Source: Rhodospirillaceae bacterium (lineage in GTDB: Bacteria; Pseudomonadota; Alphaproteobacteria; SMXQ01). From it: DNA of 45,513 nt. Positions 1 through 45,513 of the stretch are shown here, one piece after another; positions within the stretch are counted from its first letter, which is position 1; each line of letters begins with the position of its first letter. The stretch lies in contig CANJIM010000018.1 of the NCBI GenBank assembly GCA_947474495.1, positions 1 to 45,513 of the forward strand. The letters run 5' to 3'. Below the pieces are notes generated by a model. That model was not told the origin of the DNA. It saw only the letters and a program-made list of their open reading frames with translations, and did no database searches. The translations under genes were made by a program, and so were the position numbers.

Positions 1-80
1 CTGGCCTCGGCCATTTCAAACGCCAGAAGGTCAAATAGCGGGACGTTTCCTTCGCCACGAGATGATGCTAAATCTGCGTC

Positions 81-401
81 ATGACGTTCGCTGGGATCAC
101 CCGCCATGACCGACGCCGCCTTCGCGCTTCCCTGTTGCCGGCGCTCTTCGCCGTGCTGCTCGGCATGCCGGCGTGCGTTCAGGCCCAGGAGTCGGCTGTG
201 ACCGCCCCGAGCTTGCCCGCCGGCGCGATTGCTACTGGCGACGAGCTTTACATGGTGCCGATCGCCGAGGATGACATCGGCTGCATGCAGTACCGCATGT
301 ATTCGCCGACCAAGGCGGTGGCGCAGGTGATCTTTTACCGCGCCCCCGATGGCAGCTTTACGGCCGATCGCTCCAAAGCCGACTGCGCGAAAAAGACGTA
401 A
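81..401 (+). CDS. small secreted protein, unknown function
   Basis: A 106-residue protein with an N-terminal export signal: a basic n-region (RRRLR around residues 11-15), a hydrophobic stretch at about 17-31, and a likely signal peptidase I site after AQA near residue 36. The mature part is about 70 residues with two cysteines (in DIGCMQYR and near the C-terminus), which could form a disulfide. No family was recognised. It converges on the flagellin-protease gene, with only three bases between the stop codons. The ribosome binding site is weak, so the start is not certain. Confidence 0.6.
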   Translation: MTFAGITRHDRRRLRASLLPALFAVLLGMPACVQAQESAVTAPSLPAGAIATGDELYMVPIAEDDIGCMQYRMYSPTKAVAQVIFYRAPDGSFTADRSKADCAKKT

Positions 402-404
402 CCG

Positions 405-2561
405 CTAGTTGAAAAGCTGCAGCAGGTTCTGCGGCATCTTCTGGGCCTGGCTGAGAACGCTGATACCCATCTGCTGCAGGATCTTCTGTGAGGTGAAGCT
501 CGTCATTTCGCTGGCGACGTCGAGGTCCATGAGGTCGGAGCGGGCCTTTTCCATATTCTCGACCACGGTGTCGGAATTGCTCGAGGCGAAGTCGAGGCGG
601 TTTTGCGCCGCGCCGATGTTAGCGCGGATGTCGCTCAAGCGGTCGATCGCCGCCGAAAGCTTGTCGGAGGCATCGTCGGCGTTGGCTTGCGTGTCGATCT
701 CGACGTCCGATAGGCCGAGGCTGAGACTCGAAATCGACTGGGTGTTGATGAGCAGATCATCGCCGGTGCCGGTGCCGCTGCCGATCTTGAAGCTGAATTC
801 CTTGCTCGGCGAATCGCTGAACGACTCGTAAGCATCGGCGACCTTGAACAAGGAATCGGCGAAGGCGGCGCTCTGGCCGCTCACCACGTTCAGCTGGTTG
901 GAGACCGAACTGGCCGAGCTGGCTGTGACATTGATGTCGATCCGCAGCTGCGCCATCGTGGCCTTGTCCATGTCGATGATGCCGCGGCCATAGGTCGTGT
1001 CGATCCCCTCGTCGCCGAGATCGGTTGTCGTCGAGAACACGAGATTGGCGATCTCCGCGCCGCTCAGATTGGACGTGCTGCCCGAGCCGTACAACTGGCT
1101 CAGCACGGCGACGGCGCCGGCGACATGCGGCGCGGCCATCGATGTGCCGGAATGGACGACGGTATTGCTGGTCACCGTGGTGCCGCCGTTGAACAGGTCG
1201 GAGGTGATGCTCACGCCGGGCGCGGTGACTAGGAAGCTTTTCACGGCGCCAGCCTGATTGGAGAAGCTGGCGATTCCATTCTGGTCGTCGGTCGCGCCGA
1301 CGGCGATCAAAGCGCCCTGCGCCGTCGCATCGATGGCGAAACTGGCCGGGAAATCGGGGTCGGCAAGCGCGGAGTTGCCGGCCGCGGCGACGATGACGAC
1401 GCCGGCGTTGATCGCGCGCACCATGGCAGCCGTGACTTGGTTTGGTATGCCGACGCCCTGGCCAAAACTGAGCGACATGTTGATGACCTTGGCGCCGTTG
1501 AGGCGCGCGTAGTCGATGGCGTCCGACACGTCGTCGGCGTCGAAGGTGCCGGTGCCCGGCGCCGTCGCCTTGATGGCGAGAATGTCGGCCTCATAGGCGA
1601 CGCCCATGGTGCCGGTGCCGTTACGTTCGCCGGCGGCGATACCGGCGACATGAGTACCGTGACCGTCCGACGCATTGCCGTCGTTGGTGTCGTTGCCGTT
1701 GCCTGACGTGGTGCCGGCGGTGGCGGCACCGCCTTCGAGCACGCCGTCGACGATATCGACGCCGCCGACGATGTTGTTGTCGAGATCGGTGTGGTAGCGA
1801 TCGACGCCCGAATCGATGACGGCGATGGTGACGCCGGCGCCGGTGCCGCCGCGCCCATAGGCTTTGGAGGCGTGGATGTTATTGAGGCCGGTGGAGGCGA
1901 GATATTCGCTGTCTTCGAAGCTTTCCGAATTGAGTTCGCCGGTCAGCGTGCCGAGCGAATAGCCGTCCTTGTTGGAGACGCTGACAACCAGGCCATCCGA
2001 CGTGCCGCTGCTGTTCTCGTAAGTGACGCGCCCGTTCTGCACATCCGAGAGATTGAACGTGTCGTTGAGGACCAGCGCCGTGCCATCGAGATAGACGGTG
2101 CCGTTGGCCGGCAGTTGGCGCAGGGTAAAGACGATGCCGCTGTCATCGACCAATCCTTGGCCGTTGAACTGCGTGTCGCGCGCGATGCGGTCGATTTCGG
2201 ACTTGAGCGCCTGGAATTCCGTATCGAGCATGCCGCGCTCGACGCTGGACAGCTGGCCCGAACCGGCTTGCACCGACAGGGTCTTCATGCGCGTGAGGAT
2301 GTCGTTGACCTTGGACGAGGCGCCGTCGGCGATCTGCAGCACGGAAACGGCTTGGCGCGCGTTGATGGCGCCTTGGCGCAGCGCGGCGACTTCGACATTG
2401 AGGCGGGAGCCGATGGCGAGCGAGGCTGCGTCGTCGCGCGAACTGAGGACGCGCGTGCCCGACGACAGACGCGCGAGCGAACGAGTCGCGGCGCGATCGG
2501 CCATATCGACATAGCGCGTGGCAACAGTCGCCGCGCCGTTATGCGCGATCGTCAGTGTCAT
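405..2561 (-). CDS. flagellin with internal subtilisin-family (S8) protease domain
   Basis: A 718-residue chimera. Residues 1-140 are a flagellin N-terminal D0/D1 region (RLSSGTRVLSSRDDAASLAI, ending in DTQFNGQGL). Residues about 143-200 resemble the LPxxGTVYLDG...FNLSDVQNGRVTY repeats of bacterial adhesins (cadherin/CSPG type). Residues about 228-540 are a full subtilase: catalytic Asp250 (AVIDSG), His301 (DGHGTHVAG), oxyanion Asn396 (AAAGNS) and Ser474 (GTSMAAPHVAG). Residues about 550-718 are the flagellin C-terminal D1/D0 (FKIGSGTG, then ILQQMGISVLSQAQ and PQNLLQLF). The protease thus occupies the variable D2/D3 position that faces outward in a filament. There is no signal peptide and no recognisable I9 propeptide; export through the flagellar type III system is inferred. 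No other flagellar gene lies nearby. The start is the only one giving a normal flagellin N-terminus, though its ribosome binding site is weak. It is analogous in design to flagellinolysin, a flagellin carrying a zinc metallopeptidase, but the protease class is different. Confidence 0.95.
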   Translation of the reverse strand: MTLTIAHNGAATVATRYVDMADRAATRSLARLSSGTRVLSSRDDAASLAIGSRLNVEVAALRQGAINARQAVSVLQIADGASSKVNDILTRMKTLSVQAGSGQLSSVERGMLDTEFQALKSEIDRIARDTQFNGQGLVDDSGIVFTLRQLPANGTVYLDGTALVLNDTFNLSDVQNGRVTYENSSGTSDGLVVSVSNKDGYSLGTLTGELNSESFEDSEYLASTGLNNIHASKAYGRGGTGAGVTIAVIDSGVDRYHTDLDNNIVGGVDIVDGVLEGGAATAGTTSGNGNDTNDGNASDGHGTHVAGIAAGERNGTGTMGVAYEADILAIKATAPGTGTFDADDVSDAIDYARLNGAKVINMSLSFGQGVGIPNQVTAAMVRAINAGVVIVAAAGNSALADPDFPASFAIDATAQGALIAVGATDDQNGIASFSNQAGAVKSFLVTAPGVSITSDLFNGGTTVTSNTVVHSGTSMAAPHVAGAVAVLSQLYGSGSTSNLSGAEIANLVFSTTTDLGDEGIDTTYGRGIIDMDKATMAQLRIDINVTASSASSVSNQLNVVSGQSAAFADSLFKVADAYESFSDSPSKEFSFKIGSGTGTGDDLLINTQSISSLSLGLSDVEIDTQANADDASDKLSAAIDRLSDIRANIGAAQNRLDFASSNSDTVVENMEKARSDLMDLDVASEMTSFTSQKILQQMGISVLSQAQKMPQNLLQLFN

Positions 2562-2623
2562 AGCTCGGGAATCCGAAGCAGTTTCACGGCTTTACCTAAG
2601 CCAAATGTTGCCCGTTGCCGGGT

Positions 2624-2640
2624 GTCACCCTCCTGGTGAC
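2624..2640. promoter_or_regulatory. inverted repeat upstream of the flagellin-protease gene
   Basis: A perfect 6-bp inverted repeat, GTCACC-N5-GGTGAC, lies about 63 bases upstream of the flagellin-protease start. It could be a protein-binding site or a leader hairpin. I found no convincing sigma-28 or sigma-54 promoter next to it, so the role is a guess. Confidence 0.35.
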
Positions 2641-2686
2641 TTTGCCACTATGAGAGCAAAATCCTAAAAATAGGTAAAATTTGTAC

Positions 2687-2704
2687 AATCGGATTTCTCC
2701 GATT
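2687..2704 (-). terminator. possible weak terminator after the amidohydrolase gene
   Basis: AATCGGA and TCCGATT form a 7-bp stem with a 4-base loop, 33 bases after the amidohydrolase stop. On the minus strand the following sequence has TTTT only after a short gap. It lies in an AT-rich spacer between that gene and the flagellin-protease gene. Confidence 0.35.
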
Positions 2705-2736
2705 ATTCAAAGGCTTAATAAAAAATATCTGGAGCT

Positions 2737-3798
2737 TTAGCTGAGTCCGTAGAGCGCCCTGGCATTGGCGCCGAGAATCTTATCGACGGCGGCGGGGCTG
2801 ATCTTGCCATCCTTTTTCAGCAGGCGCAGAGCCTCGATCTCGGTCGAGGTGTCGTGGTGGCCGTAATCGGTGCCGACCACCAGATTGTCCTCGCCGGAGA
2901 CCTTGATGATGTCGCCGAGGTCGTCGGTGACCTGGCAGGCGACAAACATGCGGTTGTCCTTGAGCGGATTGGCCGACAAACGCTTGCCGCGCCGCTTGAA
3001 GCGCAACGCCAGGTCGTTCATCACGTAGGGCAGCCATTGGGCGCTGACCTCGACGAAACCCCAGCGCGTTTTTGGGAACATGGTCGGGATGCCTTCGATC
3101 ATCAGGCCATGGAAGGCGCCGACGACCGACAGCTTGAACTTGTTGAAGCCGCTTTCGTCTTGGAAGAAGTCGTGAATCTGAAAGGCGTTGGTGCCGGAAT
3201 GCAGGCACAGCGGCAAATCCAGCTCCTGGGCGGCCTCATAGAGCGGATAGAAGTAAGGGTCGGTCAGGCGCTTTTCCGCTTCGAAGCCGCGCATGAACAC
3301 GCCGCAGGCGCCGTTATCCTTGGCCCAGGCCAACTCGTCGCGCATCTTGTGCATTTCCAAGAGCGGCGGCATGGCGACCCAGCGCAAACGGCCTTTGCCC
3401 TTCTTCCAGATTTCGGCGAGCCAGCGGTTGTAGCTTTTGATCAGGGCCGTTTCGACCTGGGCCTTCAGCGTCATCGGGCGCAGGAACAGCGTCGGATAGA
3501 GCACCTGGATGTCGATCTCCAACTCGTCCATATGCTTGAGCCGGCCGTCGATGTCGCGCATTTCGCGCGCCTCTTCGCTCGTCGTCGTGTGGCCGACGTT
3601 GGCGTCCTTCGGCTGCAGGCGGCCGTCGACCACCCACCATTCCTTTTGCATGTTCTTGCCGTCGTTCGCCGCTTTGGCGGCGCCTGACGTCTGGGCGACG
3701 ATCATCGGCGCATATTTGCGCTCGTCTTCAGCCATGAATTCCCAGGTATAGGGAATTTCGAGGACGTGCGCGTCGGCGTCGATGGTACGCAAGGTCAT
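2737..3798 (-). CDS. amidohydrolase family 2 (ACMSD-like) metal-dependent hydrolase, copy 1
   Basis: A 353-residue TIM-barrel hydrolase or decarboxylase of the amidohydrolase-2 family. Candidate metal ligands are Asp9/His11 in IDADAH, His200 in LCLHS and Asp311 in VGTDYGHHD. The strong SD sequence GGGAG seven bases before the ATG at 3798 favours this start over an upstream start at 3837. Family members act on carboxylated or lactone aromatics and ring-cleavage products; the substrate here cannot be read from sequence. A clear paralogue lies at 5833-6897 in the opposite direction, sharing long blocks such as QVLYPTLFLRP and WGFVEV-AQWLPYV. Confidence 0.88.
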   Translation of the reverse strand: MTLRTIDADAHVLEIPYTWEFMAEDERKYAPMIVAQTSGAAKAANDGKNMQKEWWVVDGRLQPKDANVGHTTTSEEAREMRDIDGRLKHMDELEIDIQVLYPTLFLRPMTLKAQVETALIKSYNRWLAEIWKKGKGRLRWVAMPPLLEMHKMRDELAWAKDNGACGVFMRGFEAEKRLTDPYFYPLYEAAQELDLPLCLHSGTNAFQIHDFFQDESGFNKFKLSVVGAFHGLMIEGIPTMFPKTRWGFVEVSAQWLPYVMNDLALRFKRRGKRLSANPLKDNRMFVACQVTDDLGDIIKVSGEDNLVVGTDYGHHDTSTEIEALRLLKKDGKISPAAVDKILGANARALYGLS

Positions 3799-4045
3799 GA
3801 CTGATCTCCCAAGGGGGGCGGCCGTATCGCCGCTCATTCGCTTCTCCGAGCGGCAACAGTTTACCGCCAGGCCTCTGTCGTCAACAGCGATTCAGTAGAT
3901 TTTCGTCGGGTGGAATGTTGCGCTGCGTCCACTTAATCGCGACAATCCGCCCGCTCGTACGGGATCGTACCAAAAGCGGAATTTTGTGTTGTTTTAGAAG
4001 CGCCGCGTCTCAAAAAAGAGCGCGACGACAGGGAGACGAAAGAGG

Positions 4046-4891
4046 ATGGCTAAAGACCGCATCGGATTGATCGGCGCGGGCCGCATCGGCCACGCCATTC
4101 TCCGGCATCTGTTGAAAGCGGGCCATCCGGTCACGGTGAACGACGCCAACGCGGACGCGGTCACGCGGGCGCTGTCGGCGGGCGCCCAAAGCGCGGCAAG
4201 GCCGGCGGATCTCGCCAAGGATTGCAGCTTCGTCATCATCGCCGTCGGCGACGATGCGGAGGTGACGGCGGTGGTGAGCGGCGCGGATGGCTTGCTGGCG
4301 GCGCTCGCGCCCGGCGCCCTGATTGCCGTGTCGTCGACTGTCGCCCCGGCGACCATGACCGCGCTCGCCGCCACCGCAGCGGCGAAAGGCGTCGAGGTGA
4401 TCGACGCGCCGATGTGCCGTGGCGGCTGGGCGGCCGACGAGGGCGCCATGCTGGTGCTGTTCGGCGGTGCCGCCGCCGCGGTGGCGCGGGCCCGCCCGGT
4501 TTATGCGAATTTCTGTTCCGATCTGCATCATCTCGGCGTCATCGGCCACGGCCAGGTCGGCAAGGCGGTGAACAACCTGCTGCTGTGGGCGAACGGCGTC
4601 GCGCTGCTGGAAGCGGGCAAGCTTGCCGAAAGCACAGGAATCGATCTCCCCAAGCTGCGCGACGCGCTATTGATCGGCACGGGCAATTCCGCCGCGCTGG
4701 AAGACTGGGACCAACTCACCTTCACCTGGGCGCTGCAGGACATGCAGATCGTCGAGCAAATGACCGATGCCGCCGGTCTCGCGCTGCCGCTTGCCGGCGC
4801 GGTGAAGGAGCTGGTGAAGGACGCGCGCCGCGTCAAGACGAACGGCGGCCCCGACTGGACCGGCAAGAAAAAAGGCGCCCGACCGGCATGA
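4046..4891 (+). CDS. NAD(P)-dependent 3-hydroxyisobutyrate dehydrogenase-like oxidoreductase
   Basis: A 281-residue beta-hydroxyacid dehydrogenase. The N-terminal Rossmann fold has the dinucleotide motif GAGRIG at residues 10-15. The substrate loop is DAPMCRGG near 120-127, where the family usually has DAPVSGG. The catalytic Lys173 and Asn177 lie in GHGQVGKAVNN. The C-terminal helical domain is present and the length is normal. It likely oxidises a 3-hydroxyacid or reduces a semialdehyde; the altered loop means the exact substrate is open. It is divergent from amidohydrolase copy 1, with a 247-base spacer, and both may serve one catabolic route. Confidence 0.85.
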   Translation: MAKDRIGLIGAGRIGHAILRHLLKAGHPVTVNDANADAVTRALSAGAQSAARPADLAKDCSFVIIAVGDDAEVTAVVSGADGLLAALAPGALIAVSSTVAPATMTALAATAAAKGVEVIDAPMCRGGWAADEGAMLVLFGGAAAAVARARPVYANFCSDLHHLGVIGHGQVGKAVNNLLLWANGVALLEAGKLAESTGIDLPKLRDALLIGTGNSAALEDWDQLTFTWALQDMQIVEQMTDAAGLALPLAGAVKELVKDARRVKTNGGPDWTGKKKGARPA

Positions 4892-4904
4892 AGCCGGGGG
4901 CGCC
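4868..4904 (-). terminator. rho-independent terminator for yciB, inside the convergent gene end
   Basis: GGCGCCC (4874-4880) pairs with GGGCGCC (4898-4904), and inside it CCGGC pairs with GCCGG. On the minus strand the stem is followed at once by six T residues (4873-4868). The T tract is written into the lysine codons at the end of the dehydrogenase gene on the other strand. On the plus strand there is no T tract, so it should stop transcription coming from yciB only. Confidence 0.6.
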
Positions 4905-5049
4905 TGAAGGACCGGAGATATGAAGGCCGCCACAGGATTCGACGGGCGTTGGGGGGCAGCGCGATCGTCGCTCGGCGGCGGCCTTCCTCTTTGAAATAGG
5001 CCCGCGCGCTATCATCCTCAAGTCACGTCGGGTCACATGCTTGTGACAG

Positions 5050-5640
5050 TCATTCTGACGGCGGTTCGTCCGGCAGCTTGTGGCGGTTGAGCAGCGGCGT
5101 CTGCGTCAGGGCGAAGACCAGCGTCAGCCCCATGATGCCGAAGACCTTGAAGTTCACCCACAGATCGGTGCTTTGCGTGCGCCAGACGATCTCGTTGAGC
5201 GCCGCCATGGCGAAGAAGAACAGGCCGAAGCGGAAGGTCAGCTTGCGCCAGCCGATCTCATCCATCGCCCAGGCGGCGCCGAGCACCGGCTTGAGCAGGG
5301 CGCGGCCGGTGAGGAGGCCGCCGAGCAGGATCGCGCCGATCACCGCCTGCACGATGGTCGGCTTCATTTTGATAAAAGTATCATCATGCAGCCACAGGGT
5401 CAGTCCGCCGAACAGGCCGACGACGAGGGCTGTGATCAGCGGCATCAGCGGCAATTTGCGCGCGATGATCAGCGACAGGGCCAGCGCCACGGCCGTGGCG
5501 GCCATCAGAGCGATGGTGGCGGTGGTGAGATCGGCGCGCCAATAGGCGATGAAGAAGGCGATGAGCGGGCCGTATTCGGTCAACGGCTTGAGCCAAGGCG
5601 GCGAGCGGCGCGGCGAGGGGGAGGGCGAAGTGTTTGTCAT
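5050..5640 (-). CDS. yciB: YciB (septation protein A family) inner membrane protein
   Basis: A 196-residue integral membrane protein with about five hydrophobic helices. The signature parts are EYGPLIAFFIAYW near the N-terminus, KPTIVQAVIGAILLGG in the middle, and MDEIGWRKLTFRFGLFFFAMAALNE-VWR near the C-terminus. The family is involved in cell-envelope maintenance and division. The ATG at 5640 is preferred; a longer reading would need a TTG at 5676. It converges with the dehydrogenase gene and probably shares the space for its terminator with it. Confidence 0.92.
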   Translation of the reverse strand: MTNTSPSPSPRRSPPWLKPLTEYGPLIAFFIAYWRADLTTATIALMAATAVALALSLIIARKLPLMPLITALVVGLFGGLTLWLHDDTFIKMKPTIVQAVIGAILLGGLLTGRALLKPVLGAAWAMDEIGWRKLTFRFGLFFFAMAALNEIVWRTQSTDLWVNFKVFGIMGLTLVFALTQTPLLNRHKLPDEPPSE

Positions 5641-5832
5641 CCTTGAATCTTTACCAGAAAGGAAACGCACCGCCAAAGGGATCGGACACTCTGCGAAACA
5701 TTTTTACGCGATGAGGGATGGCACGATCATTGCTACTCTTGCAGGGCAATCAACAAGGGCAGGGCCGGTCGCCGGCTTATGCGCAATTGCCGGCCATGGT
5801 CTGAACCTGGCGGCTTGATGAGGGAGAGTGCG

Positions 5833-6897
5833 ATGGGAGCGATCGACGCCGATGCCCATGTGATCGAGACGGCGCAGACGTGGGCTTATCTCGAAGGCGC
5901 AGAAAAGCGTTTCACGCCGCGCCTTCTGACGCAAAGTTCGGGCGAGACGCTGCTGAGCAACGAAGGCGATGCGCTGCGGGAATTCTGGGACATCGAGAAC
6001 CGCACGCACGGCAAGGACCGCAACACCGGATCGGACACATCGCGCGAATCGCGTGAGCTGCTAAGCGCCGCGGCGCGGCTCGCTCATATGGATCAGCTCG
6101 AGATCGAGGTGCAGGTGCTTTATCCCACCCTGTTTCTCCGGCCTGTGGTGGTCGATCCCGAGCGCGAGGCGGCGCTGTGTAAGACTTACAACCGCTGGCT
6201 GGCGGACATCTGGCGTCAGGGCGGCGGGCGGTTGCGCTGGGTCGCTATGCCGCCGCTCCTGCTGCTGGAGAAATCGCCGCAGCGAGTGCGGGACGAAATC
6301 GCCTGGGCAAAGGACAACGGCGCGGTCGGCATCTTCCTGCGCGGTCTCGAATGCGAGCGCAATCTTGCCGAGCCCTATTTCGACGCCCTGTGGCAAATGG
6401 CCACGGAGTTAGACATGCCGATCTGCATCCATTCGGCGAACGGCTGCTTCCTGCACCACGACTTTTTCATGAAAGACACCAGCTTCACGCGCTTTAAGCT
6501 CGCCGTGGTCGGCGCTTTCCATACGCTGCTGGAGAAGGAAATTCCGACTCGCTTTCCCAAATTGCGCTGGGGATTCGTCGAAGTGGGCGCGCAATGGCTG
6601 CCTTACGTGCTGAGCGATCTGCGCGAGCGCTTTCGCAAGAAGGGCAAGCCCTGGCCTGAAAAGCCGCTCGCGGCCAACCGCATGTTCGTTGCCTGCGAGA
6701 ACTGGGAAGACGTGCCCTACATCCTGGCCCATGCCGGCGAAACCGATCACATCATGATCGGCACCGATTATGGTCATAGCGATCCCTCGACCGAGTTGAA
6801 CGCCATCCGGCGCTTGCGCGACGATGCGCGGCTGGAACCGGAGACGGCGCGCAAAATCCTTGAGGTCAACCCGCGCCGGTTCTACGGCTTGGCTTAA
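5833..6897 (+). CDS. amidohydrolase family 2 (ACMSD-like) metal-dependent hydrolase, copy 2
   Basis: A 354-residue paralogue of the product of 2737-3798. Candidate metal ligands are Asp7/His9 (IDADAH), His200 (ICIHS) and Asp312 (IGTDYGHSD), at nearly the same positions as in copy 1. The SD sequence AGGGAG six bases upstream fixes the ATG at 5833. The two copies keep all motifs but differ throughout the N-terminal loop (residues 30-80), so they may act on different substrates of one pathway. Confidence 0.88.
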   Translation: MGAIDADAHVIETAQTWAYLEGAEKRFTPRLLTQSSGETLLSNEGDALREFWDIENRTHGKDRNTGSDTSRESRELLSAAARLAHMDQLEIEVQVLYPTLFLRPVVVDPEREAALCKTYNRWLADIWRQGGGRLRWVAMPPLLLLEKSPQRVRDEIAWAKDNGAVGIFLRGLECERNLAEPYFDALWQMATELDMPICIHSANGCFLHHDFFMKDTSFTRFKLAVVGAFHTLLEKEIPTRFPKLRWGFVEVGAQWLPYVLSDLRERFRKKGKPWPEKPLAANRMFVACENWEDVPYILAHAGETDHIMIGTDYGHSDPSTELNAIRRLRDDARLEPETARKILEVNPRRFYGLA

Positions 6898-6991
6898 GCG
6901 AGGCCACGGCGAGCCCCGAGGCGGACCCCATTGTCAGGACCCGCGTGAGCCTGTAGGGGTTTGCGGTCCTCACCCGTTCAAAGCGAGCCCC

Positions 6992-7189
6992 ATGGCTTTT
7001 CTCTCGGATCCTTTCGCCCTGCTGATTTTCGCGGCCGCCGTGCTGCTGGCATTCTTCGCCGGCCGGCTCGGGCGCAAGGGCTTGCTGTGGTGGCGGGGGC
7101 GTAAGGCGCCGCCGCCGTCCGGCCCGCCGCCGTCGCGTCAGGTTCAGCGGGCGCAGCGCCGCCGGCAAGAAAAGCGGATGCGAGACTGA
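6992..7189 (+). CDS. small single-span membrane protein
   Basis: A 65-residue protein. Residues 8-24 (FALLIFAAAVLLAFFAG) form one membrane segment. The tail is proline-rich and then strongly basic (RQVQRAQRRRQEKRMR), so it would sit in the cytoplasm next to nucleic acid or lipid. The reading frame is open further upstream, but that part looks like non-coding spacer and only the ATG at 6992 gives a sensible protein. No family is recognised. Confidence 0.55.
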   Translation: MAFLSDPFALLIFAAAVLLAFFAGRLGRKGLLWWRGRKAPPPSGPPPSRQVQRAQRRRQEKRMRD

Positions 7190-7196
7190 CCAAGCG

Positions 7197-7907
7197 TCAG
7201 TTGAAGATGCGATTCCATTCGGCTTCCGGCGCGCCATAGGCGCCGTTGGCGATCAGTTTCAGGCCGTCACGATCGTTGATCGAGATGGCGCCGCGCCGAG
7301 GCGTAATCAGCCCTTTATCTTCCAGCAGGCTGAGCGCCGTCGTGACGCCAGGGCGGCGCACACCCAACATCATCGCCAAAAGTTCATGCGTGAGGATCAA
7401 ATCGCCGCCGCTTGAGCGATCATGTGCCATCAGCAGCCAGCGCGCCAAACGCTCCTCGAGCTTGCTGCGTCCATTGCAGAGCGCGGTATAAGCGACCTGC
7501 GTGAGAAACACATGGGCATAGCGTGTCAGAGCGCGTCGCAATGACGCACTCTCTTCCATGGCGGCGCGCAGATGCGCCGCGGAAATGCGCGATGCATAGC
7601 CGCTGAGCTGCATGTAGGTTTCGTGCGGCGAGCTGTCCACGCCGAGGATCACGGGCATACCCGTCACACCCTCATGGCCGATTACGCCGACTTCGGTATT
7701 GTTCAGGTTTCGATTGCTGGCCACCACGGAGGCGAAGCCCGCGTGGAGGAAATACACATATTCGATGCGGCGGTTTCGCGCTTCGAGCATCTTGCGAAAG
7801 GGAAGGTCGACGATCGAGAGATTCGGCTCGAGCAAACGGCGATCCGATGGCGAAAGACGCACGAGAATTTTATTTTTTATCTCGCCGCCTTGAGGCTGAT
7901 TCGCCAT
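7197..7907 (-). CDS. Crp/Fnr family transcriptional regulator
   Basis: A 236-residue regulator with an N-terminal cyclic-nucleotide-binding-like beta-barrel (about 20-140) and a C-terminal winged helix (about 150-225; LEERLARWLLMAHDR, LTHELLAMMLGVRRPGVTTAL). The Fnr iron-sulfur cysteines are absent and no full cAMP phosphate-binding signature is visible, so the signal is unknown. It is monocistronic, converging with the small membrane protein gene with seven bases between the stops. A short inverted repeat, ATTGA-N5-TCAAT (7999-8013), lies upstream and could be an autoregulatory site. Confidence 0.88.
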   Translation of the reverse strand: MANQPQGGEIKNKILVRLSPSDRRLLEPNLSIVDLPFRKMLEARNRRIEYVYFLHAGFASVVASNRNLNNTEVGVIGHEGVTGMPVILGVDSSPHETYMQLSGYASRISAAHLRAAMEESASLRRALTRYAHVFLTQVAYTALCNGRSKLEERLARWLLMAHDRSSGGDLILTHELLAMMLGVRRPGVTTALSLLEDKGLITPRRGAISINDRDGLKLIANGAYGAPEAEWNRIFN

Positions 7908-8245
7908 GGCATTTTCCAGCAGGCGATCTATGAGCGTGAAACAGCTCTTAGGTACCTACACCTATTTTTTACAAATGACGCGCTAAGCTACTCCGTGGAT
8001 TGATGTTTTCAATGTGGGACATGGTACGTTATCGAACACTGAGATCGACAAATTCGCGCAAATTCGCCACCGCCAAACTTATCACGTTCTACCTAGTCAC
8101 CGGCTTTAATCGGCGGCTGTATTGCAATGTGAAGTTTGCGTCGCGCGCCGCTATTGCATTGCGGGCAACTGCACAGTGACATTGTTGGCGGCGCGGAACT
8201 CACCATGTTCCGCCAGCCTGTACTATCTCTATCGAAGGCAGGTTA
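7908..8245. other. non-coding spacer between Crp/Fnr and ECF sigma genes
   Basis: 338 bases, richer in A and T than the surroundings, with no supported gene. It contains the promoter side of the Crp/Fnr gene, the inverted repeat ATTGA-N5-TCAAT at 7999-8013, and a hairpin GCGGAAC-N7-GTTCCGC at 8193-8213 just after the ECF sigma gene that may act in its termination, although there is no T tract. Confidence 0.5.
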
Positions 8246-8860
8246 CTAAGCGCGGCGCTCGAGTTTGCTTGCCTCGTGCGTGAGTTGTTTTGGTCGCGCG
8301 ATGGCAGTCGCAGCGATTTTCTTGCGCCGCGTGATGTCATGTTCCGGCGAAAGGTCGCCGATTTCCACGCCCGCCAGCTTATCCATCAGGCTGTGCCGTG
8401 CGCGCGACAGGCGCGAGCGGATGGTGCCGACCGGCACCCCCGTGACCGCGGCGGCCTCTTCGTAGCTCATGTCTTCCAGGGCGACCAGGATCAGCGTCGC
8501 GCGCTGTTCTTCCGGCAAGGTCGCGAGCGCGGCCTGCAGATCGTCCAACTCCAAATTCGCGATTTGGTTGGGGCGCGTGTAGAACCCCGTCATGCGCTCC
8601 TCGGCCTCTTTCGCACCGAGGCGCGCGCGCGATGCTTTGCGTGTGCCGTCGATGAAGCAATGGTGGACGATGGTCATCAGCCAAGCGCGCAAGTTGGTGC
8701 CGGGCTGAAATTGTCCGAAGCTGGCGATGCCGCGCACCAGCGCGTCCTGCACGAGATCGTCGGCTGCGGCGGTGTTGCGCGTCAGCGCGCGGGCGTAGCG
8801 ACGTAGATAAGGAATTTCCGCGACGAGTATGTCGGTGCGGCGAGCCGTGTCAGTAGCCAT
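8246..8860 (-). CDS. ECF (RpoE-type) sigma factor
   Basis: A 204-residue extracytoplasmic-function sigma factor. Region 2 covers about residues 15-85 (DDLVQDALVRGI, NLRAWLMTIVHHCFID) and region 4 about 108-165 (LPEEQRATLILVALEDMSYEEAAAVTG, then the helix-turn-helix GTIRSRLSRAR). A basic tail of about 40 residues follows. The SD sequence AGGAGA sits nine bases before the ATG. No anti-sigma factor, NepR or PhyR gene is next to it, so it is an orphan here and its control partner must be encoded elsewhere. Confidence 0.92.
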   Translation of the reverse strand: MATDTARRTDILVAEIPYLRRYARALTRNTAAADDLVQDALVRGIASFGQFQPGTNLRAWLMTIVHHCFIDGTRKASRARLGAKEAEERMTGFYTRPNQIANLELDDLQAALATLPEEQRATLILVALEDMSYEEAAAVTGVPVGTIRSRLSRARHSLMDKLAGVEIGDLSPEHDITRRKKIAATAIARPKQLTHEASKLERRA

Positions 8861-9288
8861 TGACCATCTCCTATTGTGTGGAAAGAGATGACGTCATCGC
8901 GGCTGCTGTGGCGCGTGTTCAATAGTGGACTGGCTGTGGCAAACTAGAGCTATTCCAAGGACATATGTACGCTTCGGAACAATTCTCATCATGTGGAACA
9001 AGGCGATAGCGATGCGCTCTGCCATTAAGTGGACGGAACGCGGCGGCGGCAAAACATCGCAATTTCGCCAAGACGCCCAAGTTCCGGCAGCGATCGGTCC
9101 AACGCCGCACGTCCGCAGACCGGGTGCCGGGGCCTTTGAGCCTTGCCAGTCTCGCTGTGATGAGAGCTTCGGCTTCGCCGGCGGCCTTGATGAAGCCTGC
9201 CTGGCGCGAGGATCTGCGAGTCCACGCTCATCGAGAAGAATGTCTTTCGATGCTGAGCGGGTCGTGCGGGGATGGCCGAAGGCGGGAA
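8861..9288. other. non-coding spacer between ECF sigma and tRNA-Val
   Basis: 428 bases. Short open frames run through it on both strands but one reads into the tRNA and none has a credible start or family. It contains GGAACAA twice, at 8976 and 8995 (19 bases apart). GGAAC is the -35 element of some ECF promoters, but no CGTT-type -10 element sits at the right distance. Confidence 0.45.
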
Positions 9289-9363
9289 TGGTGGGCGCTG
9301 CAGGGATTGAACCTGCGACCCCTACCGTGTGAAGGTAATGCTCTACCGCTGAGCTAAGCGCCC
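9289..9363 (-). tRNA. tRNA-Val (anticodon CAC)
   Basis: A full cloverleaf, 75 bases including an encoded CCA end. The acceptor stem is GGGCGCT with AGCGCCC, the D arm has AGCTCAGCGGTAGAGC, the anticodon stem is TTACC/GGTAG with loop TTCACAC (anticodon CAC), and the T arm is GCAGG-TTCAATC-CCTGC. It reads GUG valine codons. Confidence 0.97.
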
Positions 9364-9399
9364 ATTCCCGTGGGTCCGGAGGGGCGTCCGGAGGGGGAC

Positions 9400-9429
9400 C
9401 ATATACTGGCCCCCGGGATGGGGTGTCAA
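9400..9429 (-). promoter_or_regulatory. sigma-70 type promoter of tRNA-Val
   Basis: On the minus strand, TTGACA (9429-9424) and TATATG (9405-9400) are separated by 18 bases. Transcription would start about 30 bases before the tRNA. This is one of the closest consensus matches in the window. Confidence 0.7.
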
Positions 9430-9533
9430 GGAAGCCCGCCGCCTCGCAGCAATGTGTAGGCCGGACGATATCGCCAAACCGGCGGCTTTGTTACACTTGT
9501 CCAGCTTCTTCTTTTTCGTCGATCGGCGCCGTG

Positions 9534-10382
9534 ATGACCATGCTCCGCCAGACCAGACGCCTTGTCTTTGCCTGCGCCGGCCTGCTGCTGGCGGCCGGCC
9601 CCTTGCGCGCGGACGAGCCGCCGCCGGGCCGGGTCATGGACCTGGCTTACGAAGTCTATCTCGGGGGCCTGCATATTTTCAGCATGAACGTGACCATGGC
9701 GCAGCGGGCCGGCAGCTATAGCGTCGCGGCGGCCGGCGGCACACGCGGCATGATCGGCTGGATCTATAAGTGGGACATCAAGCTCGCCGCCGAAGGCGCG
9801 GATGCCGCCGGCGCCATCCGCCCCAAGAGCTATGCCAGCGAAACCGATTGGCAGAGTACGCCGAAGACCATGCGGCTCTATTTTGGCGAGGGCGGCAGCT
9901 ACGATGTGCAGCGCAATCCGCCGGAAGAGATCGACGTCGCCGACGAGGGCGAGTTGCCCGCCAGTCTGCCGGCGGGTGCGGTCGATCCTTTGAGCCTGGC
10001 AGTGGCGGCGACCCGCGCCCTTGCCGCCACTGGCAAATGCGCGCAGACCTTGCCGGTGTTCGACGGTAAGCGGCGTTACGACCTGACCGTGAAGGATCTG
10101 GGCGAGGCCACCATCGCCAAGAACAGCTATTCGATCTATCAGGGGCCGGCGCTGCGCTGCGGCTTCACCATGGAGCGCATCTCCGGCTTCAGCAAAAAGC
10201 GGCGCTATACGCGCCAATGGGACGAAGAAACGTCGGAGCCGCCAACCATCTTTATGGCGCAGATCCGGCCGAACATGCCGCCGGTGCCGGTGCGCTACGA
10301 AGGCTCGATTGCGCTCGGCAGCATTATGATCCATCTCACCAAGGCGGACGTGCGCAGCGAACTGGCTGCCAACGCGCCTTAG
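9534..10382 (+). CDS. DUF3108 family secreted protein
   Basis: A 282-residue protein with a cleavable signal peptide (hydrophobic core at about 10-21, cleavage after LRA near residue 24). The mature part starts with YEVYLGGLHIFSMNVTM, typical of DUF3108 proteins, which are beta-rich periplasmic or outer-membrane proteins found next to envelope genes. No catalytic motif is visible. It converges with the phosphatase gene at 10397, with a 14-base gap. The frame is open upstream of 9534, but only this ATG places the signal peptide at the N-terminus. Confidence 0.8.
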   Translation: MTMLRQTRRLVFACAGLLLAAGPLRADEPPPGRVMDLAYEVYLGGLHIFSMNVTMAQRAGSYSVAAAGGTRGMIGWIYKWDIKLAAEGADAAGAIRPKSYASETDWQSTPKTMRLYFGEGGSYDVQRNPPEEIDVADEGELPASLPAGAVDPLSLAVAATRALAATGKCAQTLPVFDGKRRYDLTVKDLGEATIAKNSYSIYQGPALRCGFTMERISGFSKKRRYTRQWDEETSEPPTIFMAQIRPNMPPVPVRYEGSIALGSIMIHLTKADVRSELAANAP

Positions 10383-10396
10383 GCCGTCACGCGCCG

Positions 10397-11068
10397 CTAG
10401 CGCGGCAAGCGCTGCGCCAGAATCGGGAATATCTCTTCGAGACTATCGACCAATGCGTCGGCCCCCAATTCGTGGGGCGGCGTGTTGGAATAGCCGTAGC
10501 TCACCGCCACGGTATAGAGGCCGGCGATGCGGCCGGCGATCACGTCGTTGGCGGAATCGCCGATCATGATGGTGTCCTCGGGCGTGCCGCCGAGCTGCTC
10601 CATCAGCGCCTGGATCGGGCCGGGGTCGGGCTTCTTCGTCGCGAAGGTATCGCCGCCGACGATGGCGCGGAAATGCTGCGCCGCGCCGAGTTGGCCGAGA
10701 ATGCGCTTGGCCGGTTTCTCCGGCTTGTTGGTGCAGACAGCGAGCGACAGGCCCATGGCGGCGAGCCGCTCCACCGTCTCGCGCGCGCCTGGGTAGAAGC
10801 CGGACGGCGGCTGGCGGGCATATTCGCCGCGCACAACCTCGAGGGCTTCGGCGAGTCCGGCGGCGTTAAGCCGGCGGCCCGAGGCGGCGAAGGCGCGCTC
10901 GGTCAGCGCCATGGCGCCGTCGCCGATCATGGTCTTGACCTGCGACACGGTGACCTGCGGCAGCTTGTAGTGCGCCAGACCGCCGTTGACGGCGGCGGTC
11001 AGTTCGACGGCGCTGTCGATCAGGGTGCCGTCGAGGTCGAAGATGATGGCGCGCAGCGGCTGAGTCAT
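10397..11068 (-). CDS. gph: phosphoglycolate phosphatase (HAD superfamily)
   Basis: A 223-residue HAD hydrolase. Motif I is FDLDGTLID near residues 9-17, followed by an alpha-helical cap; motif II lies in AVCTNKPEKPAKRIL, and motif IV is MIGDSANDV. It dephosphorylates 2-phosphoglycolate, a by-product of DNA repair or RuBisCO oxygenation. A related HAD substrate is possible. The ATG at 11068 is preferred over a TTG at 11101. It is divergent from glmU. Confidence 0.87.
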   Translation of the reverse strand: MTQPLRAIIFDLDGTLIDSAVELTAAVNGGLAHYKLPQVTVSQVKTMIGDGAMALTERAFAASGRRLNAAGLAEALEVVRGEYARQPPSGFYPGARETVERLAAMGLSLAVCTNKPEKPAKRILGQLGAAQHFRAIVGGDTFATKKPDPGPIQALMEQLGGTPEDTIMIGDSANDVIAGRIAGLYTVAVSYGYSNTPPHELGADALVDSLEEIFPILAQRLPR

Positions 11069-11266
11069 GAGGGCGGGGAAAGACGCGAGTTCGGGGGCCA
11101 AAGGTGGCCCATGACGTTGGGCAAGCGGGATGCTAAAACGAATCGCCCCTGGTGTAACGAAATGTCACAAGACGTGACTTGGCCAGCGGCGCTTCTCTAT
11201 GGCAGTTTCACCGCCGATGAACAAGCGCGATCCCCGTTCCCGCCGCCGCCGACAGGCGCACGCAGC

Positions 11267-12700
11267 ATGACAAAACCCGAGAAAAGCCGGGCCAAAAGCA
11301 AGACCGCCCCGCGCAAGCCGGCCAGCGCGCCGGCGCGTGCCTGCGCCGTCGTCGTGCTCGCCGCCGGCCAGGGCACGCGCATGAAATCCGCCCTGCCCAA
11401 GGTGCTGCATCCGATCGCCGGGCGGCCGATGCTCGGCCATGTGCTGGCGACCGCCGAAGCGCTCGCCGCCCAGCGCACGGTCGTCGTCGTGGCGCCGGGC
11501 ATGGATCAGGTCGCGCGTGCAGTCACGGATGGGGCCGCCAAGCCGGCCGCCATCGCCATCCAGCAGAAACAGCTCGGCACCGGCGACGCCGTGAAGGCGG
11601 CGCGCGCCGCGCTGAAGGGATTCGCCGGCGACGTGCTGGTGCTGTTCGGCGACACGCCGCTGCTACGCGCCGAAACTTTGCGCGCTGTGCTCGATGCCTT
11701 GGACGAGAAGACGGCCGTCGCCGTGCTCGGCTTCAGGCCGGACGGCGCCAACGAATATGGCCGCTTGGTGACGAAAGCCGGCGGCATCTTGGAGCGCATC
11801 GTCGAATGGCGCGACGCCTCGGCGAAAGAGCGGAAGATTCCGCTGTGCAATTCCGGCGTCATGGCGGTGCGCGGCGAGCATCTGTTCAGCCTGCTCGACG
11901 GGCTCAAGGCGAACAACGCCAAGGGCGAGTTCTATCTGACCGACATCGTTGCCCTGGCGCGCAAGGCCAAGCTGCGCGCGCGCGTCGTCGAAGGCGCGGC
12001 GGAAGATCTGCTCGGCGTCAATTCGCGCGCCGATCTGGCGGTCGCCGAAGCCGTGCTGCAGCAGCGCCTGCGCGGGCAGGCGATGGCGGACGGCGTGACC
12101 ATGACCGATCCGGCCACCGTCTATCTGGCGGCTGACACGCAGCTGGCGCGCGACGTTTCGCTCGGACCGAACGTATTTTTCGGGCCGGGTGTGTCGATCG
12201 GCGAAGGGACGGTGATTCGCGCCTTCTGCCATATCGAAGGGGCGACGGTCGGCAAGGATTGCATCATCGGCCCGTTCGCGCGGCTGCGGCCCGGTGCAAA
12301 GCTCGCCGACGAGGTGCATGTCGGTAATTTCTGCGAGATCAAGGCGGCGACCGTCGAGCGTGGCGCCAAGGTCAACCATCTCTCCTACATCGGCGATGCG
12401 CGCGTCGGCCAGGGCAGCAACATCGGCGCCGGCACGATCACCTGCAATTACGACGGCTACGACAAGCATCTCACCGACATCGGCGCCAATGTCTTCGTCG
12501 GCTCCGACGTCGCCTTTGTCGCGCCGGTGAGCATCGGCGACGGCGCAGTCATCGGGGCGGGCTCGGTGGTGACCAAGGACGTGCCGGCGGACACGCTGGC
12601 GATCACCCGCGCCGAGGAACGCCAAGTCGCCGCCGGCGGCGCGCGCTATCGCGAGCGCAAGCAGGCGCTTAAAGCCGCCAAGAAAAAGAGCAAGGCGTAA
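11267..12700 (+). CDS. glmU: bifunctional GlmU (GlcN-1-P acetyltransferase / GlcNAc-1-P uridyltransferase)
   Basis: A 477-residue enzyme making UDP-GlcNAc for peptidoglycan and lipopolysaccharide. The N-terminal uridyltransferase domain has VVVLAAGQGTRMKSALPKVLH (about 29-49). The C-terminal part is a left-handed beta-helix of hexapeptide repeats with the acetyltransferase motif NHLSYIGDARVG and GAGTITCNYDGYDKH. An unusual lysine/alanine/proline-rich extension of about 25 residues precedes the catalytic domain; no later start codon would leave the nucleotide-binding loop intact. glmS follows after three bases, so the two form one operon. Confidence 0.96.
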   Translation: MTKPEKSRAKSKTAPRKPASAPARACAVVVLAAGQGTRMKSALPKVLHPIAGRPMLGHVLATAEALAAQRTVVVVAPGMDQVARAVTDGAAKPAAIAIQQKQLGTGDAVKAARAALKGFAGDVLVLFGDTPLLRAETLRAVLDALDEKTAVAVLGFRPDGANEYGRLVTKAGGILERIVEWRDASAKERKIPLCNSGVMAVRGEHLFSLLDGLKANNAKGEFYLTDIVALARKAKLRARVVEGAAEDLLGVNSRADLAVAEAVLQQRLRGQAMADGVTMTDPATVYLAADTQLARDVSLGPNVFFGPGVSIGEGTVIRAFCHIEGATVGKDCIIGPFARLRPGAKLADEVHVGNFCEIKAATVERGAKVNHLSYIGDARVGQGSNIGAGTITCNYDGYDKHLTDIGANVFVGSDVAFVAPVSIGDGAVIGAGSVVTKDVPADTLAITRAEERQVAAGGARYRERKQALKAAKKKSKA

Positions 12701-12703
12701 AAT

Positions 12704-14527
12704 ATGTGCGGCATCGTCGGCATCGTCGGGCAGCGGCCCGCAGCTTCGATTCTGATCGAAGGCCTCAAACGCCTGGAATATCGCGGCTATGATTCGGCCG
12801 GCATCGCCACGCTGGTCAACGGGCATATCGACCGCCGCCGCGCCGAAGGCAAGATCATCAATCTCGACAAACGTTTGCTTGACGCGCCGCTGGCCGGCAC
12901 CACGGGCATCGGCCATACGCGCTGGGCGACGCATGGCGTGCCGAGCGAAGCCAACGCCCATCCGCATGCCAACGGCCAGGTCGCCGTCGTGCATAACGGC
13001 ATCATCGAGAATTACCAGGAGCTCAAGGCCGAGCTGACCGCCGAGGGCGCGGTCTTCGAGAGCCAGACGGATACGGAAGTCATCGTCCATCTGCTGTCCC
13101 ATTACCTCGCCAAGGGCGAAGCGCCGATCCAGGCGGCGCGGAGCGCCATCGGCCGCCTGCACGGTGCTTTCGCGCTCGCCATCATCTTCGCCGGCGAGAA
13201 TGATCTGATGATCGGCGCCCGGCGCGGCAGCCCGCTGGCGCTCGGCTACGGCGACGGCGAGATGTTTCTCGGGTCCGACGCCTTGGCCCTGGCGCCGCTG
13301 ACGCGCCGCATCGCCTATCTCGAAGAGGGCGACATGGCGGTACTGCATGCCGGCAGCGTCCAACTGTTCGATGAGGCGGGCCGGCCGGTCACGCGCAAGG
13401 TGCAGGAAACGCAAGGCGTTGCCACCGATTTCGGCAAAGGCAATTTCCCGCATTTCATGCTGAAGGAAATCTATGAGCAGCCGACCGTGATCGGCGATTG
13501 CCTGCGTGGGTTTCTGGCGCCCGATACGGGCGAGATCACCTTGCCGGACCTGCCGTTCGATCTCGCGGCTATCCCGCGCGCCACCATCGTGGCTTGCGGC
13601 ACATCGTTCAATGCCGGCCTGGTGGCGCGCTATTGGCTCGAGCGTATCGCGCGGCTCGCCGTCGACATCGACGTCGCCTCTGAATTTCGCTATCGCGACG
13701 CGCCGCTGCCGCAGGGCGGTCTCGCCATCTTCATCTCGCAATCGGGCGAGACGGCGGACACCCTGGCGGCGATGCGCCACGCCAAGCTGCACGGTCAACA
13801 TACGCTCGCTGTGGTGAACGTGGCGGAAAGCAGCATGGCGCGCGAAGCTGACGCTGTGCTGCTGACCCATGCCGGCCCGGAGATCGGCGTCGCCTCGACC
13901 AAGGCTTTCACCACGCAGCTCACGGTTCTCGCCGCGCTGACGCTGGCGATGGCACGGGCGCGCAAGACCATCGATGCCGCTACCGAATCTCAGCTCTCCA
14001 CCGCCATCGCGGAAGTGCCGGAGCGCGCCGCCGAGGTGCTGAATCACGACGCGGCGATCAAGACGCTTGCCGGCGAGGTCGTCGATGCGACCACCATTCT
14101 CTATCTCGGGCGCGGCACCGGCTTTCCCATCGCGCTGGAAGGCGCGCTGAAGCTCAAGGAGCTGTCCTACATTCACGCCGAAGGCTTCGCCGCCGGCGAG
14201 ATGAAGCATGGCCCGATCGCGCTGATCGACAAGACGGTGCCGATCATCGTCGTCGCGCCGTCGGACAGCTTCTTCGACAAGACGGCGTCGAACATGCAAG
14301 AGGTGATCGCGCGCGGCGGCCGGGTGATTTTCCTGTCGGACGCGGCCGGCATCGCCAAGCTCGGCAGCATGGCGGCGGCGACCATCGAGATTCCGACAGT
14401 CGACCCGTTCGTCGCGCCGATCCTCTACACCATCCCCGTGCAATTGCTCGCTTATCACGTCGCGGTGCTGAAAGGCACCGACGTCGATCAGCCGCGCAAC
14501 CTGGCCAAATCCGTCACCGTGGAGTGA
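12704..14527 (+). CDS. glmS: glutamine-fructose-6-phosphate aminotransferase (isomerizing)
   Basis: A 607-residue enzyme converting fructose-6-phosphate and glutamine to glucosamine-6-phosphate, the entry step to UDP-GlcNAc. The nucleophile is Cys2 (MCGIVG) of the class II glutamine amidotransferase domain (1-230). Two SIS sugar-isomerase domains follow (about 285-420 and 455-590; SQSGETADT, STKAFTTQ). It ends in the typical DQPRNLAKSVTVE. The length is standard. It directly follows glmU. I saw no glmS ribozyme, as expected outside Firmicutes. Confidence 0.97.
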   Translation: MCGIVGIVGQRPAASILIEGLKRLEYRGYDSAGIATLVNGHIDRRRAEGKIINLDKRLLDAPLAGTTGIGHTRWATHGVPSEANAHPHANGQVAVVHNGIIENYQELKAELTAEGAVFESQTDTEVIVHLLSHYLAKGEAPIQAARSAIGRLHGAFALAIIFAGENDLMIGARRGSPLALGYGDGEMFLGSDALALAPLTRRIAYLEEGDMAVLHAGSVQLFDEAGRPVTRKVQETQGVATDFGKGNFPHFMLKEIYEQPTVIGDCLRGFLAPDTGEITLPDLPFDLAAIPRATIVACGTSFNAGLVARYWLERIARLAVDIDVASEFRYRDAPLPQGGLAIFISQSGETADTLAAMRHAKLHGQHTLAVVNVAESSMAREADAVLLTHAGPEIGVASTKAFTTQLTVLAALTLAMARARKTIDAATESQLSTAIAEVPERAAEVLNHDAAIKTLAGEVVDATTILYLGRGTGFPIALEGALKLKELSYIHAEGFAAGEMKHGPIALIDKTVPIIVVAPSDSFFDKTASNMQEVIARGGRVIFLSDAAGIAKLGSMAAATIEIPTVDPFVAPILYTIPVQLLAYHVAVLKGTDVDQPRNLAKSVTVE

Positions 14528-14531
14528 ACCG

Positions 14532-14825
14532 ATGATTCTGGAAGTCGCCATTTTCGCCGTGAAACCGGAGGCCATTGCTGACTTCGAGGCGGCCTACAAA
14601 CAGGCCAGCCCGCTGATCGGCCGCGCCAAAGGCAATCTCGGCCATGAGATGCGCCGCTGCCTGGAGACCAAGGGCCGCTACATCCTGACGGTGAAGTGGA
14701 ACAGCATCGCCGATCATCTCGAGGGTTTCCGCAATTCGGCGGATATCCAGGAATGGCGCCGATTGCTCGGACCGCATCAGACCGGTCCGGCCCTCGTCGA
14801 GCATTACGAAGCCTTGCCGAGTTAA
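14532..14825 (+). CDS. ABM (antibiotic biosynthesis monooxygenase) domain protein
   Basis: A 97-residue ferredoxin-like alpha-beta protein. It starts with ILEVAIFAVKPEAIADFEAAYKQA and has ILTVKWNSIADHLEGFRNS in the middle, as in ABM-fold proteins, which dimerise and include small monooxygenases and stress proteins. It is four bases downstream of glmS and probably cotranscribed, although a link to amino-sugar synthesis is not known. Confidence 0.75.
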   Translation: MILEVAIFAVKPEAIADFEAAYKQASPLIGRAKGNLGHEMRRCLETKGRYILTVKWNSIADHLEGFRNSADIQEWRRLLGPHQTGPALVEHYEALPS

Positions 14826-14924
14826 CTATTAGCGGTATGTATTTATAGGCATAATCAATAAGTTGTAATTGCCACTCATTTTAATTAACGAGTTTTAAAG
14901 GACGCTATAGTTAACTGCATACCT

Positions 14925-16733
14925 GTGAATGCCCCTGCCAAGGGACATTTCGAAGCGTTCCCAGTAGAGACGGTTATGCAGATTATCGGCGTCCCTTTTT
15001 TGCGTTCGCGCTACTTGCCGCGCCTCATCGTTTGGTGCGGGTCGCTTTTGATCATCGGCATGATCGCACTGTTCGGCGGCGCTATCTTTTGGCTGCATCA
15101 ACAGGCGTTGCGCGACTCCGAAAGCCGCCTGTCGCAACTCAACCTCGTGTTGACCGAGCAGGTCGAGCGCAGTTTCCAGTCGATCGACACCGTTCTGCAA
15201 ACGATTGCCGCGGTTGCGGTTCGCGGCGACTTGTTCGATCCGGCCGTCGCGCCCCGCATGCAGGTCTTTCTCGCCAATCAGGCCGAAGCCTCGCCGCACG
15301 TTCGCGGCTTTCTGGTCATGAACCGTGCTGGCGATGTCATCATCGAATCGAGCCGCCCAGATCCGCGTGCTTACAACGGCGCTGACCGTGAAAACTTCCA
15401 ATTTTTAAGTTCGGCTACCTTGCAGGACGTGCATATCGGCGCGCCGCTTCTTGGACGCTTGACCGGCGACTGGCTGTTCACCGTGAGCCGGCGCCTCGAA
15501 GACAGAAATGGCGAATTCGCCGGCATCATCGCCAGTGTTGTCGATATTCGTTATTTCGCGCGGTTTTTCGATAGCGTGAATCTCGGGGAGGACAGCCGGA
15601 TCACTTTGTGGCGCAACGACGGCACCTTCCTTGTCGGCACGCCGTTCGTCGAGCGGCGTCTCGGGAAGAAGCATGACGAGATGGAGTCTTGGATCAACAG
15701 CCTCGGAGGCAAGACCGCCGGCGTGTTGCGCCAGAACGGCATGGTCAGCGGCGAAGAACGCATGACGTCGTTCAACTTCATGAAGAGCTACCCGGCCATG
15801 GTTCAGGTCACCCGCTCGATTAACGGGATCCTGGGACCGTGGCGTGGCGAAGCTTATGCGATCGGCCTCTTCGGCCTTGTGGCGACGTTGATCCTCTGTG
15901 GCATCGGCTGGGTGCTGCTTGTCATGGCAAAGGGCCAAGAAAATTTGCTGCTCGGTTCCTATGAAGCGCGTGCCCATGCGGAGTACGCGACCAAACTGGC
16001 GGAGCGCGCCAACCGCCAGAAAACCAAATTCTTCTCCGCAGTCAGCCACGATCTGCGCACGCCGCTTTGCACGATCAGCGGATTTTCCGACCTGATGCTC
16101 GCCGGCCATGCCGGCCCGCTCACGGATAAGGCGCGCGACTATGTCGAGAACATTCAGAACTGCGGCAAATACCTGCTCGAACTGCTGAACGATTTGCTCG
16201 ATATGGGCAAGATCGAGGCTGGGCGATTGACCCTGCACGACGACGAATTCGGTTTACGCAGCGTCATCATGGATTGTTTGCGGCAATCAACGGCCTTGTC
16301 GACGGCGGCGCGCGTCGCAATCGCGCCCTATGTCGGCGCCGACGTTGGCCTGCGCGCCGATCCGCTGCGCATGCGACAGATCCTGTTCAACTTGCTGTCG
16401 AACGCCATCAAATTCACGCCGGCCGGCGGTCGCGTCGAGGTCACGACCGCGCGCGGTCCGGATGGCAGCCTGCGCATCGCCATCATCGATACCGGCATCG
16501 GCATGAACACTGAAGAGACGAAGACTGCGCTCGAACCCTACGGCCAGGTGCGCAACGACTTCACCCGTACGCGCGAGGGCACGGGTCTCGGCTTGCCGCT
16601 GGTCAATGCGCTGGTCGACATGCATGGCGGACGGCTGGAGATCGAGAGCGAGGCCGGCGAAGGCACCACGGTCACGATCGTGCTGCCGCCCGACCGCGTG
16701 CTCGAAATCAGACCCGGCGCCCGCGTCGCCTAA
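14925..16733 (+). CDS. membrane sensor histidine kinase with periplasmic dCache-like domain
   Basis: A 602-residue sensor kinase. Membrane helices lie at about 33-57 and 309-334, and between them is a 250-residue periplasmic sensor of Cache/PAS type. The cytoplasmic part has the HisKA box with phosphoacceptor His375 (SAVSHDLRTPL) and a HATPase domain with N box (NLLSNAIKF), G1 (DTGIGM) and G2 (GTGLGLPL). The HisKA/HATPase region (GFSDLML, YLLELLNDLLDMGKIEAG) is like alphaproteobacterial cell-cycle or stress kinases. The GTG at 14925 lacks a good SD sequence; an ATG at 14976 would also keep all domains. No response regulator is nearby. The 99 bases before it are AT-rich. Confidence 0.9.
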   Translation: MNAPAKGHFEAFPVETVMQIIGVPFLRSRYLPRLIVWCGSLLIIGMIALFGGAIFWLHQQALRDSESRLSQLNLVLTEQVERSFQSIDTVLQTIAAVAVRGDLFDPAVAPRMQVFLANQAEASPHVRGFLVMNRAGDVIIESSRPDPRAYNGADRENFQFLSSATLQDVHIGAPLLGRLTGDWLFTVSRRLEDRNGEFAGIIASVVDIRYFARFFDSVNLGEDSRITLWRNDGTFLVGTPFVERRLGKKHDEMESWINSLGGKTAGVLRQNGMVSGEERMTSFNFMKSYPAMVQVTRSINGILGPWRGEAYAIGLFGLVATLILCGIGWVLLVMAKGQENLLLGSYEARAHAEYATKLAERANRQKTKFFSAVSHDLRTPLCTISGFSDLMLAGHAGPLTDKARDYVENIQNCGKYLLELLNDLLDMGKIEAGRLTLHDDEFGLRSVIMDCLRQSTALSTAARVAIAPYVGADVGLRADPLRMRQILFNLLSNAIKFTPAGGRVEVTTARGPDGSLRIAIIDTGIGMNTEETKTALEPYGQVRNDFTRTREGTGLGLPLVNALVDMHGGRLEIESEAGEGTTVTIVLPPDRVLEIRPGARVA

Positions 16734-16736
16734 AAT

Positions 16737-17594
16737 TCACTGAAACGCCTTGGCGATCCACTCCGCCGTGCGCGGAATCGCTTTGTCGCGCGCCGCCGGG
16801 TTGGGCCCGGAATGCACGGCATGATCGCCGCCGCCGGAATTCACCACATGGGAGGTGACTTTGCCGACCGGATTGTCGAAGGCGTGATAGGCCTCGGGAT
16901 AGACGTCGATCTCGGTCGGCGCCGCGCCGCGGCCCGCGGCGGACTTGGCCATGGCGACGCAGTTCTTCGCCGGCGTCCAGTCGTCTTTCTCGCCGAGTTG
17001 CATCAGCAGCGACACTTTGTTCACATATTTCGTCTTGTTCAGTTCGACGCAGCCTGGATAGAAGGCGACGGCGGTGAGAAAGCCGGGCTCGGTCCAGCCG
17101 ACTTGCTTGATCATTTGCTCGGAGATCGTCGATAGCGTCGTCATGGCGCCGTGCGACCAGCCCATGATGGCGATCTTCTCGCCATTCACGAAAGGTTGCG
17201 CGCGCAGCCAGCCGAGCGCGCCATAGGCGTCATAGGGGCGGTCCTTCTCGGCGGTGATCGGGCGCTTGCCGTTGGTGCAGATGCTGGCGAAGCCGCGCGG
17301 GTTGAAGCTGTCGAGCAGCAGCACGACGTAGCCTTTGCCGGCGAACAGGTTCATCCAGGCGCGCTCGCGGGACGCGATCTGACCCTTCGACGTGATCGGG
17401 CCGCCGCAGCCGTGCAGCAGCAGCACCGTCGGCGCCGGCGCATCATCGGCTGGCTTCAGCAGATAGCCCGTCAACATCGCCTTGTCGCGGTGCAGGCTCT
17501 GGATTTGGACCTGGACGGGCTCGGCGGTTTGCGCCGTGCCCTTGGCGAATAGGGGGACAAACAGCAGACACAGACTGGCGAGGAATATGCGCAT
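16737..17594 (-). CDS. secreted dienelactone hydrolase family protein
   Basis: A 285-residue alpha/beta hydrolase with a signal peptide (residues 1-22, core FLASLCLLFVPLFA). The oxyanion segment is LLLHGCGGP (58-66) and the nucleophile is Ser147 in GWSHGA. Asp in KDDW and His in AYHAFDNPVG complete a probable triad. Classical dienelactone hydrolases use cysteine, so this is the serine type; exported members often cleave esters. It converges with the histidine kinase gene with three bases between stops. Confidence 0.82.
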   Translation of the reverse strand: MRIFLASLCLLFVPLFAKGTAQTAEPVQVQIQSLHRDKAMLTGYLLKPADDAPAPTVLLLHGCGGPITSKGQIASRERAWMNLFAGKGYVVLLLDSFNPRGFASICTNGKRPITAEKDRPYDAYGALGWLRAQPFVNGEKIAIMGWSHGAMTTLSTISEQMIKQVGWTEPGFLTAVAFYPGCVELNKTKYVNKVSLLMQLGEKDDWTPAKNCVAMAKSAAGRGAAPTEIDVYPEAYHAFDNPVGKVTSHVVNSGGGDHAVHSGPNPAARDKAIPRTAEWIAKAFQ

Positions 17595-17653
17595 GGCGGA
17601 ATCCGTCTCGTGTTTCGTGCGTCAAACCGTAAGGTCCAACGGTGAAATGAGGA

Positions 17654-17682
17654 TTAACAGACTATCGGGGGGCCGGTATAGT
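17654..17682 (+). promoter_or_regulatory. sigma-70 type promoter of the aldehyde dehydrogenase gene
   Basis: TTAACA (17654-17659) and TATAGT (17677-17682) are separated by 17 bases, an ideal spacing. It implies a leader of about 120 bases before the gene at 17811. Confidence 0.6.
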
Positions 17683-17810
17683 GGCGTCCAATTCCCGCCC
17701 CCGCCGGCCGATCGCGCTGTTTTGGCGCTCAATAAGCCATAAAAATCAGGGGCTTCGAACGACCGGCCCGGCCGTGCGCCAGTGCCGGGCTTCATCAGGC
17801 AGAGGACATC

Positions 17811-19268
17811 ATGAAAATTAAGGACCAGCGCCTTTTCCGCCAGCAGTGCTACGTCGATGGCGCCTGGATCGACGCCGACTCGAAAGAGACGGTGAAGGTC
17901 AACAACCCGGCGGACGATTCGATCCTCGGCACCATCCCGAAATTCGGCCGTAACGAGACGCGCCGCGCCATCGACGCGGCGAATGCCGCCTATCCGGCCT
18001 GGCGCGCCAAAACGGCCAAGGAACGCTCGGCCATCCTGCGCAAGTTCTACGATCTGATGATCGAGAATATCGACGATCTCGCCGCGATCCTCACCCTCGA
18101 GCAGGGCAAGCCGCTGGCCGAAGCCAAGACGGAAATCCTCTACGGCGCCTCCTACCTCGAATGGTTCGCCGAAGAAGCCAAGCGCATCTACGGCGACACC
18201 ATTCCGCAGAACGTCAAGGGCCGCCGCATCGTCGTGATCAAGGAGCCGGTCGGCGTCGTCGCCGCCATCACGCCGTGGAATTTCCCCTGCGCCATGATCA
18301 CCCGCAAGGTCGGCCCGGCGCTCGCCACCGGCTGCACCATCGTCATCCGCCCGGCCTCGCAGACGCCGTACAGCGCTTTCGCGTTGGCTGAGCTGGCCGA
18401 TCGCGCCGGCGTGCCGAAGGGCGTGCTCAACGTCGTCACCGGCGCCGCCACCGAGATGGGCGCCGAACTGACGAGCAATCCGATCATCCGCAAGATCTCC
18501 TTCACCGGCTCGACCGAGGTGGGCAAGCTGCTGATGGAGCAGTCGGCCGGCACCATGAAGAAGCTCTCGATGGAGCTCGGCGGCAACGCCCCCTTCATCG
18601 TGTTCGACGACGCCGACCTCGACGCCGCCGTGCAGGGCGCCATCGCGTCGAAGTATCGCAACACCGGCCAGACCTGCGTCTGCGCCAACCGCCTGCTGGT
18701 GCAGGAAGGCGTTTATGACGCCTTCACCAAGAAGCTCACCGAGGCGGTCGCCAAGCTGAAGGTCGGCCAGGGCTTCGAAGAGGGCGTCACGCAAGGCCCG
18801 CTGATCGATCTCAAGGCCGTCGCCAAGATGGAAGAGCATATCGCCGACGCCGTCGCCAAGGGCGCGACCGTGGCGATGGGCGGCAAGCGCCACGCGCTCG
18901 GCGGCTCGTTCTTCGAGCCGACCGTGCTGACCGGCGTGACCACCAAGATGCTGGTGGCGCGCGAAGAGACCTTCGGCCCGCTGGCGCCGCTGTTCAAGTT
19001 CAAGACCGAGGAAGAGGCCATCAAGATGGCCAACGACACCGAGTTCGGCTTGGCGTCGTACTTCTATTCGCGCGACATCGGCCGCGTCTGGCGCGTCGCC
19101 GAAGCCCTCGAATACGGCATCGTCGGCATCAACGAAGGCCTGACCTCGACCGAAGTGGCGCCGTTCGGCGGCATGAAGGAATCCGGCCAGGGCCGCGAAG
19201 GCTCGCTCTACGGCGCCGACGACTATCTGGAGATCAAGTACCTCTGCATGGGCGGCATCGGCACCTAA
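17811..19268 (+). CDS. gabD: succinate-semialdehyde dehydrogenase
   Basis: A 485-residue aldehyde dehydrogenase oxidising succinate semialdehyde (or glutarate semialdehyde) to the acid. The cofactor site has TPWNFPCAM (154-162) and GSTEVGK. The general base is Glu255 (MELGGNAPFIVFDDADLD) and the nucleophile is Cys289 (GQTCVCANR); the neighbouring Cys291 could give redox control as in the human enzyme. FGGMKESGQGREGS near the C-terminus is typical of GabD. It has its own promoter and a strong terminator, so it is a single-gene unit. It could finish the breakdown of GABA or of aromatic catabolites. Confidence 0.92.
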   Translation: MKIKDQRLFRQQCYVDGAWIDADSKETVKVNNPADDSILGTIPKFGRNETRRAIDAANAAYPAWRAKTAKERSAILRKFYDLMIENIDDLAAILTLEQGKPLAEAKTEILYGASYLEWFAEEAKRIYGDTIPQNVKGRRIVVIKEPVGVVAAITPWNFPCAMITRKVGPALATGCTIVIRPASQTPYSAFALAELADRAGVPKGVLNVVTGAATEMGAELTSNPIIRKISFTGSTEVGKLLMEQSAGTMKKLSMELGGNAPFIVFDDADLDAAVQGAIASKYRNTGQTCVCANRLLVQEGVYDAFTKKLTEAVAKLKVGQGFEEGVTQGPLIDLKAVAKMEEHIADAVAKGATVAMGGKRHALGGSFFEPTVLTGVTTKMLVAREETFGPLAPLFKFKTEEEAIKMANDTEFGLASYFYSRDIGRVWRVAEALEYGIVGINEGLTSTEVAPFGGMKESGQGREGSLYGADDYLEIKYLCMGGIGT

Positions 19269-19292
19269 GCCGACCGCACATCGTTAAACGGG

Positions 19293-19324
19293 AACGGGCG
19301 CCGAAAGGCGCCCGTTTTCGTTTT
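19293..19324 (+). terminator. rho-independent terminator after gabD
   Basis: AACGGGCGCC and GGCGCCCGTT form a 10-bp stem with a GAAA loop, followed by TTCGTTTT. The stop codon of the convergent hydrolase gene overlaps its end. Confidence 0.9.
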
Positions 19325-20282
19325 AAGGCGCCGTCTCCGCGATGAAGCTGCGGATCGCCTGGCCGAGTTCGTCCTCCGCCGTATTCAGCACGGCGATGGT
19401 CGTCGTGTGGTTATGGCCCTTCATCCACAGGAAGGGCGGGGCCTTGCGCTTGGCGACGGCGAGTTTGTGGGCCAGCTCGAAGCAGTAAAGATCAATCAGC
19501 GGATTCTCGAATTCGCCGCAGGCGATGAAGGTCGGCAGGCTGTCCTTAGTCACATGCGTGACCGACGACATGTCGTCGAACGTGGAATTGTCTTTGCCGT
19601 AATATTCCTCGACGCGCTTGGCGTTGGGGTTCTCCGGCAGATTGTCGGCGCGCACGCGGCCGCTCAGCACGAGAAGGCCGGCGAGGCCATGGCCGAAGCT
19701 CGGCTGGCCGCGCTTGTCGTAGGCATAGGTGCCGATATGGGCGCCGCCGGCCGAATGACCCATCAGGAAAATCTTGTCCGCGCCGATGCCGAGCTTGCCG
19801 GCGTTGGCGCGCGTCCAGCCGACGACGCTGCCGATGTCTTCGCTGACGCCGGGGAAGGTGACGCTGTCGGCCAGGCGATAGCCCATGTTGATGGCGAGGA
19901 TACCGTGGCGCGCCAGGTAGTAGCAGACGTTGGCATAGATCTCCGGCGTCTTGGTGCGGTGGCCTTCGGTGAAGGCACCGCCGTGGACGAAGATCAGCGC
20001 CTGGCCGGTCGCCGTGCCGGCGGGCGGCGTGTAGACGTCAAAATTCTGCCGCTCATGGGAGCCGTAGACGATGTCGCGCTCGACGCTGACGCCGTCGGTC
20101 GGCTGATTGGCCAGCAGCTTGCTGAACTCGGCGATCATCAGCTGGATATGGCCCTTGGTGTTGCTGCCCCATTTCGGGCCAATCTCGGCCATCACTGCCC
20201 ATAAGCTATCCGGGATGGCCGGCATGGCGGCGTCCGAGGCGACGGGCAGGGCGGGCGAGCGGACGGCAAGTTTGCTGTTCAT
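19323..20282 (-). CDS. alpha/beta hydrolase (carboxylesterase / hormone-sensitive lipase type)
   Basis: A 319-residue cytoplasmic hydrolase. HGGAF at 100-104 is the oxyanion motif and Ser177 in GHSAGG is the nucleophile; His286-288 in KGHNHTT is the likely base. The N-terminal 60 residues form a helical cap. It resembles esterases and kynurenine formamidase-like hydrolases (fold and motif only), which would be relevant to the amide/aromatic genes downstream. No partner gene is adjacent: the CDGSH gene is divergent, 167 bases away. Confidence 0.85.
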   Translation of the reverse strand: MNSKLAVRSPALPVASDAAMPAIPDSLWAVMAEIGPKWGSNTKGHIQLMIAEFSKLLANQPTDGVSVERDIVYGSHERQNFDVYTPPAGTATGQALIFVHGGAFTEGHRTKTPEIYANVCYYLARHGILAINMGYRLADSVTFPGVSEDIGSVVGWTRANAGKLGIGADKIFLMGHSAGGAHIGTYAYDKRGQPSFGHGLAGLLVLSGRVRADNLPENPNAKRVEEYYGKDNSTFDDMSSVTHVTKDSLPTFIACGEFENPLIDLYCFELAHKLAVAKRKAPPFLWMKGHNHTTTIAVLNTAEDELGQAIRSFIAETAP

Positions 20283-20449
20283 GAAGCGTTTCCAGGCGAA
20301 AAGATCGTCAGCGATGCTTTAGTCTAGGCAGGCTGCGTCGCTTGGCCAGATTTTTGTTCGGGCGCAGTGCGCTTTAGAACAAGACGGCGCCGGCCATTGG
20401 CACCAAAGATGCAACGATTTCTTCACCTCACGCATATGAGAGAGAGCCC

Positions 20450-20704
20450 ATGTCTGAACCCATGACGACCCCCAAGGTGGCCCAGAAGGGCTCCTACCCG
20501 ACCGAGCTCGAAGCCGGCAAAGACTATTACTGGTGCGCTTGCGGCCTGTCCTCCAAGCAGCCGTTCTGCGACGGCAGCCACAAGGGCACCGGCCTGACGC
20601 CGATGAAGTTCAGCGTCGAAGAAAGCCGCACCGCCGGCCTCTGCGGCTGCAAGCAGTCGGCCAAGGCGCCGTTCTGCAACGGCAGCCATAAGAACCTGCC
20701 GTAA
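20450..20704 (+). CDS. double CDGSH iron-sulfur domain protein
   Basis: An 84-residue protein with two mitoNEET-type cluster sites: Cys29, Cys31, Cys40, His44 (CACGLSSKQPFCDGSH) and Cys65, Cys67, Cys76, His80 (CGCKQSAKAPFCNGSH). Each can hold a 2Fe-2S cluster through three Cys and one His. It may pass electrons or sense redox state. The SD sequence GAGAGAG precedes the ATG. RidA follows after 15 bases, so the two are likely cotranscribed. Confidence 0.93.
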   Translation: MSEPMTTPKVAQKGSYPTELEAGKDYYWCACGLSSKQPFCDGSHKGTGLTPMKFSVEESRTAGLCGCKQSAKAPFCNGSHKNLP

Positions 20705-20719
20705 CAGGATCAAGAGACC

Positions 20720-21115
20720 ATGGCCGATCCGCTCTTCACCATGATTGCCGGCGCGCCCACGCCGGTGGCGCCGTTCAGTCATGCGGTGGAGGCGGACGGC
20801 TGGGTTTTCATCACCGGCCAGATGCCGACCTGGCCCGACGACGATTCGCGGCCCTTGCCCGAGGGCGTCGAGGCGCAGACGCGCCGCGTGATGGACAATC
20901 TCATCATCGTGCTGAAAGGCGTCGGCCTCGAGCTTCGCCATGTCGTGCAGGTCCGCATTTATCTCACCGAGTTCAAGCGCGACTACGCGGTGATGAACAG
21001 CACCTACGCCTCCTACTTCCCGGAGAACCGCCGCCCGGCGCGCACCACCGTCGGTGTCACCGGCCTGGCGCGCGACGCCTTGGTCGAGATCGACATGGTG
21101 GCTAAGCGCTTCTAA
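20720..21115 (+). CDS. RidA/YjgF family protein
   Basis: A 131-residue protein of the RidA (enamine/imine deaminase) family: PVAPFSHAVEADGWVFITGQMP, then VVQVRIYLTEFKRDYAVMNSTY and PARTTVGVTGL. The usual arginine near position 105 that binds the carboxylate is present in RRPARTT. In catabolic clusters RidA members often hydrolyse aminoacrylate-type intermediates; that fits the amide/aromatic genes after it, but this is inference. Confidence 0.9.
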   Translation: MADPLFTMIAGAPTPVAPFSHAVEADGWVFITGQMPTWPDDDSRPLPEGVEAQTRRVMDNLIIVLKGVGLELRHVVQVRIYLTEFKRDYAVMNSTYASYFPENRRPARTTVGVTGLARDALVEIDMVAKRF

Positions 21116-21172
21116 TCGCTGGCTTTGCCGCCGAGCGCGCGGCGCGTTGACGCTGGCGCGGCCCGCCGATAA

Positions 21173-21190
21173 TATATCGCTACCGATATA
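21173..21190. promoter_or_regulatory. palindromic operator-like site before the Rieske oxygenase gene
   Basis: TATATCG-CTAC-CGATATA, a perfect 7-bp inverted repeat, ends 23 bases before the oxygenase start. A site matching 14 of 18 positions is found before the amidase gene (23463-23480). The placement over the probable promoter suggests repressor binding. Confidence 0.6.
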
Positions 21191-21213
21191 GTTCGCGTTT
21201 GAGGGAGCTTCCC

Positions 21214-22530
21214 ATGACGTCCGCCGTGGAAAACGAACTGCTGACGCGCGTCGGTCCCGGCACGCCGATGGGCAATTTCATGCGCCAGTTCTGGGTGCCG
21301 GCGATCATGTCGTCGGAGCTCGTGCCCGATGCGGCGCCGACGCGCCTGATGATCCTCGGCGAAAAGCTCATCGCGTTTCGCGACACCCACGGCAATGTCG
21401 GCATCTTCGATCATCGCTGCCCGCACCGCTGCGCCTCGCTGTTCTTCGCGCGCAATGAAGAGGGCGGCTTGCGCTGCGCCTATCACGGTTGGAAGTTCGA
21501 CGCGACCGGGCAATGCACCGACATGCCCAATGTGCCGCCGCGTCTGGAGTTCTCCGCCAAGGTGAAGGCCAAGGCCTATCCGGCGGTCGAGCGCGGCGGC
21601 CTGATCTACATCTACATGGGCGATCGCAAGACATTGCCGCCGCTGCCGGAGATCGAGCCGACGCTCTGCCCAGCAGACGACACCATGGTGATTTGCCGCC
21701 AGCGCGAATGCAATTGGCTGCAGGCGATGGAAGGCGATCTCGACACCTCGCATTTCGGCTTCCTGCACGGCGGCCTGGTCGAGGCGGCCGATCTCGATCC
21801 GGCGACGATGGACCGCTTCCAGGTCAAATACCGCGCGCCGGAATATTACGTGAAGGAGACGGAGTGGGGCACGATGTATGCCGCGCACCGTCCCGCCGAG
21901 GCGGACGAGACCTATTACCGCTTCGCCCAATTCGTGCTGCCGTTCTGGACGCTCTATCCCAACGGCGCGCTGACGCACAATATCGCCGGCAACATCTGGG
22001 TGCCGATGGACGACAGCCACACCATGGTCTTCAACGTCGGCTGGAAGCAGCGCGTCGCGCCGCTCGCCTATTTCAAGGACGGCGCGCCGATTCCCGGCCT
22101 TGAGCGCCGCGCCGAATATCTGCCCAATACCAATGACTGGTTCGGCCGTTGGCGCTCGGCGGTCAATCAAGACAACGACTACATGATCGATCGCGACATC
22201 CAGCGCGACAAAAGCTTCACCGGCATTTCCGGCGTCACCCATCAGGATATGGCGGTAACGGAAAGCATGGGCGACATCGTCGACCGCACGATGGAGCATC
22301 TGGCGGTGAGCGACCGCATGATCATGATCACGCGCCAGCGCCTGCTCGACGCCGTGACGGCTTACGCCAAGGACGGCACGCTGCCCGCCATGCTGGATCG
22401 GCCGGCGGTGGCGCGCTACGCCCGCGGCGGCGATGCCATCGCGCCGAAGAGCCAGGACTGGCTCGAGGTCTATGACCAGAACATGAGCCGCGCCGAAGGC
22501 CCGCTCGGCAAGGCCAACGCGGCGGAGTGA
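21214..22530 (+). CDS. Rieske non-heme iron oxygenase, alpha subunit (phthalate 4,5-dioxygenase-like)
   Basis: A 438-residue ring-hydroxylating or demethylating oxygenase. The Rieske cluster ligands are Cys69, His71, Cys88 and His91 (CPHRC and CAYHGW). The catalytic iron ligands include His180 and His185 in GDLDTSHFGFLHGG, with the bridging Asp177. The SD sequence GAGGGAG sets the ATG at 21214. Domain layout fits the single-component phthalate/vanillate oxygenase group (large subunit only). No ferredoxin or reductase gene is adjacent, so electrons must come from a partner elsewhere. It converges with the VOC gene with a gap of three bases. Confidence 0.93.
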   Translation: MTSAVENELLTRVGPGTPMGNFMRQFWVPAIMSSELVPDAAPTRLMILGEKLIAFRDTHGNVGIFDHRCPHRCASLFFARNEEGGLRCAYHGWKFDATGQCTDMPNVPPRLEFSAKVKAKAYPAVERGGLIYIYMGDRKTLPPLPEIEPTLCPADDTMVICRQRECNWLQAMEGDLDTSHFGFLHGGLVEAADLDPATMDRFQVKYRAPEYYVKETEWGTMYAAHRPAEADETYYRFAQFVLPFWTLYPNGALTHNIAGNIWVPMDDSHTMVFNVGWKQRVAPLAYFKDGAPIPGLERRAEYLPNTNDWFGRWRSAVNQDNDYMIDRDIQRDKSFTGISGVTHQDMAVTESMGDIVDRTMEHLAVSDRMIMITRQRLLDAVTAYAKDGTLPAMLDRPAVARYARGGDAIAPKSQDWLEVYDQNMSRAEGPLGKANAAE

Positions 22531-22533
22531 GTC

Positions 22534-23403
22534 TTACTGCAAAGCCCAGTGCAGGGCGTCTTTGCCGGCGATGTAGTTGAGGCCCTGCTGCGCCGGATTG
22601 CGGTTGATGAAGTCGCGGCCATAGCCGGGATGCAGCAGACTGCGCACTTCATGCTCCAGCTTGTAGAGCAAGCGGCCGTCCTCGGGATCGATCATGTCGA
22701 TGAAGCGGTATTCGTGCGCGTTGGTCTCCATCGAGATCAAGCCGCGCGCCTTCATCTGTTCGTAAGGCTTGCCGAACTCGCCGACATAAATCTGGATATG
22801 GTGGTTGTCGTAGTCCGGCAGCGGCGCGTCGGTTTCGCGGAACAGCATCCATTGCTCGCCCATCGGCACACGGGTGACCGCGCCTGCGTTGGTCTCGCTG
22901 TATTCGGCGGGCGCGACCATGATCTGCTGGTAGAAGCGGGCGATGCCAGCGGCGCTGCCGACCGGCACGTCGAACTCGACATAGGGCAGGCCGAGCTGAA
23001 TCGGGCCGAACCGCTCGCGGTCGGGCGTGTGGCAGCGCAACTTGTTGCCCCAAGGGCAATGGACTTCGACGAAATCCTCATGCTCGCGGACCAGGAACTT
23101 CGTGCCGGCGAGTTGCTTGGCGACGCGGGCAAGGCGGTCGAGCAATTCGGCGCGGTTCGGCAGCACCAGGCCGGTCCAGCCGCGAATCACCTGCGGCTCG
23201 CCGGTCGGCAGGTGAAATTGCTGGCGCCCGATATTTACCCACATCAGGTTGGTGCTGACGTTGACATAAGGGTCGCGCGTCAGGCCGAGGCCGGCGAGAT
23301 AGAACAGCGTCGCGGGTCCCTGGTCGGTGACCTTGACGTTGACATGCTCTAACTTGACGATGTTGCCGACGGTCGCGGCCGCGCGGTCATAGGGCGCGTA
23401 CAT
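22534..23403 (-). CDS. two-module VOC family protein (extradiol dioxygenase / glyoxalase fold)
   Basis: A 289-residue protein with two vicinal-oxygen-chelate modules (about 16-120 and 138-252). Possible metal ligands are His20 (KLEHVNV), His64 (FHLP), Glu113 (FVEVHCPWGN), His202 (NHHIQIYV) and Glu250 (YKLEHEV). The two modules and the HHIQIYV strand are like extradiol ring-cleavage dioxygenases, though the C-terminal 40 residues are not typical. The SD sequence GGAGAG sets the ATG at 23403. It is divergent from the amidase gene. Confidence 0.75.
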   Translation of the reverse strand: MYAPYDRAAATVGNIVKLEHVNVKVTDQGPATLFYLAGLGLTRDPYVNVSTNLMWVNIGRQQFHLPTGEPQVIRGWTGLVLPNRAELLDRLARVAKQLAGTKFLVREHEDFVEVHCPWGNKLRCHTPDRERFGPIQLGLPYVEFDVPVGSAAGIARFYQQIMVAPAEYSETNAGAVTRVPMGEQWMLFRETDAPLPDYDNHHIQIYVGEFGKPYEQMKARGLISMETNAHEYRFIDMIDPEDGRLLYKLEHEVRSLLHPGYGRDFINRNPAQQGLNYIAGKDALHWALQ

Positions 23404-23462
23404 GGCTGGCTCTCCGTTGTCGCTTGCCGGAGGATAGCGCGGAAAGGGAGCGCTTTCCAAAC

Positions 23463-23480
23463 TATAAAGGTACCGATATT
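23463..23480. promoter_or_regulatory. operator-like site before the amidase gene, partner of 21173-21190
   Basis: TATAAAG-GTAC-CGATATT agrees with the site before the Rieske gene at 14 of 18 positions, including the unbroken TACCGATAT. A second short inverted repeat, GGAAAG-N6-CTTTCC, sits just before it in the same 125-base divergent spacer. Confidence 0.55.
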
Positions 23481-23528
23481 TTATGCGCGCCGGCTGTTCG
23501 GCTGGTCCAGACCGAGGGGAAGATCGCG

Positions 23529-24560
23529 ATGCTGCATGTGATCAAGGCGACGCCGGAAACGGTCCATTGGGGCTATTTCGATGCGACGCGCGCGCCGGTG
23601 CTGAAAGTTAAAAGCGGCGATTGCGTGCAGATCGAGGCGATCACCCATCATGCGGGCGACGCGCCGGATCTGATGTTCGATGAAGGCGTGAAGCGCATCT
23701 TCGATGAGACGCCGGAATCGGACCGCTATCCCGGCGTGCATATCATGACCGGGCCGATCTTCGTCGAGGGCGCCAAGCCGGGCGACATGCTCGAAGTGCA
23801 TTACCTGGAAATGACGCCGCGCCTGCCTTACGGCTCGAACCTCGCGGCGAGCTGGGGCCATCTCTATAAGGAGATGGGCGAGAAGGAACGGGTGACGATT
23901 TATCAGATCGACGCGGCGAGCAACACCGCCTCGGCCGCCTTCGCCTACGACTTTCCCGGCAAGTATCTGATCCCCGGCACGGTCACGCAGCCCGACGAAT
24001 GCTGCCGCGAGCAGGCGCTCGAAGGCGTCCGCATTCCGGTGCGGCCGCATCTCGGCACCGCCGGCGTCGCGCCCGACGCCAAGGGCCGCGTCTCGACCGT
24101 GCCGCCCGGCGCCCATGGCGGCAATATCGACAATTGGCGCATCGGCGCCGGCGCGACGATGTATTACCCGGTGCAATGCGACGGCGGGCTGTTCTCGGTC
24201 GGCGATCCGCATATCTCGCAGGGCGACGGCGAATTGTCCGGCACGGCGATCGAATCCTCGCTCAACGTGCTGTTGCAAATCCGCCTGCGCAAAGATTTCA
24301 AATTCCCGTCGCCGCTGCTGGAGACGCCGACCGACTGGATCGTCCACGGCTTCGACACGGATTTGAACGTCGCCATGCGCAACGCTTCGCTCGACATGCT
24401 CGGTCTGCTCACCGACCATCGCGGCCTGTCGCGCGTCGATGCCTATTCGCTGATGAGCGTCGCCGCCGACTTCGCCGTGACGCAAGTGGTCGATGGCCGC
24501 CAGGGAATCCATGTGCGCATACCGCGCGGCATTTTCCCGCCGCGCAAGCCGAAGAGCTGA
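23529..24560 (+). CDS. acetamidase/formamidase family amidohydrolase
   Basis: A 343-residue enzyme of the FmdA/AmdA family, which cleaves formamide or acetamide, and in some relatives other short amides, to ammonia and acid. Diagnostic segments are EVHYLEMTPRLPYGSN, GGNIDNWRIGAGATMYYPV and GGLFSVGDPHISQGDGELSG. The SD sequence GAGGGGAAG precedes the ATG at 23529. The AraC regulator gene begins one base after its stop. Such amidases can release formate from N-formyl ring-cleavage products, so a role next to the oxygenases is reasonable but unproven. Confidence 0.9.
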   Translation: MLHVIKATPETVHWGYFDATRAPVLKVKSGDCVQIEAITHHAGDAPDLMFDEGVKRIFDETPESDRYPGVHIMTGPIFVEGAKPGDMLEVHYLEMTPRLPYGSNLAASWGHLYKEMGEKERVTIYQIDAASNTASAAFAYDFPGKYLIPGTVTQPDECCREQALEGVRIPVRPHLGTAGVAPDAKGRVSTVPPGAHGGNIDNWRIGAGATMYYPVQCDGGLFSVGDPHISQGDGELSGTAIESSLNVLLQIRLRKDFKFPSPLLETPTDWIVHGFDTDLNVAMRNASLDMLGLLTDHRGLSRVDAYSLMSVAADFAVTQVVDGRQGIHVRIPRGIFPPRKPKS

Positions 24561-24561
24561 C

Positions 24562-25017
24562 ATGGCGCCGCTCGACATTCCCTTCATCAGCGTTACTGCC
24601 GACATGCCGGGTCTGACGCCGACGCAGAGCGCCAATCTGGGCCGCGTCTGCCAGGTGATCCAAGATCGCTTGCGCGAGCCGGACTTGACGCTCGGCAAGG
24701 TGGCGGCGGCGAGCGGCATTTCGCCGCGCTATGTGCAGAAGCTGCTGCACAATGTCGGCCAAGGGTTCGCCGGCTATGTGCGCGACTGCCGGCTGGAGCG
24801 CTGTCGCGCCGATCTTGCCGACCGCTGCTTGGGGTCTTTGTCGATCACCGAGATCTGTTTTCGCTGGGGTTTTAACGACGCGGCCCATTTCAGCCGCTCG
24901 TTCCGCGCGCGCTACGGCCTGGCGCCCAAGGATTTCCGCAAGGCCAGCGGCGTGCGCTGGGACGAAGCCTGGGCGCGGATGAATTGCGCCGAACGGGCGG
25001 CGGCGCTCGCCCACTGA
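24562..25017 (+). CDS. AraC family transcriptional regulator, short form
   Basis: A 151-residue protein. Only the AraC DNA-binding domain is present: two helix-turn-helix units at about 35-130 (LTLGKVAAASGISPRYVQKLLH and SITEICFRWGFNDAAHFSRSFRARYG). There is no ligand-binding domain, only about 30 N-terminal residues. It lies one base after the amidase gene and is the obvious candidate regulator of the nearby catabolic genes, possibly through the shared palindrome. Confidence 0.85.
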   Translation: MAPLDIPFISVTADMPGLTPTQSANLGRVCQVIQDRLREPDLTLGKVAAASGISPRYVQKLLHNVGQGFAGYVRDCRLERCRADLADRCLGSLSITEICFRWGFNDAAHFSRSFRARYGLAPKDFRKASGVRWDEAWARMNCAERAAALAH

Positions 25018-25127
25018 TTGGCGCTCATTGAGCAGATGCAAGGGGCGAACCGCCGTTCGATGGGCGAAATGGCGGTCGCCGCAGCGGCCAGTTGCGGTAG
25101 AGGAGCGCCCAGGATAGGCTTCCCGCC

Positions 25128-25493
25128 ATGATGACTTTGTCCGGCAAGCGCGGCTTCCTGCATATCGCGCGTTCCCTCGTTTTGGCGCTCGGCCTGGCTT
25201 TCGCGTTCGAAAGCCTGCCGCTTGACGCCGCGCCGGTACAGGTTTGCGCGCAGGCTGCCGATTGCATGTTGGCGCCGCTGGAAGAACCCCGCGAGCGCGA
25301 AGAGGCCGTCTTCATCGTCGGTGTCGCGTCCGAAAGCCTGCAAAAAGAAGCCGCTGAAGAAATGCCGTCGGCCCTGCCGCCGGTCGTCGTCTTCGCCATG
25401 CAGGCCCTGCCGCCGTATGGCCAGGACAGGGACCAGCGCCACATTCGTGGCCACGATATCCTTCCCGATAAGACCGGTCCTCCGCGCGCCTAA
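25128..25493 (+). CDS. small secreted or membrane-anchored hypothetical protein
   Basis: A 121-residue protein. Residues 12-34 (HIARSLVLALGLAFAFESLPLDA) look like a signal peptide or one membrane segment, followed by two cysteines (VCAQAADC). Third codon positions are strongly G/C in this frame, as in real genes here, so it is favoured over the long overlapping frame on the other strand. No family was recognised. It could start at either of two adjacent ATG codons. Confidence 0.5.
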   Translation: MMTLSGKRGFLHIARSLVLALGLAFAFESLPLDAAPVQVCAQAADCMLAPLEEPREREEAVFIVGVASESLQKEAAEEMPSALPPVVVFAMQALPPYGQDRDQRHIRGHDILPDKTGPPRA

Positions 25494-25562
25494 TTCGTTT
25501 GAACGCGTTGTCCATCGATGACCGATGGCCGCGCCGAATCGTAAGCAGTCGAGGATACTTCC

Positions 25563-25712
25563 ATGGACAAGAACCAACAAACCGCCGTCCGCGCCGTCGA
25601 GGACATTCCCTGCTCGCGGCCGGGTCCGATCGCTATCGTCGCGATGGTCATTGCCTTCGGCATCATTATCGCCGTCGACAATTGGTCGTTGATCAAGCGT
25701 CTCTTCAGTTGA
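25563..25712 (+). CDS. 49-residue membrane protein
   Basis: It encodes a short protein starting MDKNQQTAVRAVED, with one membrane segment (PIAIVAMVIAFGIIIAV, about 22-38) and a short basic tail (WSLIKRLFS). The SD sequence GAGG lies eight bases upstream and a strong terminator follows. This punctuation and the hydrophobic segment support a real small gene. Function unknown. Confidence 0.65.
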   Translation: MDKNQQTAVRAVEDIPCSRPGPIAIVAMVIAFGIIIAVDNWSLIKRLFS

Positions 25713-25765
25713 GCTTAAATAATAAAAATCCTTCGAGTCGGGGTTGCGGCGCATAAGCGCCGATG

Positions 25766-25797
25766 AAAGGGCGGGACCCACGGTCCCGCCCTTTTCT
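25766..25797 (+). terminator. strong rho-independent terminator
   Basis: AAAGGGCGGGACC and GGTCCCGCCCTTT make a 13-bp stem with a CAC loop and a T run. It closes the small-protein genes at 25128-25712. Confidence 0.9.
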
Positions 25798-25958
25798 ATT
25801 GAGCGATTGGGCATTATGGCCCGCCATATTCGGCAAACCGCCGAGATCCCCCGGCCCCTTATCAACTGATGGGATAGGCAATCGCCCTGCGCTTGCCTAC
25901 ATTGCCGGAGCGGGACGCTCGATTCCGCCCTTATCATTCGCGTTTCCCTGAGGTGATC

Positions 25959-27314
25959 ATGCCGGCCTACGACTACGACCTCTTCGTTATCGGTGCGGGT
26001 TCGGGCGGCGTGCGCGCCGCGCGGCTGGCCGGCGCGCTGGGCAAACGGGTGGCTGTCGCCGAGGACAACCGCCTCGGCGGCACCTGCGTCAACCGCGGCT
26101 GCATTCCCAAGAAGCTTTATTCCTATGCCGCGCATTACGCCGAAGACTTCGAGGACGCTGCCGGCTTCGGCTGGACGGTGGGCGAGCGCAGCTTCGATTG
26201 GAGCAAGCTGGTCGCCGCCAAGGAGAAGGAACTCACGCGCCTCGGCGGCATCTACGCCAAGGTGCTGACCGACAACAAAGTGACGGTGGTGCTCGGCCGC
26301 GCCCGCATGACCGATCCGCATACGGTGGAGGTCGCCGGCAAGAGCTACACGGCGGAGACGATCCTGATCTGCACCGGCGGCAAGCCGTCGCATGCGCAGT
26401 TCCCCGGCCATGAACTGACGATCAACTCCGACCAGGCCTTCGACCTGCCGGCCCTGCCCAAGCGCGTCGTCATCGCCGGCGCCGGCTATATCGCGCTGGA
26501 ATTCGCCTCGATCTTCAACGGCCTCGGCGTCGAGACCACCGTCGTCTATCGCGGCGCCGAATTGCTGCGTCATTTCGACGCCGACATCGGCAAGCTGGTG
26601 CATCAGGAGATGACCAAGAAGGGCGTGACATTCCGCCTCGAGACCGTCTTCGACAAGATCGAGAAAAAACCCGACGGCCTGCATATCACGACCAATCACG
26701 GCGACACATTCGTCGCCGATCAGGTCATGATGGCGATCGGCCGCAAGGCCAACACGCATGGCATCGGTCTGATGGAAGCCGGCGTCGAATGCAACCGCGA
26801 CGGCGCCATTGTCGTCGGCGATCATTCGCAAACCTCGGTGCCGCATATCTATGCGATCGGCGACGTCACCGACCGGCTGAATCTCACGCCGGTGGCGATC
26901 TACGAGGCCCATTGCCTGATCGAGACGCTTTATAAGAACAACCCGATGCGGCCCGACCATCGCGACGTGCCGACCGCCGTGTTCAGCAATCCGCAGGCGG
27001 CGAGCGTCGGCATGAGCGAGGAAGAGGCTCGCGAGGAATTCGGCGCCGTCGAGATTTACCGTTCAAACTTCAAGCCGCTGAAGCACACGCTGACCGGGCG
27101 CGACGAGCGCACCATGATCAAGCTCGTCGTCGAGAAAAAGACCGGCAAGGTGCGCGGCGCCCATATGGCCGGCCATGACGCCGCCGAGATCATCCAGGGC
27201 TTCGCCGTGGCGGTGAAGGCGGGTCTGACCAAGGCGCAGTTCGACGCCACCATCGGCATCCATCCGACGGCGGCGGAGGAGTTCGTCCAGTTGCGCAGCC
27301 CGGTCGCTTCTTAG
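25959..27314 (+). CDS. gor: glutathione-disulfide reductase
   Basis: A 451-residue flavoprotein reducing oxidised glutathione with NADPH. FAD motif IGAGSGGVRAAR at the N-terminus; redox pair Cys43/Cys48 in GGTCVNRGCIPKK; NAD(P) motif GAGYIALEFA near 181-190; second FAD motif YAIGDVTDR; C-terminal dimer domain with the active His-Glu in GIHPTAAEE. SD GAGGTGATC precedes the ATG at 25959. It supplies glutathione for GrxD-type and glutaredoxin systems such as the one at 42821-43159. Confidence 0.95.
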   Translation: MPAYDYDLFVIGAGSGGVRAARLAGALGKRVAVAEDNRLGGTCVNRGCIPKKLYSYAAHYAEDFEDAAGFGWTVGERSFDWSKLVAAKEKELTRLGGIYAKVLTDNKVTVVLGRARMTDPHTVEVAGKSYTAETILICTGGKPSHAQFPGHELTINSDQAFDLPALPKRVVIAGAGYIALEFASIFNGLGVETTVVYRGAELLRHFDADIGKLVHQEMTKKGVTFRLETVFDKIEKKPDGLHITTNHGDTFVADQVMMAIGRKANTHGIGLMEAGVECNRDGAIVVGDHSQTSVPHIYAIGDVTDRLNLTPVAIYEAHCLIETLYKNNPMRPDHRDVPTAVFSNPQAASVGMSEEEAREEFGAVEIYRSNFKPLKHTLTGRDERTMIKLVVEKKTGKVRGAHMAGHDAAEIIQGFAVAVKAGLTKAQFDATIGIHPTAAEEFVQLRSPVAS

Positions 27315-27490
27315 GGCTGAGCCTGCCGAGAGGGTGGCTTTCCCGCCACGCCGGCCTCTAAAAGCGGCCGATGCTGGCGGAATCCCTAGGGTTTTGCAGT
27401 GTCGCAGGGCTGGAAATGACCGGCGCGAGAGCGTATATATCCCCTCCCGATTGTGGATAACTGCCGGCCCGTTGCCGGTTTGAGGACGTT

Positions 27491-28876
27491 ATGGCGCAGA
27501 AGTGGACGCCCGCCTCCTGGCGGTCGAAACCGATCGAACAGCAGCCTGAATGGCCGGACTTGGCAGCGCTCGACGCTGTCGAGACGAAGCTGCGCGCCTA
27601 TCCGCCCCTGGTGTTCGCCGGCGAAGCCCGCCGCCTGAAGGACGATCTCGCCAAGGTTGCCGCCGGCAAGGCCTTCCTGCTGCAGGGCGGCGATTGCGCC
27701 GAGAGCTTCGCCGAATTCCACCCGGACAATATCCGCGACACCTTCCGCGTGCTGCTGCAGATGGCGATCGTGCTGACTTACGGCGCCGCCGTGCCGGTGG
27801 TGAAGGTCGGCCGCTTGGCCGGCCAGTTCGCCAAGCCGCGCTCGGCCCCGACCGAGACGCGCGGTGGCATCACCTTGCCGTCCTATCGCGGCGACATGGT
27901 CAATGGCATGGAGTTCACGCCGGAAGCGCGGCTGCCCGATCCGCAGCGCCAGATGCAGGTCTATTTCCAGTCGGCCTCGACGCTCAATCTGCTGCGCGCT
28001 TTCGCGCAGGGCGGCTATGCCGATCTGCACCGCGTGCATCGCTGGAACCTCGGCTTCGTCGAGAAGAGCCCGGCGGGCCAGAAATACCGCGAGTTCGCCG
28101 ATCGCCTTGATGAGACCCTGGGCTTCATGGAAGCTTGCGGCCTGACCTCCGAGACGACGCCGCAGATCCGCGAGACGGATTTCTACACCTCGCACGAGGC
28201 CTTGCTGCTCGGCTACGAGCAGGCGCTGACGCGCGTCGATAGCCTGACCGGCGATTGGTACGACTGCTCCGCCCATATGGTGTGGATCGGCGACCGCACG
28301 CGCCAGCCCGACAATGCCCAGGTCGAATTCCTGCGCGGCATCAAGAACCCGGTCGGCATGAAGGCCGGCCCGACGCTCGACGTCGACAGCTTCTTGCGCC
28401 TCGCCAACGCCCTCAATCCGGCGAACGAGGACGGCCGCCTGACCATCATCGCCCGCATGGGTGCCGAGAAGGTCGAAGAAAAGCTGCCGCTGCTGCTGCG
28501 CGCCGCCAAGCGAGAAGGCCTGAACATCGTCTGGTCGTGCGATCCGATGCACGCCAACACGGTGACGGCGTCGAACGGCTACAAGACGCGTCATGTCGAT
28601 CGCATCCTCTCGGAAGTCAGCGGCTTCTTCGCCGCCCATCAGGCCGAAGGCACCTATGCCGGCGGCGTGCATATCGAGATGACCGGCCAGGACGTGACCG
28701 AATGCATGGGCGGCGCCCAGGCGATCGGCGAGTCGTCGCTCGGTGACCGCTATCACACCCATTGCGATCCGCGCTTGAACGCCAGCCAGGCGATCGAGTT
28801 GGCCTTCACGATTGCCGAGCGGTTGAAGACCGGCCGCTCCGCGCTTCAAAGCGCCCGAATCGCCGCCGTCTCCTGA
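27491..28876 (+). CDS. class II 3-deoxy-D-arabino-heptulosonate 7-phosphate synthase
   Basis: A 461-residue enzyme for the first step of the shikimate pathway (phosphoenolpyruvate plus erythrose-4-phosphate). Class II signatures: [22 protein letters not shown]-like [22 protein letters not shown], and [14 protein letters not shown] near the C-terminus. The metal-binding Cys lies in [14 protein letters not shown] precedes the ATG. The 176-base spacer before it has no leader peptide rich in aromatic codons. It is followed closely by nicotinate phosphoribosyltransferase. Confidence 0.95.
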
Positions 28877-28958
28877 GCCGACCCAGTCCGATGGGTCCGG
28901 CGAGGGAGACGCTCCGGCCCTTCGCCTCCCTCCGTCGAACTCGAACAGCGCTTTGGAC

Positions 28959-30080
28959 ATGACGTCGCCCACCAACGAAGATATCTCGCGTCTCACGGAC
29001 AAATATTTCGTCCGCACGCGGCGCGTGGCCGAACGCTACGGCGACAAGCGCGTGACCTATGCCTTGTTCATGCGCCGTCCGGTCGCTTTTGCGCCGAAGT
29101 TGGCGCTCGGCTGGCTGGCCGACATCGCCAAGGCGCGCGGCGTCGTCATTGCCATCGAGCCGCACTACCAGGAGGGCGAGTGGGTCGGGGCCGGCGAGCC
29201 ATTGGTCTATATCACCGGGCCGCTCAGCCAACTCGTCGAGCTGGAAACCATCCTGCTGCAGAAGCTCGGCGCCGCCTGCGTCGCCGCCTATAACGCCTAC
29301 ACCATGTGCCGCGATCTGCCGAAGGTCGCCTTCATGGCGTTCGACGCGCGCCATTGCGCCGGCACCGAAATGGCCGAGATGATGGCCTATGCCGCCTCGG
29401 TCGGCTCGGCGGCAGCCAAGCGCGAGGCGGGGGCTATAGGTTTTGTCGGCAATGCCACCGACGCGACAGCGCATTACTTCGGCCGCGATGAAGGCATCGG
29501 CACCATGCCGCATGTGATGATCGGCTATGCCGGCTCGACGCTGCGCGCCGCCGAGATGTTCCATGAGACCTTTCCCAATGAGCCGATGACCGTGCTGGTC
29601 GATTACTTCGGCCGCGAGATCACCGATTCGCTTGAGGTCTGCCGGCGCTTTCCCGAGCTGGCCGCCAAGGGCGAGCTGTCGATGCGGCTCGACACGCACG
29701 GCGGCCGCTACGTCGAAGGCCTCGGCCCGCAGGAATCCTACGCCGTGCTCGAACGCCATAATCCGGCGGCGATCCGCCGCTACCGTAGCGAAGTCGAACT
29801 GCGCCATCTCGTCGGCACCGGTGTGTCGGCGGCGGCGATCTTTCATTTGCGCGAGGCGCTGAATGCCGCCGGCTTTCCCAAGGTGAAGATCGTCGGCACC
29901 TCGGGCTTCGGCCCGGCGAAATGCCGCGTCATGGCCGAATCGGGCGCGCCGCTCGATGTCGTCGGCAGCGGCTCCTTCCTGCCCGACGATTGGCATGAGA
30001 CCTACGCCACCGCCGACGTGATCGCCTATGATGGCGAACCGTCGGTCAAGCTCGGCCGCGAATTCCTGTTGCGCAAATGA
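28959..30080 (+). CDS. pncB: nicotinate phosphoribosyltransferase
   Basis: A 373-residue enzyme forming nicotinate mononucleotide from nicotinate in NAD salvage. Segments: LTDKYFVRTRRVAE, VYITGPLSQLVELETILLQKL, and VKIVGTSGFGPAKCRVM near the C-terminus. The ATG at 28959 is preferred over the in-frame TTG six bases before it. It overlaps nadE by four bases, so salvage and the last NAD step are translationally coupled. Confidence 0.9.
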   Translation: MTSPTNEDISRLTDKYFVRTRRVAERYGDKRVTYALFMRRPVAFAPKLALGWLADIAKARGVVIAIEPHYQEGEWVGAGEPLVYITGPLSQLVELETILLQKLGAACVAAYNAYTMCRDLPKVAFMAFDARHCAGTEMAEMMAYAASVGSAAAKREAGAIGFVGNATDATAHYFGRDEGIGTMPHVMIGYAGSTLRAAEMFHETFPNEPMTVLVDYFGREITDSLEVCRRFPELAAKGELSMRLDTHGGRYVEGLGPQESYAVLERHNPAAIRRYRSEVELRHLVGTGVSAAAIFHLREALNAAGFPKVKIVGTSGFGPAKCRVMAESGAPLDVVGSGSFLPDDWHETYATADVIAYDGEPSVKLGREFLLRK

Positions 30081-31726
30081 CCGAACATCTGACCATCGCT
30101 CTCGCCCAGATCAATCCGACCGTGGGCGACATCGCCGGCAACCTCGCCAAGTTGGCCGCCGCGTGCGATGCGGCTGCTCGCGCCGGCGCTGATCTTGTTG
30201 TCGCCAGCGAGCTGGTCGTCTCGGGCTATCCGCCGGAAGACCTGGTGCTGCGCCCGGCCTTTCTCGCGCACGTCAAAAGCGCGGTGGAAGAGTTCGCGCG
30301 CCAGACGATGAGTGGCCCCGCCGTTGTGCTCGGCGCGCCCTGGTCCGACGAGACGGGCTTGCACAATGCCGTGTTGCTGCTCGATGGCGGCAAAATCGCT
30401 GCCGTGCGCTACAAGTGGGACCTGCCGAACTATGGCGTGTTCGACGAGAAGCGCGTGTTCAAGCCGGGGCCGCTTCCCGAGCCGGTGCCGTACAAGGGGC
30501 GCAAGCTCGGCCTGCTGGTCTGCGAGGACATGTGGACGCCGACGGTGAGCCATCACTTGAAATCGCGCGGCGCCGATATCCTGATCGTGCCGAACGGCTC
30601 GCCCTTCGAGCTTGGCAAAGGCGCCCAGCGCACCGAACTGGCGCGTGCCCGCATCCTCGAGACCGGTCTGCCGCTCGTCTATGTCAACCAAGTCGGCGGC
30701 CAGGACGAGTTGGTGTTCGACGGGGCGTCCTTCGCCGTCTCGGCTGACGGCACGCTTGCCGCGCGCCTGCCGAGCTTCTCGGAACATATGACCACCGTGC
30801 GCTGGGATGGCGCGTCACTCTCCGGCGGCGAGCTGGCTGAGGATGTGGATGACTTGGCGGCGGTTTATGGCGCCATGACGCTGGGCCTGCGCGATTATGT
30901 CGAGAAGAACGGCTTTCCCGGCGTGCTGCTCGGCCTCTCTGGCGGCATCGACTCGGCGATCTCGGCGGCGGTCGCCGTCGATGCGCTGGGCTCGGCGCGC
31001 GTTCATTGCGTGATGATGCCGTCGCCCTACACCTCGCGCGAGAGCCTGGATGATGCCGAGGCGGTCGCCCATGCGCTGAGCATCCGGCTGGACAGCATCT
31101 CTATCGAACCGGCCATGCAGGCGTTCGGCGGCATGTTGGCGAAAAGCTTCGAGGGTACGCAGCCCAACATCACCGAAGAGAACATCCAGGCGCGCGCCCG
31201 TGGCCTCACGCTGATGGCGCTGTCCAACAAGTTCGGCCATATGGTTCTGTCGACCGGTAACAAGTCCGAAATGTCGGTCGGCTACGCGACGCTCTACGGC
31301 GACATGTGCGGCGGCTTCAATGTCCTGAAGGACGTTTACAAGACGCAGGTTTTCGCGCTGTCGCGCTGGCGCAACGACCATATGCTCGCCGATGCCAAGG
31401 GGCCGCGCGGCGCGGTGATGCCCGAGCGCGTCATTACCAAGCCGCCGACCGCCGAGCTGCGCCCCAACCAGAAGGACGAAGACAGCTTGCCGCCTTACGA
31501 GACGCTCGACGCCATCCTCACGCACCTGGTGGAAGAGGACATGGGCATCGACGCGGTTGCGGCGCGCGGTTTCGACCGCGCCACGGTGGCGCGCGTCTGG
31601 CGCATGCTGACGCTGGCCGAATACAAGCGCCGGCAGGCTCCGCCGGGCGTCAAGATCACCCGCCGCACGCTGAGCCGCGAACGGCGTTACCCCATCACCA
31701 ACCGCTTCGATGAGGCCGGATCGTGA
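30077..31726 (+). CDS. nadE: glutamine-dependent NAD+ synthetase
   Basis: A 549-residue two-domain enzyme. The N-terminal nitrilase-type glutaminase has Glu45 ([15 protein letters not shown]), Lys113 ([13 protein letters not shown]) and Cys149 (LLVCEDMW). The C-terminal synthetase has the P-loop SGGIDS (288-293), [19 protein letters not shown] and the C-terminal [15 protein letters not shown]. It amidates nicotinate adenine dinucleotide to NAD+. Start and stop overlap pncB and gltX by four bases (ATGA and GTGA). Confidence 0.96.
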
Positions 31727-33054
31727 GCATCACCGTCCGCTTCGCCCCGTCGCCCACCGGCTATCTCCATGTCGGCAATGCCCGCGTGGCATTGGTCAAT
31801 TGGCTGTTTGCCCGTCATATGCAGGGCAAGTTCATCCTGCGTATCGACGACACCGACCGCGCGCGTTCCAAGGCCGAGTACGACGAAGCGATCCGCGAGG
31901 ATCTGACCTGGCTCGGTCTCGCCTGGGACGATTTGCAGCGCCAGTCGGATCGCGACGCGCGCTATCACGCCGCCATGGCAACGCTGAAGGCGGCGGGCCG
32001 GCTCTATCCGGCTTACGAGACGCCGGAGGAATTGGACACGGCGCGCAAGCTGCGTCTCGCGCGCAAGCTGCCGCCGGTCTATGGCCGCGCCGCGCTGGCC
32101 TTGACGGATGCGGATCGCGCCAAATTAGAGACCGAAGGCCGCAAACCCCATTGGCGCTTCAAGCTGGAGGACGCCAAGGTCGCCTGGACCGATCTGGCCC
32201 ATGGTCCGGCGGGCTTTGAGACCAAGCATCTGTCCGATCCCGTGCTGGTGCGTGAGGACGGGGCGCTGCTCTACACGCTGACCTCCGTAGTCGATGACAT
32301 CGACATGGGCGTAACCCATGTGATCCGCGGCGACGACCATATGACCAACACGGCGGTGCAGATCCAGCTGTTCGAGGCTTTGGGGGGCAAGGTGCCGACC
32401 TTTGCCCACCTGCCGCTGATGACCGGTGCGAAGGGCGAGGGGCTGTCGAAGCGCGAAGGCGCGCTCAGCTTGCGGGACATGCGGGCCGAAGGTATCGAGC
32501 CGATGGCGGTGAACAGCCTGCTTGCCGCGCTCGGCACCTCGGACGCCGTGGCGATGCATGCCAATCTCGACGAGCTGGTCGCCGCCTTCGACTGGGCCAA
32601 GTTCGGCCGCGCCTCGCCGAAATTCGACAAGGCCGACCTCGACCGGCTGAACGCGCAGTTCATCCATGCCATGCCGTTCGCCGAGGCCAAGGCGCATGTG
32701 AATGCCGCCATGGACGAGGCCTTCTGGCTCGCCGTGCGCGGCAATTTGACCAAGCCGTCCGACGCCGCCGAATGGTGGAGCGTCTGCCGCGAGCCGTTGG
32801 CGCCGGTGGTGCAGGCGGAGGATGGCGACTTCCTTAAGGCGGCCGCCGACTCCTTGCCCGAGACCATCGACACGGAGACCTGGCCCGTCTGGACCAAGGC
32901 GCTCGCCGCTGCGACGAGCCGCAAGGGCAAGGCGTTGTTCCAGCCGCTGCGCCTGGCGCTCACCGGGCGCGAACATGGACCGGAAATGAAGAATCTGTTA
33001 CCCCTCATCGGGCCGGCGCGGGCGAAGGCGCGGCTCCTCGGAAAAACCGCTTAA
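31723..33054 (+). CDS. gltX: glutamyl-tRNA synthetase
   Basis: A 443-residue class I aminoacyl-tRNA synthetase, short for the family (about 470-490). The HIGH signature is HVGN (16-19). The KMSKS-like motif is GLSKR (240-244), with the first lysine replaced by glycine but the essential second lysine (243) kept. The sequence [22 protein letters not shown] is typical of the second alphaproteobacterial GltX type, which may charge tRNA-Gln as well as tRNA-Glu in organisms lacking GlnRS. GTG start, coupled to nadE. Confidence 0.94.
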
Positions 33055-33072
33055 AAGAAACAGAGGCCTGTT

Positions 33073-34458
33073 TTGTCCCTCGCGTTGCATAACACCTTGT
33101 CCAAGCGCAAAGAGGCGTTCGAGCCGCTCGATGCGGCGAACGTGCGCATGTATGTCTGCGGCCCGACGGTTTATGACCGCGCCCATATCGGCAACGCCCG
33201 GCCGGTCATCGTGTTCGATACCTTGTTCCGCCTACTGCAGCGCACTTATCCGAAGGTGACCTACGTCCGCAATATCACGGACGTCGACGACAAGATCATG
33301 GATGCCGCTAAGGCCAAGGGCATCGCCATTGACGAGGTGACGAGCACGACGACGCGCCTGTTCCACGAGGACATGGCGGCGTTGAACGCTTTGCCGCCGA
33401 CCGTCGAGCCGCGCGCGACCCAGCATATCGCCCAGATGATCGCCATGATCGAAAAGCTGATCGCGGCGGGCCATGCCTATGTGAACGAAGGCCATGTGCT
33501 GTTCAACGTGCCGTCGATGCCGGAATACGGCCGGCTGTCCAACCGCGACCGCAAGGAAATGATCGCCGGCGCCCGCGTCGAAGTGGCGCCCTACAAGAAG
33601 GACGCGGCGGACTTCGTGCTGTGGAAGCCGTCGGCTGCCGATCAACCGGGTTGGGACAGCCCTTGGGGCCGTGGCCGTCCGGGTTGGCATATCGAATGCT
33701 CGGCCATGTCCGAAGCGCATCTCGGCGAGACCTTCGACATTCATGGTGGCGGCCTCGATCTGGTGTTTCCGCATCATGAGAACGAGATCGCTCAATCGGT
33801 CTGCGCCCATGGCGGCAAGCCCTTCGTGAAGACCTGGATGCACAACGGCTTCCTGTCGGTCAACGGCGAGAAGATGTCGAAGTCCTTGGGCAACTTCTTC
33901 ACCGTGGCTGAAGTGCTCGAACAGGCACCGGGCGAGGCGATCCGCTTCTATATGCAATCGGCGCATTATCGCGCGCCATTCGACTGGACGGCGGAGGGCT
34001 TGAAGCAGGCCAAGCAAGGTCTCGACAAGCTCTATCGCGCGTTGCTCGATGCCGGCGATGACAGCGTGAAGCCGGGCGACGTGCCGGGGGCGATCGTCGA
34101 TGCGCTGGAAGACGATCTCAACACGCCGCTCGCCGTGGCCCATCTCTATGAGCTGGCCAAGACGCTGAACAAGGCCAACATGGCGGGCGAGCCGACCGCC
34201 CAGGCCAAGGCCGATCTGCTCGCCGCCGGCCATCTGCTCGGCGTGCTGCAGCAGGATCCGGCGACCTGGCTGAAATGGACGCCGGCCAATTCCGGTGCGT
34301 TGCCCGACGCGGAGATCGACCAGCTGGTCGCCGCCTGGGATGGCGCCCGCAAAGACAAGGACTACGCGAAGGCAGATGCGCTTCGCGCGCAACTCACCGA
34401 ACTGAAAGTGTCGGTCTCGGCCTCGCCGGCCGGCACCGTCTGGCGCAGGGCCGAATAG
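33073..34458 (+). CDS. cysS: cysteinyl-tRNA synthetase
   Basis: A 461-residue class I synthetase. Zinc ligand Cys in CGPTVYDRAHIGNARP (HIGN motif); second zinc motif in WHIECSAM; HGGGLDLVFPHHENE; KMSKS in GEKMSKSLGNFF. It begins at a TTG with the SD sequence AGAGG about eight bases upstream. gltX ends 18 bases before and cimA starts one base after its stop. Confidence 0.96.
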   Translation: MSLALHNTLSKRKEAFEPLDAANVRMYVCGPTVYDRAHIGNARPVIVFDTLFRLLQRTYPKVTYVRNITDVDDKIMDAAKAKGIAIDEVTSTTTRLFHEDMAALNALPPTVEPRATQHIAQMIAMIEKLIAAGHAYVNEGHVLFNVPSMPEYGRLSNRDRKEMIAGARVEVAPYKKDAADFVLWKPSAADQPGWDSPWGRGRPGWHIECSAMSEAHLGETFDIHGGGLDLVFPHHENEIAQSVCAHGGKPFVKTWMHNGFLSVNGEKMSKSLGNFFTVAEVLEQAPGEAIRFYMQSAHYRAPFDWTAEGLKQAKQGLDKLYRALLDAGDDSVKPGDVPGAIVDALEDDLNTPLAVAHLYELAKTLNKANMAGEPTAQAKADLLAAGHLLGVLQQDPATWLKWTPANSGALPDAEIDQLVAAWDGARKDKDYAKADALRAQLTELKVSVSASPAGTVWRRAE

Positions 34459-34459
34459 C

Positions 34460-36064
34460 ATGTCGAACCGGGTTTATCTTTACGATACGACGCTGCGCGA
34501 CGGCGCGCAGACGCAGGGCGTCGACTTCAACGTGGCGGACAAGACCGCCATCGCCGAGGCGCTCGACGGACTCGGCATCGATTATGTCGAAGGCGGCTGG
34601 CCCGGCGCGAACCCGACCGACGACGCCTTCTTCGCCAAACCGCCGCGCCTCAAGCACGCCAAGTTCTGCGCCTTCGGCATGACCCGCCGGGCCGGCCGCT
34701 CGGCGTCCAACGATCCGGCGCTCACCGCGATGTTCGGCACCACGGCGCGCGTTGCCACCATGGTCGGCAAGACCTGGGACTTCCAGGTGAAAGTCGCGCT
34801 CGGCATCGATCTGGCCGAAAACCTCGCCATGATCCGCGACAGCATGGCGCTGGCCGCCGAGAAGATGGACGAAGCGATGTTCGACGCCGAGCATTTCTTC
34901 GATGGCTACAAAGACAATCCGGACTACGCGCTGCAGGCGGTGAAGGCGGCCTATGAAGCGGGCGCGCGCTGGATCGTGCTGTGCGACACCAACGGCGGTA
35001 CCCTGCCGCACGACGTCGAGCGCATTGTCGGCGAGGTCGCCAAGCACATCCCCGGCGATCATCTCGGCATCCATTGCCACAACGACACTGAAAACGCGGT
35101 GGCCAATTCCCTGGCTGCCGTGCGCGCCGGCGCGCGCCAGATCCAGGGCACCCTCAATGGCCTCGGCGAGCGCTGCGGCAATACCAATCTCGTCAGCATC
35201 ATCCCCAACCTGATGCTGAAGATGGGCTATGAGACCGGCGTCTCGCCCGAGAGCCTGCAACGCTTGACCCATGTCTCGCATCTGCTCGACGAGCGCCTGA
35301 ACCGCAAGCCCAACCGCAACGCGCCTTATGTCGGCGAATCGGCCTTCGCGCATAAGGGTGGCCTGCATGTTTCGGCCGTCGAGAAGGATCCGCGCACCTA
35401 CGAACATATCGATCCGGCGCTGGTCGGCAACGAGCGCACCATCGTCATGTCCGACCAGGCGGGCCGCTCAAACGTCATCTCGCAGCTGCGCGACGCCGGC
35501 ATCGTGGTCGATCCCAAGCATCCGAAGATCCCCGAGCTGCTCGATCTGGTGAAGACTCGCGAATACGAGGGCTATAGCTACGACGGCGCCGAGGCGAGTT
35601 TCGAGCTGCTGGCGCGCCGCGCGTTGGAAGGCGTGCCGGACTATTACAAGCTGGTCAGCTTCCGCGTGCTCGACGAGCGGCGCTGGAACGCGCGCGGCGA
35701 GCTCATCACCCTGTCGGAAGCGATGATCAAAATCGACGTGCCGTCCAAGACTGGCGCGCCGGAGCGCCATATGACGGTCGCCGAAGGCAACGGTCCGGTG
35801 AACGCGCTCGACAACGCCATCCGCAAGTCGCTGCTGCCGTTCTATCCGCAGCTCGAGGACATGACGCTGATCGACTACAAGGTGCGCATCCTGACCTCGT
35901 CGGAGGGTACCAAGGCGGTGACGCGCGTGATCATCGAAAGCGGCGATTCGACCGGCGCACGCTGGTCGACGGTCGGCGTGTCGGCCAACGTCATCGATGC
36001 GTCCTACAACGCGCTCTATGACGCGATCTTCTACAAGCTGTTCCGCGCCGGCGTGAAGGCGTAA
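34460..36064 (+). CDS. cimA: (R)-citramalate synthase
   Basis: A 534-residue enzyme of the isopropylmalate/homocitrate synthase family, condensing pyruvate and acetyl-CoA to citramalate for isoleucine. LYDTTLRDGAQTQGVDF (metal and substrate arginine), GGWPGANPTDDAFF, GIHCHNDTENAVANSLAAV (His pair) and QGTLNGLGERCGNTNL are visible. The C-terminal regulatory LeuA_dimer domain (about 400-530) gives isoleucine feedback in the family. Confidence 0.95.
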   Translation: MSNRVYLYDTTLRDGAQTQGVDFNVADKTAIAEALDGLGIDYVEGGWPGANPTDDAFFAKPPRLKHAKFCAFGMTRRAGRSASNDPALTAMFGTTARVATMVGKTWDFQVKVALGIDLAENLAMIRDSMALAAEKMDEAMFDAEHFFDGYKDNPDYALQAVKAAYEAGARWIVLCDTNGGTLPHDVERIVGEVAKHIPGDHLGIHCHNDTENAVANSLAAVRAGARQIQGTLNGLGERCGNTNLVSIIPNLMLKMGYETGVSPESLQRLTHVSHLLDERLNRKPNRNAPYVGESAFAHKGGLHVSAVEKDPRTYEHIDPALVGNERTIVMSDQAGRSNVISQLRDAGIVVDPKHPKIPELLDLVKTREYEGYSYDGAEASFELLARRALEGVPDYYKLVSFRVLDERRWNARGELITLSEAMIKIDVPSKTGAPERHMTVAEGNGPVNALDNAIRKSLLPFYPQLEDMTLIDYKVRILTSSEGTKAVTRVIIESGDSTGARWSTVGVSANVIDASYNALYDAIFYKLFRAGVKA

Positions 36065-36069
36065 AGCCG

Positions 36070-36882
36070 ATGGATGAGCGGCCGCCGCGCAAGGAGCCGG
36101 CCAAGGCAACGACGGTCTTCACGTCTGAGCCGGGTGCGCCGGTCGTCATCCTGGTCAATCCGCAGTTGGCCGAGAACATCGGCTCCTGCGCGCGTGCCAT
36201 GCTGAACTGTGGCTTGACCGAGATGCGCCTGGTCAAGCCGCGTACGCGCTGGCCGCATCCCAACGCTTTCGCTTCGGCCTCGGGCGCCGATCAGGTGCTG
36301 GAGAACGCCAAGCTCTATGACACCACGGCCGAAGCGGTCGCCGACCTGCAGCAGATCTTCGCCACCACGGCGCGCCAGCGCGGCATGGCCAAGCCCTTGA
36401 TGACGGCGCGCGAGGCGGCGACCAAGATTCGCGACTTCGCCACCGGCGGCGAACGCTGCGGCATCCTGTTCGGGCCGGAGCGCACCGGCCTCGAGAACGA
36501 CGATGTCGCCGCCGCCGACTTCGCGGTGACAGTGCCGCTCAATCCCGGCTTCACCTCGCTCAATCTCGGCCAGGCGGTGTTGATCCTCGCCTACGAATGG
36601 TATCAGGCCGGTGGCCCGGTCAACGAAGCGCCGATGATGGGCACCAAGCGGCGCCGCTCGCCGGCTGCCGGCAAGCAGGACATGCAGGCGCTGTTCGAGC
36701 ATCTCGAAGAGGAATTGGGCCGCGCCGGCTTTCTCTTCCCGCTCGACAAGCGCCCGCGCATGATCCGCAACATCCGCACCATGCTGTTGCGTGCCGGCAT
36801 GACAGAACAGGAAGTGCGCACCTTCCGCGGTATGGTCAAAGCGCTGGTCAATCCGCGCCCCAATCGCGGGAATGATGAGTAG
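36070..36882 (+). CDS. trmJ: tRNA (cytidine/uridine-2'-O)-methyltransferase TrmJ
   Basis: A 270-residue SPOUT methyltransferase methylating ribose 32 in tRNA anticodon loops. Motif 1: LVNPQLAENIGSCARAML (about 27-44); motif 2: GILFGPERTGLEND; motif 3: LNPGFTSLNLGQAVLILAYEW, forming the trefoil-knot AdoMet site. The C-terminal coil helps dimerise or bind RNA. Start is five bases after cimA, the end of a long plus-strand unit. Confidence 0.92.
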   Translation: MDERPPRKEPAKATTVFTSEPGAPVVILVNPQLAENIGSCARAMLNCGLTEMRLVKPRTRWPHPNAFASASGADQVLENAKLYDTTAEAVADLQQIFATTARQRGMAKPLMTAREAATKIRDFATGGERCGILFGPERTGLENDDVAAADFAVTVPLNPGFTSLNLGQAVLILAYEWYQAGGPVNEAPMMGTKRRRSPAAGKQDMQALFEHLEEELGRAGFLFPLDKRPRMIRNIRTMLLRAGMTEQEVRTFRGMVKALVNPRPNRGNDE

Positions 36883-36885
36883 CCG

Positions 36886-37377
36886 CTAGCGCGGCGCCCA
36901 GCGCAGCAGCGCTTGGTTCAGCAGTTCGCAGGTTTTCGCTGCGCTGATTTCCAGGCTGCCGGCCAGCACCGGGTTGGCGATAGCCGCGCTCCGCTGGTTG
37001 CGCTTGAGGCGAATGCCGACGCTGGCGAAGGTATGGTGCTTCCACAGTTCGAAGCCGTCGATCTCCGACCAGTCGTAGCGGCTGCTCTTGGCGAGGCCCC
37101 AAGGGCCGAAGGTGGTGCGGCTGATCAGACCCTCGGGGCCGACGATGACCTTGCTCGGCCAGATCAACTGGCAGCCGAAGTAGAGATTGCAGCCGGCGAA
37201 GGCGAGCAGGGCGGCGCCGCCCCAAATGTAATCCCAGGCGCTGGGATCGGCGCGGCTCGGCGCGTCGAGTACGACCAAGATGCTGGCGGTGAAGGGCAGG
37301 CTGCAGAGGAACGGCAGCAGGCCGCGCCAGCGCGAGCCGGAAATGACGATCGGCGGCTTGAGAAAACTGCCCTGCAT
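36886..37377 (-). CDS. hypothetical membrane protein with two spans and a PH-like domain
   Basis: A 163-residue protein. Hydrophobic segments lie at about 19-37 and 49-70; the second half (VIVGPEGLISRTTFGPWGLAKSSRYDWSEIDGFELWKHH) resembles bacterial PH-type domains. Function unknown. It converges with trmJ with three bases between stop codons. No clear SD sequence is visible. Confidence 0.7.
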   Translation of the reverse strand: MQGSFLKPPIVISGSRWRGLLPFLCSLPFTASILVVLDAPSRADPSAWDYIWGGAALLAFAGCNLYFGCQLIWPSKVIVGPEGLISRTTFGPWGLAKSSRYDWSEIDGFELWKHHTFASVGIRLKRNQRSAAIANPVLAGSLEISAAKTCELLNQALLRWAPR

Positions 37378-37427
37378 GGCGCCAAATTAGCAGGAAAACC
37401 CTCGGTTTTTGGCGGATTTCAGCCGGT

Positions 37428-37455
37428 TTGACATTCCCCGAGGCATGGCTATAGT
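37428..37455 (+). promoter_or_regulatory. sigma-70 type promoter of rpsD
   Basis: TTGACA (37428-37433) and TATAGT (37450-37455), 16 bases apart. Transcription would start near 37462, giving a leader of about 145 bases. Confidence 0.65.
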
Positions 37456-37465
37456 GCGCCCCTTC

Positions 37466-37524
37466 GCAGGCATAAGCCTGCATTTCCGAGAACGCGGACG
37501 CCGATATAAGCCTTTGAAAAGGCT
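37466..37524 (+). promoter_or_regulatory. structured leader of rpsD with two hairpins
   Basis: Hairpin 1: GCAGGC-ATAA-GCCTGC (37466-37481). Hairpin 2: AGCCTTT-GA-AAAGGCT (37509-37524). Both lie in the leader between the promoter and rpsD. Ribosomal protein S4 controls its own operon in other bacteria through leader RNA, so these may be autoregulatory; the structures are not a known family. Confidence 0.4.
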
Positions 37525-37606
37525 CGAAAGTTCGGCGCCCCGTCCATCCCGCCCCGGCGGTTTGGGCCTATCGGGACATCAATGACACCGTCAAAACGGG
37601 TGAAAT

Positions 37607-38221
37607 ATGACCAAGCGTATCGAGTCCAAGTACAAGATCAATCGCCGCCTCGGCGTCAACCTTTGGGGCCGCGCCAAGAGCCCGGTCAACAAGCGCGACA
37701 CGCCGCCGGGCCAGCACAATGCCCGCCGTCCGAAGCCGACCGACTATGGTATTCAGCTGTTCGCCAAGCAGAAGCTGAAGGGCTACTACGGCAACATCAG
37801 CGAGAAGCAGTTCCGCCGCTATTACGAAGAAGCGATCCGCCGCCGTGGTGACACCGGCGAAGCGTTGATCGGCTTCCTCGAGCGCCGTCTCGACACGGTC
37901 GTCTATCGCATGAAGTTCGCCATCACCCCGTTCGCCTCGCGCCAGCTGGTCAACCACGGCCACGTGAAGGTCAACGGCAAGAAGGTCAACATCGCCTCCT
38001 ACATGGTCAAGGAAGGCGACACCGTCGAGATTAAGGACGCCTCGAAGCAGATGGGCGTCGTCCTCGAAGCGATCGCCAGCAGCGAGCGCGACGTGCCGGA
38101 ATACATGTCCGTCGACCACAAGGCGATGAAGGGCACCTTCGTGCGCACGCCGAAGCTGGCCGACGTGCCCTATCCGGTCCAGATGGAACCGAACATGGTC
38201 GTCGAATTCTACTCGCGCTAA
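37607..38221 (+). CDS. rpsD: 30S ribosomal protein S4
   Basis: A 204-residue primary 16S rRNA-binding protein of the small subunit, also involved in decoding accuracy. Alphaproteobacterial N-terminus ([29 protein letters not shown]); S4 RNA-binding domain at about 92-155 ([36 protein letters not shown]). All normal. It is a single-gene unit with its own promoter and terminator. Confidence 0.98.
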
Positions 38222-38277
38222 CTCGTTACCTGCGCGCCCTCGGCGCGCCGCGCGACGGACTCCCGATCAAAACGAAC

Positions 38278-38304
38278 AAGGCCGCTCTTCGGAGCGGCCT
38301 TTTT
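38278..38304 (+). terminator. rho-independent terminator after rpsD
   Basis: AAGGCCGCTC and GAGCGGCCTT form a 10-bp stem with a TTCG loop and a T run. It is 57 bases after the rpsD stop. Confidence 0.92.
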
Positions 38305-38359
38305 CTTTGCCCGGTTTCCGGCCTACAATCGTCCGTAGATCATTCGGGGGGATGAGATA

Positions 38360-39040
38360 ATGCGCCTGGCTTTCGCTTTTATAGCCGCCTTGCTGGCTTG
38401 CGCGACGCTGGCGCGCGCCGACGATCTGGATCATGTGGGCTGGTTGCGGCCGCTCACCGATCCTACAGTGACGATGAGCGGTGAAGAAGCTCTGGTGATC
38501 GTCGGGTTCACCCTGCGCGGCGTGAAGATAGACGGGCGTGGCGGAGAGTTTCCCGCCCACATCGGCTGGATGCCGTTCGATACCCGCAACGGCCTGCGCG
38601 TCGGCAAGACAATGATGGTAACGAGCGAGCGCTGCGCGCGTGACAATTCCCGCGCCTGCAAGGGCGTGCAATATCGCCTCTTCCGGGTGCCGGCTGCCGC
38701 CTACAGCTTGGCTTGGACGTTCAATCAGCAGTTGGTGACCCATGCCACGTTCGAAGCGAATGCCAACGTGCGCATTAACCGCAACACACAGGAAATCTCT
38801 GCGGCCGAATTCTCCGATCGGGCGATCGTGAGGCTAGACGCGCCGGCATTTCGCGTCGCGCCCGGCGAGGTCGCCTATATCGGCAATCTGCAGATCGATT
38901 TCAGCGACGAGAAGAAGCCCACTGTGGCCTGGGTCGTGCGCGATGAAGCCACTGTCACAGCGATCATGCAGACGAGCCCCTATAAGGACAAGTTGATCGT
39001 GCGCCAAGGCATCTTTCTCGCCGGGCAGAAGAAAGAGTGA
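38360..39040 (+). CDS. secreted hypothetical protein
   Basis: A 226-residue protein with a signal peptide (residues 1-20, cleavage after ARA). The mature part is rich in beta strands; two cysteines (SERCARDNSRACKG) may pair. The segments FRVAPGEVAYIGNLQIDF and KDKLIVRQGIFLAG do not match a family I can name with confidence. The downstream gene overlaps it by four bases, so the two proteins are made together. Confidence 0.7.
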   Translation: MRLAFAFIAALLACATLARADDLDHVGWLRPLTDPTVTMSGEEALVIVGFTLRGVKIDGRGGEFPAHIGWMPFDTRNGLRVGKTMMVTSERCARDNSRACKGVQYRLFRVPAAAYSLAWTFNQQLVTHATFEANANVRINRNTQEISAAEFSDRAIVRLDAPAFRVAPGEVAYIGNLQIDFSDEKKPTVAWVVRDEATVTAIMQTSPYKDKLIVRQGIFLAGQKKE

Positions 39041-39570
39041 TCTCGCGCGCGAGTCTCTACGCAGTCCTCGGGCTTGTCGCGACATCGGTCGCACCAGCCT
39101 TTGCCGATGGCCTCGCCGAAATACGTTCGCAAGCTTCGCTCGATGAAGCGCGCGGCTATTGCGTCGACATGATCGGCTCGCAGGCGCGCGCGTCAGCCGC
39201 CCGGCCGTTGCAAGCGCATACCTGCTACGCCTATCAGGGCGGCATCGCGGTCGATCAAGGCGTGTCGGTCGAGGATGCTGGCCGCGCTGTGTTGCGCTTT
39301 CCCCATTTCGGCGTCTGTCTCGACGGCGCATCGGCGCGCTCTGGCGGCTCCGTTACGCTACGGCCCTGTGGCCGCGATGCATCCGCTATGGTCGCGTTCG
39401 ACGGGTCCCGCATTCTGCCGGCGGACAAATCCGACCTGTGCCTGACGATCGCCGGCGGCGCCTCGCGGCGGGGCAATGGCGGCACGCCGCCGCATCTGAT
39501 TCGCGGCTTGAGCTGGGAGTCCTGCGGCGGGGCAGCGGCGCCCCGGCAGGAGTGGGCCCTGCGGCCCTAG
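39037..39570 (+). CDS. secreted protein with beta-trefoil (ricin-type lectin) character
   Basis: A 177-residue protein with a signal peptide (1-23, cleavage after AFA). Pairs of cysteines recur in CVDMIG-LQAHTCY, CLDGASARSGGSVTLRPCG and CLTIAGG-SWESCG, ending in QEWALRP. This Cys/Gln-Trp pattern is like ricin B-type trefoil repeats (a C-L-D ... L-x-x-C pattern). It starts at a GTG overlapping the upstream stop (GTGA). It may bind carbohydrate; this rests on the repeat pattern only. Confidence 0.6.
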   Translation: MISRASLYAVLGLVATSVAPAFADGLAEIRSQASLDEARGYCVDMIGSQARASAARPLQAHTCYAYQGGIAVDQGVSVEDAGRAVLRFPHFGVCLDGASARSGGSVTLRPCGRDASAMVAFDGSRILPADKSDLCLTIAGGASRRGNGGTPPHLIRGLSWESCGGAAAPRQEWALRP

Positions 39571-39582
39571 CCCTGAAACGAC

Positions 39583-39610
39583 AACGGCCGGAGATCGCTC
39601 TCCGGCCGTT
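39583..39610. terminator. bidirectional hairpin between convergent genes
   Basis: AACGGCCGGAGA and TCTCCGGCCGTT form a 12-bp perfect stem with a TCGC loop. It lies between the lectin-like gene and the TctC gene. The T run is short on both strands. Confidence 0.7.
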
Positions 39611-39633
39611 TCGCAGGTGCCGTGCGGCGGTGG

Positions 39634-40650
39634 TTAGTCGCCGGTGATGCCCTTGGCTTCTTGCACCACTTCGGGCGGCGTCGAGTAGAGCTCCTTCAGC
39701 ATGCCCATCACCTTGCTGCCCTGAATCGGGTCGATGATGAGCTGCTGCTTGTCGGCGTCGGCGTTGAACTGCGCGTCCTTCATCGTTTTGTCGAAGGCGT
39801 CGCGCAGCACCGCCATCCGGTCGGCCGGCACGGCCTTCGACAGGATGTAGGGGCGGCCGATTTCCGACGGCGCGTTCAAGAGGTCGAGCAGCTTGCGCTT
39901 GTTCGGATCCTTCACGATGTCGCCGGCATAGGTGACGCTGGCCGGCAGGCCATGCGAGACCTCCTTCTGGAAGCGGATGACGACGTCGACCTTCTTGTCG
40001 CGGATCCAGTCGTCGGGGATCGAGGTCCAAGAGCCGCAGTCGCCGTCGAGCTCGCCGCGTTCGATGGCGATGCGCTTTTCGGCGCTGCCGGGATAGCCGA
40101 GCACCTGCTTCAGCTTCACGCCGAAGATCTGCTGCAGCATCTTCTGATTGACGTAGGCGGACGAGCCGGCGCCGGTGTCGCCCATAATGATCTGATCGCG
40201 TTTGAGCAGATCGTCGAACGTCTTGATATTCTTCGGGCCCCAGGTGTAGCAGACGCGCAGATCGTTGCCGATGCTGCCGAGCCAGGCATATTCCTGGAAG
40301 TCGACCTTGATCTTGTCGGGAATCGTCATCGACTGGATCAAGAGGCCGGGATTGAAGGCGGCGATGATCGTGCCGTCTTTCGGGGCCGCGCCGTCGAGGT
40401 TGCGGACCGAGAGCAAGCTGCCAGCGCCCGGCATATTCTGCACCACGACGCTCGGATTGCCGGGGATGAAGCGATTGTAATGGCGCGCGAGCAGGCGCGC
40501 ATAAGCGTCGTAGCCGCCGCCCGGCGTGAAGCCGACGACGATGTTGATGGTCTTCCCAGCATAGAAATTCTGCTGCGCGCTGGCGGTTTCAGCCAGAACG
40601 AGCGGGGCAAGCAACGCGCATAGAGCGAGCGACGAACGCATGAGCCTCAT
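39634..40650 (-). CDS. TctC-type solute-binding protein (tripartite tricarboxylate transporter family)
   Basis: A 338-residue periplasmic binding protein with a signal peptide (1-25, cleavage after ASA). The mature part begins with FYAGKTINIVVGFTPGGGYDAYARLLARH and has VVQNMPGAGSLLSVRNL, the standard ligand loop of this family. It would bind an organic acid for TctAB membrane partners; none is near, as is common for orphan copies. SD AGGAGA precedes the ATG. A 13-bp tandem repeat lies upstream. Confidence 0.9.
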   Translation of the reverse strand: MRLMRSSLALCALLAPLVLAETASAQQNFYAGKTINIVVGFTPGGGYDAYARLLARHYNRFIPGNPSVVVQNMPGAGSLLSVRNLDGAAPKDGTIIAAFNPGLLIQSMTIPDKIKVDFQEYAWLGSIGNDLRVCYTWGPKNIKTFDDLLKRDQIIMGDTGAGSSAYVNQKMLQQIFGVKLKQVLGYPGSAEKRIAIERGELDGDCGSWTSIPDDWIRDKKVDVVIRFQKEVSHGLPASVTYAGDIVKDPNKRKLLDLLNAPSEIGRPYILSKAVPADRMAVLRDAFDKTMKDAQFNADADKQQLIIDPIQGSKVMGMLKELYSTPPEVVQEAKGITGD

Positions 40651-40703
40651 GAGTTTCTCCTGTTATGGGGGTGGCAAAACTCTGTTCGCGTGAGCGCGCG
40701 CCA

Positions 40704-40729
40704 GTGACGACACGAGGTGACGACACGAA
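40704..40729. repeat. 13-bp tandem direct repeat upstream of the TctC gene
   Basis: GTGACGACACGAG is followed directly by GTGACGACACGAA, 12 of 13 bases identical. It lies about 55-80 bases before the TctC start, a usual position for an activator or response-regulator site. Confidence 0.6.
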
Positions 40730-40917
40730 GCGCGGCGCACGGCCGGTCTTGTCCTGTTGGTTTGGGGTCTTGCGCGACCCGCGTCCGCCTGTTGCGGCGG
40801 ACATGCCATCTCCCTGTGTGGACGATGCCGGCTTGGGCCGGTTCTGCGGGCAAGTCTAGGGGCGGGCCGGAGAGATTCCTAGCCCTCTAAGCAATTTTCA
40901 AAATGGAGAAGAAGGCG

Positions 40918-40950
40918 CTCCCGATCGCCCATCGATGGGGCAATCGGGAG
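40918..40950 (-). terminator. long hairpin after the HxlR gene, possible terminator
   Basis: CTCCCGATCGCCC pairs with GGGCAATCGGGAG over 13 positions with one G-U type mismatch; the loop is ATCGATG. It begins 38 bases after the HxlR stop. The tract after it on the minus strand is pyrimidine-rich but not a pure T run. Confidence 0.4.
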
Positions 40951-40987
40951 GCTGGTCATGCGCAAGCGGCGTTCGCCGAGCCGATGA

Positions 40988-41416
40988 TTAAGCCGAGACG
41001 GTCTTGCTGTCGGCCGGCGCGGCGGCCGGCTTGTCGGCGGCGGGCATGCAGCTGTCGGCGGTCTTGTCGCCGCCGATCTGGCCCTGCTGGGTCTGGTCCT
41101 CGGCGCGCCAGCGCAGCGCGACGCTGTTGAGCGTATCGAGAATGCCGCGCAGCTCCTCGCCGCGCGGCGCGAGGGCGTAGGTCACCTGCGGCGGGATGGT
41201 CGGCTCATGGTGGCGGGTGAGGAGCCCGGCGCCTTCCAGCATGCGCAGGCGCTCGGTCAGCACCTTGGCGGAAATGCCGGACACCTTGCGCTTTAACTCG
41301 CCGAAGCGCGTCGGCCCTTCGTTACGGAGGACCCAAATGATGTAGCTGGTCCAGGGCCCCATCAACAAACGGAGCAGGGAATCCATCGGGCATTCGGCAT
41401 GGTGAGCTTCGCGCAT
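40988..41416 (-). CDS. HxlR family transcriptional regulator
   Basis: A 142-residue winged-helix regulator: Cys9 in the family position (AECPMDSLLRLLMGPWTSYIIWVL), recognition region RFGELKRKVSGISAKVLTERLRMLEGAGLL, then wing VTYALAPRGEEL. The C-terminal 35 residues are alanine-, lysine- and proline-rich and probably disordered. HxlR proteins often sense electrophiles or aldehydes through the N-terminal cysteine. It is divergent from the quinone reductase gene and likely controls it. Confidence 0.92.
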   Translation of the reverse strand: MREAHHAECPMDSLLRLLMGPWTSYIIWVLRNEGPTRFGELKRKVSGISAKVLTERLRMLEGAGLLTRHHEPTIPPQVTYALAPRGEELRGILDTLNSVALRWRAEDQTQQGQIGGDKTADSCMPAADKPAAAPADSKTVSA

Positions 41417-41458
41417 GATGACCTCGGAGTTGGTACGCAGGGGACGGGTGAAAATTTC

Positions 41459-41531
41459 AGTTACGAAAAGATAACTACTTTACAGACGAAATCAATAGGC
41501 GCATATGGCGTGAAGTTACAAAATAATACTT
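41459..41531. promoter_or_regulatory. repeated palindromic sites between HxlR and quinone reductase genes
   Basis: AGTTACGAAAAGATAACT (41459-41476) and AGTTACAAAATAATACTT (41514-41531) agree at 13 of 18 positions; the first carries a perfect AGTTA-N8-TAACT palindrome. They are 55 bases apart (about five helical turns), which suits a dimeric HxlR bound at both sites. Confidence 0.55.
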
Positions 41532-41617
41532 GATCCCTTAGAGATACCGTTATCCTGGGGAAACCGGTGGACGGGTCGGAGGGGGGAACAAGCCACCCCA
41601 GCGAAAGGATTTTCGTC

Positions 41618-42247
41618 ATGAACGCCATCAACACGTCCGCCTCGAACGCCGCCAAGGTCGCCCCCCGTATCGCCGTCGTCTATCACTCGGGCTACGGCCA
41701 CACCAAGAAGCAGGCCGAAGCGGTCGCAGCCGGCGCGTCCAGTGTCGCCGGCGCCAAGGTCGCGCTGATCCCGGTCGAGGAGGCCGAGGCGCGTGTCGAT
41801 GAATTGAACGCCGCCGACGCCATCATCTTCGGCGCGCCCACTTACATGGGTGGCGTCTCGGCCCAGTTCAAAACCTTCATCGATTGGACGTCGAAGATCT
41901 GGTTCACCGCCGGCTGGAAAGACAAGCTCGCCGCCGGCTTCACCAACTCGGCGTCGCTCAACGGCGACAAGCAGGGCAGCCTGCAGCAGATCGCCACGCT
42001 CGCCGCGCAGCAGCAGATGCTGTGGGTCAGCCTCGGTCTGCCGCCGGGCAATAACAGCTCGAAGGGTAGCCCGGAAGACTTGAACCGACTCGGCGCATCG
42101 CTCGGCGCCATGGCGCAGTCGAACGCCGATCAAGGCCCCGAGTTCGGCCCGATCGCCAGCGACCTGCGCACCGCCGAGCATCTCGGCCGCCGCGTCGCCG
42201 AATTCGCCCGCATCCATGCCGCGGCGAAGGTCGCGGTCGCGGCCTAA
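41618..42247 (+). CDS. flavodoxin-fold NAD(P)H:quinone reductase (WrbA-like)
   Basis: A 209-residue protein with the FMN-binding start VVYHSGYGHTKKQAEAV (about 20-36) and FGAPTYMGGVSAQFKTFID. It probably reduces quinones by two electrons, protecting from radicals. The length fits WrbA, though the middle part differs. SD AGGA sits eight bases before the ATG at 41618. DoxX follows 22 bases later, and the pair is likely induced by loss of HxlR binding. Confidence 0.88.
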   Translation: MNAINTSASNAAKVAPRIAVVYHSGYGHTKKQAEAVAAGASSVAGAKVALIPVEEAEARVDELNAADAIIFGAPTYMGGVSAQFKTFIDWTSKIWFTAGWKDKLAAGFTNSASLNGDKQGSLQQIATLAAQQQMLWVSLGLPPGNNSSKGSPEDLNRLGASLGAMAQSNADQGPEFGPIASDLRTAEHLGRRVAEFARIHAAAKVAVAA

Positions 42248-42269
42248 CGAAACACGAGGGAGATCGACC

Positions 42270-42734
42270 ATGATCGACAATAAAAACGCAATCGATACGA
42301 GGACGGGGCCGCTCGGCGCTTTCGTCCTGCGCGTCTCGCTCGGCGTCATGTTCCTGGCGCATGCGCTGGTGCTCAAGCTCGGCGCCTTCGGGCTCGACGG
42401 CACGACGCAGTTCTTCGTCAGCATCGGTCTGCCGGCCTGGACCGCGCCGGCCACCATCCTCGCCGAAACCCTCGGCGGCGTGGCGCTCGTCGTCGGCTTC
42501 TGGCCGCGGCTCGCCGCTGTGGCGACGATCCCGGTGCTGCTCGGCGCCCTTTGGGTCCATGCCGGCAACGGCTGGGTGTTCAACGCGCCGAACGGCGGCT
42601 GGGAATATCCGCTGTTCCTGGTGGTGATCGCCGCCGTCGTCGCCCTGCTCGGCGACGGGGCCTACGCGCTGCGCCGCACGCCGTCCTTGCGCCAATTGAG
42701 CGGCGCGCGTCAAAGCCGCTTCGAACTTCCGTAA
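42270..42734 (+). CDS. DoxX family membrane protein
   Basis: A 154-residue protein with four hydrophobic helices (about 15-35, 55-75, 78-98, 115-135) and the DoxX-type segments FVLRVSLGVMFLAHALVLKL and ETLGGVALVVGFWPRLAAV. DoxX proteins work in thiol and oxidative stress with membrane oxidoreductases. SD GAGGGAG precedes the ATG at 42270. It is the second gene of the HxlR-controlled pair. Confidence 0.87.
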   Translation: MIDNKNAIDTRTGPLGAFVLRVSLGVMFLAHALVLKLGAFGLDGTTQFFVSIGLPAWTAPATILAETLGGVALVVGFWPRLAAVATIPVLLGALWVHAGNGWVFNAPNGGWEYPLFLVVIAAVVALLGDGAYALRRTPSLRQLSGARQSRFELP

Positions 42735-42768
42735 GCGTAACGCGTACCAGTCCGCGTCAAGCGTAACG

Positions 42769-42801
42769 AAAAGGGCCGGTGCATCAGCACCGGCCCTTTT
42801 T
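42769..42801. terminator. bidirectional rho-independent terminator
   Basis: AAAAGGGCCGGTGC and GCACCGGCCCTTTT form a 14-bp stem with an ATCA loop, followed by T on the plus strand and preceded by A on it, so it serves DoxX and the convergent grxD. Confidence 0.92.
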
Positions 42802-42820
42802 GATGAGCTATGCGAAGAGA

Positions 42821-43159
42821 TTACGCGACGGCCGTCGCGACGCCCTTCTGCTGGAACAGTTCGGTCAGCTCGCCCGAAGCGAACATCTCGCGGATGATGT
42901 CGCAGCCGCCGACGAATTCGCCCTTCACGTAGAGCTGCGGAATGGTCGGCCAGCTCGAGAACTGCTTGATGCCCTCGCGGACGCCGGGGTCGGTCAGCAC
43001 GTCGACGCCCTTGAACTTCACGCCCGAGCGCGACAGCACTTCGACCACGGCGGCGGAGAAGCCGCATTGCGGGAAGACCGGCGTGCCCTTCATGTAGAGC
43101 ACCACGTCGTTGGCGGAGATGTCGCTGCGGATCTGGTCGAAGACCGGGTTCTCGCTCAT
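42821..43159 (-). CDS. grxD: monothiol glutaredoxin Grx4 family
   Basis: A 112-residue CGFS glutaredoxin; Cys32 lies in PQCGFSAAVVE, and glutathione-binding WPTIPQLYVKGEFVGGCDI follows. It carries a 2Fe-2S cluster with BolA partners and delivers clusters. SD AAAGG precedes the ATG. bolA lies 57 bases upstream in the same unit, consistent with a GrxD-BolA complex. Confidence 0.96.
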   Translation of the reverse strand: MSENPVFDQIRSDISANDVVLYMKGTPVFPQCGFSAAVVEVLSRSGVKFKGVDVLTDPGVREGIKQFSSWPTIPQLYVKGEFVGGCDIIREMFASGELTELFQQKGVATAVA

Positions 43160-43216
43160 GGCTCGTTTCCTTTGTTCGCGCGGCTGAGGGCCGCGAAAAA
43201 ATTTACTCGGCGCCAG

Positions 43217-43450
43217 TTACTCGGCAACTGTCGTTTGCAGCATCAGGGCGTGCAGTTCGTTGCCCATGCGGCCCTTGAGCGCCGCATAGACCATTTGATG
43301 CTGCTGCACGCGGGTCTTGCCCTTGAAGGCGGCGGACGTCACGTGGGCGGCGTAATGATCGCCATCGCCGCGCAGGTCCTCGATGGTGACCTCGGCGCCG
43401 GGGATGCCTTCCTTGATCAAGGTCTCGATCTGGACGGGGTCCATCGCCAT
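43217..43450 (-). CDS. BolA/IbaG family iron-sulfur partner
   Basis: A 77-residue BolA protein: IEDLRGDGDHYAAHVTSAAFKGKTRVQQHQMVYAALKGRMG, including the conserved His that can ligate the shared cluster. Start ATG at 43450 follows SD GAGAG. It is placed between purL and grxD, as is usual in alphaproteobacteria. Confidence 0.93.
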   Translation of the reverse strand: MAMDPVQIETLIKEGIPGAEVTIEDLRGDGDHYAAHVTSAAFKGKTRVQQHQMVYAALKGRMGNELHALMLQTTVAE

Positions 43451-43481
43451 CGCGGCTACTCTCTCTTGCTTACTCGGCTCG

Positions 43482-45513
<2,032 letters not shown>

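Follow-up and report, generated by a model that had tools for sequence, protein, structure and literature searches.

A predicted serine-protease flagellin in a bacterium that has lost its flagellar genes

The window analysed here, a stretch of 45,513 nucleotides, is the entire contig C18 of a draft Rhodospirillaceae genome (G000; 127 contigs, 96 % complete, 1.8 % contamination), which was compared with a same-genus genome, a fragmented draft labelled as a MAG (G001; about 190 contigs, INSDC record CAMAVH010000092.1). Close to its left end, one uninterrupted open reading frame of 718 aa starts with ATG. The original prediction had placed it correctly; the minus strand is supplied here as a correction. 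The features of the locus are as follows.

405–2561, minus strand: S8-flagellin gene, 718 aa, flagellin-subtilase-flagellin (open reading frame; Pfam; orthologue in G001)
2142–2549, minus strand: Flagellin_N domain (PF00669), residues 5–140, filament core D0/D1 and export signal region (Pfam E 4.2e-30)
1968–2144, minus strand: Cadherin_3-like stretch (PF16184), residues 140–198 (weak Pfam match; modelled as strands)
981–1841, minus strand: Peptidase_S8 (subtilase) domain (PF00082), residues 241–527 (Pfam E 1.4e-47, profile 1–288 of 288; AlphaFold; TM-score)
1812–1814, minus strand: catalytic Asp250 (residue position and subtilase alignment, as for the next three)
1659–1661, minus strand: catalytic His301 (GHGTH)
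1374–1376, minus strand: oxyanion-hole Asn396
1140–1142, minus strand: catalytic Ser474 (GTSMAAPHVAG)
411–662, minus strand: Flagellin_C domain (PF00700), residues 634–717 (Pfam E 3.5e-21)
2562–2736, minus strand: 5' intergenic region, conserved in part in G001; the ATG is not preceded by an obvious Shine-Dalgarno (sequence comparison)
81–401, plus strand: small convergent open reading frame 3' of the S8-flagellin gene, kept beside it in G001 (synteny)

The Flagellin_N, Peptidase_S8 and Flagellin_C matches score far beyond the curated Pfam cut-offs; the Cadherin_3 match reaches 21.5 bits against a cut-off of 25.5 (E 2.4e-4) and also falls below it in the G001 orthologue (24.4 bits). Helical Flagellin_N and Flagellin_C domains stand at the two ends, as in a bacterial flagellin, and the NCBIfam flagellin models score above those for FlgL. 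Between the ends sits a full domain of peptidase family S8 with its Asp/His/Ser triad and oxyanion Asn, and all four residues bear exactly the numbers first assigned to them and are invariant across a 42-row subtilase alignment. The claim of a whole S8 protease enclosed by flagellin ends is thus borne out by the single reading frame, the Pfam domains and the G001 orthologue. The proposed N-terminal flagellin part agrees with Pfam, while the C-terminal part, said to begin at about residue 550, is recognisable only from near 607–634. With a protease domain between intact flagellin ends, the protein is, as predicted from its sequence, a serine-protease variant of the proteolytic-flagellin idea. 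No Inhibitor_I9 propeptide domain was found in it with Pfam, and no HExxH motif occurs in its sequence.

The leader contains a box, CAAATTTTACCNATTTTTAGGATTT, and a hairpin-like element, GGCTTAGGTARAGCC. Plain flagellin genes have GGAG, whereas the S8-flagellin gene is without an obvious Shine-Dalgarno sequence and may be weakly expressed. Two similar Amidohydro_2 genes lie nearby on opposite strands, at 2737–3837 (minus) and 5779–6897 (plus).

An AlphaFold model, proposed as a check along with the original prediction, gives the Peptidase_S8 domain a pLDDT mostly above 90, and this part superimposes on solved subtilisins with a TM-score of about 0.92 (target-normalised). Among solved structures, the ends come nearest to flagellins and the middle to subtilisins. 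Flagellin rows for the alignment were sought in viral contigs and none were found there, so that the model of the flagellin ends draws on two sequences; with so few sequences, their helices reach only moderate model confidence.

The orthologue in G001 is intact and collinear over 718 aa, with 82 % amino-acid identity and the same neighbours on both sides, and nucleotide identity around the gene is 83 %. At its left end the window contig shares an overlap of 149 identical bases with contig C46, which resolves the downstream flank and hence both flanks. Between the two genomes the dN/dS of the S8-flagellin gene is 0.25 overall (0.15 for flagellin N, 0.23 for S8, 0.29 for flagellin C), in comparison with 0.23 for plain flagellin and 0.03–0.28 for neighbouring and core genes. 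Purifying selection acts on the protease part as it does on plain flagellin. An orthologue in a shared neighbourhood, together with this selection, indicates that the gene is real and maintained and no assembly chimera.

G001 also holds a second version of the 3' part of the gene, at the end of contig C124 and with 96 % nucleotide identity. Its reading as a paralogue, and with it a two-copy claim, was dropped, since the flank is that of the window gene's locus and the fragment could equally well stem from strain variation or be a tandem copy. Just downstream of this version (L016, C124, about 6790–7110) lies a palindromic repeat of ~120 bp, and related copies are present at several places in G000.

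Searches of 385 genomes from the class and 398 from the phylum, two sets that overlap in part and amount to about 780 Pseudomonadota, recovered the full-length flagellin-S8-flagellin architecture from G000 and G001 and from no other genome. Two narrow patterns run against 84,980 species genomes matched only G001 and, being narrow, leave distant cases possible; the genome searches likewise leave room for independent fusions elsewhere, particularly in other phyla. In plasmid records, no place covered 80 % of the S8-flagellin query. Other large S8 matches (in G039, G049, G002, G372 and others) turned out to be subtilases of the surface or secreted kind that lack flagellin ends, and the large flagellins of other genomes gave no Peptidase_S8 match. 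The literature searched describes metalloprotease flagellins only and no subtilisin or serine-protease flagellin, in agreement with the original view that such a protein had not been characterised. Most subscription papers lie outside that literature, as does the supplementary domain list of PMC5595980, which might name S8; a flagellin with a serine protease is therefore undescribed in the literature searched, and priority cannot be claimed.

The obvious point of comparison is flagellinolysin, the metallopeptidase flagellins described by Eckhard et al. 2017 (PMC5595980) and in Hylemonella gracilis (PMC7643111); according to the former study, flagellinolysin filaments of C. haemolyticum are proteolytic. 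Both types of protein combine normal flagellin ends with a peptidase domain placed in the hypervariable region. However, flagellinolysin is a zinc gluzincin with HExxH, whereas the S8-flagellin is a subtilase with Asp-His-Ser and has no HExxH metallopeptidase domain in this region; activity has been demonstrated for the former and is predicted from sequence for the latter. The flagellinolysin model NF033876 is not among the best 25 NCBIfam matches of the S8-flagellin. Since the enzyme parts are non-homologous, their origins are separate: by analogy the S8-flagellin would work alike, yet it stands outside the flagellinolysin family.

The closest kin of the subtilase part are autotransporter-like S8 proteases from related bacteria, for example those at loci L005, L047, L062 and L063. 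They bear a CGGGG lipobox and have Phe as the last residue of their C-terminal region, and they lack the flagellin parts of the S8-flagellin. A tree built from 58 subtilase domains places both S8-flagellins as sister to ten such subtilases with support 97/91, and the S8 part is 43 % identical to L005. The NCBIfam model for the autotransporter peptidase EprS matches both the S8-flagellins and these relatives; the relatives gave no match to an autotransporter Pfam domain, which makes "autotransporter" a presumptive label. Passage through the flagellar channel would be easier to reconcile with a donor that was already able to fold extracellularly and needed no separate propeptide. The plain flagellins of the genus (G000 C31; G001 C30 and C15/C9) share about 66–71 % identity with the S8-flagellin over the N-terminal 140 residues; those of C31 and C30 differ from it in having 488–489 aa and no Peptidase_S8 match. 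They are presumably its intended filament partners.

The original prediction went on to propose a filament lined by thousands of protease copies. For the organism of the window this is not supported: its genome has lost chemotaxis genes as well as those for flagellar export and assembly, and no such filament can arise there via the known route. FHIPEP/FlhA, present in G001 and G002, was not found in G000, and seven flagellar proteins of G001, joined into one query, had no match there. Another joined query, for which G001 served as positive control, recovered CtrA, MoaA and TerC from G000 and did not find FliI, FlhA or FlgI; matches of 33 % in the FliI range belong to other ATPases. Neither CheA nor CheW was found in G000, and CheW is present in G001 and G002. 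On contig C17 of G000, the non-flagellar genes ctrA, dksA and csrA stand side by side with a 5' stub of flgB. When this contig is set against the G001 contigs C15 and C9, joined by an exact 144-base overlap, it forms three collinear blocks at 81–86 % nucleotide identity, between which flagellar genes are missing over 13.8 kb and 37.8 kb. Such collinearity is best read as gene loss and not as an assembly gap, with at least 51 kb of flagellar DNA cut from the locus. G000 keeps one plain flagellin, on contig C31. We infer that the S8-flagellin gene is an orphan in G000, its product neither exported nor polymerised by the flagellar route; failure of secretion or polymerisation, which the original prediction had named as counting against it, is thus probable in this organism.

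G001, on the other hand, has a flagellar cluster with FlhA, FliF, FliI, FlgE, FlgK, FliD, FliS and a cluster flagellin (gene names other than FlhA and the flagellins were read from translated sequences), plus a C31-type flagellin. Because this genome keeps a full flagellum and plain flagellins, a mixed, protease-bearing filament is plausible there, so that the idea of a proteolytic filament, unsupported for the window's organism, survives for its flagellated relative.

The reading that we favour, with a probability of about 0.62, is that of a serine-protease-type proteolytic flagellin, filament-borne in flagellated members of the genus and stranded as an intact orphan in G000. In an ancestor of the genus, the outer domains of a flagellin would have been replaced by a subtilase domain from lipobox-bearing, probably autotransporter-type surface proteases. 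In flagellated members such as G001, the flagellin ends would direct the unfolded chain through the flagellar channel and pack into the filament core with plain flagellins, while the subtilase would fold outside, on the filament surface and without an I9 propeptide, where it could cut proteins near the cell. Metallopeptidase flagellins have been demonstrated to behave in a corresponding way (PMC5595980). In G000, a clean deletion would have removed the flagellar locus and left the S8-flagellin intact without an export route.

For G000 itself, the chances are about even that the gene is a decaying relic, which after a recent flagellar loss is on its way out together with the C31 plain flagellin and is functionless now. 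The complete loss of flagellar and chemotaxis genes points in this direction, as do eight lineage-specific changes in the flagellin C part of G000 as opposed to none in G001. However, this asymmetry could equally have arisen in G001 if its plain flagellins converted the C-terminus of the gene there, the flagellin N part has no G000 excess (6 changes versus 4), both G000 flagellins are fully open and the overall dN/dS is 0.25. A relic would also have to be young: in a simulation of neutral decay, the chance of an open frame fell below about 5 % after 0.1 changes per site, which means either that the flagellum was lost recently or that the S8-flagellin has been retained for another reason. Decay of this kind concerns only the present state of G000 and is compatible with a filament-borne protease in the flagellated relative.

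It is rather improbable that the G000 draft is a strain composite, in which a flagellated strain could carry the S8-flagellin gene and the flagellum-less C17 would come from another strain. Its 127 contigs and 1.8 % contamination would allow for such mixing, and the two 96 %-identical versions of the 3' part in G001 suggest a strain mixture there. Nevertheless, none of the flagellar genes tested and no CheW occur anywhere in the 96 %-complete assembly, and C17 is collinear with G001 at 81–86 %, close to the 83 % of the window gene's surroundings.

The outer domains of flagellins are free to vary, and many of them have a structural role; PMC5595980 counts 61 domain types among them. The S8 domain might process flagellin or trim its own filament, or act as a bulky structural outer domain only. 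We consider this unlikely as well, given that a purely structural role would not require the four catalytic positions to be kept in both species, nor purifying selection on S8. Finally, an artefact of assembly or gene calling that joined three separate genes, which the position of the gene 405 bases from the contig end might suggest and which the original prediction had named as its own undoing, is refuted by the recurrence of the 718-aa architecture in the independent G001 assembly (CAMAVH010000092.1) and by the two resolved flanks.

If a serine-protease flagellin of separate origin is confirmed, the flagellum has been turned into an enzyme carrier more than once. A bolder proposal, which we hold only tentatively and consider improbable as a whole, is that enzymatic flagella evolved independently a second time, with a surface-protease subtilisin on the filament, and that one flagellum-less lineage has kept its enzyme-flagellin for use outside a filament. 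An S8-flagellin would offer a system testable with PMSF and a natural scaffold for subtilisin display. Moreover, two sister species that both carry the gene, the flagellated G001 and the aflagellate G000, allow a test of whether an enzyme-flagellin outlives its flagellum.

FlhA occurs in 2 of 11 genomes of the family (G001 and G002) and in none of G000 and G003–G010, some of which are incomplete assemblies; this suggests that the flagellum was lost repeatedly in the family. On C17 of G000 (L083, 43774–45063), flgB survives as its first ~62 residues, which run in frame into the 3' part of a cckA-like gene, coding for kinase and receiver. The flagellar deletion apparently gave rise to this fusion, whose frame stays open through 429 aa although the kinase has lost its membrane and sensor part.
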